Source: Aminobacter ciceronei
GTDB lineage: Bacteria > Pseudomonadota > Alphaproteobacteria > Rhizobiales > Rhizobiaceae
DNA length: 64,000 bases
Direction of reading: 5' to 3'
NCBI RefSeq assembly: GCF_014138625.1
Contig: NZ_JACJHY010000017.1
Location: 62,001-126,000, forward strand
Shown one piece after another: positions 1 to 64,000 of the stretch (positions within the stretch are counted from its first letter, which is position 1; each line of letters begins with the position of its first letter). The notes under the pieces are model-generated. The model was not told the DNA's origin, made no database searches, and saw only the letters and a program-made list of their open reading frames with translations. Made by a program: the position numbers and the translations under genes.

Positions 1-1110
1 CGCGACATCATCCACCGCATCAAGGACCGCTTCCCGCTGCATGTTCTGGTCTGGCCGGTGCGGGTTCAGGGCGAGACGTCGGGTGCGGAAGTGGCCGCTG
101 CGGTCAACGGCTTCAACGAACTGTCCGAGCTCGGTGCGATCAGGCGCCCCGACCTTTTGATCGTGGCGCGCGGCGGCGGCAGCCTCGAAGACCTCTGGGG
201 CTTCAACGACGAAGGGCTTGTCCGCGCCGTTGCCGCTTCGCACATCCCGGTCATCTCGGCCGTCGGCCACGAAACCGACTGGACGCTGATCGACCTCGCC
301 GCCGACAGGCGGGCGCCGACGCCGACGGGTGCCGCCGAGCTTGCCGTGCCTGTCAAAGCCGAACTCGAGGCCGTGCTCGCCAATCTCGGCGCACGGCTGC
401 GCGGCGCGGTATCGCGCATGATCGACCGGCGCAGCCAGGCTGTTCGCGCAGCCGCACGCGCCTTGCCCACTCCGGACCAGTTGCTGGCGCTACCCCGCCG
501 CCGCTTCGACGAGGCGACAAGCCGGCTCGGCCGGGCGCTGACCGTCACCACCGAGCGCAAGCGCGCCCGGCTGTCGGCGGTGCGCCTGTCGCCGGCGACG
601 TTGGCGCGCCGCATCAGCGAAACCCGCCGCCATCTCGACCGTGACATGCTGCGCGCCGATGCAGCGTTGCGAGCGATGGTGCGCGAAAAGCGCATCCGGT
701 TCGACCGCACCAAAGGCCGGCTGTCGCCGGAACCACTGGTCCGCCGCCAGGAGGCATTTGGCCAGCAGCTCACGGCGCTGGAACGCCGCGCCGTGCTTGC
801 GGTCGGGCGTAGGCTCGAACGCGCGCGGACGAGCCTGTCACAGGCGGACCGGCTGATGGCGACGCTGTCGCACAAGGCGGTGCTGGCACGCGGCTTCGCG
901 CTTGTTCGCGATGCCGACGGCACGGTGCTCAAGCGCGCCTCCGAAGTGGCCGCGGGTGCGGCGCTGTCGATCGAATTCGCCGACGGCACGACCAATGCGA
1001 TCGCCACCAGCGGCAGCGCGATTGCGGCAAGCGGCGAGGCCAAGCCAAAGCCGGTGGCCAGACCAGCAGCCAAGGTCAAGGAACCCGGCAATCAGGGCAG
1101 CCTGTTCTAA
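1..1110 (+). CDS. xseA: Exodeoxyribonuclease VII large subunit, 5' end missing
   Basis: The reading frame is open from the first base of the window, so the N-terminal OB-fold region lies outside it. What remains is the catalytic part and the coiled-coil C-terminal region. The visible motifs [11 protein letters not shown] and [11 protein letters not shown], close to the window start, are hallmarks of XseA. The enzyme degrades single-stranded DNA with XseB in the cytoplasm. The tail is a long Arg/Ala-rich helical region followed by a short lysine/proline-rich end. The gene stops 11 bases before the convergent AsmA-like gene. Family assignment is secure; the start cannot be seen. Confidence 0.95.
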
Positions 1111-1121
1111 AGCGACAGGGG

Positions 1122-2999
1122 TCAGTCGCCCGTAGGCGACGAGATAACGGGCGCCACCAGCGGCGAAATGAACGGTGCGCTCCACGAGCCGCCGACGAAG
1201 AATGCCGTTGGCCGCACCGCCGGTGCAACAGGGGTTGTCGTCGTCGAGGAAGAGGCGGTGATCTCCTTGGCCTCGATCGCACCCGAGAGCGCGAGCCCAC
1301 GACCGACATAAGGCACGATGCCGGTCAGCCAGATGCGGCTCGTCGGCGTGCGTGCCTCCGCCTTGTCGATCTTGGCAACACCGTTGGAGATGGTCGCCTT
1401 GAGCTCGACACCATCGACCGGCAGCGTACCGCCCGAGACTTCGTCGAGCGAGAAGAAACCGCGATCGGCGGTACGCTTGAGGAAGGCCGCCATGTCGAGC
1501 CCGGCAATCGCGCCGACGCCGAAGGTGGCGGCGACCGAGCCGTTGGCATTCTCCAGCAGCGTGTTCCAGTTCAGGCCCGGGCCCTGGAGGATAACCGACA
1601 CGGTGCCGCGGCCGATCGGCACGATGTGGCTCATGCCCGCCGCGGTGCCGAAGGCGCCGCCGTCGATGTCGGACGCAAGCAACCGCATCTCCGCCTGTGT
1701 GCCGGCGGGCTTACGGTCGAAACGGATGCTGGCCTGGACATTGCCGCCAAAGGCTTCCGCATCGGAAATGTCGAATGCCGCCAGCCCACCCTTGACCTGT
1801 GCCGTTGCCGCGACCTCGGCGAGCGCGATGGAACCGGCCGTCGCCTTCGTCGCCGACAGCCTGAGATCGAGATTGATGCGGTCGGAAAAGCTGGTGTCGA
1901 TCTCGGCCGTCGTGGGCCCGTTTGCCGGGGTCATGGGCGCGAAGGACGAGGCAAACGTCATCAGGTCGAGCGTGTCGAAAGCCAGTGTGCCCGAAAGCGC
2001 CGGCACGGGCCCATCGAGCGACAGATCGAGGATGCCCATGCCGGGATTGCCGTCGAGCGTGACTTGCGCGTTCTCGATCTTGAGGCGGGACACATCGCCC
2101 GTAATCTTGGAGGCGAGCGAAATCGATCCGACAGGGCTTCCAGGCAGGATGCCCGGCTTGGACCATTCCAGCATGCGCCGGAAGGACGGCGATACGATCT
2201 TGGCCTGGCCATCGACATGCGCATCGGGGCCCATGTCGATGGTGCCGTCGAACGAGGCTTCGACAGGCGCCGATTTCAGCGAAGCGACGATCGGTGCCTC
2301 GCCACCGGCAAACAGCATCAGCGGACGCGGCGACGACAATTCGATCGCCACCTGCTCGCCATGCCAGACACCGGTTGCCGTGAGCTTCCCGGCTTTGTTC
2401 AGCGCCGGCAGGCTGGCCTTGCCGGTGAGGTCGCTCAGGAGTTCGTCCTCGCCCTCGTCGGAAACGGCCACGACACGGCCATCGATGAACTCGACGGCGC
2501 CGAATTCGTCATCAGGCAGCGCACTGAGGTCAGGTTCGGCAGGATTCGACGCGACGGTGGCGCGGGCACGCTCGATGGCGCGGCTGAGGCGCCCGCCGGT
2601 CGAATGCGGCATCTCCACGCCGCCGTCGGCAAGCCGCTTCAGGCGCAAAGTCGGCCGGATGAAATGCGCGTCGGAGAAATCGACATTGCCGCTGAGCGCC
2701 GAAAGCGCCGACAGCTCGATTTCAACGCGTTCGGCCTCGATGACCGGCGAACCCTTCTCGTCATCCCAGTCGGTCAGGGTGACGTCGGTCAGGGTGGCGC
2801 GGAACACCGGCCAGATCTCGATGTCGGGCGTGCCTTCGATCGACACGCGGAAGCCGCTCCACGCGCTCATCTCGAAGGCGATGCGGTCCTTGACGATCTG
2901 GGTGGAAGCGATGAACGGCACGGCGGCAACGGTGGCGGCGATCAGGATGATGAGTCCTGTGATCGCCCAGATGCTGCGCCTGAACAGTGGTGATGGCAT
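1122..2999 (-). CDS. AsmA family protein
   Basis: A 625-residue protein with one N-terminal membrane helix (residues about 8-28) followed by a large periplasmic, beta-rich region typical of the AsmA/TamB-like group. These proteins are linked to outer-membrane assembly and anterograde phospholipid transport. I chose the ATG at 2999 because it gives the usual MPSPLFRRSIW-type short cytoplasmic start directly before the membrane helix; the frame stays open upstream, but that stretch is basic and cysteine-rich and looks non-coding. It converges on xseA and is divergent from the acetoacetyl-CoA synthetase gene. The exact lipid role of this paralogue is unknown. Confidence 0.85.
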   Translation of the reverse strand: MPSPLFRRSIWAITGLIILIAATVAAVPFIASTQIVKDRIAFEMSAWSGFRVSIEGTPDIEIWPVFRATLTDVTLTDWDDEKGSPVIEAERVEIELSALSALSGNVDFSDAHFIRPTLRLKRLADGGVEMPHSTGGRLSRAIERARATVASNPAEPDLSALPDDEFGAVEFIDGRVVAVSDEGEDELLSDLTGKASLPALNKAGKLTATGVWHGEQVAIELSSPRPLMLFAGGEAPIVASLKSAPVEASFDGTIDMGPDAHVDGQAKIVSPSFRRMLEWSKPGILPGSPVGSISLASKITGDVSRLKIENAQVTLDGNPGMGILDLSLDGPVPALSGTLAFDTLDLMTFASSFAPMTPANGPTTAEIDTSFSDRINLDLRLSATKATAGSIALAEVAATAQVKGGLAAFDISDAEAFGGNVQASIRFDRKPAGTQAEMRLLASDIDGGAFGTAAGMSHIVPIGRGTVSVILQGPGLNWNTLLENANGSVAATFGVGAIAGLDMAAFLKRTADRGFFSLDEVSGGTLPVDGVELKATISNGVAKIDKAEARTPTSRIWLTGIVPYVGRGLALSGAIEAKEITASSSTTTTPVAPAVRPTAFFVGGSWSAPFISPLVAPVISSPTGD

Positions 3000-3181
3000 G
3001 TTGCCCTTGTGCCGCCCGTGCTGCGCCGTTGTGGCTAACGGGTGTAACCGAGTAACGCGGCATTTCAAGTCTTTGTGGCCATGCGATGACGTTTGCGCAC
3101 AGCGCAATGGCGCTAATCGACATTTCCTTGATCTGCTGCAGTGCGACATGCATAACCATGCGCGTTCTGGGAGAGATGCCG

Positions 3182-5140
<1,959 letters not shown>

Positions 5141-5204
5141 GACGCGGCATGCCTAACAAGACGTAACCGCCAAATTTACCTAGACTTCAGGAGTGGTACA
5201 CTTT

Positions 5205-5370
5205 CGTAAATTTTTCATCACTGGGGTAAGGTGCTGTTAAGGTTCGACCCTGATAGTCGTTGTCAACTTGAGGGAGAAATCCCTTTCCTCATCTCTGAGG
5301 ATAGCCAGTTCAGCTCAAGTCCCCGTTGAAACAGCATCTACCTTAAGGGCGCCCCAGTGGCGCCTTTTTC
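5205..5370 (+). ncRNA. Candidate structured small RNA (or long 3' UTR) with intrinsic terminator
   Basis: The 250-base gap after acsA2 has no plausible ORF but shows ordered pairings. GCTGTT (5233-5238) pairs with AACAGC (5330-5335), ACTTGAG (5266-5272) with CTCAAGT (5314-5320), and CCTC/GAGG (5287-5300) forms an apical hairpin. The nested order suggests a rod-shaped RNA. An intrinsic terminator ends it. A possible promoter, TTTACC-N16-TACACT, lies at about 5175-5202, which would give a transcript of roughly 165 nt. I do not recognise an Rfam family; the length recalls 6S RNA but I cannot match its conserved core. It could also be only the 3' UTR of acsA2. Confidence 0.4.
5348..5370 (+). terminator. 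Intrinsic terminator
   Basis: Perfect 6-bp stem GGCGCC (5348-5353) / GGCGCC (5359-5364), loop CCAGT, followed by TTTTTCTTT. It ends the candidate small RNA or the acsA2 transcript and lies just before the convergent permease gene. Confidence 0.85.
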
Positions 5371-5392
5371 TTTAGCCTGGTCTAAAAAGAAC

Positions 5393-7114
5393 TTAGAGCG
5401 ATGCCTCGGCGTCGCGCACCAGCGCGCCCGAAAGCAACACCACCGGTACCATGGCGGTAATGATGATGACGATTGCCGCCACCGCCCCTTCTTCCGGGAC
5501 GCCGCGTGAGGCGTTTTCATAGACATGCGTCGCCAGCGTGCTGAAGCCGAAGGGCCTGAGCAGGATGGTCGCCGACAGTTCCTTGACGGTGTCGACGAAG
5601 ACGAGAACCGCAGCTGTCAGGATCGCCGGCTTGAGCAATGGCAGAAGCACGCTGGCAGCACTTTGCGCCGGCGTCTTGCCGAGGCTGCGCGCAGCTTCGT
5701 CGAGGCTGCCAGGCAGCTTCTCCATGCCGGAGCGGACCGCGCCCTCGGCCAGGGCAACGAAGCGGATGGTGCAGGCAATGATCACCGCCGCGGCCGAGCC
5801 GGTGAGCAGCAGCCCGGTCGAGAATCCGAGCCAGGCGCGCGCAAAGGTATCGAGCGAATTGTCGAAGCGTGCCAGCACGAACAGCAGGCCGAGCCCGAGG
5901 ATGCCTCCGGGAAGGGCGTAGCCGACCGAGGCGAGACGCACGGTGGCGGCCATGGCCCGGCCTTTCGACAGGCGCTGGGCATTGAGCAGGAACAGCGCAA
6001 TGACGACGGTGAAGATGGCCGTCAGCGACGCCGTCATCAGGCTGTTGAGGAAGGCGCTGGCCACGTCGGGCGAGACGAACTGCTCGAGCCGGCGCGAGGC
6101 ATATTGGCCGAAGATGGTGATCGGCACGCCGAAGCCGCTGAGGATCGGCAACGACACGGCGGCAGGCAGGGCAAAGCGCCTCCAGCCCTTGAGGGCTGTG
6201 CGAGGCGGATGAACCTTGAGATGGGTGCCGCGCCCGGAATGGAAGCGCTGACGCCGGCGCGCCCATTGCTCGGCGACGAGCAGGAGCAGCACAAGCACCA
6301 GCATCAGGATGGCGATCTGCGCGCCGCCCTCCAGGCTGCCGCGGTTGAGCCAGGTGGTGTAGACGGCGACCGTCAGCGTGCGGACGCCGAAATATTCGGC
6401 GGCGCCGATGTCGTTGATCGTCTCCATCAGCACCAGGGCGACACCGGCAACGATGGCCGGCCGCGCCACGGGCAGAAGCACGCGCCAGAACACGCGTGCC
6501 GGCGATGCGCCGAGCGTGCGCGCGACGTCGGCGATGTTGCGGCCCTGCATCAGGAAGACGATGCGGGTGGTGAGATAGACGTAAGGATAGAGCACAGAGG
6601 CGAGTACGAAGGCCGTGCCCCAGGTCGAGCGGATATCGGGAAACCAGTAGTCGCGGATCGTCTCAAAACCGAAAATTGCGCGGACCAGGCTCTGCACCGG
6701 CCCCTGGTAATGGAAGAACTCGCCAAAGGCATAGGCCGCGAGATAGGGCGGCACGGCCAGCGGCAGCACCAGCGCCCAGGACAGGATGCGGCGGAAGGGA
6801 AAATCATAAGCGACGACCGCCCAGGCGCAGGCGACGCCGGCAATCGATGTGAGTGCGGCCACCATCGCCAGCAGCGCCAGCGTCGTGCGCGTGGCGCCGG
6901 GCAGCACGTTGGCGATCAGATGCGGCCAGTCCTCGCCCGTACCGGAAAGCGCGACGAAGGCGAGCGACAGAACCGGCAGGATGACGACGATGCCGACGGC
7001 GAGCGCCAGCGTGCCGATAAGCGGATGGCGCAGGCGCTTGACGGGCAACGGCCTGACGCCCGCGGCCGACGCCACGCCTGATGCTCCCGCCTCTGCTCCG
7101 CCTGTCGTCGGCAA
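5393..7114 (-). CDS. Ferric iron ABC transporter permease (FbpB/AfuB type, duplicated permease domain)
   Basis: A 573-residue inner-membrane protein with about 12 membrane helices in two homologous halves, the fused arrangement of FbpB/AfuB-type ferric permeases. Each half carries an EAA loop that docks the ATPase (ADVARTLGASPARVFWRVLLP and DEAARSLGKTPAQSAASVLL, the first at about residue 190 and the second near 490). A TTG start at 7114 is preferred because AGAGGA sits 7 bases upstream. It lies downstream of the ferric-binding protein gene, separated by a terminator-like hairpin. No ATPase gene adjoins, so the energy-coupling subunit must be encoded elsewhere or shared. Confidence 0.88.
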   Translation of the reverse strand: MPTTGGAEAGASGVASAAGVRPLPVKRLRHPLIGTLALAVGIVVILPVLSLAFVALSGTGEDWPHLIANVLPGATRTTLALLAMVAALTSIAGVACAWAVVAYDFPFRRILSWALVLPLAVPPYLAAYAFGEFFHYQGPVQSLVRAIFGFETIRDYWFPDIRSTWGTAFVLASVLYPYVYLTTRIVFLMQGRNIADVARTLGASPARVFWRVLLPVARPAIVAGVALVLMETINDIGAAEYFGVRTLTVAVYTTWLNRGSLEGGAQIAILMLVLVLLLLVAEQWARRRQRFHSGRGTHLKVHPPRTALKGWRRFALPAAVSLPILSGFGVPITIFGQYASRRLEQFVSPDVASAFLNSLMTASLTAIFTVVIALFLLNAQRLSKGRAMAATVRLASVGYALPGGILGLGLLFVLARFDNSLDTFARAWLGFSTGLLLTGSAAAVIIACTIRFVALAEGAVRSGMEKLPGSLDEAARSLGKTPAQSAASVLLPLLKPAILTAAVLVFVDTVKELSATILLRPFGFSTLATHVYENASRGVPEEGAVAAIVIIITAMVPVVLLSGALVRDAEASL

Positions 7115-7226
7115 AGATCAATCCTCTCTGCGGCGTCGCGCGTTCCCGTTGGACGCACATGACGCTCCATCGAATCTGCGCTTCGTCTTCAATCGATGCC
7201 GTTTTCGGGCCGCTGCGCCAATGCAG

Positions 7227-7258
7227 AAAAGCCGGACCGATCATCGCCCGGCCCGGCT
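7227..7258 (-). terminator. Terminator or attenuator between iron-binding protein and permease genes
   Basis: On the minus strand AGCCGGGCC pairs with GGTCCGGCT (9 bp, one G-T) followed by TTTT. It follows the binding-protein gene directly, so it should cut most transcripts and keep the binding protein in excess over the permease, as is common for periplasmic-binding-protein operons. Confidence 0.65.
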
Positions 7259-7283
7259 CTTCCTCAGTTCATGTCGCTGCCTA

Positions 7284-8330
7284 TCAGCTGCTCGGGCCGT
7301 CGTCGAGGCCGACGCGATCGACCATCTCGGACGCTGGCTTGCGGCCCTTGGCCACGTCGACCAGTGGCAAGGTGTCGGCGTTGAGCGTGCCGAACGCCTT
7401 GACCGTCTCGGATGGCTCGAGGCCCGGCTCGACCGGATATTCGTAGTTCTTCTCGGCGTAGACCTGCTGGGCCTTGTGGCTGGCGAGGAAGCGGATCAGC
7501 TTGACGGCGTTGTCACGGTTCGGCGCGTTCTTGGCGAGTGCTGCGCCTGAGATGTTGACGTGGGTCAGGCCGTTCTCGAAGGTCGGGAAGAGCACGTTGA
7601 TGGCGTTGCCCCATTCCTTTTCCTTCGGGTCCTTCTCGTTGTTGCGCATCAGGCCGACATAATAGGTGTTGCCGATGGCGATGTCGCACTCGCCGGCGGC
7701 AATCGCGCCGGCCTGCGGACGGTCGCCGCCGTCAGGCTTCTTGGCGAGGTTGGCCTTGAGGCCCTTCATCCACTCTTCGGTCTTTTCCGGACCCCAGTGG
7801 GCAATGGCTGCCGAGAACAAAGCGAGGTTGTAGTCGTGCTGGCCCGAACGCATGCAGATCTTGCCCTTCCACTTGGGATCGGCAAGCTCGGCATAGGTGA
7901 TGGCGGTGTCCTTGACGCGCTCCTTCGAGGCGTAGATGACGCGGGCGCGCTTGGTGACGCCGAACCAGTTGCCATCCGGATCGCGATACTCGGCCGGCAG
8001 CAGCTTGTTGACTTCCTCGTCGACCAGCGGCTGGGTGACGCCTTTTTCCTTGGCCGAGGTGAGACGGGCGATGTCGACGGTCATGATGACGTCGGCCGGC
8101 GAATTGGCGCCCTCTGCCAGGACGCGTTCCTCAAGACCCTTGTCGAGGAACAGCACTTCGGTCTTGATGCCCGTCTCGGCCGTGAAGGCCTCGAGAACCG
8201 GCTTGATCAGATCGGGCTGGCGATAGGTGTAGATGTTCACGACGCCATCGGCGAGCGCCGACGTGGTGAAGAGTGCGGCAATGGCAAGCGCACCGCCTGC
8301 GACGGCCGACCTGGCGTTTCCAATCTTCAT
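7284..8330 (-). CDS. Iron(III) ABC transporter periplasmic substrate-binding protein (FbpA/FutA type)
   Basis: A 348-residue secreted binding protein. It starts MKIGNARSAVAGGALAIAA and has a Sec signal peptide cleaved after about TSALA (residue 26). The mature start, DGVVNIYTYRQPDLIKPV, is the typical first strand of FbpA/FutA proteins, and GNTYYVGLM supplies the conserved tyrosine-rich iron-ligand region. ATG at 8330 has GGAGAG immediately upstream. It captures ferric iron in the periplasm for the permease downstream. Regulation by iron is indicated by the perfect Irr box about 125 bases upstream of the start. Confidence 0.9.
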   Translation of the reverse strand: MKIGNARSAVAGGALAIAALFTTSALADGVVNIYTYRQPDLIKPVLEAFTAETGIKTEVLFLDKGLEERVLAEGANSPADVIMTVDIARLTSAKEKGVTQPLVDEEVNKLLPAEYRDPDGNWFGVTKRARVIYASKERVKDTAITYAELADPKWKGKICMRSGQHDYNLALFSAAIAHWGPEKTEEWMKGLKANLAKKPDGGDRPQAGAIAAGECDIAIGNTYYVGLMRNNEKDPKEKEWGNAINVLFPTFENGLTHVNISGAALAKNAPNRDNAVKLIRFLASHKAQQVYAEKNYEYPVEPGLEPSETVKAFGTLNADTLPLVDVAKGRKPASEMVDRVGLDDGPSS

Positions 8331-8454
8331 TTTTCTCTCCTGGCCAAAGGGGGCAAATTCCCTCAGGGAACATATGGCAGCCTCGATTTCGAGACTGCTT
8401 CCCCTATGGTCATCGTGACTCTTCCGGTCAAGTTTAAAGGTCAGCCATATCAAT

Positions 8455-8475
8455 AGTTTAGAAAACTTCTAAACT
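8455..8475. promoter_or_regulatory. Irr box (iron control element)
   Basis: Perfect inverted repeat with 9-bp arms AGTTTAGAA / TTCTAAACT and a 3-base centre. The core TTTAGAAAACTTCTAAA at 8457-8473 equals the rhizobial Irr/ICE consensus TTTAGAA-N3-TTCTAAA. A likely minus-strand promoter TTGACC-N17-CATAGG lies on the gene side (about 8393-8432), so the box would sit upstream of the -35, a position more usual for activation than for steric repression; that last point is inference. Confidence 0.85.
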
Positions 8476-8578
8476 GGAGCATTTCATACCGGATTCAAGG
8501 ACTTGTTCGACAATTTCTAACAATCGCATGGCTTGTTCACGAAAATGTGCGGAAATGTCGCACCTCGCTAACAAGCCA

Positions 8579-11500
8579 CTACTCGGCAAGGACGCGCGTC
8601 GAGGGGAAAGTCACCTCGACAAGCGTGCCCTCGCCGGGCGTCGACGCGATGGCAAAACGGGCGCGATTGGCCTCGACCATCGCCTTGGTCAGCGGCAGTC
8701 CGAGACCGGTGCCGTCGCCGCGCGAGCGCTTCAGCGAGTTGATCTGCTTGAACGGCTTCAGCGCCTGCTCGATCTCGGCCTGGCTCATGCCGATGCCGGT
8801 GTCGCGCACCCGCATGACGATGTCGCCCGAGGTCTCGTAGGAGGTCGAGACGATGACCTGACCGCCGGCCTGGGTATAGCGCACGGCGTTGGACAGCACA
8901 TTGAGCGCGATCTGGCGGATCGAGCGTCGGTCGGCGACGATCTCGGGCAGGCGCGAGGCAAAGCTGGAGCGGATGATGACGCGCTCGCGATTGGCCTGCG
9001 GCTGCATCATCGCCACGGTCTCGGCAAGGGTGTCGTTGAGCGACACCGCCTCGTAATCCATCTCCTGCTGGCCGGCCTCGATCTTGGAAATGTCGAGCAA
9101 GTCGTTGACCAGCGACAGCACATGGTTGCCGGAGCGGTTGATGTCGCGGAGATAGTCGCGATAGCGGTCATTGGCGACCGGGCCGAACTTCTCGTCGACC
9201 ATCAGTTCGGAAAAACCGATGATGGCGTTGAGCGGAGTGCGGATCTCGTGGCTGATGCGGGCGAGAAAATCGGTCTTCTGGGACGACGACCGCTCGGCCA
9301 CGGCGCGCGCCTGGGTCAGTTCCTCCTCGGCGCGCTTCCACTGGGTGATGTCGCGGACCACGGCGCAGAAGCCGCTGTCGTTGGGCAGGCGTCCGATGGT
9401 CATGAACAACGGGATGAACCGGCCTTGCGCCTCGCGGCCGATGACCTCGCGGCCATCATTGAGCACGCTTGCCACGCCATGTTCGGACAGCCCGACGAGA
9501 TAGTCGCGCGCGGCACGCTGGCTCTCGATGGCGAACAGCGAATAGAACGGCTTGCCGGTAACCTCGTCGCTGTCGAAACCGAACAGGGCCTCGGCCGGAC
9601 GGCTGATCGAGCGGATGGCACCGTCGCGGTCGATCAGCACAACGCCGTCCGTGGCGGTGTCGATGATCGTGCGCATCTCGGCGAGACGCTCTTCGAGTTC
9701 GGCGACCTGTTCGACGGCATCCTCGACCTCGTCGTCGGCACTGATGCGGCGGACGACCAGCATCAGCGCCTTGCCGTCCTGCCACGGCACCGAGCGCAAC
9801 ACAGCTTCGATTGGGAACTCGTCGCCGTCGCGGGTCTTCAGTTTCAGGTCGTGGTCGGAACCGGGCTGGTCGCCGTAGCTCTCGGCGAACAGGGCATCGA
9901 GACCGCCTGCCCGCGACAGTTCGTCGACCGAGCCGTAGCCGGTCAGGTCGAGGAACTCGGCATTGGCGTAGTGCAGCACGTCACCGGCATGGATCAGCAC
10001 CGGCACCGGCAGTTGCTCGAGGATAGGTGCATCGACGGGTGTGTCGCGCCCAGCGGCCAGGGACGGGATGATTTCTTCGGCGCGCAGCGGCGGCTTTTCC
10101 GGCTCATTGCGCGTGACATCGACGGCTTCGATGACAGGCTCGACCGGCCGCACCGAAGCCAGCGAGACGATTTCCGCACTCTCGACGGCAAGCTGTTCGA
10201 CGGGTGCGGGCAGAGCCGCGTCTGAAGTCGCCGGCTCCTCGGCATCCGCCGCTCCATTTGGCTCCGGCTTTTCGCCGACAGCATGCTCGGGGGATTCATC
10301 TGCCACCAGCACATGCCCGGCCGTTTCAGCGGCCGCGGCTTCAGCATAGGCCGCGATCTCGGCCGAGGCGGCTTCGCCGTTCTTTTCCGAGACTGGCTTT
10401 TCCGCCGCGGACGTCGCCTCAGGCTTCGCAGCTGTTGGAATCTCGACCGCCTCAGTGGCTGCCGCCTGCTGCCTTGTCGCGACGATCTCGTGCGCGCGCT
10501 TCAGCTTCTCGCCGATCTCGCGGAATGCGCTGCGCTCGGTGCTGGAGAGGCCCTTGCCATTGGCGGGTTCTTCAGCCGCCGTCGGCCGGTGCTCGGCCAG
10601 GCGGATCACCTTGTCGGAATAGCGCCGATCATGCTTGCGATCGATCTCGAGAGCCGGAACTTCGCCGGCGAAAGGGTCATCAGCGTTGTTCGGCTCGGCG
10701 GCTTGCCGGGTTTCAACGGAAGGTGTTTCAGCAACCTCCGGTGCCAGTTGCCTGGCTTCGGTCGGACTGGCTTCAGGCGCCAGTACAGCAGGCTCGACAG
10801 CTAAGGGATTCGCCGGTTCAACGGCGATGGCTTCGGCTGCAGGCTGCACTACGCCGGCGTCCGGCTGTGGCTCGGCCTGTTCCGGATGCTTGCCGTTGGG
10901 AACCAGCGCCAGTCCGATGCGCTCGTGGTCGACGACAGCCTCGCCGGGGCGCGCCACGCCGAAACCGCGAAAGCCTTCAAAGCTGCGATCGCGGCCATAG
11001 ACCGGCAATGCGGCGAGATCGACCGGAATACGCCAGTCGGTGCCGGCGACCGGCCAGAGCACCGAGCGACCGGACCAGGTGTCGCGGCGCTGCAGCAGAC
11101 CCGCGATCTCGCCCGACGGGTCGAGTTCGAAGGTGGTCGAGACATCCTGGAAACGGCGGCCGACGACATCGGCCGCATGGTCGCCGACAACAGCCGCGAA
11201 TTCCGGCGAGATGGCGCTGAAACGGCCGTCGGCGTCAGTGCGCCAGACGAAGCGGACGGGGGCAGCCGAGCGATCCAGTGCCGGCCTGGCCGGCGCCAGC
11301 TGCGATGGCGCGGGCTGAGCGGCCACAGCGGGCTCTGCCGCGACGACAGGCTCTTCCAGAGGCTGCGAAACGTCAGCCGATTCGGCAACAGGCTCCGGCG
11401 CGGACGCCGGCTCGGCGGTCCGCTCTGACGGCGTGGCCGACCAGGCGACCGGCTCGGGCGCTGAGACCGGCTCGTTGGTTGGAACGTCACCTGCGGCAGG

Positions 11501-12427
11501 CCCGCTGACAGCCGCCTCGGTGACTTCGGCAACGACAGGCGCCGCAACCGCCCTGTCGGCCATTGCCGCGCGAACGGTGGCGCCGGCCCGGCTCTCGCGT
11601 TCCTCGGGGCTGAAATACCAGTGGTCGTGATCGGCATGGTCCTGCGACTGCACCGTCGCCGGTGCAGAAACTGGCGCGGGCGCCGGATCAGCTGGCGGTG
11701 CCTCGACGCGCGCAGCGCCGGCCGGGGCTGCCTCCTGTTGCTCGCCGGCTTCGGCGTCTTCCATGACCTCCAGGCGCTCGTCGACAACGACCAGCAGGTG
11801 GCGCGCCGGCTCGTCGGTCAGACGTGCCAGGCCCGCCGGCAGATAGCCTCCGGTCGCGGGAATGGCCCGCTTGATGATGCGGTCGCGCTCACGGCCAACC
11901 GCCGACACCAGCCCGGCCAGCGTCGATGGCGCGATGCCGAGCCTGGCAAAGCCGTCGGTTGCGGCCTCGACCTCCCCTTGGGCGTCGAGGAAAGCCAGGA
12001 AATGTCCCTGCTCGGTGAAACCGCTGATGGCATTGGCGGCGATGTCCTTGGCGCCCCGCGCGCTGGCGGGAACGGCGAGCATGATTGCGGCCGCGCCACC
12101 CGGCAGCCGGACGGAACTGGCGACGAAGGCAACGGCGGTGCTCGTCAGGCCCGACGCCACGCGCACCATGATGGAGCGGTCGCGGCCGATGTCGGGAAAG
12201 CCCGACGTTGCAGCGATCTGGCGGCGGGCGATCGGCCCCAGGCGCGACGGCGCGCCGATCACCGCATCGATGTCGTCATAGCCGAGCACGGCGGCGCCCG
12301 GACCATTGGCCCAGAGCACGTCCTCGAGATCGACCGACAGCACGACGATGGCATCGCCGGCAGCAAAACGCTGCCTGACACGATCAACGACCGCGACGTC
12401 GATAAAGGAATAGGCTGCTGACGGCAT
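8579..12427 (-). CDS. Large PAS-domain sensor histidine kinase, PdhS/DivJ/PleC-like
   Basis: A 1282-residue cytoplasmic kinase without obvious membrane helices. The N-terminal region has a PAS-like segment, then a long low-complexity Ala/Pro/Glu-rich linker (roughly residues 200-650). Further PAS folds precede the kinase core (for example GVVLIDRDGAIRSISRPAEA). The HisKA box ISHEIRTPLNAIIGFSE places the phospho-acceptor at His1060; the ATPase domain has N (LNVLSNAVRYT), G1 (DTGIGM) and G2 (GDGTGLGLPLTK) boxes. The H-box subfamily matches kinases that act on DivK in the CtrA cell-cycle pathway. A CtrA site lies 33 bases upstream. Which paralogue it is (PdhS, CbrA or another) is not settled. 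Confidence 0.85.
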   Translation of the reverse strand: MPSAAYSFIDVAVVDRVRQRFAAGDAIVVLSVDLEDVLWANGPGAAVLGYDDIDAVIGAPSRLGPIARRQIAATSGFPDIGRDRSIMVRVASGLTSTAVAFVASSVRLPGGAAAIMLAVPASARGAKDIAANAISGFTEQGHFLAFLDAQGEVEAATDGFARLGIAPSTLAGLVSAVGRERDRIIKRAIPATGGYLPAGLARLTDEPARHLLVVVDERLEVMEDAEAGEQQEAAPAGAARVEAPPADPAPAPVSAPATVQSQDHADHDHWYFSPEERESRAGATVRAAMADRAVAAPVVAEVTEAAVSGPAAGDVPTNEPVSAPEPVAWSATPSERTAEPASAPEPVAESADVSQPLEEPVVAAEPAVAAQPAPSQLAPARPALDRSAAPVRFVWRTDADGRFSAISPEFAAVVGDHAADVVGRRFQDVSTTFELDPSGEIAGLLQRRDTWSGRSVLWPVAGTDWRIPVDLAALPVYGRDRSFEGFRGFGVARPGEAVVDHERIGLALVPNGKHPEQAEPQPDAGVVQPAAEAIAVEPANPLAVEPAVLAPEASPTEARQLAPEVAETPSVETRQAAEPNNADDPFAGEVPALEIDRKHDRRYSDKVIRLAEHRPTAAEEPANGKGLSSTERSAFREIGEKLKRAHEIVATRQQAAATEAVEIPTAAKPEATSAAEKPVSEKNGEAASAEIAAYAEAAAAETAGHVLVADESPEHAVGEKPEPNGAADAEEPATSDAALPAPVEQLAVESAEIVSLASVRPVEPVIEAVDVTRNEPEKPPLRAEEIIPSLAAGRDTPVDAPILEQLPVPVLIHAGDVLHYANAEFLDLTGYGSVDELSRAGGLDALFAESYGDQPGSDHDLKLKTRDGDEFPIEAVLRSVPWQDGKALMLVVRRISADDEVEDAVEQVAELEERLAEMRTIIDTATDGVVLIDRDGAIRSISRPAEALFGFDSDEVTGKPFYSLFAIESQRAARDYLVGLSEHGVASVLNDGREVIGREAQGRFIPLFMTIGRLPNDSGFCAVVRDITQWKRAEEELTQARAVAERSSSQKTDFLARISHEIRTPLNAIIGFSELMVDEKFGPVANDRYRDYLRDINRSGNHVLSLVNDLLDISKIEAGQQEMDYEAVSLNDTLAETVAMMQPQANRERVIIRSSFASRLPEIVADRRSIRQIALNVLSNAVRYTQAGGQVIVSTSYETSGDIVMRVRDTGIGMSQAEIEQALKPFKQINSLKRSRGDGTGLGLPLTKAMVEANRARFAIASTPGEGTLVEVTFPSTRVLAE

Positions 12428-12459
12428 TCACATGTCCCGCAAGGCGCGCATTCTCACAA

Positions 12460-12474
12460 TTAACGCTTTGTTAA
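12460..12474. promoter_or_regulatory. CtrA binding site, full consensus
   Basis: TTAACGCTTTGTTAA is an exact TTAA-N7-TTAA site. It lies 33 bases before the start codon of the PdhS-like kinase gene, in the region shared with the divergent phasin gene. CtrA is the master cell-cycle regulator in this order, and kinases of this family feed back on it. Confidence 0.75.
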
Positions 12475-12563
12475 TAAAAGCCGTCATCGCCAAGGTCTAG
12501 CAAACAGCTGTCACAGAGCGAGATTATTCTCGTCACGTGGTTAACCCGCGCCAAGCCGAAATG

Positions 12564-12611
12564 GTGCACTGCAACATAGATATTGCAATGCACAATAGAA
12601 TGCCCTATATG
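12564..12611 (+). promoter_or_regulatory. Phasin promoter with overlapping inverted-repeat operator
   Basis: Promoter TTGCAA (12583-12588), 17-base spacer, TATATG (12606-12611). An inverted repeat GTGCACTGCAA (12564-12574) / TTGCAATGCAC (12583-12593), 10 of 11 bases matching with an 8-base spacer, overlaps the -35. The TGC/GCA-rich dyad fits the sort of site bound by PhaR, the repressor that titrates onto polyhydroxybutyrate granules; the PhaR link is inference. Confidence 0.6.
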
Positions 12612-12669
12612 AGAGTTGCGAATAAACGAGACGGGTGACACCACCCCGTCCAGTCCACAGGGTGAGACA

Positions 12670-13128
12670 ATGTCCAAGACCAAGACCGCAGAATTCGCAG
12701 ATACCGTTGAACTGCCGAGCTTCGACGTTTCCAAGGCCTCCGACCAGTTCCGCGCCTTCGCAGAAAAGGGCGTCGAGCAGTCCAAGGACGCTTACACCAA
12801 GCTCAAGACCGGTGCTGAAGAAGCCCAGAAGACCATCGAGTCGAGCTACGAGACCGCCCGCAGCGTGACCAACGAGCTGTCGCTCAAGGCGATTGCCGCG
12901 CTCCGCACCAATGCCGAGGCCGGCTTCTCGCATCTCGAAGCTCTCGCCGGCGCCAAGACGCTGTCGGAGATCGTCGAGCTGCAGACCTCTTATCTGCGCA
13001 GCCGCGTCGAGCAGACCGTCGAGCAGGCCAAGGAATTCCAGGCCGTTGCCTCGAAGGCCGCCGAAGACGTCTCGAAGCCGGTCAAGACCGCTTTCGAAAA
13101 GGCGCTGAAAGACCTCAAGGCCGCCTGA
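12670..13128 (+). CDS. Phasin family protein
   Basis: A 152-residue, Ala/Lys/Glu-rich, almost wholly helical protein of the phasin type (EKGVEQSKDAYTKLKTGAEE and SYLRSRVEQTVEQAKEF are characteristic). Phasins coat polyhydroxyalkanoate granules in the cytoplasm and set their number and size. Start at the ATG 12670, where GGTGAGAC gives a ribosome binding site; the frame is open 54 bases upstream but that part runs through the leader. It is divergent from the PdhS-like kinase gene, has its own promoter/operator, and is followed by a three-hairpin RNA element. Confidence 0.92.
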   Translation: MSKTKTAEFADTVELPSFDVSKASDQFRAFAEKGVEQSKDAYTKLKTGAEEAQKTIESSYETARSVTNELSLKAIAALRTNAEAGFSHLEALAGAKTLSEIVELQTSYLRSRVEQTVEQAKEFQAVASKAAEDVSKPVKTAFEKALKDLKAA

Positions 13129-13145
13129 CAGCGACCAACAAGATA

Positions 13146-13260
13146 CCCGGCGGGCGGTTCCTCCTCCCTCTGCCTGCCGGGCGAAGCGGCCAGCACCTCC
13201 TCCCGCTGGTCACATAAAGGAAAAGGCCGGCACCTCCTCCCGCCGGCCTTTTTCTTTTTT
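13146..13260 (+). ncRNA. Three-hairpin RNA with CCTCCTCCC anti-Shine-Dalgarno loops
   Basis: Three consecutive stem-loops each display the same 9-mer CCTCCTCCC in the loop, at 13160-13168, 13196-13204 and 13233-13241 (period 36-37 bases). Stems: CCCGGC/GCCGGG (13146-13151/13176-13181), GGCCAGC/GCTGGTC (13188-13194/13205-13211), AAGGCCGGC/GCCGGCCTT (13223-13231/13242-13250). The last is also an intrinsic terminator. Alphaproteobacterial small RNAs of the alpha-r14/NfeR1 and CcsR (cuckoo) groups carry this anti-SD loop motif, usually twice. Here it lies 17 bases after the phasin stop, so it may be a 3'-UTR-derived RNA or have its own promoter. Confidence 0.8.
13223..13260 (+). terminator. Intrinsic terminator of phasin gene and small RNA
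   Basis: 9-bp stem AAGGCCGGC/GCCGGCCTT, loop carrying the third CCTCCTCCC, then a run TTTTTCTTTTTTT. This is the third hairpin of the RNA element. Confidence 0.9.
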
Positions 13261-13385
13261 TGCAGGCGCCGGAAGGCCTGATTTCAACGACTTCCCACAG
13301 GCAGCGCAAATCGCCGCAGTGGAATATGCGCAAAGCTCTTGAAATGCGTCCGAAGAGTCCGTATTGACGCCGCACCAACAGGTAC

Positions 13386-13462
13386 GCGGTTGTAGCTCAG
13401 TTGGTTAGAGCGCCGGATTGTGGATCCGGAGGTCGGTGGTTCGAGCCCACCCAACCGTACCA
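13386..13462 (+). tRNA. tRNA-His (GTG)
   Basis: Complete cloverleaf of 77 bases including encoded CCA. Acceptor stem GCGGTTG / CAACCGT, anticodon arm CCGGA-TTGTGGA-TCCGG with anticodon GTG at 13420-13422, T arm GGTGG-TTCGAGC-CCACC, discriminator A73 at 13459. The base before G1 is C, and the discriminator is A not C, so the G-1:C73 pair that marks most tRNA-His molecules is absent. This is a known trait of a subset of Alphaproteobacteria whose HisRS is adapted to it. Confidence 0.95.
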
Positions 13463-13570
13463 TTTTCCTCCCCCAAGACAGCTTCAAGCATCGATGACAG
13501 GCAGCGTGGCCTTGCATAGTGCAGCCGCATTCCGGCCCGATCGTCTGCTGAAACTGCGAATCAAAGGAAC

Positions 13571-13870
13571 ATGCCCATGATCGACCTGCGCGTTGCCGCC
13601 GGCATTGCCACGACGGTGATCATCCTCGCCGGATGCCAGAAAGAGCCCGTGGCAGCACAGCCGACGTCGGGGATCTGCGATCGCGGTGCGGCAGAATCAC
13701 TCGCCGGCAAGGACCGGATCGCCGACGACGAGGTGATGCGCCTCACCGGTGCAACCATCGTTCGCCAGCACAAGCCGGGCGATCCGGCGACGATGGATTT
13801 CCGCCAGGAGCGCGTCACCGTCGAAACCGATCCCACGACCGGCAAGATCGTCCGCGCGTTCTGCGGCTGA
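13571..13870 (+). CDS. Small lipoprotein, I78-type peptidase inhibitor-like
   Basis: A 99-residue lipoprotein. The N-terminal hydrophobic segment ends in the lipobox ILAGC (Cys22). The mature part has the layout of I78-family inhibitors: an early Cys (ICDRGAAESLAGK), a central THR-type segment with PGDPATMDFRQERVTVETD, and the closing IVRAFCG. Such proteins are thought to guard the periplasm against serine proteases. An in-frame second ATG at 13577 is an alternative start. It lies between tRNA-His and an unrelated small gene in the same direction. Confidence 0.7.
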   Translation: MPMIDLRVAAGIATTVIILAGCQKEPVAAQPTSGICDRGAAESLAGKDRIADDEVMRLTGATIVRQHKPGDPATMDFRQERVTVETDPTTGKIVRAFCG

Positions 13871-13898
13871 TCTCGATCCCGGACGCAGACGGCCGACC

Positions 13899-14189
13899 AT
13901 GCCCGATCCGAAGCCCCTGGATCTTTCGAGGCTGCGCGCCATCGGCTGGTCAACCTGGGACCCTATCGGACTGCGTGAGCCCGGTGCGGACTGGTGCGAC
14001 CAGCCCTTCACGGATGAATATGACAGCTACCTGATCGAGGCAGCGTCCGGGCTTGGGGATGGCTGGTCGGTGGAAAAGGCCAGGGATTATCTGCTGTCGA
14101 TTGCCAGCGACCACATGGGGCTGCCGCAGGTTTCGCGTGACACTGCCGAGGCAACGGCAAAGGCCATTGCGGACTACCTGCACGAGTAG
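13899..14189 (+). CDS. Small hypothetical protein, 96 residues
   Basis: No signal peptide or membrane helix; acidic and helical (LDLSRLRAIGWSTWDPIG at the start, MGLPQVSRDTAEATAKAIAD near the end). The tryptophan-rich start and the EYDSYLIEAASGL stretch recall small immunity-like or DUF1871-type proteins, but I do not claim a family. The ATG at 13899 begins 28 bases after the lipoprotein gene, so the two may be co-transcribed. A strong bidirectional terminator follows. Confidence 0.65.
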   Translation: MPDPKPLDLSRLRAIGWSTWDPIGLREPGADWCDQPFTDEYDSYLIEAASGLGDGWSVEKARDYLLSIASDHMGLPQVSRDTAEATAKAIADYLHE

Positions 14190-14246
14190 AAAAACGATTG
14201 CGCGGCGCAGACAGACCTTGGCCAAACGACACTCGGTGGAAAACGA

Positions 14247-14281
14247 AAACCGGCGCGCTTCGGATGAAGCGCGCCGTTTTC
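14247..14281. terminator. Bidirectional intrinsic terminator
   Basis: 10-bp perfect stem CGGCGCGCTT (14251-14260) / AAGCGCGCCG (14267-14276), 6-base loop, flanked by AAAA-type and TTTT-type runs on both sides. It serves the convergent genes ending at 14189 (+) and 14325 (-). Confidence 0.9.
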
Positions 14282-14324
14282 GATGTCCCTGAGGGACGAA
14301 AATGTACCGCGATGGCGGAGGTGC

Positions 14325-14636
14325 TTACTGGCAGGGCGCCAGATAGGTCACCGGCTTGCCGTAGCGGTCGTACATCGGCCGGCCACGGTTGTCGTACTGG
14401 TGGTAGCGGCATTCGCCGGGCGCCGTGCCCGCGCCGATCATCGCGCCGGCAAGGCCGCCAATGACGGCGCCCGCGACGGTTGCGCCGGTGTTGCCGCCGA
14501 TGGCCTGGCCGACCAGGGCACCGCCCACGGCACCGACGGCGCCGCCGCCGACCGCGCGCTCCTGCGGGGTGTTACAGGCCGTAGCGGCCAAGGCGACGAA
14601 AGACAAAGCTGCTGCTGTGGCTAGAAAACGCGTCAT
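14325..14636 (-). CDS. Glycine-zipper surface lipoprotein (17-kDa antigen / Rickettsia-type family)
   Basis: A 103-residue lipoprotein: signal sequence MTRFLATAAALSFVALAATAC with lipobox Cys21, then a glycine-zipper block of GxxxG repeats (about residues 29-72: GGGAVGAVGGALVGQAIGG and similar), then a short soluble tail with two cysteines (GECRYHQY and LAPCQ). Glycine zippers pack in or on membranes; such proteins lie in the outer membrane of alphaproteobacteria. The ATG at 14636 has AAGGAG nine bases upstream. The frame continues into the potI region upstream, but only this internal start gives a lipoprotein. Function unknown. Confidence 0.85.
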   Translation of the reverse strand: MTRFLATAAALSFVALAATACNTPQERAVGGGAVGAVGGALVGQAIGGNTGATVAGAVIGGLAGAMIGAGTAPGECRYHQYDNRGRPMYDRYGKPVTYLAPCQ

Positions 14637-14800
14637 CGACCCTACTCCTTGAAACAATCGCCAGACGCTATCATGGCGACTTTTGCTTATCCAGTGGCAT
14701 ACCCTTGGAAACTCTCGCCTTTTCGGCTGCTCCAAACCTCTTTCCTGGTGCCCTATGGATCCCGTTGTGGCAGTTGCCGGCAACGACACGGGACGCCAGC

Positions 14801-15619
14801 TCACCCTCGCTGTGCTGCCTGTTCGTCGCGCAGGCGCTGGACCTCGCGCCGCTTGTTGACCAGCGAAGCGGCGATGACGCCGCAGGCGACGATGCCGATC
14901 AGGATTGTGCAGGCGGCATTGATCTCGGGTGTCACGCCGAGGCGCACCTGGCTGTAGATCTTCATCGGCAGCGTCGTCGCACCCGGCCCCGAGGTGAAGC
15001 TCGAAATCACCAGGTCGTCGATGGAGAGCGTGAAGGCCAGCATCCAGCCCGAGACGATCGCCGGCAGGATGACCGGCAAGGTGATCTGAAAGAAGGTTTT
15101 GACAGGCGGGGCGCCAAGATCCATCGCCGCTTCCTCGAGCGAGCGGTCGAATGTGACGAGCCGCGACTGCACCACGACGGCGACGAAGCACATCGAGAAG
15201 GTGATGTGGGCGAGCGTCAGGGTGAAGAAGCCGCGATCGAGCCCGACGGCGACGAACAGCAGCAGCAGCGACAGGCCGGTGATGACCTCGGGCATGACCA
15301 GCGGCGCAAACACCATGCCCGAAAACAGCACCCTGCCCCGGAACCTGGTGTAGCGGGTCAGCGCAAGTGCTGCGAGCGTCCCGAGAACTGTGGCCATCGT
15401 CGCCGAGATCAGGCCGACGCGGATGGTCACCCAGGCCGCGTCCATCAGGCCCTGATTGTGGAACAAGGAGACGTACCATTTGGTCGAGAACCCGCCCCAG
15501 ACAGTGACGAGCTTGGATTCGTTGAAGGAGAAGACGACCAAAAGCACGATGGGCAGATAGAGGAAGGCAAAGCCCAGTACGATGGCCGTGATGTTGAAGC
15601 GGCTCCAGCTCGCATTCAT
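14801..15619 (-). CDS. potI: Putrescine/spermidine ABC transporter permease PotI
   Basis: A 272-residue inner-membrane permease with six helices and the EAA docking loop SLEEAAMDLGAPPVKTFFQI. Together with PotH it forms the channel of the polyamine importer. The ATG at 15619 is one base after the potH stop, showing tight translational coupling. It is the last gene of potFGHI. PotI and PotC are close relatives; the order binding protein-ATPase-permease-permease fits PotFGHI (putrescine-preferring in E. coli). Confidence 0.88.
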   Translation of the reverse strand: MNASWSRFNITAIVLGFAFLYLPIVLLVVFSFNESKLVTVWGGFSTKWYVSLFHNQGLMDAAWVTIRVGLISATMATVLGTLAALALTRYTRFRGRVLFSGMVFAPLVMPEVITGLSLLLLFVAVGLDRGFFTLTLAHITFSMCFVAVVVQSRLVTFDRSLEEAAMDLGAPPVKTFFQITLPVILPAIVSGWMLAFTLSIDDLVISSFTSGPGATTLPMKIYSQVRLGVTPEINAACTILIGIVACGVIAASLVNKRREVQRLRDEQAAQRG

Positions 15620-15620
15620 C

Positions 15621-16532
15621 TCAGCGCCCCTGTTCCTGGGCGCGTGCCTGCGCCTGCTGGAAGAACATGATCGGCACGACAAGCAGCAGAAGCAGGATCA
15701 CCGCCACTGCTGAGGAAACCGGCCAGTCACGGTTGGCGAAGAATTCGTTCCACAGCGTCTTGCCGATCATCAGCGTCTGCGAGCCGCCGAGCAGGTCGGG
15801 GATGACGAACTCGCCGACGGCAGGGATAAACACCAGCAGGCAGCCGGCGATCACGCCGGGCAGCGACAGCGGGAAGGTGACCTTCCAGAACGCCGTCATC
15901 GGCGGGCAGCCGAGGTCCTGCGCCGCCTCGATCAGCGAATAGTCCATCTTCTCCAGCGCCGAATAGAGCGGCAGGATCATGAACGGCAGGTAGGAATAGA
16001 CGATGCCGATGAAGATCGCCGTATGCGTGTTGAGGATCACCAGCGGCTGGTCGATGATGCCGGTGGCGAGCAGCAGCTGGTTGAGCAGGCCCTCGGGCTT
16101 GAGGATGCCGATCCAGGCATAAACGCGGATCAGGAAGCTGGTCCAGAACGGCAGGATCACCAGCATCAGCAGCGTCGGCCGGATCGTCGCCGGCGCACGC
16201 GCCATGCCATAGGCGATGGGATAGCCGACGATCAGCGCCAGCAATGTCGAGATCCCGGCGATGATCACGCTTGAGACATAGGCGTTGAAGTAGAGCGCGT
16301 CCTGCGTCAGCCAGAGGTAATTGTCGAAGCTGAACTCGCCGATCTGCGTTATCAGGCCGGACACGCCGTCTGAAAGCCCGAGCACGGGCGTGTAGGGCGG
16401 CATGGCGATCGCCGTCGTCGACAGGGAGATCTTGAAGACGATGAAGAACGGAATGAGGAAGAAGAACAGCAGCCAGAAATAGGGAATGAGGATGACGAGG
16501 CGGTCGGTTACGGCCGAGAGCGGATGTTTCAT
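15621..16532 (-). CDS. potH: Putrescine/spermidine ABC transporter permease PotH
   Basis: A 303-residue permease with an N-terminal cytoplasmic stretch, six or so membrane helices and the EAA loop SLIEAAQDLGCPPMTAFWKV. Start is ATG 16532; a GTG just before it (16535) is possible but the AGGTGG ribosome site would then be too close. It begins 8 bases after the end of the ATPase gene and runs into potI. Its partner is PotI; ATP hydrolysis comes from PotG. Confidence 0.88.
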   Translation of the reverse strand: MKHPLSAVTDRLVILIPYFWLLFFFLIPFFIVFKISLSTTAIAMPPYTPVLGLSDGVSGLITQIGEFSFDNYLWLTQDALYFNAYVSSVIIAGISTLLALIVGYPIAYGMARAPATIRPTLLMLVILPFWTSFLIRVYAWIGILKPEGLLNQLLLATGIIDQPLVILNTHTAIFIGIVYSYLPFMILPLYSALEKMDYSLIEAAQDLGCPPMTAFWKVTFPLSLPGVIAGCLLVFIPAVGEFVIPDLLGGSQTLMIGKTLWNEFFANRDWPVSSAVAVILLLLLVVPIMFFQQAQARAQEQGR

Positions 16533-16540
16533 CACCCCAC

Positions 16541-17680
16541 CTATCGCGTCAGAACGACGCCGGCGTCGTTGCGGAAGGAGATCCAGGCCTTGTCGTCCCA
16601 GCTCAGCGGGTCCTCGGTGGCGCGCGTCGCATTGAGCGAGCTCGCCTTGACCACCTGGCCGTTGCCGATCTGGACGTGGAAGATGGTCATGTCGCCGAGA
16701 TAGGCGATGTCGTAGATCTCGCCCTCCATGACATTGTCGCCGCCTTCCGGCTTCTTCGACGAAACCTTGATCTTTTCCGGCCGGATGGCGAAGGCGACTT
16801 CGCTGCCTGCGGCGGCGTCGCCGGCATTGGCCGTGCGGATGGTGACGCCATTGGCGCTGGTGATTGTCGCGCCGGCGCCGTCGCGGTCGGCGACCTTGCC
16901 TTCGAACATATTGATGTTGCCGACGAAGTCGGCGACGAAACGCGAGCCCGGTGCTTCATAGACCTCGGCGGGCGTCGCCACCTGCATCACCTCGCCCTTG
17001 TCGAGGATGGCGATGCGGTCGGCCATGGTCATGGCCTCTTCCTGATCGTGGGTGACGACGACAAATGTCAGGCCAAGCGTCTGCTGCAGGTCCATCAGCT
17101 CGAACTGGGTTTCCTCGCGCAGCTTCTTGTCGAGCGCACCGAGGGGCTCGTCCAGCAGCAGAACCTTGGGCCGCTTGGCCACCGCCCGGGCCAGCGCGAC
17201 GCGCTGGCGCTGGCCGCCTGAAAGCTGGTGCGGCTTGCGCTTGGCAAACTGGCTGAGCTTGACCAGCTTGAGCATTTCGGCGACGCGGGTGTCGATGTCG
17301 GCCTTGGGCATGCCGTCCTGCTTGAGGCCGAAGGCAATGTTCTGCTCGACCGACATATGCGGGAACAGTGCATAGGACTGGAACATCATGTTGACCGGCC
17401 GACGATAGGGCGGGATGCCCCTGAGGTCCTGACCGTCTAGCAGGATCTGGCCGGAGGTCGGCTCCTCGAAGCCGGCAAGCATGCGCAACAGCGTCGACTT
17501 TCCGCAGCCCGAGGCGCCGAGCAGCGCGAAGAACTCACGCTCATAGATCGACAGCGACAGATTGTTGACGGCGGTGAAGTCACCGAACCGCTTGGTGACG
17601 TCCTTGAACTGAATGTAGGGCTTGGCGTCTGGCTTGTTCCAGGGCGCAAAGTCCCTGCGGATATTGCCGAGCGATTTCAT
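16541..17680 (-). CDS. potG: Polyamine ABC transporter ATPase PotG
   Basis: A 379-residue ABC ATPase. Walker A LLGASGCGKST (near residue 56), signature HQLSGGQRQRVALARA, Walker B VLLLDEPLGALD, then the C-terminal TOBE regulatory domain (about residues 270-379). It begins MKSLGNIRRDFAPW with GGAGAGGG upstream. It powers polyamine import through PotH/PotI. The length and TOBE domain match PotG/PotA. Confidence 0.92.
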   Translation of the reverse strand: MKSLGNIRRDFAPWNKPDAKPYIQFKDVTKRFGDFTAVNNLSLSIYEREFFALLGASGCGKSTLLRMLAGFEEPTSGQILLDGQDLRGIPPYRRPVNMMFQSYALFPHMSVEQNIAFGLKQDGMPKADIDTRVAEMLKLVKLSQFAKRKPHQLSGGQRQRVALARAVAKRPKVLLLDEPLGALDKKLREETQFELMDLQQTLGLTFVVVTHDQEEAMTMADRIAILDKGEVMQVATPAEVYEAPGSRFVADFVGNINMFEGKVADRDGAGATITSANGVTIRTANAGDAAAGSEVAFAIRPEKIKVSSKKPEGGDNVMEGEIYDIAYLGDMTIFHVQIGNGQVVKASSLNATRATEDPLSWDDKAWISFRNDAGVVLTR

Positions 17681-17709
17681 TTCCCTCTCCCACCTGCCCC
17701 TGATGCGAA

Positions 17710-17732
17710 GCCCGGCGCCGATGGCGCCGGGC
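17710..17732 (-). promoter_or_regulatory. Intercistronic hairpin between potF and potG
   Basis: Perfect 10-bp palindrome GCCCGGCGCC / GGCGCCGGGC with a 3-base loop, 12 bases after the potF stop and 30 before potG. It has no T-run, so it is more likely an mRNA-stabilising or partial-attenuation hairpin that keeps potF mRNA more abundant than potGHI. Confidence 0.6.
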
Positions 17733-17744
17733 CGCATGCCTTGG

Positions 17745-18845
17745 TTATTGTCCGGTGACGATCTTGGTCCAGCTGCGGGTCACCACGCGCTGGGTCTTGG
17801 GATCGTAGGGCGGCACGGTGAAGAGCTTGGCGAGCGTCGCTTCATCGGGATAGATCGCCGGATCGCTGGAGATCTCCTTGTCGATGAACTGCTGCGACGC
17901 CTTGTTGCCGTTGGCGTAGAAGATGTAGTTCGAGGCCTTCGCCGCGACTTCCGGCTTCAGCATGTAGTTGATGAACTCATGCGCCTCGGCGACATGCTGG
18001 GCATCGGCCGGGATCGCCATCTGGTCGAACCACATCTCGGCGCCCTCCTTGGGGATGACGTAGTCGATGACGACGCCCTGGTCGGCTTCTGCGGCACGAT
18101 CGCGCGCCTGGAAGACGTCACCCGACCAGCCGACGGCCAGGCAGATGTCGCCATTGGCAAGCGCGTTGATGTATTCCGAGGAATGGAACTTGCGGATCGA
18201 CGGACGGACCGCGAGCAAGGTCTCTTCCGCCTTGGACAGGTCGCCCAGTTCGGTCGACTGCGGCTTGAGGCCAAGATAGTTCAGCGTCGTCGGCAGGATG
18301 TCGGTCGGAGAATCCAGCACATAGACGCCGCATTCGGCGAGCTTCGCCAGCTGTTCCGGCTTGAAGACCACGTCCCAGCTGTCGATCTTGTCGATGCCGA
18401 GCGCTTCCTTGACCTTCTTCTGATTGTAGCCGATGCCGACCGTGCCCCACATGTAGTTGACCGAATACTCGTTGCCCGGGTCGTAGGCGGCGGTACGCGA
18501 GCTCACCACATCCCAGACATTCGTCAGGTTGGGCAGCTTGGACTTGTCGAGCTTCTGGTAGACGCCGGCCTGGATCTGACGCGCCAGGAAGGGGCTGGCA
18601 GTCGGCACGACGACATCGTAGCCGCTGCCGCCGGCAAGCAGCTTGGTCTCGAGGATCTCGTTCGAATCGTAGACGTCATAGACGACCTTGATGCCGGTCT
18701 CCTTGGTGAAGTCCTCGATGATCGTCGAATCGATGTAGTCAGACCAGTTGTAGACGTTGACGACGCGCTCCTGGGCGTTGGCGGGCATCGTGAAAACGGC
18801 GATAAGGGCTGACGCGGCGGTCAGCCAAAGCGCTCTACGGTTCAT
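17745..18845 (-). CDS. potF: Polyamine ABC transporter periplasmic binding protein PotF
   Basis: A 366-residue secreted binding protein: signal peptide MNRRALWLTAASALIAVFT ending near ANAQE, mature start RVVNVYNWSDYIDSTIIEDF, the classic PotD/PotF opening. The ligand pocket includes the Trp/Tyr/Asp set seen in SVNYMWGTVGIGYN and AVGWSGDVFQA. ATG 18845 has GGGAGA upstream. First gene of potFGHI; the puuA/puuB-like genes 12 kb away would degrade the putrescine it collects. Confidence 0.92.
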   Translation of the reverse strand: MNRRALWLTAASALIAVFTMPANAQERVVNVYNWSDYIDSTIIEDFTKETGIKVVYDVYDSNEILETKLLAGGSGYDVVVPTASPFLARQIQAGVYQKLDKSKLPNLTNVWDVVSSRTAAYDPGNEYSVNYMWGTVGIGYNQKKVKEALGIDKIDSWDVVFKPEQLAKLAECGVYVLDSPTDILPTTLNYLGLKPQSTELGDLSKAEETLLAVRPSIRKFHSSEYINALANGDICLAVGWSGDVFQARDRAAEADQGVVIDYVIPKEGAEMWFDQMAIPADAQHVAEAHEFINYMLKPEVAAKASNYIFYANGNKASQQFIDKEISSDPAIYPDEATLAKLFTVPPYDPKTQRVVTRSWTKIVTGQ

Positions 18846-19086
18846 GGCAGTCTCCCGTTGCGGACGCACCCGTCCCGGCGCATCCTGATCCTGTACAAAA
18901 ATCGAGTGATGAAGGTAGCGCGCTCCCGCCGGCTCGCGACCCGGCGCAAACGTTACGGCGATTTACATCTGCGGACACCGAAGCCCCGGCAGTGGAACCT
19001 GGCAAGATACGCCTGTGTTGTTGTTACCCTCGACGCTCAGCCTGCCCGCCCGACGGTAGTATTGTCAATGGTAAACGACCAATTGA

Positions 19087-20043
19087 TCAATCGGGCATCG
19101 GCATGCCGGTGACACCGGGTCTTTGCGGTTGCGCCTGGCGCCTGAACTCAAGCCCGAGATGCACGAGCAAGGCGACGAAAATGACCGCACCGCCTGAGAT
19201 GGTACGGAGCGACGGCACTTCGGAATGGACGAGCCAGACCCAGATCGGCCCGAGCATCGGCTCGAAGGTGCCGATCAGCGCGGCGACGGCCGCCGGGATC
19301 AACCGCGCCCCGGTGGCGAAGAAGGCGAGGCCCAGACCGAGATTGACGACGCCGAAGGCAAACAGAAAACCCATCTCGCGCGGCGAGACGGCAAAGGCCG
19401 AGGCTTGCGAGGCGGCAAAAGCCGCCGCGATCATGGTGCCGAGGCAGGTGGCCGGCGTCATGCGCACATGGGAGAAGCGGCGGGTGATGACGGTAGCGAT
19501 CGAAAACACCACTGCTATCAGCAAGGCGAGGCCGTCACCAATCGGCGAAACCTTGCCGGTGAGCGACTCCGAAACCATGATCGCCACGCCGACGATCACC
19601 GCCAGGATCGCCGCCCATGTCGCCAGCGCCACCCGCTCGCGAAACAGCACCCAGGCAAACAGCGCCGCAAGCAACGGCACGCCAGCCTGCATCAAAAGGA
19701 CATTGGCGACGGTGGTGTAGGCAAGGGCAATGACGAAAGACGTCGAGGCGGTGGCAAAGCAGATTGCCACCAGCAGACCGGGCAGCCCCATGCCGCGGAA
19801 CAATTGCAGCGTTCCGCGGAAGCCGTCACGCCAAACCATGAATGCCAGCAGAAAGGCTGCCGCCCAGAACGAGCGCCAGAACACCACGGTCCAGATGTCG
19901 TCGATCTCGATGAAGCGGCCGATGGCGCCACCCAGGCTCCACATCAGCGCCGACAGGAACACCAGGGCGATGCCCAAGCGCTCGTCGCGCCGAGAAACCT
20001 GCGGCGCGGTGGCGTCGGATAGCGGAACTGCCGGGTCTGTCAT
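19087..20043 (-). CDS. DMT-superfamily EamA transporter
   Basis: A 318-residue inner-membrane protein with about ten helices in two EamA repeats, after a short cytoplasmic N-terminus ending in SRRDERLG. Members export metabolites or amino acids; the substrate cannot be read from the sequence. I chose the ATG at 20043 because GAGG lies just upstream; a GTG 42 bases earlier is possible. It is divergent from the flavin reductase gene. Confidence 0.85.
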   Translation of the reverse strand: MTDPAVPLSDATAPQVSRRDERLGIALVFLSALMWSLGGAIGRFIEIDDIWTVVFWRSFWAAAFLLAFMVWRDGFRGTLQLFRGMGLPGLLVAICFATASTSFVIALAYTTVANVLLMQAGVPLLAALFAWVLFRERVALATWAAILAVIVGVAIMVSESLTGKVSPIGDGLALLIAVVFSIATVITRRFSHVRMTPATCLGTMIAAAFAASQASAFAVSPREMGFLFAFGVVNLGLGLAFFATGARLIPAAVAALIGTFEPMLGPIWVWLVHSEVPSLRTISGGAVIFVALLVHLGLEFRRQAQPQRPGVTGMPMPD

Positions 20044-20305
20044 GGCCTCAGTATCGATGACGTTGGGGTGGCTGGATATGCTCACAACGACTTGAAACGG
20101 TCCAATTCGCTACCTCATCGCTCAAGCTACTGCGTGGTCCAGCCCATGACGATGGTTATGGCAAACCGCGCTGCATTCGAACAATCCCCCAGCGATGTCG
20201 AAGCGAACAATCCGACGGCGCTCAATTTTCTTCTTGACCTCAATATTAGTTGAGGTTTTACAGAAGCGGCTCCAACACCGATACCGAAATGGAGCCACCC
20301 CTGAA

Positions 20306-20854
20306 ATGCCCCAGAAAATAAAGCTCGCCATCATCTATGGCAGCGCCCGTGAGGGCCGTTTCTGCGATACCGTGGTCAACTGGGTTGCCGCCGAAATTGC
20401 GGGCCACCAGCAGTTTGCCATCGACTTTATCGACCCGCGCGACCTCGGCCGAAACCGTGCCGATGTCGCCCGCCGCCTTGGCGATGCCGACGCCTTCCTG
20501 GTGGTGACGCCGGAGTATAATCACGGCTACACCGCCGACCTCAAGGCACTGATCGACGCCCACAGCATCCAGTGGCAGGCAAAGCCGCTGGCCTTCGTCT
20601 CCTATGGCGGCATTTCGGGCGGGTTGCGGGCGATCGAACAGTTGCGCCTGGTGTTTGCCGAACTGCATGTCGTGGCAATCCGCGACACGGTGAGTTTTGC
20701 CAGCGCCTGGAGCAAGTTCGACCGCAACGGCACGCTGATGGACCCGCGCGATGCGCGCAAGGCGATGTCGGCGCTGCTCGCCCGCCTGCAATGGTGGGCA
20801 ATCAACCTGCGCGAGGCACGTGCCAACACGCCCTTTCTCGAGGTGGCCGCATGA
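20306..20854 (+). CDS. NADPH-dependent FMN reductase family protein
   Basis: A 182-residue flavodoxin-fold protein. The FMN phosphate loop is YGSAREGRFCDTVVNW (residues about 10-25) and the second flavin motif is TPEYNHGYTADLKALID with YGGISGG. Such enzymes reduce FMN or quinones with NADPH. The ATG 20306 gives the usual start PQKIKLAIIYGSAR. It overlaps the MFS gene by ATGA, so the two are translationally coupled; together they may detoxify and export a quinone- or nitro-type compound, which is inference. Confidence 0.85.
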   Translation: MPQKIKLAIIYGSAREGRFCDTVVNWVAAEIAGHQQFAIDFIDPRDLGRNRADVARRLGDADAFLVVTPEYNHGYTADLKALIDAHSIQWQAKPLAFVSYGGISGGLRAIEQLRLVFAELHVVAIRDTVSFASAWSKFDRNGTLMDPRDARKAMSALLARLQWWAINLREARANTPFLEVAA

Positions 20855-22092
20855 GCGCGCTGCAACCGGTTCGGGTCGCGGAAGCGGCGGCTCTGCCCGA
20901 CCGGCATGCCGGCCGCAACTTGACACTTCTTTTGATCAGCACATTGACGATCATGTCGGGCGCGACCATTTCGCCGTCGCTGCCGGCCATCGAAAGCCAT
21001 TTCGTCGGCAGTCCCAACGTCGAGATCCTGACGAGGCTGGTGCTGACACTGCCGGCGCTCTCCATCGTCATCTGCGCCCCATTCGCCGGCGGACTGGCCG
21101 ACCGCTTCGGTCGCCGGCCGCTGCTGATCGCCGCGGCCCTGCTCTATGGTCTCGGTGGCATGTCGGGGCTGGTGGCCGATAGCCTGCCCGCGCTTCTGGT
21201 CGGACGCGCGCTGCTCGGCGTCGCCGTTGCCGGCGTGATGACCACGGCAACGGCACTTGTCGGCGACTATTTCAGCGGCCCGGCGCGTGATCGTTTCATG
21301 GGCTATCAATCGGCATTTGTCGGCTTTGGCGGGCTGATCTTCCTGACCGGCGGCGGCATGCTCGCCGAAAAGCACTGGCGTGCACCCTTCGCTGTCTACG
21401 GCCTGTCGCTGCTGCTGATCCCGGCTGTCATTGCGTTCATCGACGAACCGGTCCGCAACCGCATTGCGTCGGCGACCTTTGCCGCCAAAGCCTCTGCCGG
21501 CACGGCATGGCTCGCGGTCTTCGCCGTCTACGGCGCGGCGGTGCTCAACAGCGTCGCCTTCTACCTGTTGCCGGTCCAGCTGCCGTTCCATCTCAACGCC
21601 ATGGGCATCGGCTCACCGACACTGGCCGGCCTCGCCATCGGGCTCAGCAGCCTGATCGGAGCGGTTGCCGCTTTGGCCTATGCGCGCCTGCGCGCCAGAC
21701 TCGGCGTGGTCGGCGTGTTCAGTCTCGCCTTCGGCCTGATGGGTACAGGCTACGTCCTGCTGGGGTTTGCCAGTGCGCTTGTCATGGTCCTGCTGGCCGC
21801 AATAGTTGTCGGCCTGGGCCTTGGCATGATGATGCCCAACATCGCAGCGGCGGCGATGGCGGCGGCGGCACCCGAAATGCGGGGACGCGTTGCCGGCGGC
21901 ATGACCGCCAGCATCTTCGCGGGACACTTCATCTCGCCCTTCGCCAGCCAACCGATGATCGCGGCCTTCGGCTTCGCCGACACCTACCTCTACACCGGGC
22001 TCGTTGTCGGCGGCGTCGCCATGCTTGCCGCAGCAGCGGCCGCCTTCCGCGCAAGCACCGACCGGACAAACAGGGCAGGCCACCGCAGCTAA
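20851..22092 (+). CDS. MFS transporter (drug-efflux type)
   Basis: A 413-residue, 12-helix major facilitator. Motif A variant GGLADRFGRRPLL lies between helices 2 and 3 (about residue 80). LPAIESHFVGSPNVEILTRL in the first extracytoplasmic loop is typical of the Bcr/CflA and DHA1 groups. Starts at the ATGA overlap with the flavin reductase. Substrate unknown; the coupling suggests a shared detoxification role. Confidence 0.85.
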   Translation: MSALQPVRVAEAAALPDRHAGRNLTLLLISTLTIMSGATISPSLPAIESHFVGSPNVEILTRLVLTLPALSIVICAPFAGGLADRFGRRPLLIAAALLYGLGGMSGLVADSLPALLVGRALLGVAVAGVMTTATALVGDYFSGPARDRFMGYQSAFVGFGGLIFLTGGGMLAEKHWRAPFAVYGLSLLLIPAVIAFIDEPVRNRIASATFAAKASAGTAWLAVFAVYGAAVLNSVAFYLLPVQLPFHLNAMGIGSPTLAGLAIGLSSLIGAVAALAYARLRARLGVVGVFSLAFGLMGTGYVLLGFASALVMVLLAAIVVGLGLGMMMPNIAAAAMAAAAPEMRGRVAGGMTASIFAGHFISPFASQPMIAAFGFADTYLYTGLVVGGVAMLAAAAAAFRASTDRTNRAGHRS

Positions 22093-22111
22093 CGGAAGCC
22101 TGCTCGGCTTC

Positions 22112-23548
22112 TTATTTGGCCTGTTTCGCCAGCTTCCGCACTTCCGACAGGACGGCGTCGTCGCCGGAAACGTAGCTGGCGAAGGTCTGGGCGACGGGGA
22201 CCGTGGGCCGCAGGGAACCCGCGGCGGTGCCGTAGACATAGTTCGGCAGGAAACAGGTGGCCAGCTGCGATAGCCGGCAGCCGTTCTCCCAGTCGTGATA
22301 GGCGGTGGTGTAGCGAAACGCGATTTTGGAATTGGGCATGATCGTCGTGCCGCCCTCGCCCCACATCTGGCCGGCGTCACCCATCTCCTCGCCGACCAGC
22401 GTAGCACGCTCGCCGGCATAATATTTCAGCCGTGACGCGCTGCTGATCGCCGCCGAAAACGTGTTGCCGCTGGTCAGAATGAAGATGCGCCCATTGGGCA
22501 CGGCCTCCGGCAGCAGGCGCGAGAAGTCGGTGCCGAGCATGTAGTTGCCGCCCGGGCTGAACCTGAGGTCGACGACGGCATGCCTGACGTCGCGCTTGCC
22601 AGCCTCCTCCAGCACGCCAGCCAGATAGTCGGCCATCGGCGCCCCGTCCGCATCGCGGAAGCGGTTGATCTGGACGTAGAGGATACCATCTTCTTCGAGA
22701 TAGCTGTGCCACGCGTTCTGATCGGGACGCGAAAGATAGGGCGGCGTGACGCCGTCCAGAACATGGACCCAACCGGCGCCACCCTTTTCAGGCGCAACCG
22801 GACTGAGGTCGCGCTTCGGCCAGACGGTTCTCGTCGAAGGCTCGCCTTTCTCCGGCCCGACGCCAAGCGTGCGCACGATCTCGGAACCGTCGGCCTTGCG
22901 GAAACGAAACGCGCTCTCGTCCGCTTTGGCGGCCAGTTGGGCCGCGTGGAGCAGCTCCGGCGAAATCATGAAATTCGGCGACAGCTCGCGCACGTATGTT
23001 TCGGTGCCGCCGACATAGGGCCGCAATGCCGCGACCAGCTCGTCCGGGGTCCTTCCGTTCGTCATGAGCACTTGCGTCCCGAGAAGATCGCGATGCTCCA
23101 CTGTGGCGCGAACAACGAAAAGCCCGTCGGCAAACCAGCCCAGCCGCAGCGGGATGGCGTTGAAGCCCTGCCCGCCGGCAAGACCGAGAACGTTGGTGTG
23201 GCCGTTATGGGCAAGGGCGACCGCCTTGGCCGCGCCCATCGCCAGCGCAGGCCGGTCGAGTTCTGATGCGCGGGCCGTCAGTTCATCGACTTCCTTAACA
23301 AATGCGGCACTGGTTTCAGCCGTCAAGCTGCGCTCGACCAGCTGCATGTTGCGAAGATGAGCCAAATCCTGCGCGTTCTCGTCAGCCTGCGAACTGCCGG
23401 CAGATGAAGCCGCGGCCGGATAGGACTTGAATACCGGATACAAGATGACGCCGAGCGGCAGCACAACGACGATCAGCAATGCCAGAACAGCAAGCGCCAC
23501 ACGCTTCGGCCACCGCCTCGACTTGGGTCGGACATCAGAATTACTCAT
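22112..23548 (-). CDS. Membrane-anchored S41 family peptidase-like protein
   Basis: A 478-residue protein with a single N-terminal membrane helix (about residues 17-40) and an extracytoplasmic body. The C-terminal half carries S41 (tail-specific protease) features: DLRFSPGGNYMLGTDF and the serine-bearing strand TSGNTFSAAISSAS. No PDZ domain is evident. The ATG at 23548 is chosen because the frame upstream is cysteine-rich and leads into the intergenic region. It converges with the MFS gene. Substrate unknown. Confidence 0.8.
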   Translation of the reverse strand: MSNSDVRPKSRRWPKRVALAVLALLIVVVLPLGVILYPVFKSYPAAASSAGSSQADENAQDLAHLRNMQLVERSLTAETSAAFVKEVDELTARASELDRPALAMGAAKAVALAHNGHTNVLGLAGGQGFNAIPLRLGWFADGLFVVRATVEHRDLLGTQVLMTNGRTPDELVAALRPYVGGTETYVRELSPNFMISPELLHAAQLAAKADESAFRFRKADGSEIVRTLGVGPEKGEPSTRTVWPKRDLSPVAPEKGGAGWVHVLDGVTPPYLSRPDQNAWHSYLEEDGILYVQINRFRDADGAPMADYLAGVLEEAGKRDVRHAVVDLRFSPGGNYMLGTDFSRLLPEAVPNGRIFILTSGNTFSAAISSASRLKYYAGERATLVGEEMGDAGQMWGEGGTTIMPNSKIAFRYTTAYHDWENGCRLSQLATCFLPNYVYGTAAGSLRPTVPVAQTFASYVSGDDAVLSEVRKLAKQAK

Positions 23549-23769
23549 GTGAACGTCTCCAAATACTGGGTCACCGCCCAGTTTCGGACAGCACATGGGT
23601 GCGGCGCACGCGACCTTCAATTACCTGCCAAGTCAACCACGCGCCGTGGCCCAATGGGGTGAAACGGATCGGCAAGGTTTGTCTCGGATAAAGCCGGCCA
23701 AACTCTGGAACTGCGCGTCGCGCTTTCCGAAAACGTCCCGAGTTTCGGCCGACGCGCAAGGAACCGTTC

Positions 23770-25822
23770 ATGCTGACCGTACTCAACTGCCTCGTCACCG
23801 CCCACGACTATCGTTTTGTTGCCGCTGCCTTGGCCATCTGCGCGCTCGGCTGCGTGGTGTCGATGCGCTTGTTCGCCCGTGCCCGCAACGTCCGGCGCGC
23901 CAAGCACGTGGCCTTCGTCGTCATGGCCGGCCTGGCCGGCGGCATGACGATCTGGACGACGCATTTCCTGGCGATGCTTGGCTTCATTCCCAATGTCGAG
24001 CACGGCTTCGAGCCCAATTTCACCGTGCTGTCGTTGGCCTTTGCCATCGCCACCTCGATGGCTGGCTTCATGATCGCCGCCAGCCGCGAACGTGACTGGA
24101 TGATCGAGGCCGGTGGCGGCGTGATCGGTGCCGGCATCGCGCTGATGCATTTCGCCGGAATGCGCGGTTTCGTCGTCGCCGGCACGATCAGCTACGATCC
24201 CTCCTTCGTTGCCTTTTCCGTCGCCGCGGGCGCGGCACTCGGCATGCTTGCCACCAACCGTGTGGCGCGCGGCACCACCCGCACCAGCCACTATGCCGGC
24301 ATGGCAGCCCTGATCCTGGGCATCGGCATCATGCACTTCACCGCCATGGGCGCGGTGCAGATCACGCCCGACCCACGCGTCGCAGTCCCCAGCCAGCTGA
24401 TGTCCGACAGCGTGCTGGCGATCCTGGTCGTCCTGGTGACCGTACTTGTGGTGATGCTCGGCGCGGTGACCCACCTGGCCGAAGAGCAGGGTCAGCAGGA
24501 CGCCGTCGCGCATTTCCGGCACCTGGCCATGCACGATCCGCTGACCGGCCTGCCCAACCGCGCCGCGGTTCGCGACGAGCTGCCGATGCGGCTGAAGCAG
24601 GCAGCGGGCACCTCGTTGGCGATCCTTGCCGTCGACCTCAACCGCTTCAAGGAAATCAATGACGTCTACGGCCATGCCGCCGGCGACGCAGTGCTGGTCC
24701 AGAACCACGGCAAGGATGCGTGCAGCGCTGATCGAGGGCGAGTTTTTTGCCCGGATCGGCGGCGACGAGTTCATCGCAGTCAAGCCGTTCACCCGCGAGA
24801 ACGAGGTGGAGGAGTTCGCCGCCCGCATCAGCGACGCCTTCTCGCGCCCCAACGAACTGGGCAAGGGCCGCTTCTCGATCAGCGCCAGTATCGGCATTTC
24901 GGTCTGTCCCAAGGACGGCGACAGCGTCGACGAACTGACGACTCGCGCCGACCTTGCCATGTACCGGTCCAAGAAGCTGCAGGACGGCAGTTGGTGCTGG
25001 TATGATGCCGACGCCGACGAGGACGGCCGCCGCCGCGGCCAGATCGCCATCGGCCTGCGCAGCGCCATCGCCGACAACGCACTGCGTCTCGTGTTCCAGC
25101 CGCAGATCTCGATGAAGAAACGCCAACTGCTCGGCTTCGAGGCGCTGCTGCGCTGGTCCAGCCCGCAGCTTGGCGAGGTCTCGCCTGCCGACTTCATTCC
25201 GGTTGCCGAGCAGACCGGCATCATCGTCGAGATCGGCGACTGGGTGCTGATGCAGGCCTGCCGCGAGGCGACGTTGTGGCCAACACCCATGGGCGTTGCG
25301 GTCAACGTGTCGCCGGTGCAGCTGATGCGTCCCAACTTCGCCGAGCGGCTGACCGAGATCCTAACCGAGACTGGCCTGGAGCCGACGCGGCTCGAGATCG
25401 AGATCACCGAGACCATGCTGATCGACAATCCGGGCCAGGCTCTGCTTGTGCTGCGCAAGATCAAGGCTCTTGGTGTCCGCGTCGCCATGGACGATTTCGG
25501 CACCGGCTATTCGTCGCTGTCGACGCTGTTTTCCTTCCCCTTCGACAAGATCAAGGTCGACCGCAGCTTCCTCAACGCGCTCGGCCGCCAGGCCCAGGCG
25601 ACCAGTGTCATCGAAACGGTCATCGAGCTCGGCCACAAGCTGTCGATCCCGGTCCTCGCCGAGGGCGTCGAGACCGACTTCCAGGCCGCCTTCCTGAAGG
25701 ACCGGCGCTGCGACGAGGCGCAGGGTTTTCTCTACGGCCGGCCGGTGGATTCCTCCACCGCGCATGCGCTCGCCCAATCGGGCACATGGGAGGACGAAAA
25801 CGCCGGCAAGCTGAGCGCCTGA
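23770..25822 (+). pseudogene. MHYT-GGDEF-EAL cyclic-di-GMP protein, interrupted by a frameshift
   Basis: The N-terminal frame (from ATG 23770) encodes seven helices of an MHYT sensor with repeats such as THFLAM, ALMHFAGM and IMHFTAM, then the first half of a GGDEF domain (DPLTGLPNRAAVRDEL, DLNRFKEINDVYGHAAGDAVLVQ). Near 24700-24716 the frame moves by one base; the rest (IGGDEFIAVK, then the EAL domain with GFEALLRW and DDFGTGYSS) is in the next frame up to 25822. One surplus base, possibly in AAGGATG at 24712-24718, explains it. As read, no single protein has the whole GGDEF active site, but the EAL part could be translated from ATG 24716. True mutation or sequencing error cannot be told apart here. 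Confidence 0.85.
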
Positions 25823-25830
25823 TCCGGCGC

Positions 25831-27273
25831 TTACTGGAAGTCGAAGGCTGAGAGGCCAGTCACCATCTCGTCGAGACCGAGCGGCCGGGTGATCGGCGGC
25901 TCGGCGCGCGACAGGCAGCCGGACCGCTCGCAAAGCCGGCAGGCCGGGCCGACTGGTGTCGCTGCCACCAGGCCGGGCTTGGCGCCAACGGCAAGCGCCG
26001 GAAGGGCGGCGCCATAGACGATCTCGTCGCGGAAGGCGATGTCGCAGCCGAGCAGGATCGCCGTGCGCCGGGGGCGTTCGCTGAAGGCGCCCTGCGGCCC
26101 CTCGAGGGTGCGCGCAACGCAGAGAAATTCGGCGCCATCGGGCATTTCCACCGCCTCGACGAAGATCTGCCCCGGCTGGGTGAAGGCGGCATGGACCGGA
26201 AGTTTGGGGCAGCCGCCGCCGAAACGGCTCTGCGGAAAGCCTTGCGCGCCTGCCTTGCGGAAGCGGTTGCCGGCGTTGTCGACCTCGAGCATGAAGAACG
26301 GAACCGCAGCACTGCCTGAGCGCTGCAGCATGGTCAGACGGTTCGCCGCCTGTTCGAACGACACGCCGAAGCGCGAGCGCAGAACGTCAACGTCGTAGCG
26401 CGCCCGCTGGGCGGCCGAATGAAACGCCTGATAAGGCATCATCAGCGCATGGGCGGCGTAGCGGCCGAGCTCGAAGCGGGCGAGACGCTTGGCTTCGTCG
26501 GAGGAGAGTTTCAGCGCCTGGATTTCGGCGGCGACGGCGACCTGCATGCGGATCAGGCTCGCCTCCATCGCCACTTCGCGCAGCTGGTCGAAGGGCGACA
26601 GGCGCTCGGACAGGAACAAGCGCTGCGAATGGCGGTCGTAGCGACGGCGCCAGTTGGGCATGGTGGCGACCGGCAGCACCTTGACGACGATGCCATGCTC
26701 ACGCCGCAACCAGCCCTTCAGCGCGCCCAACAGGTCGTCGCCGGGATCGAGCAGCGAGGTGAACGCTTCAGCTTCTTCTTCCAGCGAAGTGAAGTGGTTG
26801 GGTCGGCGCTCGAACACCTCGTGCACTTCGTCGATCGGCAACCGGGCACCCGACAGGGCCGTGGTATGCCCCTCGCGCGCCAGCAGCTCGGTCAGGTCGG
26901 ACAGGCGCTCGGCCTGCTCGCGATAGGCGCGGAACAGCTTGATCACCGCAGCCGCTGCGTTGGGCGCGGCCTCGGCGATCTCGACCAGTTCCTGGTCGCC
27001 GGGCAATTCGCCCGACAGAAGCGGGTCGGCGAAAACCTCTCGAAGTGCTGCGATCGAGCCCCTCGCCTCACCCTGCAGCTCATCCGGATCGACCTTGTAG
27101 ACCGAGGCCAGCTTGAGGATGAGCTGCACCGTCAGCGGGCGCTGATTGCGCTCGATGAGATTGAGATAGGACGGCGAGATGCCTAGGCCCTCGGCCATCG
27201 CCGTCTGGGTCAGGCCCTTCTGGTTACGGATGCGCCGGATGCGCGGTCCGGCGAAGATTTTCTGCTCGGCCAT
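25831..27273 (-). CDS. XRE-family short-chain acyl-CoA regulator (ScfR/RamB type)
   Basis: A 480-residue regulator: XRE helix-turn-helix at residues 11-65 ([25 protein letters not shown]), a central ImmA/IrrE-like region in which the usual HExxH is not seen ([14 protein letters not shown] in its place), and a C-terminal domain with the Cys cluster [16 protein letters not shown]. This architecture is that of RamB/ScfR regulators of glyoxylate-shunt and short-chain fatty acid genes. It is divergent from aceA, and a TTTACA cluster lies between them, so it probably controls aceA and itself. Start at ATG 27273. Confidence 0.88.
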
Positions 27274-27277
27274 GGCT

Positions 27278-27348
27278 TTTACACCGAATTTACAACGAAA
27301 GCAGGGGGACTAGCCTACCCGACCTTTTACATTCTTTACAAATTTACA
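27278..27348. promoter_or_regulatory. TTTACA direct-repeat cluster between regulator and aceA
   Basis: Five copies of TTTACA in the same orientation at 27278, 27289, 27326, 27335 and 27343 (spacings 11, then 9 and 8). The first pair is directly before the regulator's start codon, the second group about 170-195 bases before aceA. They are the best candidates for the ScfR-type operator, with autoregulation through the first pair. Confidence 0.6.
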
Positions 27349-27518
27349 GCGGCGTTCTGTCAAACACAACACAGGTTTTCCCTATTATTTGCTGCATTTC
27401 GTTGAATTTTCTGGCTGCTTCGGCGCCGCAATGTCAAACAAGTCACATAGAAATCGCCGCAAACAAACCCAAGACGCGGTGGCCGCCCCCAGACCTAAGT
27501 GACCAGACGGAGTCGACA

Positions 27519-28808
<1,290 letters not shown>

Positions 28809-28901
28809 GCCTGGCTCCAGCTCCCCCGGAGGCACAAGGCCTCCGGGCACCGCCCGAGGCAACGCCCGCAAGGGCAAAGGCAACCACCGAGGAGAACCAC
28901 A

Positions 28902-29144
28902 ATGGCACCGCGTACCCGTGTCAAGGAACGAGCCGAAGAACAGGCGACCACCATGAGCGCCGACCAGCAGGCCGTGATCCGCATCGTCGCCAACGACCTG
29001 CACCGCCTGAACCAGTCGGTCATGAAGGCAGTCGAGGCCGGCGTGTCGGTGGAACTGGTCCGCTCGGCCCGTCACCATGGCGGCGACGGAAACTGGGGTG
29101 ACCTGCTGATACCCGTCATCGTCACCCAGCAGCCACACGGCTGA
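28902..29144 (+). CDS. Small hypothetical protein downstream of aceA, 80 residues
   Basis: Begins at ATG 28902 with AGGAG about 8 bases upstream, 93 bases after aceA and before a strong terminator, so it is in the aceA transcript. The sequence is helical in the middle (VIRIVANDLHRLNQSVMKAVEAGVSVELVR) with a short C-terminal strand-like end (LLIPVIVTQQP). No signal peptide or recognised domain. Its position suggests a role tied to the glyoxylate shunt, perhaps in regulation of the lyase, but this is only context. Confidence 0.75.
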   Translation: MAPRTRVKERAEEQATTMSADQQAVIRIVANDLHRLNQSVMKAVEAGVSVELVRSARHHGGDGNWGDLLIPVIVTQQPHG

Positions 29145-29168
29145 CAAGCGTTCCCTCTGCCCCCACGG

Positions 29169-29210
29169 ATCCCGTCCGCAGCCCCTGCTGCGGACGGGAT
29201 TTGTCTTTTA
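29169..29210 (+). terminator. Strong intrinsic terminator of the aceA operon
   Basis: 14-bp perfect stem ATCCCGTCCGCAGC (29169-29182) / GCTGCGGACGGGAT (29187-29200), loop CCCT, then TTTGTCTTTT. Confidence 0.93.
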
Positions 29211-29375
29211 GCCACGGCTCATTTGACTACGACCCACCTGTCGAGTTTCTATCGCCTGCTACCAAAGTCGAATGTCGTTTCCAGCGTATTACTTGACACT
29301 TCCCGCAGTTGACGCGAACGTAAGGGACCGAACGCAACCCGATTGAACAGACGCCCTCAGCTGTCGGCTAAGCCA

Positions 29376-29822
29376 ATGAAATGGAATGACCCAGATTCGG
29401 GCGGCAGTCCGGATGAGAGTGCGCGCACCCTTGAAGGCTGTGTCGCTGACCTGAGCAAGGTGCTCGTCGTCGGACGCTCCCCGATCAACCGCGTCGTCGT
29501 TGCCAAGATCGTCGAACGCTCCGGGCTGAAGACGATCTCGGAAGCGCCTGATACGGCAGCTGAGATGCTGCACGCGCTGGCTCCGGGCACGATCATCCTC
29601 GACGGCGGCAGCGACAACCGGGATTGCGACGGGCTGATGCAGTCGATCCTGTCGCTGAGGCTGGCGTCCGGCAGCAACCTGCCGTCGGTGATCCTTTTGT
29701 CCAACCGCGCCGGCACGCCCGAAAGCCTATCGCTGTCGAGTGCCGTCGACATCGTCGTCGCCAAACCAATCACCCCGGAGCGGCTGCAGCCCGTCGTCGA
29801 AAAGCTGCTCGGCCGCTGCTGA
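29376..29822 (+). CDS. Stand-alone receiver-like protein, acidic pocket incomplete
   Basis: A 148-residue protein with a response-regulator receiver fold from about residue 26. The phospho-acceptor position is Asp76 (IILDGG) and the conserved lysine is in VVAKPITPE, but the pair of acidic residues normally found at the end of strand 1 is replaced by VVGRSPINR, so metal binding and phosphorylation are doubtful. There is no output domain. ATG 29376 is used; a TTG 33 bases upstream is possible. It converges with the HAD gene with only three bases between stops. Partner unknown. Confidence 0.75.
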   Translation: MKWNDPDSGGSPDESARTLEGCVADLSKVLVVGRSPINRVVVAKIVERSGLKTISEAPDTAAEMLHALAPGTIILDGGSDNRDCDGLMQSILSLRLASGSNLPSVILLSNRAGTPESLSLSSAVDIVVAKPITPERLQPVVEKLLGRC

Positions 29823-29825
29823 ACC

Positions 29826-30536
29826 TCAGTCGAGGTTTTTCAACAGCTTCGACAGCTCGCCGAGATGCTGCAGCTTGCGGAAACGTGCGGCCGCTGTCGG
29901 TTCGTCGACATGCTCGTAGGCCCAGGTCAGGTCGTGGGGGATGTAGACGCCCCAGCTGCCGGCCTCGATCGCCGGCACGACGTCGGACTTGAGCGAATTG
30001 CCGATCATCATGCTGCGTGCCGGCCCATCGCCGTGGCTGCTGAAAATGCGCTCGTAGGTCGGCCGCGACTTGTCGCTGACGATCTCGACGGCATTGAAGA
30101 AATCGCCGAGGCCCGACTGCGCCAGCTTGCGCTCCTGGTCGAACAGGTCGCCCTTGGTGATCAGCACCAGCCGGTAGCGGCCGGCCAGCGCCTCGAGCGT
30201 GTCATGGACATGCGGCAGCGTCTCGATAGGATGGCTGAGCATCTCGCGGCCGGCGGCCAGGATCTTCTCGATCACAGAAGCCGGAACCCGGCCTTCCGTC
30301 ACCTCGATCGCGGTCTCGATCATCGACAGGGTAAAACCCTTGATGCCGAAGCCATAGGTGCCGAGGTTGCGCTTTTCGGCCTCCAGCAGGCGTGACTTCA
30401 ACTGCTCTGCCTCGCCATGATCGGCGAGCAATTCGGCGAAGTGTTCTTCCGTCATGCGGAAGAACTGCTCGTTCTGCCAGAGCGTGTCGTCGGCATCGAA
30501 TCCGATGGTGGTGAGGGCGGGCAAAGCAGATGTCAT
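29826..30536 (-). CDS. HAD-superfamily hydrolase (phosphatase-like)
   Basis: A 236-residue HAD-IA enzyme. Motif I is DADDTLW (nucleophile and acid Asp pair near residues 14-16), the second motif is LVLITKGD, and the lysine/DD motif region is VSDKSRPTYERIF followed by GNSLKSDVVPAIEAG. The cap is inserted after motif I. Likely a small-molecule phosphatase; substrate unknown. Begins at ATG 30536. Confidence 0.88.
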   Translation of the reverse strand: MTSALPALTTIGFDADDTLWQNEQFFRMTEEHFAELLADHGEAEQLKSRLLEAEKRNLGTYGFGIKGFTLSMIETAIEVTEGRVPASVIEKILAAGREMLSHPIETLPHVHDTLEALAGRYRLVLITKGDLFDQERKLAQSGLGDFFNAVEIVSDKSRPTYERIFSSHGDGPARSMMIGNSLKSDVVPAIEAGSWGVYIPHDLTWAYEHVDEPTAAARFRKLQHLGELSKLLKNLD

Positions 30537-30673
30537 GGCGGCTCTCTAGGCCGAAAATCGGACCGAAACCAGCTGATTTCAGTTCGAACCCAAGCAGAAT
30601 CGCCTGATTGCCCCCCTTTTCTTATTTCATGGCGCCCGGCTATACTCGGCAATCTGCAACGACAATCTGGTGA

Positions 30674-32110
30674 ATGATGCCGCCTGCAAAGAAGGAAGTC
30701 CGTCCGACCACTCGGGGGGCTCGCGCCCGCACGCCCGCATTTGTGAAAAACAAGCGTGGTGTGAAGAACTGGAAGGAAGCCTCCGAATGGCTCGAATGGC
30801 GCGGTATCGAGGACATAGAGTGCATCACGCCTGACCAGGCCGGCGTTGCCCGCGGCAAGATGATGCCGTCCAGCAAGTTCACCTCCAACACCTCGCTGGC
30901 CTTGCCGTCGGCACCGTTCATGATGACGATCTCGGGCGTCTATCCCGAAGATGGCAACGGCTTCGAATACCCGGAGGATGACGGCGACCTGAAGCTGGTG
31001 CCGGATCTCTCGACGCTTTCAGTGGTGCCGTGGGAAGACGATCCGACCGCCCAGGTGATCTGCGATCTCGTCCACCAGGACGGCCGCCCCGTCGAGTTCA
31101 CGCCGCGCAACGTGCTGAAGCGCGTGGTGGCGGCCTACGAAAAGGTCGGCCTCAGGCCGGTTGTCGCGCCCGAAATCGAATTCTATCTCGTCCGCAAGAA
31201 CCCCGATCCCGATTACCCGCTGACCCCGCCCGTCGGACGCTCCGGCCGCCCGATCGGCGGCGGTGCCGGCTATTCGATCGCCGGCGTCAACGAGTTCGAC
31301 GAACTCATCGATGACATCTACCATTTCTCCGAGGCGCAGGGCCTGGAGATCGACACACTGATCCACGAGGAAGGTGCCGGCCAGCTCGAGATCAACCTGC
31401 GTCATGGCGACCCGATCGAGCTCGCCGACCAGGTGTTCCTGTTCAAGCGCACGATCCGCGAGGCGGCGCTGAAGCACGACACCTACGCCACCTTCATGGC
31501 CAAGCCGATCCAGGGCCAACCGGGCTCGGCGATGCACATCCACCAGTCGATCGTCGACAGAAAGTCCGGCAAGAACATCTTCACCGGCGAGGATGGCACG
31601 GAAACCGATGCGTTTTTCCACTTCATCGGTGGCATGCAGCAGCATGTGCCGAATGCGCTGGTGATGCTGGCGCCTTACGTGAACTCGTATCGCCGCCTGA
31701 CGCAGGCGGCCTCGGCGCCGGTCAACAACAAGTGGGGCTACGACAACCGCACCACGGCCTTCCGCGTGCCGCGCTCGGACCCGGCGGGGCGGCGTGTCGA
31801 AAACCGCATCCCGTCCTCGGATGCCAATCCCTATCTGGCGCTCGCGGCATCTCTCGCCTGCGGCCTGATCGGCATGAACAACAAGCTTGTGGCCGAGCCG
31901 CCCATCCTGACCACCGCCAACGAGGACGAGATCGACCTGCCGCGCGGCCTGCTTGAGGCCGTCGACCTGTTCGAAAGCGACGACGAACTGGCAACGATGC
32001 TCGGCAAGTCCTTCGCCTCGACCTACGCGGCGATCAAGCGCGCCGAGTTCGAAACCTTCATGGAAGTGATCAGTCCGTGGGAGCGGGAGTATTTGTTGCT
32101 GAACGTGTGA
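30674..32110 (+). CDS. puuA: Glutamine synthetase family protein, gamma-glutamylputrescine synthetase-like
   Basis: A 478-residue GS-fold ligase. Present are the ATP/Mg motifs APEIEFYLV, HEEGAGQLEINLRHGD, MAKPIQGQPGSAMHIHQS and NNKWGYDNRTTAFRVPRSDPAGRRVENRIP. The N-terminal 30 residues are basic and unlike GlnA. It is followed by a PuuB-like oxidase, which argues for a polyamine substrate (glutamate + putrescine + ATP) rather than ammonia. ATG 30674 and 30677 are both possible. With potFGHI in the same window it would form a putrescine uptake-and-use route; a general GS-like (GlnT) role cannot be ruled out. Confidence 0.75.
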   Translation: MMPPAKKEVRPTTRGARARTPAFVKNKRGVKNWKEASEWLEWRGIEDIECITPDQAGVARGKMMPSSKFTSNTSLALPSAPFMMTISGVYPEDGNGFEYPEDDGDLKLVPDLSTLSVVPWEDDPTAQVICDLVHQDGRPVEFTPRNVLKRVVAAYEKVGLRPVVAPEIEFYLVRKNPDPDYPLTPPVGRSGRPIGGGAGYSIAGVNEFDELIDDIYHFSEAQGLEIDTLIHEEGAGQLEINLRHGDPIELADQVFLFKRTIREAALKHDTYATFMAKPIQGQPGSAMHIHQSIVDRKSGKNIFTGEDGTETDAFFHFIGGMQQHVPNALVMLAPYVNSYRRLTQAASAPVNNKWGYDNRTTAFRVPRSDPAGRRVENRIPSSDANPYLALAASLACGLIGMNNKLVAEPPILTTANEDEIDLPRGLLEAVDLFESDDELATMLGKSFASTYAAIKRAEFETFMEVISPWEREYLLLNV

Positions 32111-32113
32111 CGA

Positions 32114-32189
32114 AGCGAATAGCGAGCAGCGGAATAGCGAATAGAAGCGCTCATTTCCCTGTTCGCTACTCACGATTCCCTGTTTGCTC
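32114..32189. repeat. Degenerate heptad repeat palindrome
   Basis: Left arm 32114-32144 consists of degenerate CGAATAG-type heptads; right arm about 32157-32189 is the imperfect inverse (TTCGCTA, TTCCCTG, TTTGCTC). The arms pair through AGCGAA/TTCGCT. Similar CGAATAG/CTATTCG mosaics occur between genes of many rhizobia. It lies between puuA- and puuB-like genes and could act as an mRNA hairpin. Confidence 0.6.
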
Positions 32190-32223
32190 CCATCGCCCGA
32201 AATCCCGGAGCCATCTCCGTATC

Positions 32224-33510
32224 ATGCTCTATCAGTCACCTATTTCCCCCGGCTTCTCCTGGTACGAGGACACGGCTGGCCCCCGCCCCGAATATCCGGC
32301 GCTTGACGGCGATCTTCAGGCCGATGTCGTCATTATCGGCGGCGGCTTCACCGGGCTTTCGGCAGCGACGCATCTTGCCAAGGCGGGCACCAATGTCGTC
32401 TTGATCGAAGCGCATCGTTTCGGCGACGGCGCCTCGGGGCGCAACGGCGGCCAGCTTGGCACCGGCCAGCGCGCCTGGGCCGAGGAGCTCGAAGGCGAGC
32501 TCGGCTTCACCCGGGCCAAGGCGCTGTTCGACCTGGCCGAGGAGGCCAAGGCGCACCTGCTCGATTTCACCGCCGCCAACGGCATCGACATCGACTATAT
32601 GCCGGGCCAGATGTCGGTGGCGCACAAGCGGCGTTATGTCGACGACTACAAGGCCCATGCCGAGATCATGGCCAGCCGCTTCAACTATCCGCATGTCAGC
32701 TTCATGGACGCGAGCGAAACCGCCGAGCGGCTTGGCTCGACGCACTACTATGGCGGCACGCGCGACACCGGCACCGGCCACATTCATCCGCTCAAGCTGG
32801 TGATCGGCACGGGGCGCGCCGCGGCCGCCGCCGGCGCCCACCTCTTCGAAAACACGCCATCGACCGACATCACCTCACAGGGCGGCAAGGTCAGGGTGAC
32901 GACGCCGCGCGGCACGATCACGGCACAGAAATGCCTGATCGCGGTCAACGCCTATGGCGGCAAGCTGGAGCCGGTGAGTGCCGCTCATATCATGCCGATC
33001 GGCTCGTTCATCGGCGCCACGGTGCCACTGGGCGCGGATTCGAAGGTCATCCCCGGCGGCGAGTCGGTCGACGACTCCCGCTTCGTCGTGCGCTACTTCC
33101 GCAAGTCGCGGGACGGGCGGCTGCTGTTCGGCGGGCGCGAGATCTACGGCGTCAACGACCCCAAGGACATCCACATCCACATCCGCAAGCAGATCACCGA
33201 GATTTACCCAGCACTGAAGGATGTCGAGATCACCCATGGCTGGGGCGGCTATGTCGGCATCACCGTGCCGCGCAAGCCGTTCGTGCGCGAGGTGATGCCG
33301 AACGTCATCTCGATGGGCGGCTACTCCGGTCATGGCGTGTTGCTGTCGAACTTCTTCGGCAAACTTTACGCCGAGGCGGTGGCCGGCAACCGCGACCGCC
33401 TCAAGCTGATCGAGGAGCTGAAGATCCCGCCCTTCCCCGGCGGTCGGCGTTTCCGGACGCCGCTCCTTTTCCTCGCCCTCAACTGGTTCGCGCTGCGGGA
33501 CAGGATATAG
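32224..33510 (+). CDS. puuB: FAD-dependent amine oxidoreductase, PuuB/OrdL-like (gamma-glutamylputrescine oxidase)
   Basis: A 428-residue DAO-family flavoprotein. The FAD Rossmann motif is VVIIGGGFTGLSAATHL (residues about 34-50) followed by E (VLIEAHRFGDGASGRNGGQ), the pattern of PuuB/OrdL proteins; the C-terminal ITHGWGGYVGITVPRKP and GYSGHGV close the FAD site. It would oxidise gamma-glutamylputrescine to the aldehyde. ATG 32224 is chosen; upstream codons run through the heptad repeat. Assigned from fold plus its GS-like neighbour. Confidence 0.8.
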   Translation: MLYQSPISPGFSWYEDTAGPRPEYPALDGDLQADVVIIGGGFTGLSAATHLAKAGTNVVLIEAHRFGDGASGRNGGQLGTGQRAWAEELEGELGFTRAKALFDLAEEAKAHLLDFTAANGIDIDYMPGQMSVAHKRRYVDDYKAHAEIMASRFNYPHVSFMDASETAERLGSTHYYGGTRDTGTGHIHPLKLVIGTGRAAAAAGAHLFENTPSTDITSQGGKVRVTTPRGTITAQKCLIAVNAYGGKLEPVSAAHIMPIGSFIGATVPLGADSKVIPGGESVDDSRFVVRYFRKSRDGRLLFGGREIYGVNDPKDIHIHIRKQITEIYPALKDVEITHGWGGYVGITVPRKPFVREVMPNVISMGGYSGHGVLLSNFFGKLYAEAVAGNRDRLKLIEELKIPPFPGGRRFRTPLLFLALNWFALRDRI

Positions 33511-33514
33511 CGCC

Positions 33515-33660
33515 ATGGCGGACGAGTTGGTCGATCGTATCTACGAAGCGGCCTTTGTCCCGGATCATCGACGCTTAAGGCGATGATCGCCGCTTCCGGC
33601 TCCGCTTCAGCGGCATGCCGCTGTTCGATGGCTAGGCCCTGGGCGTCGACCGCCGAAGGG
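33515..33660 (+). pseudogene. Remnant of a LuxR-type regulator N-terminus
   Basis: Five bases after puuB a 23-codon frame (33515-33586) reads MADELVDRIYEAAFVPD, the usual opening of rhizobial LuxR-type or PAS-containing regulators, then runs out of family similarity and stops. A little downstream, in other frames, IAASGSASAA and MPLFDG (about 33586-33645) look like the continuation after a short deletion and frameshift. Nothing resembling the C-terminal helix-turn-helix remains before the kinase gene. Judged by eye only. Confidence 0.4.
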
Positions 33661-33713
33661 CACGGCAAGGTCCAGATCGAAACTCCATCGGCGCAGATGG
33701 CTCGGCGCAACCT

Positions 33714-35189
33714 TCAGCTGGTCTGCCTCGCAGCCTGCGGCTTTGCGCCCGACGTCGTCGGCTGCCACAGCGGCAGCTGTAGCCTGACGCGGGCGCCGAC
33801 CCACGGGCCAACAAGGATTTCGACGCTGCCGCCATGCAGCCGGGCAATCTCGCGGGCGAGATTGAGGCCGAGGCCGGCGCCGCTGTTGCGCGGGCGCAGG
33901 CGATAGAAGGGCTGGAACACACGCTCATGCTCGTCGTCGGGGATACCCGGACCCTCGTCGTGGATTTCCACCCCACCCCTACCGTCGACCACCACCGATA
34001 TGGTGCCCTCGCCGCCGCCATGATCGATGGCGTTGCGCAAGAGGTTGGTGACTGCCTGCTGGATCTGCAACGGCTGGATGTTGACCAGCACGCTCGTGGC
34101 CAACGGCTCGAACGTAAAGTCGTAGCCGGCGCCGAGCGCCAGCGGCGCGAAATCTGCGGCGAGGTGGCGTGCGAATGCAACGAGGTCGACGACCTCGCGG
34201 GCACCTGCCGACTGGTCGAGCACCTGCCGGTCGAGCAGCTGCTGCGCAAGGTTGGACAGACGCTCGATGTCCGTCAGCAGGCGCGCGCTTTCGGGATCCT
34301 CGCGCAGAAGTTCAGCGCGGGTGCGCAGGATGGCGATCGGCGTGCGCAGCTCGTGCGCCGCGTCGGTCAGGAAGCGGTTGCGCTGGTCATAACCCTGTCC
34401 GAGGCGTGACAGCGCGTTGTTGAAGGCTTCGACCAACGGCGCAATCTCGGTCGGCACCTGCTCGGTCGGCAGTTGCACGGCGCGATTGTCGATGTCGATG
34501 CGCTTGGCCTGTCCCGCCGTGGCGACCAGGCCGGCAAGCGAGCGGCGCACGACTGCCGGCGTGGTGACCAGCGTCGTCACGCCCATGACGATGATGACCG
34601 GCGAGAGCATGATCAGCACGACGAGCGCCAGGATAGGGATGATCCGGACCCAGATGGGCTGGCCGTCGGGATAGCGGACGACGTCGAAATCGAGGTCGAC
34701 GTTGATTTCGAGGCCATCGGTCTGGTCGCGCGAGGCCACCGTCGCGGCGATGATCTGCATGCGGCCGGTACGGGTGTCGGCGTTCATCAGCGTCGCCTCG
34801 GGAAGGCGCAGTTCCTTATTGAAACCGAGGGTCGCCTTGTTCACGCCCCACAGCAGTTCGCCCGTGCCTTTTGCATAGGCCTCGGGAACATCCCCTTCCC
34901 TGAGCACCTCGCCCTTCTCGTCGCGGACGACGAACCAGAGGTGGGGGAACTCTTCCCGGAATTTGCGAAGGTCATCGGTATCCTCGATGACGAGACGACC
35001 TTGCGCGTCCCGCGCAATCGCCTCGGCGACAAGTCCGGCTGCCACTTCAGTATCGATGATCAGTCGGGGCTGGGCGATGAAGAACGCCGCGCACAGGAGC
35101 GCGATGAAGGTAATCAGCGTCGCCGCCTGGAGGAGAATGAGGCGGCGGACAAGGACCCATTGCAGCGAAGTCGGGCGCAGCTTCTTCAT
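33714..35189 (-). CDS. Two-component sensor histidine kinase (OmpR-partner type)
   Basis: A 491-residue membrane kinase: first helix about residues 17-38, a periplasmic sensor of about 150 residues, second helix near 190-210, HAMP linker (with VVTTPAVVRRSLAGL), HisKA with DAAHELRTPIAILRTRAELL, and the ATPase domain with NLLRNAIDHG, DEGPGIPDD and SGAGLGLNLARE. It overlaps the response regulator by ATGA and is its partner. The signal cannot be deduced; the sensor has no recognised fold. Confidence 0.9.
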   Translation of the reverse strand: MKKLRPTSLQWVLVRRLILLQAATLITFIALLCAAFFIAQPRLIIDTEVAAGLVAEAIARDAQGRLVIEDTDDLRKFREEFPHLWFVVRDEKGEVLREGDVPEAYAKGTGELLWGVNKATLGFNKELRLPEATLMNADTRTGRMQIIAATVASRDQTDGLEINVDLDFDVVRYPDGQPIWVRIIPILALVVLIMLSPVIIVMGVTTLVTTPAVVRRSLAGLVATAGQAKRIDIDNRAVQLPTEQVPTEIAPLVEAFNNALSRLGQGYDQRNRFLTDAAHELRTPIAILRTRAELLREDPESARLLTDIERLSNLAQQLLDRQVLDQSAGAREVVDLVAFARHLAADFAPLALGAGYDFTFEPLATSVLVNIQPLQIQQAVTNLLRNAIDHGGGEGTISVVVDGRGGVEIHDEGPGIPDDEHERVFQPFYRLRPRNSGAGLGLNLAREIARLHGGSVEILVGPWVGARVRLQLPLWQPTTSGAKPQAARQTS

Positions 35190-35860
35190 GCCACGGCGCG
35201 CAAGAGATAGCCGAGATTGCGGATCGCCCTGATCTCGACCCCGGCCGAGACATCGTCGAGCTTGCGGCGCAACCGCGAGAGGTGCGAATCGAGCGCGTTG
35301 GAACCGATCTCGTCGTCCATGGCGTAGACCGATTCTTCGAGCGTCGCGCGCAGCACGGTGCGGCCGGGCCGGCGCAGCAGCGCTTCAAGCGCCAGTTGCT
35401 CGCGCCGCAACAGCTCCAGCGGCTTGTCGCCGACGCTCGCCTCGCGATGGTGGAAATCATAAATGAGCCGGCCGACCACCGTCTGCTCGGAGCGCAGCGC
35501 GACAGGGCGGCGATGCAGCGCCCGCAGGCGCGCCATCAGCTCCTCCATGGCAAACGGCTTGACCAGATAGTCGTCGGCGCCTGCGTCGAGCCCGGTGACC
35601 CTGTCGTTGAGGCCGCTGAGTGCCGTCAGCATCAACACCGGCGCATCGACACGCAAGGCGCGCAGCTTGGGAATGAGGTCGAGGCCTTCGCCATCCGGCA
35701 CGCGGCGGTCGAGCACGATGGCATCGTAAGGTCCGAACTCGGCCGCAGCCTCGGCATCGGCAAGCGTGGCAACGTGATCGACGATGACGTTGCGGCGTGC
35801 CAGCGCCGATTTGAGCACCGAGGCCATCTCCGGCTCGTCCTCAAGCAGCAAAATGCGCAT
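35186..35860 (-). CDS. OmpR-family response regulator
   Basis: A 224-residue regulator: receiver at 1-115 with acidic pair EDE (residues 7-9), phospho-acceptor Asp51 (IVLDRRVPDGEG) and Lys in YLVKPFA, then a winged-helix DNA-binding domain. The ATG at 35860 gives the standard MRILLLEDEPEM start. It is first in the operon and coupled to the kinase. QseB/TctD-like in layout; target genes unknown. Confidence 0.92.
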   Translation of the reverse strand: MRILLLEDEPEMASVLKSALARRNVIVDHVATLADAEAAAEFGPYDAIVLDRRVPDGEGLDLIPKLRALRVDAPVLMLTALSGLNDRVTGLDAGADDYLVKPFAMEELMARLRALHRRPVALRSEQTVVGRLIYDFHHREASVGDKPLELLRREQLALEALLRRPGRTVLRATLEESVYAMDDEIGSNALDSHLSRLRRKLDDVSAGVEIRAIRNLGYLLRAVA

Positions 35861-35947
35861 GCACGTAATCCTTCGATCAATCCCCGGCCCCAGCCAAAGC
35901 CGGTAGGGGCATTGGCCCGCCACCGGCACCGGCACAGCCTCAAGCGG

Positions 35948-36331
35948 TTACTCGCATTCCAGCTTCGGCTTACGGAAGTTGGTGATGTACCAGCGCCCCT
36001 CGGACCTTGTGGCGTAGAATGTGTAGAAGCACTCCTGCTGCTCGACATAGCCTGGCGTGGTGTATTCCTCATAACGCGTGCCGCGCCTGGTGTCGCGATA
36101 CTCGCCGCTGGTCGAGCCGGCGACGGCGTTTGTCGATATCTTGCTCCACTGGTAGGCGCGCTGGCCACGGCCGAGTTCGATCACCGAGGTGGGTGGGCCG
36201 TAGTCGATGATGACCGACTCGAGCGGCTGGCCGATATAGCCCTTCATGACGTCCGACTGGCAGCCGGCCAGGAAGATCGCGGCGGCGACGGCAAGTGTGC
36301 CGACAGCGCGGCGTGCAGTGCTGAGAGACAT
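35948..36331 (-). CDS. Hypothetical lipoprotein, 127 residues
   Basis: Signal sequence MSLSTARRAVGTLAVAAAIF with lipobox FLAGC (Cys24), then MKGYIGQPLESVIIDYGPP, a GYxGxPxxxxxxxYGPP pattern found in small SmpA/BamE-like or YgdI-like outer-membrane lipoproteins. Aromatic-rich C-terminus with one cysteine in FYTFYATRSE and another at the end. It starts at ATG 36331. No family name is claimed. Confidence 0.75.
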   Translation of the reverse strand: MSLSTARRAVGTLAVAAAIFLAGCQSDVMKGYIGQPLESVIIDYGPPTSVIELGRGQRAYQWSKISTNAVAGSTSGEYRDTRRGTRYEEYTTPGYVEQQECFYTFYATRSEGRWYITNFRKPKLECE

Positions 36332-36522
36332 GTCTAATCCCAGTTTGTGGATGATGTTCCCGGGCAGCTACGCCGCCAAGATTGCATCTACATTGCAGCG
36401 GTCCCGGCGATCGCGGCCGGGATCGGGAATCTCCCTTGTCCTTGGAATTTTACGCGATGCGTTCCCCGAGCATCATCGATGATGACCTCTGCCTTCACCA
36501 TGGGCAGGCGGCCGCACATTCA

Positions 36523-36550
36523 CGGGAACCTTTTTCGATCGCTGACATCC
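36523..36550 (+). promoter_or_regulatory. Candidate ECF-sigma promoter of the sigma operon
   Basis: GGGAACC at 36523-36529 and CATCCA at 36545-36550 with a 15-base spacer. The GGGAAC(C) -35 is typical of ECF sigma promoters. It lies about 50 bases before the first gene of an operon that ends in an ECF sigma gene, so autoregulation is likely. The -10 assignment is inference. Confidence 0.5.
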
Positions 36551-36600
36551 AATGACTGAAGCCACCGCACAATGCGTTGGCGCCAGCAGGAGATATCTAG

Positions 36601-37023
36601 ATGAAACTGGTTTCCGCCGCACTTTCCCTCGTGCTCGCGAGTGCCCTGCCCGCGCTTGCTCACGACATTCCCGCCGATGTCGCCAAGTCGCCGCCGGCCG
36701 GCGCCTTCAAGGCGGTCAGCAGCCTGGTCAAGCTGCCCGACTTCCTGCCCGGCATGGGCCAACTGTTCGTCGATCCCGCGTCGCTGCCGGCCGGACCGTT
36801 CCTCGCCTACGACCATGACGGCAAGCTGGTCAGCACCATCTACATGCTGCCGATCAAGGATCTCAATCCCGACAAGCGCTTCGACGATCTTGCTTCACCG
36901 GGCGGCAATGTCGACCACGTCAGCGTCTACTACAATGCCGGCCATCCCGGGGTGGAAGAGCCGCATGCCCATGTCGTGCTGTGGCATGTGGCCAAGGCCG
37001 ACGAGGCACGGGTGGCGAAATGA
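36601..37023 (+). CDS. Secreted hypothetical protein, first gene of sigma/cupredoxin operon
   Basis: A 140-residue protein with a Sec signal peptide (MKLVSAALSLVLASALPALA) and a mature periplasmic part. It carries VDHVSVYYNAGHPGVEEPHAHVVLWHV near the end, a histidine-rich stretch fit for metal binding, reminiscent of TTHB210-like (DUF5602) proteins; I treat that as suggestive. Its stop overlaps the start of the cupredoxin gene by ATGA, implying linked function. Confidence 0.75.
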   Translation: MKLVSAALSLVLASALPALAHDIPADVAKSPPAGAFKAVSSLVKLPDFLPGMGQLFVDPASLPAGPFLAYDHDGKLVSTIYMLPIKDLNPDKRFDDLASPGGNVDHVSVYYNAGHPGVEEPHAHVVLWHVAKADEARVAK

Positions 37024-37544
37024 TCGTCACGCGCAGACGCATGATCGAAGCCGGCGGGGGATTTTTCCTCGCCGCGCTTCTGGCAAGGCCGGCGCTCTCG
37101 GCCGGCGCAGTCATCGACGTCGAGATGCACGGCAAGGATGACGGAGCGCATGTCTGGTTCGATCCGATCGGCATTCACATCGAGCCCGGCCAGACCATCC
37201 GCTGGACCAATCGCGACCCCGGCAATTCGCACACAGTGACGGCGTATCACCCCGACATGTTCGAGCGGCGGCTGCGCATTCCTGTCGACGCCAAGCCTTG
37301 GAATTCCGACTATCTGATGCCGGGCGAGACCTTCTCGGTGACGCTGACGGTGCCTGGGGTGTACGACTATTATTGCGTGCCGCACGAGCACGCCGGCATG
37401 GTCGGGCGGATCGTGGTCGGCGTGCCGCCTGCACCGGTCGAGACGGCAACAGCGGCAGACCCGACGCCGCTGCCTGACATCGCGCTGGACGCGTTTCCGC
37501 CGGTGGACGAGATCATCGCCAAGGGCATCGTCCGCAAGGCGTGA
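37020..37544 (+). CDS. Periplasmic cupredoxin (blue copper protein)
   Basis: A 174-residue protein with an N-terminal TRRRM twin-arginine-like signal (residues 4-8) and hydrophobic stretch to about residue 29. The cupredoxin fold shows the type-1 copper ligands His71 (NSHTVTAYHP), Cys119, His122 and Met127 (YYCVPHEHAGM), the C-x2-H-x4-M spacing of the amicyanin/plastocyanin group. It could carry electrons or sense redox state. Overlaps the upstream gene by ATGA and precedes the ECF sigma gene by 28 bases. Confidence 0.88.
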   Translation: MIVTRRRMIEAGGGFFLAALLARPALSAGAVIDVEMHGKDDGAHVWFDPIGIHIEPGQTIRWTNRDPGNSHTVTAYHPDMFERRLRIPVDAKPWNSDYLMPGETFSVTLTVPGVYDYYCVPHEHAGMVGRIVVGVPPAPVETATAADPTPLPDIALDAFPPVDEIIAKGIVRKA

Positions 37545-37572
37545 ACGGCGAGCCGGAAACTGGAGCGACAAC

Positions 37573-38268
37573 ATGCAACTGGCAATCTTGTGGAAACAGG
37601 TCGACCTCGACAGGTACCGCGACGAGGAACTGGTGGCACTCGCGCGTCAAGGTGGCGAGAACGCCATCCGCGCGCTCATCAAACGCAACAACCAGCGGCT
37701 TTTCCGCATTGCCCGTGCCGTCACGCGCGACGACGCAGAGGCGGAGGACGTGGTGCAGGAGGCCTATGTCAGGGCCTTTACCCGGCTCGACAGCTTCAAG
37801 GGCAAGGCGCTGTTTTCGACATGGCTCACGAAGATCGCGCTCAACGAGGCGATCACGCGTATCCGCAAGCGACGGCCTTCCGCCGAGCTGGACGAACTGG
37901 ATGCCGCCGCCAATGGAGGCCAGGTGGTCATGTTCCCGACATCGCTGACACCACCTGGAGCAGATGCCGAGCTTGGTCGCGGGCAGGTACGCGCCTTGCT
38001 CGAACAGGCGATCGACGAATTGCCGGCGGCCTTCCGCATTGTCTTCATCCTGCGCGACGTCGAGGAGATGAGTGTCGACGAGACCGCGGCACAGCTGGCG
38101 CTCAAGCCCGAGACGGTCAAGACGCGGCTGTTCCGCGCCCGCAAGCTGATGCGGGCAGCGATCGAAAAACGCCTGTCGAGCGGCTTTGCCGAGTTGTTCC
38201 CGTTCAATGGCTGGCGCTGCGAACGCATGGCCGACCGGGTGGTCGAGCGGCTGCGCGGCGAGGCTTAA
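37573..38268 (+). CDS. ECF RNA polymerase sigma factor
   Basis: A 231-residue ECF sigma factor. Region 2 is seen in FRIARAVTRDDAEAEDVVQE and FKGKALFSTWLTKIALNEA, and region 4 in IDELPAAFRIVFILRDVEEM with VKTRLFRARKLM. A C-terminal extension ends FPFNGWRCERMADRVVERL, containing one Cys, a feature I associate with one ECF group from Rhizobiales. No anti-sigma gene is adjacent; instead it is co-transcribed with two secreted proteins. The gene ends 4 bases into the convergent KAS III-like gene. Confidence 0.92.
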   Translation: MQLAILWKQVDLDRYRDEELVALARQGGENAIRALIKRNNQRLFRIARAVTRDDAEAEDVVQEAYVRAFTRLDSFKGKALFSTWLTKIALNEAITRIRKRRPSAELDELDAAANGGQVVMFPTSLTPPGADAELGRGQVRALLEQAIDELPAAFRIVFILRDVEEMSVDETAAQLALKPETVKTRLFRARKLMRAAIEKRLSSGFAELFPFNGWRCERMADRVVERLRGEA

Positions 38269-39401
38269 AGCTTCCTGACGATCACGCTGCCGGCGGAGTA
38301 GCCGGCGCCGAAGGAGCAGATCACGCCGAGGCCGCCAGTGGGCAGGTCGTCGGAGAATTTCGAAAACGCGATGATCGAGCCGGCGGACGAGGTATTGGCG
38401 TAGTCCTGCAGCACGTTGGGCTGCTCTTCGCGGCTCGGCTCGCGACCCAGCACCTTCGAGCCGATCAGGTCGTTCATGCCCTTGTTGGCTTGGTGCAACC
38501 ACAGCCGCGACAGGTTTTGCGGCTCGATGCCCTGCTCCGCCAGATGGCCGAGCATCAGTTCGGCCACCATCGGCACCACCTGCTTGAACACCTTGCGGCC
38601 TTCCTGGTGGAACTGCATGTCGCGGCGATCGGCCATGTGGCCTTCGCGGGTGCGGCGCAGGAAGCCGTTGTTGTTGCGGATGTTGTTGGAGAACTCGGTG
38701 AGACAACGGGTGGCCAGCACCTCATAAGCATAGTCCGTCTTCACCTCGTCGACGCGCTGCAGGACGACCGCCGTGCAGACATCACCGAAGATGAAGTGGC
38801 AATCGCGGTCGCGCCATTCCTGATGCCCGGAGGTGATCTCGGGATTGACCATCAGGATCGCCCGGGCCGAGCCGGTGCGGATCATGTCTGATGCCAGCTG
38901 GATGCCGAAGGTCGCCGACGAGCAGGCGACGTTCATGTCGAAGGCAAACCCCTTGATGCCGAGCGCCTGCTGCACCTCGATGGCGACAGCCGGATAGGCA
39001 CGCTCGTGGTTGGAGGCAGCGCAGATGACCGCGTCGATGTCGGCGGCGGTCAAGCCCGCCTTCTTCATCGCCTCATCGGCTGCCTTGACCGAAATCTCGG
39101 CCATCAGCGACAGCTCGTCCTCGGCGCGCTCAGGCAGCACCGGGTGCATGATGCCGGGATCGAGAATGCCGAACTTGGAGACGACATGGCGGCGCTCGAT
39201 GCCCGAAGCCTTGACGATGAACTCTTCCGACGACATCGCCATCGGCTCGCGCTCGCCCGCCTCGATGGCGTCGGCGTGGAGCTTGTTCTGGCGGTGGGCA
39301 TATTCATTGTAGGAGGCCACCAACTCGGCGTTGGTGATGACCTCCTCCGGCGTGAAGATGCCGGTCCCGCTGATCGCAACCCTGTGCATGGCGTTTCCCA
39401 T
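38265..39401 (-). CDS. Beta-ketoacyl-ACP synthase III family protein
   Basis: A 378-residue thiolase-fold enzyme with the KAS III triad: Cys160 (MNVACSSATFG), His (LHQANKGMNDLIG) and Asn (DYANTSSAGSI). It is about 50 residues longer than FabH and begins MGNAMHRVAISGTGIFTPEE; ATG 39389, with GGGAA just upstream, is an alternative start. Such longer paralogues condense acyl-CoA or acyl-ACP with malonyl-ACP, possibly for special fatty acids; the actual substrate is unknown. It converges with the sigma gene. Confidence 0.88.
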   Translation of the reverse strand: MGNAMHRVAISGTGIFTPEEVITNAELVASYNEYAHRQNKLHADAIEAGEREPMAMSSEEFIVKASGIERRHVVSKFGILDPGIMHPVLPERAEDELSLMAEISVKAADEAMKKAGLTAADIDAVICAASNHERAYPAVAIEVQQALGIKGFAFDMNVACSSATFGIQLASDMIRTGSARAILMVNPEITSGHQEWRDRDCHFIFGDVCTAVVLQRVDEVKTDYAYEVLATRCLTEFSNNIRNNNGFLRRTREGHMADRRDMQFHQEGRKVFKQVVPMVAELMLGHLAEQGIEPQNLSRLWLHQANKGMNDLIGSKVLGREPSREEQPNVLQDYANTSSAGSIIAFSKFSDDLPTGGLGVICSFGAGYSAGSVIVRKL

Positions 39402-39498
39402 TGGTTTTGAGCCATTGGAATAGGGTTCAGGCAGCAGCGGTCAAGCTTTGTGACCACAATTTCAGGTCGAAAGCGCGGTTACCTCGCGGCAGAAATGC

Positions 39499-40251
39499 TC
39501 AAATGCAGCGCCCGCCATCCACTTCCATGGCCACGCCGGTGATCAGAGAGGCCTCGTCGGAGACCAGGAACAGGGCGGCGTTGGCAATGTCGAGCGGGGT
39601 CGAGAAACGGCCGAGTGGGATCGACGCCTTGAACTTTTCGCGGATCTCGGGCGTGTCCTTGCCCATGAACTTTTCCAGCATGCCTGTCTCGCCAGCGACC
39701 GGGCAGAGGCAGTTGACACGGATGTTCCTGGGCGCGAGCTCGACCGCCATCGACTTGGTCGCGGTGATCGCCCAGCCCTTGGAGGCATTGTACCAGGTCA
39801 GGCCCGGGCGCGGTCTCAGGCCGGCGGTCGAGGCAGTGGTCAGGATCGAACCGCCGCCCTGGCGCTCCATGATCGGCACGACCGCGCGCGCGGCATGGTA
39901 GATCGCCTTCATGTTGACTGCGGTGATCAGGTCGAAGACGTCTTCCTCGACATCGACGAGATCGCCGTTGCGGTGGGTGTAGCCGGCGTTGTTGACCATG
40001 ATGTCGATGCGGCCGAAGGCACTTTTGGTGGCGTAGACCAGCTCGTCGAATTCGGAGCGCTGCGACACGTCGGTTGTGATTGCGATCGCGCCATTGCCGA
40101 TCTCGACCGCGACCCGCTCGGCCTCCCTGGAGTTCAGATCGGCAACGACGACCTTCGCGCCCTCCTCGGCAAAACGCCTGGCCATGCCTTCGCCAAAACC
40201 GGCGGCACCGCCCGTGATGATCGCGACCTTGTCCTTGAGCCTGTCCGCCAC
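39499..40251 (-). CDS. SDR-family oxidoreductase
   Basis: A 250-residue classical short-chain dehydrogenase. Cofactor loop ITGGAAGFGEGMARRF, then ADLNS (an acidic residue after strand 2 suggesting NAD preference), structural NNAGYTHRNG, and the Ser-Tyr-Lys set in LTTASTAGLRPRPGLTWYNASKGW. C-terminal TGVAMEVDGGRCI is typical. Substrate unknown; it resembles enzymes annotated as glucose 1-dehydrogenase or 3-oxoacyl-ACP reductase. It lies 97 bases upstream of the KAS III gene in the same direction and may share its transcript. Confidence 0.88.
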   Translation of the reverse strand: MADRLKDKVAIITGGAAGFGEGMARRFAEEGAKVVVADLNSREAERVAVEIGNGAIAITTDVSQRSEFDELVYATKSAFGRIDIMVNNAGYTHRNGDLVDVEEDVFDLITAVNMKAIYHAARAVVPIMERQGGGSILTTASTAGLRPRPGLTWYNASKGWAITATKSMAVELAPRNIRVNCLCPVAGETGMLEKFMGKDTPEIREKFKASIPLGRFSTPLDIANAALFLVSDEASLITGVAMEVDGGRCI

Positions 40252-40409
40252 GTTACGCCCCTTTCGAATCGAACCCTGTCACCAGCCACTCATCGAAAAC
40301 GAAAACGCCTCGGTCAGCAACAGACAAGCAGTTGCCGCGGAGTGCTCGGCTTGCGGCACACTTCAAACAATTCTAAAGTAAATGTCTGCCTCTGGGTGGG
40401 GACGCAAGC

Positions 40410-41756
40410 ATGAAACTTCGTTTCTTATTTGCATTGTTTTCAGCAAGTGCAGGTCTGTTCATCTGTTACCAGCAAGCAGCGAATGCAGCCTGCATGGTGC
40501 CGAGCTACAACCAAAAGCGCGGCATACCGCCCGGCTTCACCGAGGCGCAGGGCTTCAAGGGCCGCTTCGACTTCCCCGCAAGCACCAGTGAACCACTTCC
40601 GGCCTTCCTGTCGATCGACTTCACCCAGGACTGGCGCGCCTATATCCAGGCGGTGCTCGACTATTCGTTCGAGGGCAACATCGCCGTCGACTTCGACGTT
40701 GCCGACAACAATGTGCGCAACTGGTATCATGCGCTCTGGATGCATCCGGGCAATTCGGGACGGGAATTCCTGCACGGCTTGACCAAGGAACGCGCCACCG
40801 ACCCGGAACAGCTCGCCGAGGGCGTGACCAAGTCCTTCGATACATGGGCGGTCGGCTTTTACAATGCGCTCGGCGCCACCACCTTCGCCAAGGTGTGGAA
40901 CGACCCGTGCAGCCCCAAAATCGACGACATCTATTTTCCCATCGGCACGACGACGTTCAAGCTGCTGTTCACCACCGCCACGGCAACTGACATCCCCTAT
41001 CTCGCCGGCGCACCGGAATGGGAAGGTGACATCGGCCGGGCGCCCAATCGCATCGGTAAGCTGCATCTCTATCAGATCGACATCGCCGTGCGCGACCCGC
41101 GCTCGCTGCAAACCGGATGGGTGTTCGGCACCTTCGTCTACCAGGGCAGCGTACCCGGCACCGATCCGTGGAAAAAGCTGGTGCCGGTCGGGCTGAGCTG
41201 GGGCAACGACCGCTTCGTGCCGCCGCCGGGACAATTGCGCCAGAACGTGCTCAACGAAACGCTCGAGGGAAAGATCTATGGCTGGGCCGGGCGCAAGGAG
41301 CTTGGCTGGGGTGGGCGCGTCAACGGCCCGGCCGACAACCAGATCAGCTCCTGCGTTTCGTGCCATGGTTCGGCGCAATATCCGCGCAGCGACGATTTCG
41401 GCAACTTGCCACGGCAGCCGGCGACGCCGGTCGATTACCAGCGCCGGCTCTTGGAGTATTTCCGCGACATCTTCGCCGGCGGCGTGTTCGACGGCGAGTC
41501 GCGTTACTTCGGCACGCAGACAGCTGTCTTGGCGCGGCCGCTCGACTACTCGCTGCAGTTGCAGGTCGGCATCGAACGCATGTGCGCTACGGTCACCGCG
41601 CGCGAGGCGCCGTTCAATGACGGCACGGTCCCGGTCCCGCCGGTTTGCCCGACACCTCCTGCTGTCGTGGCTGGCGGCCCCGAAAGCCTCTCGACCGGAC
41701 CGGCGCTTGCCGATCGCGACGACACGATCGACGCCCTGCTGGAGCCGATCAGATAG
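40410..41756 (+). CDS. Secreted protein with a c-type heme motif
   Basis: A 448-residue exported protein (signal peptide MKLRFLFALFSASAGLFI, cleaved near ANAA). The C-terminal third carries CVSCHG (Cys315, Cys318, His319), a c-type heme attachment site. The N-terminal 300 residues contain FTQDWRAYIQAVLDYSFEGN and WYHALWMHPGNSGREFLHGL and match no domain I can name. Likely a periplasmic mono-heme oxidoreductase or electron carrier, but that is inference from the motif. Confidence 0.8.
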   Translation: MKLRFLFALFSASAGLFICYQQAANAACMVPSYNQKRGIPPGFTEAQGFKGRFDFPASTSEPLPAFLSIDFTQDWRAYIQAVLDYSFEGNIAVDFDVADNNVRNWYHALWMHPGNSGREFLHGLTKERATDPEQLAEGVTKSFDTWAVGFYNALGATTFAKVWNDPCSPKIDDIYFPIGTTTFKLLFTTATATDIPYLAGAPEWEGDIGRAPNRIGKLHLYQIDIAVRDPRSLQTGWVFGTFVYQGSVPGTDPWKKLVPVGLSWGNDRFVPPPGQLRQNVLNETLEGKIYGWAGRKELGWGGRVNGPADNQISSCVSCHGSAQYPRSDDFGNLPRQPATPVDYQRRLLEYFRDIFAGGVFDGESRYFGTQTAVLARPLDYSLQLQVGIERMCATVTAREAPFNDGTVPVPPVCPTPPAVVAGGPESLSTGPALADRDDTIDALLEPIR

Positions 41757-41981
41757 TGAGCCGGGCTACATGGCGGCAGGGATGCACGGCAGCATCTCCG
41801 GCATCGGGTACATGCCTTGCAGCCCGAAACAACCTATCTTCGGCTGGCGCCACGGCTTCGTCTGGACCACTATCAAATCTTCGCGTGTGACACCGTGGCA
41901 CTGGCTTTTGGGCTGGCGCTTTTAAATCGATTAGATTATATCAGGCGGCGACGCGACGACCGTCTTGAAATTGGAACGATC

Positions 41982-43451
41982 ATGACCAGCCAGATCATCC
42001 CCGTCGATCCTTTCGACTTCATCATTTTCGGGGGCACCGGCGACCTGTCGGAACGCAAGCTGTTGCCGGCGCTCTATCACCGCCAGCGCGACCACCAGTT
42101 TTCCGAGCCGACCCGCATCATCGGGGCGTCGCGCACCAAGATGGACGACAAGGAGTTCCGGGCCTTCGCCAAGAAGGCGATCTCGGATCACGTGAAGCCC
42201 GAATATATCGAGGAAAAGGAACTCGCGACCTTCCTCGACCGGCTGAGCTACGTCACCGTCGATGCCAAGTCGGGCGACGGTTTTGCCGAACTCAAGAAGT
42301 CGCTTGCCGACAGCAAGCGCATCCGCGTCTTCTATCTCGCTGTGGCCCCCAGCCTGTTCGGCGACATCTCCGACCACCTCAAGGCGCACAAACTGGTCAC
42401 TTCGGATTCCCGCATCGTCGTGGAAAAGCCGATCGGCCGCGACCTCGAGTCGGCCAGGGCGCTGAACGACATCATCGGCGACGATTTCGGCGAGCACCAG
42501 ATCTTCCGCATCGACCACTATCTCGGCAAGGAGACGGTGCAGAACCTGATGGCGCTGCGCTTCGCCAACGCGCTCTACGAGCCGCTGTGGAACTCGGCCC
42601 ATATCGACCACGTGCAGATCACGGTGGCCGAAACCGTCGGCCTGGAAGACCGCGTCACCTATTACGACAAGGCCGGCGCCTTGCGCGACATGGTGCAGAA
42701 CCACATGCTGCAGTTGCTCTGCCTCGTCGCCATGGAGGCACCGGCCTCGATGGAGGCCAATGCCGTCCGCGACGAAAAGCTCAAGGTTCTCAATGCACTG
42801 AAGCGGGTCAACGGCAACGAGGCGCCGAAGCAGACGGTGCGCGGCCAGTATCGCGCCGGCGCATCGGCCGGTGGCCCGGTCAAGGGTTACATCGAGGAGC
42901 TGGGTGCGGAGAGCAACACCGAGACCTTCGTCGCCATCAAGGCCGAGATCGCCAACTGGCGCTGGGCCGGAGTGCCGTTCTATCTGCGCACCGGCAAGCG
43001 GCTGGCCTCGCGTGTCTCCGAGATCGTCATCGAGTTCAAACCGATCCCGCACTCGATCTTCGGCGAGAGCGCCGGTCCGATCTTCAACAACCAGTTGGTC
43101 ATCCGCCTGCAGCCCGACGAGGGCGTCAAGCAGTTCATCATGATCAAGGATCCGGGCCCGGGCGGCATGCGTCTGCGCCAGATCCCGCTCGACATGAGCT
43201 TCGCCCAGTCCTTCGACGGGCGCGCGCCGGATGCCTATGAGCGCCTGATCATGGACGTGGTGCGCGGCAACCAGACGCTGTTCATGCGCCGCGACGAGGT
43301 CGAGGCGGCATGGAAGTGGATCGACCCGATCCAGCACGCCTGGGAAGGCAGCCGCCAGGAAGCCCAGGGCTATACCGCCGGCACCTGGGGTCCGTCGGCG
43401 TCGATCGCGCTGATCGAGCGTGACGGTCGCACCTGGCATGAGAGCAATTGA
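41982..43451 (+). CDS. zwf: Glucose-6-phosphate 1-dehydrogenase
   Basis: A 489-residue enzyme, oxidising glucose 6-phosphate to 6-phosphogluconolactone with NADP. Cofactor loop FGGTGDLSERKLLPALY (residues 13-29) and active-site segment RIDHYLGKE at 176-184 are diagnostic. ATG 41982 has GGAA upstream; the frame is open 165 bases earlier but that part is intergenic in character. First gene of zwf-pgl-edd, the Entner-Doudoroff route that feeds most sugar carbon in rhizobia. Confidence 0.97.
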   Translation: MTSQIIPVDPFDFIIFGGTGDLSERKLLPALYHRQRDHQFSEPTRIIGASRTKMDDKEFRAFAKKAISDHVKPEYIEEKELATFLDRLSYVTVDAKSGDGFAELKKSLADSKRIRVFYLAVAPSLFGDISDHLKAHKLVTSDSRIVVEKPIGRDLESARALNDIIGDDFGEHQIFRIDHYLGKETVQNLMALRFANALYEPLWNSAHIDHVQITVAETVGLEDRVTYYDKAGALRDMVQNHMLQLLCLVAMEAPASMEANAVRDEKLKVLNALKRVNGNEAPKQTVRGQYRAGASAGGPVKGYIEELGAESNTETFVAIKAEIANWRWAGVPFYLRTGKRLASRVSEIVIEFKPIPHSIFGESAGPIFNNQLVIRLQPDEGVKQFIMIKDPGPGGMRLRQIPLDMSFAQSFDGRAPDAYERLIMDVVRGNQTLFMRRDEVEAAWKWIDPIQHAWEGSRQEAQGYTAGTWGPSASIALIERDGRTWHESN

Positions 43452-43456
43452 GCGCC

Positions 43457-44158
43457 ATGGCTGGCATTGCGCCCCACTGGAACGAGTTTGAGACGCGCGA
43501 CGCGTTGGCAGCTTCGCTGGCCGTTGCTGTCGCCGACACTCTGCGCGCGGCGATCTCGCGGCGCGGCGAAGCGTTCCTGGCCGTTTCCGGTGGCTCGACG
43601 CCCGGCCGGTTCTTCGCAGCTCTGTCGCGCGAAGAGCTCGACTGGGGCAAGGTAACGGTGACGCTTGTCGACGAGCGTTTCGTTCCAGAGACTTCATCAC
43701 GTTCCAACGCATCGCTTGCCAAGGCTAACCTGCTGCAGAACGCGGCGTCCGCCGCCCGTTTCGCGCCGCTGTTCCAAGAGGCAACGAGTGTCGAGGACGG
43801 CGCGCGCCTTGCGGAGTCCGCGCTGAAGACCCTGCCCTGGCCGCTCGATGCGGCGATCCTCGGCATGGGCGGCGACGGCCACACCGCTTCGTTCTTCCCC
43901 GATGCTGTCGGGCTCGACGCCCTGCTCGACCCGGCTACGTCCCGGCTGGTGATGCCGGTTCATTCCGACAGCGCCGGCGAGCCGCGGCTGACATTGACGC
44001 TGCCTGCGCTGGTGGGCGCCGGGCTGGTCGTCGTCCATATCGAGGGCGCGGAAAAGCGCAACGTCATCGAGGCGGCACTGGCCACCGACAAGGCCTTGCC
44101 GATCCGCACCGTGATCGACCGGGCGCCGCGCGCCGCCGAGATCTACTGGGCCCCCTGA
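43457..44158 (+). CDS. pgl: 6-phosphogluconolactonase
   Basis: A 233-residue lactonase of the DevB/SOL type, hydrolysing 6-phosphogluconolactone. Motifs: VSGGSTPGRFFAALS, DWGKVTVTLVDERFV, and MGGDGHTASFFPDA. The ATG at 43457 is 5 bases after the zwf stop; a TTG at 43448, overlapping that stop, is an alternative. Central position in zwf-pgl-edd supports the assignment. Confidence 0.94.
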   Translation: MAGIAPHWNEFETRDALAASLAVAVADTLRAAISRRGEAFLAVSGGSTPGRFFAALSREELDWGKVTVTLVDERFVPETSSRSNASLAKANLLQNAASAARFAPLFQEATSVEDGARLAESALKTLPWPLDAAILGMGGDGHTASFFPDAVGLDALLDPATSRLVMPVHSDSAGEPRLTLTLPALVGAGLVVVHIEGAEKRNVIEAALATDKALPIRTVIDRAPRAAEIYWAP

Positions 44159-44311
44159 TCGGGACCCGGCCGCGCCGAGCTCCACCAGGGGCCGCGGCGC
44201 CGCGAATGCCGAAATCGAGCATGGTCCGGCGCAATCGGCTGCGCCGTCTGCCGGTCCATGCCAGCCCGAAATTCCTCCCGGTTCGGGCCCCGCGTTGAAA
44301 GGACTGAGGCC

Positions 44312-46135
44312 ATGACAACCAGGAACGACATCCAAGCCATCACCGAGCGCATCCGCGAACGCTCGAAGGTCAGCCGCGAAATCTATCTCGACCGCGTCAA
44401 TGCAGCAGCCGGCAAGACCGCCAATCGCGGCGTGCTGTCCTGCGGTAACCTCGCCCACGGCTTTGCCGTCTGCAGCCCTTCGGAGAAGATCGCGCTCGGC
44501 GGCGACAAGGTCGCCAATCTCGGCATCATCACCTCCTACAACGACATGCTGTCGGCGCATCAGCCGTTCGAGACCTATCCGCAGCTGATCAAGGACGCGG
44601 CGCGCGAAGCCGGCGGCATCGCCCAGGTGGCCGGCGGCGTTCCCGCGATGTGCGACGGCGTCACGCAAGGGCAGCCCGGCATGGAGCTGTCGCTGTTTTC
44701 GCGCGATGTCATCGCCATGTCGGCCGCAATCGGCCTTAGCCACAACATGTTCGACGCCGCCGTCTATCTCGGCGTCTGCGACAAGATCGTGCCGGGCCTG
44801 GTGATCGCGGCGCTGACCTTCGGCCACCTGCCGGCAGTGTTCGTGCCGGCCGGACCGATGACGTCAGGCTTGCCGAACGATGAGAAGGCCAAGGTTCGCC
44901 AGCTCTATGCCGAAGGCAAGGTCGGCCGCGCCGAGCTGCTCGAAGCCGAGTCCAAGTCCTATCATGGACCGGGCACCTGCACCTTCTACGGCACCGCCAA
45001 CTCCAACCAGATGCTGATGGAAATCATGGGCCTGCACACGCCAGGCGCCTCCTTCGTCAATCCTGGAACACCGCTGCGCGATGCGCTGACCCGCGAGGCG
45101 ACAAGGCGGGCACTCGCCATTACCCATCTCGGCAACGCCTACACACCGGTCGGCCGCATGATCGACGAGCGCTCGGTGGTCAACGGTGTCGTCGGCCTGC
45201 ACGCCACGGGCGGGTCGACCAACCACACCATCCACCTGATCGCCATGGCCGCCGCTGCCGGCATCCGCCTGACCTGGCAGGACATCTCCGACCTGTCGGA
45301 TGCAGTGCCGCTGCTTGCCCGCGTCTACCCGAACGGCCTGTCCGACGTGAACCACTTCCAGGCAGCCGGCGGCATGGGCTTCCTGATCCGCGAACTGCTC
45401 GACGCCGGCCTGCTGCATGAGGACGTGCAGACTGTGTGGGGCGAAGGCCTGCGTCCCTATGCTGTCGAAGCCAAGCTCGGCGCCGACGGCTCGGTGGTGC
45501 GCGAGGCGGCACCCAAGGTCAGCGGCGACGAAAAGGTGCTGGCGCCCGCCGCCAAGGCGTTCCAGCCGACCGGCGGCCTCAAGGTGCTGGGCGGCAATCT
45601 CGGCCATGCCATCATCAAGACCTCGGCGGTCAAGCCCGAGCGCCGCATCATCGAGGCGCCGGCGCTGGTGTTCGACAGCCAGCAAGGCCTCAACGACGCC
45701 TTCAAGGCCGGTCTTCTCGACCGCGATTTCATCGCCGTCATCCGCTTCCAGGGCCCCAAGGCCAACGGCATGCCGGAACTGCACAAGCTGACCACCGTGC
45801 TCGGCATCCTGCAGGACCGCGGCCACAAGGTGGCGCTGGTCACCGACGGCCGCATGTCGGGTGCCTCAGGCAAGGTGCCGGCGGCGATCCATGTCACGCC
45901 GGAAGCGCTCGAAGGCGGGCCGATCGGGCGGGTCCATGACGGCGACATCGTCAGGCTCGACGCCGAGGTCGGCACGCTCGAGGTCCTGGTTCCCGCCGGA
46001 GATCTGGCGCTGCGTCCTGAACCGGTCTGCGACCTCTCGGGCAACGAGCACGGCATGGGCCGCGAGCTGTTCGCCGGCTTCCGCCAGATGGCCGGCCGCG
46101 CCGACCACGGCGCAAGTGCCTTCGGCACGGCCTAG
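44312..46135 (+). CDS. edd: Phosphogluconate dehydratase
   Basis: A 607-residue IlvD/Edd-family iron-sulfur dehydratase that turns 6-phosphogluconate into KDPG. Cluster cysteines occur in [25 protein letters not shown] and [22 protein letters not shown] 44312 follows a GGACTGAGGCC ribosome region. The 153-base gap after pgl is longer than usual but same-strand. With zwf and pgl it completes the upper Entner-Doudoroff pathway; eda is not in the window. Confidence 0.96.
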
Positions 46136-46174
46136 TCCAAAAGCCGAGGCTCTACCCCGAGGTCGAGCCTCTCG

Positions 46175-46525
46175 CTACTTCACCACCTCGCACGACATCA
46201 CCGCCGGTGCATCCTCGCCCTTGGTCAGGTCGTAGAGATCGGCATTGTCGCCCTTGGTCCACCAGACATAGTTCTGGCCGGCATATTTGGCGCCGCTGGC
46301 GCTCAGCACGGTGACGGCCACGACCGTCCGGTCACCGAGCGTGAGCACGGCGAGCGAATTGTCGCCGGCATTGACGTATTCGGCCTTCACCGTCTGGTCG
46401 CCGCATCCATAGTCGACCGCGTTGCGCTCGACCTCTGCATCCCCCGGCAGATCCAGCGTGACGGTCGAAGCCATTGCCGCACTGGTCGCGGCGGCGAGAA
46501 TGATCGCAGTGACGCTCCAGCGCAT
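46175..46525 (-). CDS. MliC-like periplasmic lysozyme inhibitor
   Basis: A 116-residue secreted protein with signal MRWSVTAIILAAATSAAMA. The mature part carries the MliC pattern: VDYGCGDQTVKAEYV, then the SASGAKYAGQNYVWWTKG signature and a closing MSCEVV cysteine. MliC proteins block c-type lysozyme. ATG 46525 is chosen. It converges with edd; a 7-bp hairpin GAGGCTC/GAGCCTC (46146-46171) in the gap may help end transcripts. Confidence 0.8.
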   Translation of the reverse strand: MRWSVTAIILAAATSAAMASTVTLDLPGDAEVERNAVDYGCGDQTVKAEYVNAGDNSLAVLTLGDRTVVAVTVLSASGAKYAGQNYVWWTKGDNADLYDLTKGEDAPAVMSCEVVK

Positions 46526-46618
46526 GACGGTCTCCTGAAATGCTCGTCATGCGACGATAGCACGCCGAAACGGCCTGCCGAAACCAAGGCTCCGGCAGGT
46601 CATTTCGCGCGACGGCGG

Positions 46619-48148
46619 CTAGGCGCCGTTTTTCGCCACATCTGCAAAGAAGCCTTCCGGGCTCTCCACTTCGACCAGCCGTTTCTTCTCGATTAGCCAG
46701 AAGCGGTTGCCGACGGCGCGGACGAAGCTGCGGTCGTGCGAGACGAGCAGGCAGCTCGCCTCGTGCTTCAGCAGTTCATCCTCCAGCGCCTCCTGCCCAT
46801 CGATGTCGAGATGGTTGGTCGGCTCGTCGAGCAGGTAGAAGTTCGGGTTTGTCAGCCTGAGCACCAGCATGCCCAGCCGCGCCTTCTGGCCGCCGGACAG
46901 GCGGCCGATCGGATTGCCCTGCATCTCGACGGTCAGGCCGGCGCCGGCCAGCAAGGTCCGGGCACGCTGCTCGCCGAGCTCGAACCGACGCGTCAGCATC
47001 GACAGCGGTGCGTCTTTGTCCCTGAGATCGGACAGGCCCTGGTCGCCATACCCCAGCACCAGCGAGGGCGTCGCCTTGACCACGTCCCTGGCGTTTTCCG
47101 GTGCGCCGATGGCCTGCCTGACCATGTTGACCAGCCGGGTCTTGCCGGTGCCGTTGCGGCCCAAAAGGACGACGCGGTCGCCCTGGCGAAGCCACAGTTT
47201 GCCGGTACGGAACAGCAGCGTTCCATCTGGCGTGGTGACGGGCGCGTCGTCGAAGGTGACCAGCACCTTGGCATGGGTTCCACGATTGGCGAGCCTGATG
47301 GCGCCAGCCGAACGCTCCTGATGGGCCGGCCGCGCCGCATCCTCCAGCCGGTCGGCCCGCTCCTTCAACTGCTTGGTCTTCACCACCAAGAGGTCGCTGC
47401 CCGAATTGATGCCGATGTTGTTGAGCTTGGCGGCCTGGCGGCGCAATTGCTGCGCCGTCTTCATGTCCTTCTCGAAGCGGCGGGCCTCCGATGCATCGAT
47501 CTCATCAAGAGCGTCCCGTGCCCTGGTATAGGGCAGCGAAAAGACCTGCGAGTTCTCTGGCCTGAGGAACAGCGTCCGGTTGGTGACGGCGTCGAGGAAG
47601 GCGCGGTCGTGACTGCAGATCACCACCGGCACGTCGCGCGGCAGGGCGTTCAGCCAGCCTTCGAGCTGGGCGATGCGCGCGAGGTCGAGATGGTTGGTCG
47701 GCTCGTCGAGCAGCAGCATGTCAGGCTCGGTCACCCAGACGCGGGCAAGCAGGGCCAACCGCTGCCAGCCGCCACTCAGCTTCGACAAGGGCCGCTGCCG
47801 CATCTCCTCGGGCACGTCGAGATCGTCGAGAACGATGTCGACGCGCCAGCTCTCGCTCTCAGCCTGATCGGCGGGAAGCGCTGCAAGGACGGCGTCATGG
47901 AACGCCATGTCGATCAGGCTTGCCGGCACGTCCTGCTCGACATGGCCGACCCGCAGGCCGCGTGAACGGGTGATATCGCCTGATGTCGGCTCGAAGGCGC
48001 CCGTGATCGCGCGCAGCAGCGTGGACTTGCCGCGACCATTGGCGGCGACGATGCCAAGCCGGTCACCCGGTTCGACGGACAGGTTGAGATTGGAGAAGAG
48101 CGGTGCACCGAGCGTGACGCCGAGCGACCTCAGATTGATCAAAGCCAT
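46619..48148 (-). CDS. ABC-F family ATPase (ribosome-associated type)
   Basis: A 509-residue protein with two ABC domains and no membrane part. First Walker A AANGRGKST (its first Gly replaced by Ala, near residue 36), signature LSKLSGGWQRLALLA, Walker B MLLLDEPTNHLD; second Walker A LGRNGTGKTR, signature LSGGQKARLG and LLDEPTNHLDIDG. The linker between domains is charged (KTKQLKERADRLEDA). ABC-F proteins bind the ribosomal E site as translation factors or antibiotic-protection factors. Start at ATG 48148 has only a weak ribosome site, but there is a 300-base leader with its own small ORF, suggesting regulated translation or attenuation. Confidence 0.88.
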   Translation of the reverse strand: MALINLRSLGVTLGAPLFSNLNLSVEPGDRLGIVAANGRGKSTLLRAITGAFEPTSGDITRSRGLRVGHVEQDVPASLIDMAFHDAVLAALPADQAESESWRVDIVLDDLDVPEEMRQRPLSKLSGGWQRLALLARVWVTEPDMLLLDEPTNHLDLARIAQLEGWLNALPRDVPVVICSHDRAFLDAVTNRTLFLRPENSQVFSLPYTRARDALDEIDASEARRFEKDMKTAQQLRRQAAKLNNIGINSGSDLLVVKTKQLKERADRLEDAARPAHQERSAGAIRLANRGTHAKVLVTFDDAPVTTPDGTLLFRTGKLWLRQGDRVVLLGRNGTGKTRLVNMVRQAIGAPENARDVVKATPSLVLGYGDQGLSDLRDKDAPLSMLTRRFELGEQRARTLLAGAGLTVEMQGNPIGRLSGGQKARLGMLVLRLTNPNFYLLDEPTNHLDIDGQEALEDELLKHEASCLLVSHDRSFVRAVGNRFWLIEKKRLVEVESPEGFFADVAKNGA

Positions 48149-48178
48149 ATCAGTTCTCTGGTCTGGCCGGACCTTCGC

Positions 48179-48400
48179 CCGCATCCGATCATACGAGATG
48201 CTTTTGGGAAACCGGGTCCGGTGATTGTCCAGATGCGGACGAGCCCAAGGCTCGAGGCCGCATCACCACTGAGGGCAGACCGGGAGAGAGATACGCAACA
48301 TCGAATGCCGCATCATACTGTCCAAAAATCGTAACTGATCGTTGGGGTCGATGCTGTTGGCGCGTCGTCCGAGGTCAGCCCTGCAAACGCATCTGCAGGG
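48179..48400 (-). promoter_or_regulatory. Attenuator-like leader of the ABC-F gene
   Basis: Hairpin A, CCCTGCA/TGCAGGG (48379-48400), covers the last codons of the leader ORF. Hairpin B, GATGCGG/CCGCATC with inner GAGCC/GGCTC (48232-48264), lies closer to the gene. The 5' arm element GATGCG(G) is also found at 48388-48393 (loop of A), 48308-48314 and 48179-48185, so one CCGCATC (48232-48238) has four possible partners. No T-run follows either hairpin, so control could be at translation or through Rho. Confidence 0.55.
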
Positions 48401-48446
48401 CGTGGACAGGGCCGCGCTGACGGTGGTGACGAAAAAACGTGTACAC
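48375..48446 (-). CDS. Leader peptide upstream of the ABC-F gene (23 residues)
   Basis: GTG start at 48446, preceded at 5 bases by AAAGGAGG, the best ribosome binding site in the region. It reads VYTFFRHHRQRGP and so on to a TGA at 48375. It contains Arg-Gln-Arg (residues 9-11), a basic-X-basic motif like those at which macrolide-bound ribosomes stall in erm-type leaders. Its last codons are inside hairpin A. A promoter lies just upstream. It is probably a regulatory ORF, not a functional protein. Confidence 0.65.
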   Translation of the reverse strand: MYTFFRHHRQRGPVHALQMRLQG

Positions 48447-48479
48447 GCAGCCCTCCTTTGTTGTTCGAGTTGCGCGCCC

Positions 48480-48508
48480 TAGATAGCCGCGACCTCGTTC
48501 CTTTGCAA
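48480..48508 (-). promoter_or_regulatory. Promoter of the ABC-F leader
   Basis: Minus strand TTGCAA (48503-48508), 17-base spacer, TATCTA (48480-48485). Transcription would start near 48473, giving about 27 bases before the leader ORF and about 325 bases before the ABC-F ATG. Confidence 0.65.
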
Positions 48509-48510
48509 GC

Positions 48511-48603
48511 CTACTGGATCGTCAGCTCGCTGCGCTCCGGCCTATTGGATCGTCAGCTCGCTGCGCTCCGGCCTATTGGATCGTCAGCTCGCTGCGCTCG
48601 CCG
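48511..48603. repeat. Three tandem 31-bp copies of a gene's 3' end
   Basis: The 31-base unit CTAYTGGATCGTCAGCTCGC followed by TGCGCTCCGGC occurs at 48511-48541 and 48542-48572, and a third copy, diverging in its last bases, at 48573-48603. The third is the true stop and last codons of the VWA gene (ending SELTIQ). Because 31 is not a multiple of three, the downstream copies are out of frame with each other. Confidence 0.92.
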
Positions 48604-50222
48604 GCCCTGACGGTCGCCGAAGCCTCCTTCTTGCCGGCGTCGCCGCGATCGACCTCGACAACATAGTCGCCTGCCGGCAAGGTCGTCTGGTGCTTCTGGT
48701 CGTAGGCGTAGCCGAAACCCTGGCGATTGCCCTGGATGTCCTTCTTGGCCGCAAAGACGCGGATTTCCTTGGCGCCGGGAGCATCGATCGCCAGCACGCC
48801 GGCGCCGAGCACGGCGGTCACCTGGCCCTGCTCGCCGACCCGGACATTGAAGGGCTGTTCGGCCTCGGACTGGTCCATGCGGGCGACCAGGACATAGTCG
48901 CCGGCGGGCAGGTCGAACTTGTTGTCCGGACCATAGCCATAGGTGACCTGGTCGCGGGTGCCGTCGATCTTTTTCCTGGCCTTGTAGACCCTGACGTCGA
49001 GACCGCCGGCGTCGACCTTGTCGGCGCCCTCGGCATAGATCGCATTGACCACGACATGGCCGACGCCGACGATGATGTCCTTTTCGACGGTCTGGCCGGC
49101 AGCAAGCTGGATCGTCTCATTGGCCTCGCCCTGGCCGATGGTGACCTTCAGCCTGGTTTCGCCGGCAGGCAGCACCACCTTGGTCTGGCCGTAATAGGTC
49201 GCCGGGTGGTCGCCACCAGGGAAGTCGAGCACGACGGCCGCCCCATCGACGATGTCGGCGCCTTCGCTGGGGCGTGGCCTGACGACGAGCGTGCCGGCAT
49301 TGAGCACGAACAGCGGCTTGTAGGCCTGGCCGGCCTCGACCTTCAGCGGCTGTTCGACAGCCGCTTCGCCGAGCGTTGCACGGATGATGTAGTCGCCGGC
49401 TTCAAGCGATCCCTTGTAGTTGTTGTATTCGGTGGTCAGGCGCTCGCCCTTGGAGCCGTCGGCATTGGCCTTGTAGATTTCCCAGGCGTTGCCGGCGTCC
49501 TTCAGCGGCGCGCCGCCTTCGGCCAGCGTCAGCTCGGGAGCGAAGTTGAACTCCGGCTTGGCCGGTTCCGGCGCAGGCGCAGGTTCCGGGGCCGGGGCCG
49601 GCGCGGCAACCGTCTGCACCAACGCATCTTCCAGACCCTTGGCGTCGGTTGCCTGGATGTATTTGCCGCCGGTGTTTTCGGCGAGGCAGGCGACCTGCCT
49701 GCCCTCTTCCGCCGTCAGGCCGAAGCCGACGACATGGGCGGTGAAATCGACACCCGACTGCTCCAGTTCCTTGCCCAATGCGCAAGGGTCGGCGTTGCAG
49801 GTCTCGAGCCCGTCGGTGATCAGGATCACTGTCGCCTTGTCCTCGGTGTATTTGAGGTCCTCGGCGGCCTGCTTGACGGCAGCGGACAATGGCGTCTTGC
49901 CGAGGAATTTCATGCTGTCGGCGGCAACGGTGATGGCGCTTGCCGAGCCTGACGCCGGCGGCACCACCAGTTCGATGTCGGTGCAGCTGCCCTTTTCGCG
50001 GTGGCCATAGGCCATCAGCCCGAGTTCGGTGTCGGCGGGAATGGTGGTAAGCACCGAGCGCAGCGCCTCGCGGGCGATTTCCAGCTTCGGCTTGCCGTCG
50101 ATCTGTCCCCACATCGAGCCGGAGGCATCGAGTACGATGATGGCGCGGTCGGCGGCGTTGGCGCTTGCCACTCCCGACAGCATGAGGACAGACGCCAGGA
50201 TGCCTCGTGTAAACGCCTTCAT
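48573..50222 (-). CDS. Secreted von Willebrand factor A domain protein
   Basis: A 549-residue exported protein: signal MKAFTRGILASVLMLSGVA, then a VWA domain (about 26-220) with the metal-binding motif DASGSMWG (Asp32-Ser36). After an Ala/Pro/Glu linker (PAPAPEPAPAPEP) come four or so beta-sandwich-like repeats (YxxGxDxVxA type) of about 75 residues each. Likely a periplasmic or surface adhesion/assembly protein. ATG 50222 has GGGGC upstream. Its 3' end is part of a tandem triplication. Confidence 0.85.
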   Translation of the reverse strand: MKAFTRGILASVLMLSGVASANAADRAIIVLDASGSMWGQIDGKPKLEIAREALRSVLTTIPADTELGLMAYGHREKGSCTDIELVVPPASGSASAITVAADSMKFLGKTPLSAAVKQAAEDLKYTEDKATVILITDGLETCNADPCALGKELEQSGVDFTAHVVGFGLTAEEGRQVACLAENTGGKYIQATDAKGLEDALVQTVAAPAPAPEPAPAPEPAKPEFNFAPELTLAEGGAPLKDAGNAWEIYKANADGSKGERLTTEYNNYKGSLEAGDYIIRATLGEAAVEQPLKVEAGQAYKPLFVLNAGTLVVRPRPSEGADIVDGAAVVLDFPGGDHPATYYGQTKVVLPAGETRLKVTIGQGEANETIQLAAGQTVEKDIIVGVGHVVVNAIYAEGADKVDAGGLDVRVYKARKKIDGTRDQVTYGYGPDNKFDLPAGDYVLVARMDQSEAEQPFNVRVGEQGQVTAVLGAGVLAIDAPGAKEIRVFAAKKDIQGNRQGFGYAYDQKHQTTLPAGDYVVEVDRGDAGKKEASATVRAGERSELTIQ

Positions 50223-50295
50223 GCTGCCCCTCGCCGATTCAGTTGAATGACGCGAAGCTAAACAACGGCCATTGGGCTGACAACCCTGAGGCTGA

Positions 50296-51258
50296 TCAAT
50301 AGGTGGTGCGGCGTTCTTCGCTCGGCGGACGGCCGAACTGCAGCCGGTAACTTTGCGCGAAATAGGAATGCGAGGTGAAGCCGGTGGCGATCGCCACGTC
50401 GAGGATCGGCATGTTGGTCTGGCGCAGCAATTCACGCGCGCGCTCGAGCCTGAGCCGCATGTAATAACGGCCAGGCGTCACATTGAGATGGCGCAGGAAC
50501 AGGCGCTCGACCTGGCGAACCGACAGCCCGGCCGTCTTTGCCAGTTGCACCGCCGACAGGGGCTCATCGAGATGGTCGGCCATCAGTTCGACGATGCGCT
50601 TGAGCTTGTCCGACTTGCCGGTGAGGTCACGTTCGGGGCCAACGCGCTGGCGGTCGCCGGCAGAACGGATGCGCTCGTGCTGAAACTGGTTGGCAACCTC
50701 GTTGGCGAGATTGGCGCCGAAATCGCGCTTGATGATCTCGAGCATCAGGTCGATCGAGGTGGTGACGCCGGCACAGGTGTAGCGCTTGCGGTCGATCTCG
50801 AAGACGTTGTTGGTGCACTCGATATCAGGGAACTTCTCCATGAAACCGGCGCGGTTTTCCCAATGGATGGTGCAGCGGTAGCCGTCGAGTTGGCCGGCTT
50901 CGGCCAACAGATAGGAGCCGACCGACAGCGCGCCCAGGGCAGCGCCGCGCCGGCCCCAGGAACGAAGCGCGCCGAGCACCTTGCTCTTGCCAGGAAATTC
51001 GGTGGCGACGCCGACGCAGACGAACATGATGTCGACCGCCGGCACGTCGGCGACGGAATAGTCGACCTTGAGCGGCAGGCCGTTGGAGGCGATCACCGCC
51101 TCGCCATCGGCCGATACCGTGGTCCAGCCATAGACGTCGCGGCCGAGCAGCCGGTTGGCCGACCGACAGGTGTCGATAGCGGCAACCAGCGAGAACATCG
51201 AGAACTTGTCTACCAGCAGGAAAGCGAACTGGCGGCCTTCGGGGTGGGGCTCTGACAT
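50296..51258 (-). CDS. GlxA-type AraC family regulator
   Basis: A 320-residue regulator: N-terminal DJ-1/PfpI-like (class I glutamine amidotransferase-like) domain (about residues 10-170), with the normally catalytic Cys replaced in GALSVGSYLLAEAG, and a C-terminal AraC helix-turn-helix pair (about 220-320: LDEPLSAVQLAKTAGLSVRQ, DVAIATGFTSHSYFAQSYR). Such proteins (GbdR/GlxA group) respond to glycine betaine, choline or amino acids. Target unknown. Start ATG 51258. Confidence 0.88.
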   Translation of the reverse strand: MSEPHPEGRQFAFLLVDKFSMFSLVAAIDTCRSANRLLGRDVYGWTTVSADGEAVIASNGLPLKVDYSVADVPAVDIMFVCVGVATEFPGKSKVLGALRSWGRRGAALGALSVGSYLLAEAGQLDGYRCTIHWENRAGFMEKFPDIECTNNVFEIDRKRYTCAGVTTSIDLMLEIIKRDFGANLANEVANQFQHERIRSAGDRQRVGPERDLTGKSDKLKRIVELMADHLDEPLSAVQLAKTAGLSVRQVERLFLRHLNVTPGRYYMRLRLERARELLRQTNMPILDVAIATGFTSHSYFAQSYRLQFGRPPSEERRTTY

Positions 51259-51329
51259 CGCGACCAAATCTACAGAACGCGCCGGGTTGAGCAAGGAAGC
51301 GGCGCCGGTTTCCACAACGCCGCGATCAT

Positions 51330-52226
51330 TCAGAAGCCCGGTTGTTCGAGGCCGGCGTGGCGATAGGCCGACACCAGCGTGTTGGCCATCAGCATGGCGA
51401 TGGTCATCGGACCGACGCCCCCGGGAACCGGCGTGATGGCGCCCGCGCTCTTTTCGGCCGAGGCGAACTCGACGTCGCCAACCAGCCTGGACTTGCCTTC
51501 ACCCTTGTCGGGTGCGGGAATGCGGTTGATGCCGACGTCGATGACGGTGGCGCCCGGCTTGACCCAGTCGCCCTTGACCATTTCGGGCCGGCCGACGGCT
51601 GCCACCAGAATATCGGCACTGCGGCACAGCGCCGGTAAATCCTTGGTGCGACTGTGGGCAATGGTGACGGTGGCGTTGGCGGCGAGCAGCAGGTTGGCCA
51701 TCGGCTTGCCGACGATGTTGGAACGCCCGACGACCACCGCATTGAGCCCGGACAGATCCTTGCCGTGCTTGCGTTCGATCAGCAGCATCGAGCCGAATGG
51801 CGTGCAGGGCACCAGTGCTGTGTCGAGCTCGCCTGTGGCGAGCTTGCCGACATTGATGAAGTGGAAGCCGTCGACATCCTTGGCGGGCGCGATCGTCTGG
51901 ATGATCTTGCCGGCGTCGATATGGCCGGGCAGCGGCAGCTGGACGAGGATGCCGTGGATCGCGGGGTCGGCGTTGAGCTTCTCGACGAGGGCGACGAGAT
52001 CGGCTTCGGAGGTCTCGGCGGCAAGCGTGTGCTGGACCGAATGGAAGCCGCATTCCTTTGATGTGCGCGACTTGTTGGCGACATAGACCTGGCTCGCCGG
52101 ATCCTCGCCGACGATGACCACCGCCAGTCCCGGCTTCACGCCATGCGCGGCAAGCGTGGCCGCTGACTTCTTGACGCCTTCGACGACCTCGGCTGCGACA
52201 CTCTTTCCGTCAATGATCTCAGCCAT
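51330..52226 (-). CDS. folD: Methylenetetrahydrofolate dehydrogenase / methenyl-THF cyclohydrolase
   Basis: A 298-residue bifunctional enzyme of one-carbon metabolism. Visible are the active-site stretch [14 protein letters not shown] (with Tyr and Lys), [13 protein letters not shown], the NADP motif [14 protein letters not shown] and the closing [21 protein letters not shown] 52226. It lies downstream (same strand) of the chain-length protein gene and upstream of the GlxA regulator gene. Confidence 0.96.
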
Positions 52227-52338
52227 GTCTCTACTCCGTCTGCGGCATGCTTCGGGCGGCATTGTCATCAAATTTTCGACCCGCAACCTCGCCATTGCGG
52301 CGTCCGGTGCCGTAAACTCGAAACCGCATGGAAGAATT

Positions 52339-54636
52339 TCAGAAGTAGCGGCGTGAGCGCCGCTCCCTGAGAAGGTTCAATTCCTTGCGAACCTCGCGCA
52401 GGCTTTCGCTGATCTCGTCGATCTGGCTCTGCGGCGCGGGCGCATCGGCTCGGGGCGCTGCCGGCGGCGTGGAGTAATGCTCCGGCGGCCGCTGCCGATA
52501 GGACGGGCGGTACTGCCGAGCAGCGGCATAGTCCGGTTGCTGCTGTGGCTGTTCGTAATAACCAGGCCGCGGTTGCGGCACATAGGATGGGTCAAGATCG
52601 CCCTGCGGCGCCTGGTACCCGGGCTGCTGCTGCATCGGCTGCGCCTGCCACGACTGCGGCGGCTGCCGGTTGTCGACGATCGGATCGGCGGCGGCGACAG
52701 GACCGGTCGCCGCCGGCATTACCGGGGTCGTATCGACCCGTGCGGCGGTCGCCTTGACGCGGTTGTCCGGCTGGTTGTTCGCGGCTGCCGGTTCGCCGCG
52801 CATTTCGGGCTTCGCCCGGCTGCGTCGCCTCGCCGTGTTGCGCAGGCTCTGCAGCGCCCCGCGCATGGCACCGAAGCCGACGCCAGAGGCAAAGCCGAGC
52901 AGCATGCCGCCCAGCGCAATCATCGCCCGCGACGGACCGGTCGACTGCAGCGGCGGCGATGCCGGTGATATGATTGTCACATTGCCCGAATTGATGTCTC
53001 TCTGCTCGCCGGTCTCGCGTGCCCGCAGCAGCGTTGCCTCGTAGACGGCGCGCTTGGCGGCAACGTCGCGATCGAGCTCGCGCAGCGTGACCATTTCGCC
53101 GCCGACATCGCTCTGGCGCACCTTGAGCTGGGCAAGGCGGGCCGCGAGCTCCTGTTCCGTCTGGACGGCGCGCTTGAGGTCGACCTGGATGGAGCCGGCG
53201 ACCCGGCGCAGTTCGTTGGCGATACGCTCGCGTGCTCCGCTGAGCTGGGCATCGACAGCCAAACGCTCGGGATGGCGCGGGCCAAGCCTGACGGCGGCCC
53301 GGTCCGCTTCCTGGGTCAGCGCCGCATATTGCGCGCGCAATTCGGTAATTGCCGGCGAGCCGATCGCTTCGGGCAACGCGCCTGCAAGCACCGAATCGAC
53401 ACCGAGGTCGCGGGTCGAGGAGGCACGCGCGTTGAGTTCGAGCGTGCGGGCTCGTGCCGCGGTCAGCTGGTCGTTGACGCGCTGGATCTCATCGTCGGTG
53501 ATCAGGCGCCCTTGCGGATTGATGAGTTCGTTCTCGGCCTTGAACGCCTCGACCTTGCGCTCGGCTGTCTCAACCGACTTGCGCAGGTCGTCGAGGCGGC
53601 GGGTCAGCTCGTCGGTCGCGCGTCCGGCCGTTCCGGCCTGCAACTCGCCGAAAGTCTGGATGAAGACATCCGTCATCGTGTTGGCGATCAGCGCCGACTT
53701 CTCGGGATCTTGCGTCTTCGCCCCGACCGAGATGACGAAAGTGTTGGTGTCACGCTGGATGGACAACGCTTCATAGAGGTGTTCGGCGGCCAGCGCGTGC
53801 CGCCGCCCGGGGTCGTCGCCTGTCTGTTGGTTGGAAGAGATCAGCGAACTCACAAAACCGCGAATGCTGAAGCCGCCGCCAGCCTTGCCGTTGAATTCCG
53901 GGTCCTCGGCCAGATTGAGCTTGTCGACAACCTTGACCAGAACGGAGCCGGAGGTCAGCCGGCGCACCTGGGTTTCGACCACCGCCAGCGTCGCGTCCGA
54001 CGGCAAGTCGCCGACGGTCAGCTCCTTGTCGGAAAGCCTGAGGTTGCGCGGATCGACGATCATCTCGGTCCACGCTTGGTATTTCTTGGGCGTCGACAGA
54101 GCGAGCGCGACACCCAGCAGCGCGCCGGCGAGCGTCGTCGAGGCGATCAGCAGTTTCGAACGGGTGATGCCGCCGATGACCGCCATCGGGTCGATCAGCG
54201 GTTGCCAGCGGACGTCGTCGTGATCGCCATGCTGTGCAGATGGCTCGACCGAGGGCTGAGGCATGGCAGCAAGCGGCTCCGGAGCGACTGAGCCGATCGC
54301 CCTGTCGCGCCAGGTGCCGATCATCGAAGACGGAGTCGGTGCAGGCTTGTCGCTTGCGAATGCGGACGCAGCTTCCATCGGCTGTGCGACAACCGGCTGT
54401 TCCGGTGCGGCCGGCTTTTCGGCCAGTTGCTCGCGGGCAGCACGTTCGGCCTCGCGCCGGAAACGCGCCATGCGATGGCGGGTCGCAGGATCCTGGAAAT
54501 CTTCGTGGCCAATGTGGTCTTCCGCTGACATCGACAGCAGCGACGAGCCTCGCGTCTTCGGATCGGCGTCGTCCCGGTCCAGCGCAAGCAACGAGCGCTT
54601 GCGCCTCCAGTCCTCGCGGTTTCCAGATTCGGCCAT
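52339..54636 (-). CDS. Exopolysaccharide chain-length protein (Wzz/GumC-type, no kinase domain)
   Basis: A 765-residue inner-membrane protein. Two membrane helices (about residues 150-170 and 580-605) flank a long periplasmic coiled coil; Wzz motifs are in [20 protein letters not shown] and after the coil, [20 protein letters not shown]. The C-terminal cytoplasmic tail is Pro/Gln-rich (many PQQQP-type stretches) and has no Walker A, unlike ExoP/Wzc. It sets polymer length in the cluster. Start ATG 54636. A CtrA-like half-matched site (54681-54695) lies upstream. Confidence 0.85.
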
Positions 54637-54797
54637 GCGGGCAACTTCCAAAAATCTATTCCGGATCACCTGTCCGGTCGTTAAGCCACGCTAAACAGAC
54701 ATGGGTAACAAAACGTTAATTCCTGCTTTGCGGCAGTATATAGAGCTTCATCGCAGAACGGCACATTAAGCTTTGGCTTTTATCGTCCAACTGGATC

Positions 54798-56093
54798 ATG
54801 ACCAAGGCGAACGACATACCGCGCACGACGCTGCGCCAGCGGATCGGCAGTTTCGTCGTGCAGCGGCAGGCGGTCCTGCGCGACTACTTCTCGGCGATCA
54901 GCGGCTCGATGGGCCGGCTGGTGTTTTCGCTTATCTATTTCATCGCGCTCGCCAACACACTGTCGATCGCCGATTTCGGCTTGTTTGCTACCGCCTCCGC
55001 CGCTGGCGTCATGCTGTCGCGAACGCTGGCCTTCGGTTTCATCTCGGCGCTCTACCGCACGGCAACGATAAGACCCCGCCTGATCGGCAGCTACACCGCC
55101 GGCTTCCTGATGCTCGCCGCGCTGTCGCTGCCGGTGCTCGTCGCCGCTTCGGCGCTGACCTGGTTCCTGTTCTTTTCGACATCCATGCCGGCCGCCATCT
55201 TTGCCGCCGTCATCTTTGCCGAGGCGCTGTTGTGGCGACCGGTCGAAGTGGCGATGATCGTCAACAACGGTCTCGGCCGCTTCGGCCGGGCGGCGGTTCT
55301 GGCGATCCTGACCGCCGCGATCAAGGCCGCCGCTGCTGCCCTGTTCATCTTCTGGCCAAGCCATACGGTCGGCGCCTGGGCCGGGTTCTACATCGCCTCG
55401 AACCTCGTCTCCCTGGCGCTCGCCTTCGGCTTCTTCTATCCGCGCCAGCGGCTTAGGCTGACGCCTGACCTTTACTGGCGTCGGCTGTCGGATTCGATCT
55501 ATGTCGCCGGTGCCGAAGTGCTGTTCTACCTACAGATGGAGTTCGACAAGCTGCTGGTGCTGGCCATGGGCGGCCCGCATCTCGCCGGCATCTATGCCAT
55601 CGTCATGCGGCTGGTCGACCTGACCGCCATCCCGATCCGCACCTTCTCGATGATGCTGGTCCAGCGCATGATGCGCATACCCGAAATGCTTGCCAGGCTG
55701 AAGGTCAAGGTTGGCATCGAGGCGGGCATTTTGATCGTCTCGACCTCGGCCCTGCTGTTCCTCGCCGTGGTACTGTACTTCTATCCCAACTTCCTCGGCC
55801 GCAACGTCGCCGAGGCGGCCCCGCTGGTCGGACTGGCGCTGTTCGTGCCGGCCCTGCGCAATCTCGTCGAGTATCACGCCGAGCTTCTGTTCGCGCGCGG
55901 CCAGACGCTGGTCCGCGCCGCCAATCTCGCCATGCTGGCGGGCCTCAAGGCAGCGTTGCTGTCGCTGTTGCTGATGCGCGTCGCCGACACCGAAACGCTG
56001 GTGTGGATGCTGAACGGCATGTTCGCGCTGCTTTACCTGGCGTCGGCCGCCGTCACCTACACGGCGCTGCGGCGTCCAGCCAGGGCAATCTAG
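54798..56093 (+). CDS. Polysaccharide flippase (Wzx-like)
   Basis: A 431-residue integral membrane protein with about 12 helices of the MATE/Wzx (oligosaccharide-lipid flippase) group; N-terminal FSAISGSMGRLVFSLIYFIALA is typical. It should move lipid-linked repeat units across the inner membrane. It is divergent from the chain-length protein gene. ATG 54798. Sugar specificity unknown. Confidence 0.82.
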   Translation: MTKANDIPRTTLRQRIGSFVVQRQAVLRDYFSAISGSMGRLVFSLIYFIALANTLSIADFGLFATASAAGVMLSRTLAFGFISALYRTATIRPRLIGSYTAGFLMLAALSLPVLVAASALTWFLFFSTSMPAAIFAAVIFAEALLWRPVEVAMIVNNGLGRFGRAAVLAILTAAIKAAAAALFIFWPSHTVGAWAGFYIASNLVSLALAFGFFYPRQRLRLTPDLYWRRLSDSIYVAGAEVLFYLQMEFDKLLVLAMGGPHLAGIYAIVMRLVDLTAIPIRTFSMMLVQRMMRIPEMLARLKVKVGIEAGILIVSTSALLFLAVVLYFYPNFLGRNVAEAAPLVGLALFVPALRNLVEYHAELLFARGQTLVRAANLAMLAGLKAALLSLLLMRVADTETLVWMLNGMFALLYLASAAVTYTALRRPARAI

Positions 56094-56096
56094 GCC

Positions 56097-56972
56097 TCAG
56101 GCAACGACAAGCCTGCGAATGCGCCCGAGATCGGTGCCGATGAATGACTGCATGCCGATCGCCACCTGCTCCGGCGACATGGCGGCGACGAAGGCCTCGA
56201 ACTGCATATCGGTCAGCGGCGTGCCGGTCCAGTGGACACGGCAGAACTCTTCCGCACCGACATAATGTCCGGCGCCATCGGCGACCTCGTCGACGAAGCG
56301 GCCATAGATCATGCATTCGGAGAACTTGCGTCGCGCGCTCACCGCCTCGACCCAATGCCGTCCGCTGACCTGTTCGATGCGGGCTAGCATGTCGCGCACC
56401 GACGACCGGCGCCAGGCGATCAGCGTCGAGATGTAGTCATGCGGCGAAATCTCGGGCGCGGCGATACCGAGCACAGCGGCAGCGTTGGCCGACCAGATGC
56501 GATGGTTGTCATGGCCGGGTTTCAGCAGCACGCCATCGCGCCGGAACAGCCTGAGCTTGCCGCTCAGCCAGAACCGGGCGCAATCGAAAGGCCTGAGGAA
56601 AGCCACGTCAGAATCGACGTAAACGAGGGTTTCCTGCTCGATGCGTTCAGCGATCGCCATGCGCCTGAGCTGCTGCACATGCCAGCCACGCAGCGGCGGC
56701 GCCTTGCGACTCAGCCAGACGCGGCGCTTGAACAGGCTCGTCGGATCGGGAATGTCGCGCAGCCAGGACGGCAAGAGCTCCCGCTCGTCGATGACCGTGC
56801 GGCGCTTGCCCTCGAGCTGCTGGAACAGCGCGAGGTCGCGGTGCTCGACCAGGAGATAGTGATGCGAGGCGCCGGTGACATGGCGATCGACGGTCTCGCA
56901 CAGCAGGCGGCAGCGTTCAAAATCAGCGGCGTAGCTCGCCGTGATCAGTGCAGCGTCCGGGGCTGGAGACAT
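56097..56972 (-). CDS. Glycosyltransferase-like protein (DUF6492 type)
   Basis: A 291-residue cytoplasmic protein starting MSPAPDAALITASYAADFERC. A GT-A-like DxD (VYVDSDVAFLRPF) and an N-terminal nucleotide-binding strand suggest a sugar transferase, resembling the DUF6492 group. ATG 56972; the frame is open to 57194, but that part is antisense to or inside the WecG-type gene. Its stop almost meets the flippase stop (56093/56097). Confidence 0.7.
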   Translation of the reverse strand: MSPAPDAALITASYAADFERCRLLCETVDRHVTGASHHYLLVEHRDLALFQQLEGKRRTVIDERELLPSWLRDIPDPTSLFKRRVWLSRKAPPLRGWHVQQLRRMAIAERIEQETLVYVDSDVAFLRPFDCARFWLSGKLRLFRRDGVLLKPGHDNHRIWSANAAAVLGIAAPEISPHDYISTLIAWRRSSVRDMLARIEQVSGRHWVEAVSARRKFSECMIYGRFVDEVADGAGHYVGAEEFCRVHWTGTPLTDMQFEAFVAAMSPEQVAIGMQSFIGTDLGRIRRLVVA

Positions 56973-56983
56973 GGCCTTGGCGT

Positions 56984-57754
56984 TCAAGACTGCCCTCCCC
57001 CACGGATCTTCTGGCGCAGCACGCGAAACAGGAACAGCGGGTTGCCGACGACATAGCGCCGCCACAGCCGGCCCGGTTCGATGAGCAGGCGGAACAGCCA
57101 CTCCAGGCGGAGCCGGCGCACCCAGGCCGGCGCGCGCGGAACCGAGCCACTGAGGAAATCCAGCAGCGCGCCGACGGCAATCGGCAATGTGCAATGTTCA
57201 GGGCGCATGTACTGCGCGATCCACATTTCCTGGCGCGGCACCCCCATGGCAACAAGCAGGATGTCGGGGCGAAGGCTGCCGATGGCGGCGACGATCCCGG
57301 GCTCTTCCTGAGACGTGAAGAAGCCGTCATGGACGACGACGATCTTGTGATGCGGGGCGATCTGGCCCAGCCGCGCCGCCGCCCGCTCGGCATTGGCACG
57401 CTTGGCGCCCAGGAGTGCCACGGTCAGCGGCTTGTCGCTCGCCTTCAAGAGGTCGGGGACGAAATCCGTGCCGTTGAGATTGTCAGGGAACGGCGCGCCA
57501 TAGAGCCAGCGCGCGGCGATGTCGACACCGATGCCGTCCGCCAGCACGAGAAAGCCGTTCAGGACGGCGGCGAAATCCTTGTCGGAACAGGCGATGTTGG
57601 CGTTGTGGGCATTGAGGAAGCTGACCTTGGTGAAGCTCCTGTCCCTGATCTTCTCAGTGAGCAGCGAGATCGCCTCGTCGCGCCGCAAGCTGGCGACCCG
57701 GATACCAAGAATGCTGCGGTAGGATGCGGCCGCTTCCGAAATCGTCATGCTCAC
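56984..57754 (-). CDS. WecG/TagA/CpsF-family glycosyltransferase
   Basis: A 256-residue enzyme of the WecG/TagA family (GT26), acting on lipid-linked sugars. Signature segments: FLNAHNANIACSDKDF, LADGIGVDIAARWLYG, and LLVAMGVPRQEMWI. GTG 57754 overlaps the upstream GT stop and has GAGGTGG 4 bases away; the ATG two codons in is less well placed. Member of the minus-strand transferase block. Confidence 0.9.
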   Translation of the reverse strand: MSMTISEAAASYRSILGIRVASLRRDEAISLLTEKIRDRSFTKVSFLNAHNANIACSDKDFAAVLNGFLVLADGIGVDIAARWLYGAPFPDNLNGTDFVPDLLKASDKPLTVALLGAKRANAERAAARLGQIAPHHKIVVVHDGFFTSQEEPGIVAAIGSLRPDILLVAMGVPRQEMWIAQYMRPEHCTLPIAVGALLDFLSGSVPRAPAWVRRLRLEWLFRLLIEPGRLWRRYVVGNPLFLFRVLRQKIRGGGQS

Positions 57755-58926
57755 GCCGCCACCTCATGTGCGCCCGCGCCAAGCCGGGCAACGCCACCTG
57801 CCACTGCCAGGTCGAGCGCGGCGATCTGCCGGCGATGGAAGTCCGAACCGTCGACTTCAGCGACCTTCTGATCGACGGTTCGTTCAAGCGCCCTGGCGAA
57901 GGCTACGGGATCGTCGGTCATGGTGCAATTGGCCGGCTTGTAGGCGATGCCACGCAGCGAATGCGCGGTTGCCACCGACGGCAGGCCGAGTTCGAACGTC
58001 TCGATCGTCTTGAGCTGGACGCCGCTGCCCGAGGTGCTGATGAGCGGGATGACGGCGGCGCTGCGCACAAAGGCCTGGGCATCGGGCACGCGGCCGACAA
58101 ATGTGACGCCGGGATGTGGCGAGGACACCCCTGCGGGAACACTGCCGGCGATCCGGATGCGGAAATCGTTGCGCAGGTGCGGCACGACCTTGCCGAGGAA
58201 CCAGTCCAGGCCGATGCGATTCGGCTCCCAGGTCCAGGTACCGATGAGCGCTGCATCGCAGTCGATGTCGCGCTTGCCCTGGTGTGCCGGAAGCTGTGAC
58301 CGAGTGACCAGCGGCAGCGCCACCGAGCGTGTGTCGGAGGCAACGCCCAATTCGGCGCGATCCTCGTCGGCGAGTGTGAAGACGAAGCGCGCATTGCGAC
58401 ACAGACGCCTTTCAATGACTTCGAGCAATCTTGCCTCGCGGCGAAACAGCAGGCGTTGAAACGCGCCGTTGGCGGCACGCGCGTTCTCGGCGGCCGAGCG
58501 GAATTCGACATTGTGCGCGACGAAGATCGAAGGCCGGTCCTGAAACAGGCTTTCGAACGCCGCCGCCATCTGGACCGAATTGAGGATGTAGCCATCGAAC
58601 GGTCCCGCCGCCGCGATCGCCTGCCGCACCGTCTCATCGGAGACGATGCGCAGCTTGGCCGAAGCGAAAGTCAGCCCGGAGGCAACCGCATTCGCCAGCC
58701 AGCCCAGCTTGCGCTGCAAGGGGGCGACATCGGTGCGCACGTCGAGCGAGCCGAGCAGGATCGTGTTTTCGGGGTCTGACGGCGGTTTGCCCGGCCAGCC
58801 GAAGCCAAGCACGGTCACGCGCACGCCGGCCCGGCGCAGCGCATCGATGATCGCCTGGTTGGCGATCTCGTAGCCCGACGAGAGTGCTCCGTCAGGCACG
58901 ATGGATGTGGCAAACAGCAGATGCAT
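57751..58926 (-). CDS. Glycosyltransferase, GT4-like (GT-B fold)
   Basis: A 391-residue protein with a GT-B layout: N-terminal acceptor domain (MHLLFATSIVPDGALSSGYE) and a C-terminal nucleotide-sugar domain with VTFVGRVPDAQAFVRSAAV and the glycine/Glu stretch TIETFELGLPSVAT. GT4-type. Start ATG 58926 with a GTG directly before. Sugar and acceptor unknown. First of the three minus-strand transferase genes. Confidence 0.82.
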   Translation of the reverse strand: MHLLFATSIVPDGALSSGYEIANQAIIDALRRAGVRVTVLGFGWPGKPPSDPENTILLGSLDVRTDVAPLQRKLGWLANAVASGLTFASAKLRIVSDETVRQAIAAAGPFDGYILNSVQMAAAFESLFQDRPSIFVAHNVEFRSAAENARAANGAFQRLLFRREARLLEVIERRLCRNARFVFTLADEDRAELGVASDTRSVALPLVTRSQLPAHQGKRDIDCDAALIGTWTWEPNRIGLDWFLGKVVPHLRNDFRIRIAGSVPAGVSSPHPGVTFVGRVPDAQAFVRSAAVIPLISTSGSGVQLKTIETFELGLPSVATAHSLRGIAYKPANCTMTDDPVAFARALERTVDQKVAEVDGSDFHRRQIAALDLAVAGGVARLGAGAHEVAA

Positions 58927-59093
58927 CACGACAGTTCCTGCCTATGCCCTAACAAAGCGCGGTGAAGTCTTCATTAAGCAATTTCAGCCGCTTGTGGAAC
59001 CTGCCCGGCAATCCGCAGTTTGCTTCCGGCGTGTTTAACTGAGCGTTATGGCGCCCATGATAGCGAAGAGGCATCAATAACCGGCAGCTTGTC

Positions 59094-60092
59094 ATGAATG
59101 CTATACCTCCACTCAAGTCCGTGACCATTGCCGGCACTTCGCCTGCACTGGCAGTGGACGACGTCGAGGTGGTGGTCACGCTGCCAACCTTTCGTCGGCC
59201 ACAGCAAGTTCTGGCAACGCTCGATTCGCTGGCCAGGCAAAAGACCACGCGCCGGTTCGCCGTCATCGTCATGGAGAATGACGACGAAGGCAACGAAGGC
59301 ATGCACGCTGCCTTGCCGCTGTTTGAAAGCGGGGCGATGCGCGGGCTGGTCATCGTCGCACATGAACGCGGCAATTGCAGCGCCTACAATGCCGGCTGGC
59401 ACACCGCCTTGCTGCGCTTTCCGAATTTCTCGCGGCTGCTGGTCATCGATGACGACGAGCTGGCCGATCCGATGTGGCTCGAAACCATGTGCCTGGCTGC
59501 CGAACGCCTCGGCGTCGACATCGTCGGTGGGCCGCAGGTGCCAGTCTTTTCAGATCCCGGGCATCAGGTCTGGGCGACACATCCGGTGTTTGCCCCGCCC
59601 TATTCCGTCACCGGTGAGGTCGGCGCGCTCTACTCCTCGGGAAACCTGCTGGTCAGCCGCAACGTGCTTCTGGCCATGGGCCCACCCCATCTCGACCTGC
59701 GCTTCAACTTCATGGGCGGCGGCGACTCGGATTTCCTGAGCCGCTCGTCACAGAAGGGTTTCAAGCTCGGCTGGTGCGCGGAAGCAAAGCTGTTCGAGAC
59801 GGTTCCGGCACGGCGCACCGAGGCCGACTGGATCCGGGCACGCGGCCTGCGCAACGGCGTCATCTCGACGCTCGTCGCCAAGAAGAAATATGCCGGCACG
59901 CCGTTCGCCAACACACGCGTCTTCCTGAAAAGCCTGGCGCTGCTTGGCGCCTCGCCATTACGTGCAATGAAGCGCCTTATCGAGACCGGATCGCCATCGG
60001 TCGCCGTGTACCCGATCCATGTGGCGCTTGGCCGTGTGATGGCCGAATTTGGTTATGCCAATGAGCAGTATCGTCAGCCCGAGAAGAACTGA
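59094..60092 (+). CDS. Family 2 glycosyltransferase
   Basis: A 332-residue GT-A enzyme. Nucleotide strand VVVTLPTFRRPQQVLATLDS, DxD-type motif LLVIDDDELADP and catalytic-loop stretch FNFMGGGDSDFLSR are visible. It is probably cytoplasmic and adds one sugar. It overlaps the ligase gene downstream and is divergent from the GT4-like gene. Confidence 0.87.
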   Translation: MNAIPPLKSVTIAGTSPALAVDDVEVVVTLPTFRRPQQVLATLDSLARQKTTRRFAVIVMENDDEGNEGMHAALPLFESGAMRGLVIVAHERGNCSAYNAGWHTALLRFPNFSRLLVIDDDELADPMWLETMCLAAERLGVDIVGGPQVPVFSDPGHQVWATHPVFAPPYSVTGEVGALYSSGNLLVSRNVLLAMGPPHLDLRFNFMGGGDSDFLSRSSQKGFKLGWCAEAKLFETVPARRTEADWIRARGLRNGVISTLVAKKKYAGTPFANTRVFLKSLALLGASPLRAMKRLIETGSPSVAVYPIHVALGRVMAEFGYANEQYRQPEKN

Positions 60093-61374
60093 CGCGCCGC
60101 CGCTGACGGCGGCGTTCACGGCATCGGGCGTCGCCACCGCGATCGCGACGATGGTGCTGACCATCGTCATCGTTTCGTTCAGGCCGTTCCAGCCGGCGGG
60201 CGCCGGTGCGATCGAAGGCGGCGACATCGTCAACCAGTTGGGCTTCGGATCGCTCGGCGCCTTCGCCATGTTTGCGTTGGTGACCATGGCCAATCCGGCC
60301 CGGTTGCGCGCCATTGTCGGGCTGCCCTGGATCGTCCTGCTGTGCTTCTTCCTGATATCGGTCGGTGAAGCCGCCGACCCCAATGCAGCGTTCCGGGCGG
60401 CAAGTTTCACCCTCATCGGCATCACCGCCATGGCAACCGTGCTTGCCTTGCCGCGCGATGGCGATTCCTTCTCGACCGTGCTGATTGTCGCCGGCTTTCT
60501 CATCGTCGGGCTGAGCTACGCCGGCGTCATCCTGTATCCCAGCGTGGCGATCCACGGCGCCGACGGCTTCGAGCCCGAGCATTCCGGCTTGTGGCGCGGC
60601 GCCTTCAGCCACAAGAACATCGCAGCGCCCGTCATGGCCTGCTTCAGCTTCGCCGGCATCTACCTGATCCGAAGGCATTGGCGCTGGTCGGGTTACATCC
60701 TTTTGGCCATGTCGATGTTCTTCATGGTGCACACCGGATCGAAGACGACGGCCGGGCTGGTGCCGCTGTCGATCATGCTCGTGCTTCTGCCCGGAATGAT
60801 CGGCATGCGGCTCGGCACGCCGCTGCTGTTTGCGCTGGCCGTCGTCGGCACGGCATTCGCCACGCTCGGCATCGTCTTCATCGAACCGCTGCAGCAGCTT
60901 GCCGCGCACCATTTTCCCGAACTCACCTACACCGGGCGCACGACTGTCTGGGCCTTCGCTGGCGAGATGATCGCCAAGAAGCCGTGGTTTGGATACGGCT
61001 ATGAGAGCTTCTGGCGCACGCCGCTGGTGACCGGAATCGGCCATGCCTACGACCAGGGCTGGGACATCCGCTTCATCGTGCACGGCCACAACGGCTATAT
61101 CGACATCGCAGTGACCATGGGCCTGCCCGCGCTTGCCGCCGCCGTCTATGTCTTCCTGATCGCGCCGCTGCGCGACTACATGCGCATCCCGCTCTACAAG
61201 GAGAACGTCTTCCTCGGCGACTTCTTCATGATGGTGGTGCTGTTCACCGCGCTCAATGCCTTCCTCGAAAGCTTCTTCTTCCGCCGCATCGACCCGGTCT
61301 GGATGTTCTTCGTCTTCGGTGTCCTGGGGCTGCGCATGGTCTCGCGCATGGTCATCCACAAGAACACCGGCTGA
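60061..61374 (+). CDS. O-antigen ligase/polymerase (WaaL/Wzy-like) membrane protein
   Basis: A 437-residue integral membrane protein with about ten helices and a large periplasmic loop (WGYGYESFWRTP-like GYGYESFWRT and VHGHNGYIDIAVTMGLP) that marks the Wzy_C superfamily. In a Wzx/Wzy cluster it is more likely to polymerise repeat units, but ligase activity cannot be excluded. ATG 60061 (or 60055) overlaps the GT2 gene. Confidence 0.83.
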   Translation: MSSIVSPRRTDAPPLTAAFTASGVATAIATMVLTIVIVSFRPFQPAGAGAIEGGDIVNQLGFGSLGAFAMFALVTMANPARLRAIVGLPWIVLLCFFLISVGEAADPNAAFRAASFTLIGITAMATVLALPRDGDSFSTVLIVAGFLIVGLSYAGVILYPSVAIHGADGFEPEHSGLWRGAFSHKNIAAPVMACFSFAGIYLIRRHWRWSGYILLAMSMFFMVHTGSKTTAGLVPLSIMLVLLPGMIGMRLGTPLLFALAVVGTAFATLGIVFIEPLQQLAAHHFPELTYTGRTTVWAFAGEMIAKKPWFGYGYESFWRTPLVTGIGHAYDQGWDIRFIVHGHNGYIDIAVTMGLPALAAAVYVFLIAPLRDYMRIPLYKENVFLGDFFMMVVLFTALNAFLESFFFRRIDPVWMFFVFGVLGLRMVSRMVIHKNTG

Positions 61375-61473
61375 CGGAACGCGCTTGCTCCGCTCCGGCG
61401 GCCACGCCATTCGGAGATGGTATGATGTTGGATTAATCGCGCCTGCAATGACACTACGCAGCCTGTTGCCAGC

Positions 61474-61812
61474 CTAATAGCAGGTCATGCTGCTCAAAGC
61501 GCTATGACAGTTACTCCTGTTTGAACTCTCTGTAGACCTGCATCGGTCACGACAGCCAAATTGGTCGGTACTCGAACTACAACCACTTTCGCAGGCAGAG
61601 AATCCTGAACTTGCATTGCTTAAGCAACGAGCCAGCGTGTCAGCCTTGTTGCGCTCGCACTCCCGCCTTCTTGCCTCTTCCGCTTGCCGTCTCTGCTCGT
61701 TGCTCTGAGCCAGCTGAAAAGCGCCGTCGGCCGCGAACGCTTCCACGCGACTGAGTTGAACCAGTCCAACAGTCAACTGAAGATGAAGCAAAACCATGAT
61801 AAAAAACTTCAT
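61474..61812 (-). CDS. Small secreted cysteine-rich protein
   Basis: A 112-residue protein with a clear signal peptide (MKFFIMVLLHLQLTVGLVQL, ending near EAFA) and a mature part that is first charged/helical (QSNEQRRQAEEARRRECERN) then rich in Ser and Cys. Eight cysteines, several in C-x3-C type spacing (ACESGCSS, GCRDRC), suggest disulfide stabilisation. A strong GAGGGG ribosome site precedes ATG 61812. Family not recognised. Base composition is AT-richer than the neighbouring core genes, hinting at transfer. Confidence 0.7.
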   Translation of the reverse strand: MKFFIMVLLHLQLTVGLVQLSRVEAFAADGAFQLAQSNEQRRQAEEARRRECERNKADTLARCLSNASSGFSACESGCSSSTDQFGCRDRCRSTESSNRSNCHSALSSMTCY

Positions 61813-62104
61813 GTTTACCCCTCTTGTCAGCATTCGGATACGCTCTTCCACTATAGCTGTTATTTGATTTCAGCGCATCCGACAGCGTTACCCTGGCGTT
61901 TGCCATGCCGGACCGTAGCGTGAACGAACTGAAAAAGGACTGTTCAGCGCACGCATTACAGACCGTTGGTGCGAAGTGCGACCGATGGGGCTGTCCCCGT
62001 GGTGTTGAGCCGACTTTACCACGCTAGCCTGATGCTACCGTGAAACCTTGTTACATGGTATGTTTCCTGAACAAGTGCAGGGAACTTAGCTATGAGCGCA
62101 ACAG

Positions 62105-62596
62105 GTGAGGCCTCAGACTTCGGACCGTATATTCTCGTTTGCAATAGCAATCGCGATTATTGTCGTGACCTACACGCTATATTCTGTGTTGAACCACGAT
62201 CCGACATCAGCTCTTCCTGATGTTCGTGGAGATAAGATTGCTGAAAGTGACCTGCAGGTCAGAATCGCCTCTGCTGAGGTTACGAGAGAGACCGTATCGT
62301 ACCTTGTAAGTCTTACATTCGCACTTTCGGCAGTTATCACTTTTCTTATCAAAGATGGATTGGGAAGCAAGCCACTACGAAAGGCCACCAATCTTGTCCT
62401 TTCTTCTATTGCCGTTTTCTTCATCGTTCGAAGCCTGCAATATGCATATGACGCTTACGGCATGATCGCTATCCAGCTGTCGGATGGCTATTTCCTGATT
62501 TCACGAGTCCATGACGTCATCGCATCCCAAGCGCGCAACCTTCTCGGCACTCTGGTTGTCGCCATATTGCTAATCGTTAGTGTCAAATTCAGTTGA
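62105..62596 (+). CDS. Hypothetical membrane protein, 163 residues
   Basis: GTG start at 62105. Three to four predicted helices: FSFAIAIAIIVVTYTLYSVL, VSYLVSLTFALSAVITFLI, NLVLSSIAVFFIVRSL, and NLLGTLVVAILLIV. Between the first and second is a periplasmic or cytoplasmic loop of about 40 residues. It is followed 13 bases later by a secreted-protein gene. AT-rich relative to the core. No family recognised. Confidence 0.65.
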   Translation: MRPQTSDRIFSFAIAIAIIVVTYTLYSVLNHDPTSALPDVRGDKIAESDLQVRIASAEVTRETVSYLVSLTFALSAVITFLIKDGLGSKPLRKATNLVLSSIAVFFIVRSLQYAYDAYGMIAIQLSDGYFLISRVHDVIASQARNLLGTLVVAILLIVSVKFS

Positions 62597-62609
62597 AAGA
62601 GGTGCATCA

Positions 62610-63503
62610 ATGAGCAGTGCTCCCGCTCGAGGACGACCTCGCACATGGATAATCGTGGCTTTATTGATGCTTTTGGCAAATCCGCGCCTGATCCATGCCC
62701 AAGAAGCTTTTGACACCTTACGCGTAGAGATCGATCCCAATGTCCAGGTGGACAAACTTCCTCCGCTTGTATTCGTGAACGGAACATTGGCTGCCGCCAT
62801 TGAAGGCTTGACATCTGTCCCGAGCGAATCTGAATCCGTTATAGAGGTTGGCTTACCTCAAGCCCGACAGCCGCTGTACAGCTTCAAAATTGGCCCCGAG
62901 CAAATCGAGAAGAAGCTGGTAAGCGTTGTCATGACTACTTACGCATCAAAGGACGGAAGTCCCGATCAAGTTTGGACAAACGTCCTCATACATCCCAACG
63001 TGAAAGAGGATGTTCCTCTCCGGCGCGCCGAAACTGGGGAGTTTGAGATCACACTTCCGGCTATGCCTTACGCTGGTTTCTCCGAGACCCTTGCGAAGTT
63101 TGGCCTCAACTCGACCAGTGCAAACTGGATCGAGGCCATCCCAGACGTCAACGACATGAGCAAGCAGTCAGGGATATTGCATTTGTCGCAGACAATCGGT
63201 GACACCGCCACAACCTGGTCTGGGTCTTACAGCACAGCATTACGGGCTTCTTGGCCACCGCCTGCCTATGAGGTGAGAGACTGGAAAATCACCTCCACAC
63301 CTGTCGGCGCTACCATCTTCACCCAACATGGGCATGAAGGAAACACCAATCGAACTGTGACGCTGCCAAATCTGTCTGAGACCTACGTAACTCTGAGGTT
63401 GGACGGCTACCTTGATTGCCCACATACGCAGTGTTCCAAAATGGACAGGGGCGGTTACATCGACTTGAATTGCACACTGAAGAAGCCAAAAAAGAAGAAA
63501 TGA
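62610..63503 (+). CDS. Secreted protein with PEGA-like C-terminus
   Basis: A 297-residue protein from ATG 62610 (AGAGG upstream). N-terminal signal: basic start then WIIVALLMLLANPRLIHAQE. The middle is a beta-rich domain I do not recognise. The C-terminal 75 residues (KITSTPVGATIFTQHG, TNRTVTLPNLSETYV, LRLDGYLDC) match the PEGA surface-layer-like fold, ending in a lysine-rich KKPKKKK tail. Co-transcribed with the membrane protein upstream. AT-richer than the core genes. Confidence 0.68.
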   Translation: MSSAPARGRPRTWIIVALLMLLANPRLIHAQEAFDTLRVEIDPNVQVDKLPPLVFVNGTLAAAIEGLTSVPSESESVIEVGLPQARQPLYSFKIGPEQIEKKLVSVVMTTYASKDGSPDQVWTNVLIHPNVKEDVPLRRAETGEFEITLPAMPYAGFSETLAKFGLNSTSANWIEAIPDVNDMSKQSGILHLSQTIGDTATTWSGSYSTALRASWPPPAYEVRDWKITSTPVGATIFTQHGHEGNTNRTVTLPNLSETYVTLRLDGYLDCPHTQCSKMDRGGYIDLNCTLKKPKKKK

Positions 63504-63525
63504 CGAAGGGCTTCGATCTCGCTGA

Positions 63526-63810
63526 TTGATCGACGCCGCTAAGCTTTCTTTTCAGCTCAGAGCACCCGTGGCTGATGTCGTCGCAAACCTACTGCGCGGG
63601 AAATGTCCCGACTGGAGCTTGCTGAGTGGCCGATACCTTGCCCGCTTGGATCAAAAGGTCCTGTCCGGGCTTCACCATGTCGTAGGTGACTCCTGCGCGC
63701 TTGTGCGCGTCACCGACGCCTTCATGGACGTGGCCCCCGCCGAAGCCGGCCTGCATGGCGGCATCACCTTCACCAATGCCTTCACCAGGGTGCTGGACCA
63801 CACACGCTGA
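63526..63810. other. Gene-poor stretch 63504-63875 with two weak overlapping frames
   Basis: Between the PEGA-like gene and proC (372 bases) one plus frame (63526-63810, about 94 residues) and one opposing frame (63589-63801, 70 residues, His/Gly-rich) are both open; I cannot choose between them and neither has a clear ribosome site or a recognised domain. It may be a remnant. From 63811 to 63875 only the proC ribosome site (GGAGG at about 63865) is seen. Confidence 0.4.
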
Positions 63811-63875
63811 AGTGGCGTTGCACCCTTCCGCATGGCTCCAAGACGGTCTATGTCAGTTCTGTTCGGAGGCTTTGC

Positions 63876-64000
63876 ATGACCATCAGACTGATCCTCGCCG
63901 GCTGCGGCAACATGGGCTACGCCATGCTCACGGGCTGGCTCAACTCGGGCAAGCTCGCGCCCGAGGAAACATTCGTTGTCGAGCCCAATGCGGAGCTGCG
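63876..64000 (+). CDS. proC: Pyrroline-5-carboxylate reductase, 3' end missing
   Basis: Begins ATG 63876 with GGAGG upstream and reads MTIRLILAGCGNMGYAMLTG, the NAD(P) loop of ProC, the last step of proline synthesis. The gene runs off the end of the window after about 41 codons, so only the nucleotide-binding start is seen. Confidence 0.92.
   Translation, partial: MTIRLILAGCGNMGYAMLTGWLNSGKLAPEETFVVEPNAEL

Follow-up and report, generated by a model that had tools for sequence, protein, structure and literature searches.

An ABC-F ATPase gene of the alphaproteobacterium Aminobacter ciceronei is probably controlled by a ribosome-mediated translational attenuator of ErmC logic, with a leader peptide centered on Gly-Pro. 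The gene and its leader lie in a window of 64,000 nucleotides, which is the whole stretch of DNA that we analyzed (Table 1). The leader is conserved, it bears the marks of selection at both the peptide and the RNA level, and it contains alternative complementary segments; in computed folds, a ribosome placed on the Gly-Pro codons opens the start of the ABC-F gene. Leader-peptide attenuation had been proposed for this gene from the window sequence alone (hereafter the original prediction), and that proposal is well supported; the conservation checks suggested with it were carried out and came out in its favor. The 23-codon ORF, its ribosome site, the Arg-Gln-Arg stretch at codons 9-11, and hairpin A are all read directly in the sequence, and in alignments with relatives, within the order as well as outside it, the ORF, hairpin A, and the distant complementary segments are found again.

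Table 1. Parts of the ABC-F gene and its leader, with positions in the window
Feature	Position	Strand	Remark
ABC-F ATPase gene, 509 aa	46619..48148	-	start taken as ATG 48148
-35-like TTGCAA of the leader promoter	48503..48508	-	TTG kept in 9 same-genus leaders
-10-like TATCTA of the leader promoter (CTATCT at 48486-48481)	48480..48485	-	TAT kept in 9 same-genus leaders
Ribosome site of the leader ORF, AAAGGAGG	48452..48459	-	
Leader ORF, GTG start (48446), 23 codons plus TGA, peptide MYTFFRHHRQRGPVHALQMRLQG	48375..48446	-	
Arg9-Gln10-Arg11 codons	48414..48422	-	conserved, not invariant
Gly12-Pro13 codons	48408..48413	-	almost invariant; center of the putative arrest motif, two codons upstream of hairpin A
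Hairpin A (pairing 1:2), GCCCTGCAGATGCGTTTGCAGGGC	48378..48401	-	spans the last 8 sense codons
Element 2, AGGGCTGACC	48373..48382	-	takes in the 3' arm of hairpin A, the stop codon, and bases beyond it; complement of element 3
Element 3, GGTCTGCCCT	48272..48281	-	partner is element 2 (open) or element 4 (closed)
Element 4, CAGACC	48160..48165	-	12 bases upstream of the ABC-F ATG; closed-state partner of element 3

The longest ABC-F ORF opens at an in-frame ATG at 48184, but relatives begin at ATG 48148 instead. About 230 bases of structured RNA separate the leader ORF and hairpin A from this start, with further folds downstream of hairpin A, and the 326-nt leader folds more stably than each of 100 dinucleotide shuffles (z -3.9). 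The hexamers originally described as a good promoter are in place, and their TTG and TAT keep a constant spacing in nine aligned leaders of the same genus; by E. coli rules the description does not hold, as a scan of the window leader for E. coli-type promoters returned 0 sites. Read as CTTGCA-N17-CTATCT, the promoter resembles the alphaproteobacterial consensus. Immediately before it, at positions 48509-48599, a 31-base unit is repeated in tandem 2.9 times (98% matches). This unit includes the end and the stop codon of the adjoining von Willebrand-type gene, and two same-genus relatives have two copies of it. Just downstream of the ABC-F gene and on the same strand, positions 46175-46525 (minus) encode an MliC-type lysozyme-inhibitor domain protein, while elsewhere in the window the plus strand carries an ar14 alphaproteobacterial sRNA (13141-13257) and a tRNA-His (13386-13462).

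Two candidate folds of the leader were set aside. Four GATGCG elements and one CCGCATC are present in the window leader, as had been reported together with the suggestion that their pairings exclude one another; these alternatives are shared by near relatives of the window but are not conserved beyond them and do not belong to the conserved core. A hairpin of the leader ribosome site with codons 9-13 can fold in the window, but Rhizobium leaders have a different ribosome site. Searching Rfam with the window leader gave no match at the gathering score or at E up to 5, apart from two at chance level, and the leaders of 10 relatives gave no match. Searches of an open-access collection, in which few subscription journals are represented, gave no account of this leader.

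Across the order, the leader accompanies the gene. A protein search located the ABC-F gene in 64 of 397 genomes (in one, G314, the match was confined to the gene's later part), and the leader was recognized in 63 of these 64, by covariance model in 59 and by eye in four. The model, which describes the leader up to element 3, matched 62 of the 397 genomes (E up to 0.01): 59 of them also have the gene, with the match upstream of it, and three combine a weak match with no gene (G093, G106, and G197). Five genes have no model match, of which four are preceded by a divergent leader recognized by eye and one, at 37% identity, has none (G388). Among 80 named Rhizobiales ABC-F loci, 78 carry the leader ORF, the exceptions being one in which the ORF is lost (L066) and one with an interrupted gene (L073). 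The leader also precedes the ABC-F gene in other alphaproteobacterial orders; in a class-level set of 385 genomes, 14 have the gene and 12 of these have the leader (nine by model, three by eye). It was not found at three loci with a related ABC-F gene, two of them in the class-level set (L187 and L198) and the third being L179. Twelve plasmid records carry the gene, and the leader is present in all three that were inspected (Sinorhizobium meliloti M270 pSymA, Gemmobacter fulvus, and Ketogulonicigenium vulgare). Hence a device that had been thought unusual in an alphaproteobacterium is in fact widespread, occurring in many genomes of the order and the class.

In the window's own genome, a search for a second leader copy gave one strong match only, with a weak second one (L101; E 0.06) that has no ABC-F gene nearby. 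Weak model matches distant from any ABC-F gene (L160, L161, L163, L164, and L174; E 0.0005 to 0.009) were taken as chance. Dropped before the counts were duplicate or offset loci (L102 and L121), a locus matched from residue 175 on only (L142), two with an insertion between leader and gene (L139 and L180), the interrupted gene (L073), the 37%-identity gene that has no leader (L179), and a locus that has no ABC-F gene (L174). At L180:700-1850 (genome G163), an ORF recognized by eye as an IS256-like transposase lies on the opposite strand between an intact leader and the ABC-F gene. In two Mesorhizobium loci (L078 and L093), a palindromic repeat, gctagagcatgatcc...gatcatgctc, is inserted between elements 3 and 4 and is apparently tolerated. 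In a Rhizobium sp. (L066, upstream of 3001), the leader ORF is lost while hairpin A and elements 2-4 are kept, providing a natural test of how the RNA behaves when the peptide is gone.

Selection on the peptide was analyzed in 152 leaders, of which 148 fit an automated pattern and 140 are distinct. The pattern itself required the Pro and six hairpin A pairs; in an independent recount anchored on the hairpin alone, Gly-Pro was present in 140 of 143 leaders, the other three being L066, L172 (Gln-Pro), and L156, for which the script chose another hairpin. Four leaders failed the pattern, three of which show Gly-Pro by eye (L049, L089, and L118) and one of which is L066 with its lost ORF. In a further leader upstream of an ABC-F start (L192), Gly-Ser replaces Gly-Pro and the hairpin sequence is changed. 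L066, L172, and L192 weigh against the proposed attenuator, as do the three related genes that lack a leader. The leader ORFs of relatives encode 15-28 residues, mostly 21-24, and in the 140 leaders the peptide motif sits at a fixed distance from the hairpin. Around HRQRGP, the residues are conserved and the codons vary. Gly is present in 139 of the 140 leaders though all four of its codons occur (98, 32, 7, and 2 times), and Pro is likewise spelled by all four of its codons (63, 42, 31, and 4). For Pro, parsimony over 135 tips counted 29 changes of codon and none of amino acid; the corresponding counts were 14 and 1 for Gly, 29 and 10 for the Arg at -1, and 24 and 7 for the Arg at -3, such that synonymous changes exceed amino-acid changes at the motif; the free codon at +2 underwent 64 codon and 48 amino-acid changes.

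Codons 6-11 of the window leader specify two His and three Arg residues, and a shortage of either amino acid could in principle be sensed through this HHRQR run, as in amino-acid attenuation. The His and Arg positions are variable, however (His at -4 is found in 102 of the 140 leaders), and Gly-Pro is not; furthermore, the ABC-F gene is not biosynthetic, and the His and Arg codons precede the position at which the RNA opens. We give this explanation almost no weight.

From codon +3 on, it is the nucleotides that are constrained: the Ala codon at +3 is GCC in 140 of 140 leaders. In all 140, hairpin A forms its first seven pairs, and pairs are changed at positions 5, 7, and 8 (TA to CG at pair 5; AT, GC, or GT at pair 8). 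The stop codon directly follows hairpin A in 133 leaders and lies elsewhere in seven while the hairpin stays, which indicates that the terminal LQG reflects the RNA rather than the peptide. By these sequence comparisons, two layers of selection act on the leader, one on the peptide at the motif and one on the RNA at the last codons.

Elements 2 and 4 are both complementary to element 3, presenting the ErmC-type choice between 1:2 with 3:4 (closed) and 2:3 (open). The sequences serving the equivalent pairing are GGTCTG:CAGACC, CTTCTGGTCTG:CAGACCGGAAG, CCGGTCTGCCC:GGGCAGACCGG, CGATCTG:CAGATCG, and GTCTCAT:ATGAGAC, the last of which stands in place of the first in one divergent clade. Compensatory stem changes of the kind named with the original prediction are seen in the swapped pairs of hairpin A and in the 3:4 partners that change together in this clade. 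For 59 representatives, the native 3:4 pairing averaged -25.5 kcal/mol versus -23.3 kcal/mol with permuted partners, and none of 20,000 permutations was as good; for eight representatives, native 2:3 averaged -19.9 versus -17.8 kcal/mol, with 41 of 20,000 permutations as good. Row by row, the native partner was best in 3 of 8 cases for 2:3 and the single best in only 2 of 59 for 3:4, so that coevolution shows in the average rather than in single leaders. Predicted folds contain a helix of at least four pairs near the ATG in 140 of 140 leaders, and from element 2 in 127 of 140, by a criterion that is loose and has no null.

To relate these pairings to translation, the RNA left free by a ribosome was folded with the ribosome at each codon, and the cost of opening positions -18 to +3 of the ABC-F start was computed. 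The footprint was assumed to reach 15 nt past the base that opens the P-site codon, and a one-codon error in this value would shift the drop by one codon. Across the 140 leaders, the median opening cost was 11.4 kcal/mol for free RNA, about 10-11 kcal/mol with the P site before Gly (10.0 at -2 and 9.8 at -1), 6.8 kcal/mol with Gly or Pro in the P site, 6.5-6.9 kcal/mol through +5, 9.2 kcal/mol at +6, about 12 kcal/mol near termination, and 12.4 kcal/mol at termination itself. In these folds the start thus opens with the P site on Gly or on the next five codons, the drop begins exactly at Gly, and the start recloses at termination. The cost was more than 0.5 kcal/mol below that of free RNA in 125 of 140 leaders with Gly in the P site and in 128 with Pro; the 12-15 leaders in which opening differs little from free RNA count against the model. 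Shuffling the sequence after hairpin A abolished the effect (mean -0.35 versus -4.5 native; 282 shuffles of 47 leaders), and a drop of at least 2 kcal/mol occurred in 17% of cases with shuffled downstream regions versus 79% with native ones. In the window RNA, 3:4 had a probability of 0.83 when no ribosome was present and 0.99 at termination; a P site on Gly lowered it to 0.12, and one on Pro to 0.60. The opening cost fell from 8.0 to only 6.7-7.0 kcal/mol, an effect weaker than in most relatives; this small fall and the value at Pro likewise count against the model. Before element 4 is made, a stall at Pro brought 2:3 above a probability of 0.5 in 112 of 112 leaders, compared with 4 of the 112 when there was no stall; the result is partly built in, since having the usual element 3 sequence was the basis on which these leaders were chosen.

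These folds bear directly on where a ribosome would have to stop. A stall on codons 9-11 had been expected to change the fold, and on this view a macrolide-type arrest at Arg-x-Arg would work the switch, R-x-R being a recognized macrolide leader-peptide motif (stated for Arg-Leu-Arg in passages of PMC8632094). Arg-x-Arg is indeed found in 117 of the 140 leaders, with both Arg positions under constraint, yet RQF, RQC, RTY, LTY, and others substitute for it in the remaining 23, whereas Gly-Pro stays near-invariant. When Gln10 occupies the P site, the assumed footprint does not reach hairpin A, the median cost remains at the -2 value rather than falling to that at Gly, and the ABC-F start is left closed in the folding model. 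We therefore regard it as unlikely that Arg-x-Arg arrest works the switch.

A scan of the window leader, the one leader scanned for intrinsic terminators, returned 0 terminator-like sites. Taken together with the alternative helix that masks the start region, this suggests that control is probably translational. Known ABC-F leaders are mostly terminator-based, as passages of PMC10201436 and PMC12421871 describe them, and transcription attenuation, whether intrinsic or Rho-dependent, would align this leader with them; given the terminator scan and a 3:4 helix that abuts the ABC-F start codon, we consider it quite improbable here.

We infer an arrest, its site, a drug as its inducer, and a resistance function of the product, in the following scheme of translational attenuation. 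The leader ORF would be translated first. A ribosome reaching the stop codon would cover element 2, and after its release hairpin A (1:2) would form; either way, full translation would leave element 3 to pair with element 4, masking the ABC-F start. A ribosome arrested while its P site holds Gly12 or Pro13 would instead cover the 5' arm of hairpin A, so that element 2 could capture element 3 upon its transcription, and element 4 and the ABC-F start would stay open. The most likely trigger of the arrest would be a drug bound in the exit tunnel or the peptidyl-transferase center, sensed by way of the nascent ..R-[QT]-x-G-P-V sequence, with the result that a ribosome-protection ABC-F protein would be produced when needed.

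The protein has no membrane domain and consists of two ABC domains with a two-helix linker between them. Its best match in the PDB is VmlR2 (8buu), both by sequence (profile E 1.2e-74, about 27% identity) and by the fold of an AlphaFold model with a mean pLDDT of 89.3 (Foldseek E 1.3e-37, with EttA, YbiT, YheS, and PoxtA close behind). The best NCBIfam model is the curated ribosomal-protection family NF000355, at 293 bits and below the 380-bit cut-off. In the alignment, the linker is shorter at its tip than that of VmlR2, which has residues absent here; the low score and these absent residues count against the proposed scheme. An extended linker, as in ARE1-5, is not universal among AREs, as OptrA is described as having none in passages of PMC6723617. 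Based on sequence and modeled fold, a resistance role for this ABC-F protein is likely.

The nature of the protein also matters for a different explanation, in which arrest at Gly-Pro is intrinsic or stress-dependent and is relieved by the ABC-F protein itself, forming a homeostatic loop that raises ABC-F levels upon any stalling. The Arg-x-Gly-Pro core in the leader ORF resembles the drug-free arrest core RAGP of SecM and those of the RAPP/RGPP arrest peptides (passages of PMC12992588), and MsrD acts on its own stalled leader complex and thereby lowers its own expression (passages of PMC10314930). However, the core here is not RAGP, RAPP, or RGPP, and no second Pro follows. The leader also differs from those of SecM and the RAPP/RGPP peptides in that no N-terminus linked to secretion or localization was seen and that an ABC-F gene lies downstream. 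Also speaking against the loop, the closest solved relative by sequence and fold is a resistance factor, and the gene is patchily distributed in the order, as resistance genes tend to be. We find such a loop rather unlikely, and continue to favor drug-provoked arrest at Gly-Pro.

The proposed attenuator parallels the leader of ErmC (ermCL), in which a stalled ribosome masks arm 1, so that 2:3 forms in place of 1:2 and 3:4 and the start downstream becomes accessible (passages of PMC10219788); it differs in that it precedes an ABC-F gene rather than a methylase gene, has a different peptide with a Gly-Pro core, and is alphaproteobacterial. It would also work like the known attenuators of Gram-positive ABC-F genes (cplR, vmlR, vmlR2, lsaA, are5sc, tiaA, and msrD), where stalling on a short ORF turns the ABC-F gene on. 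As given in passages of PMC10201436, PMC12421871, and PMC10314930, those ORFs are very short (MR[I/M], MIN, MK[L/Q], MAGN, MLV, and MVGDDDISG, with six residues in MsrDL) and terminators are usual, whereas the alphaproteobacterial ORFs are longer and carry a motif in their interior, with constant spacing to a hairpin, and the scan of the window leader gave no terminator. The differences thus lie in peptide, length, terminator, and lineage.

A bolder reading, which we put forward tentatively as possible but not probable, is that R-[QT]-x-G-P-[VI] defines a new class of regulatory nascent peptide. Arrest at Gly-Pro would then sense a ligand or a translational stress met by soil alphaproteobacteria, possibly tunnel-binding peptides made by their neighbors, and the encoded ABC-F protein would relieve the arrest, creating a self-adjusting ribosome-rescue loop across several alphaproteobacterial orders. 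The 140 leaders offer a ready panel of natural variants with which to find out what drugs or stresses stall ribosomes at Gly-Pro, and the leader itself is a practical marker for finding these ABC-F genes, whose uncharacterized alphaproteobacterial product is a candidate resistance factor. If the proposed mechanism is true, inducible control of ABC-F genes by a stalled leader ribosome would extend to Gram-negative soil bacteria.
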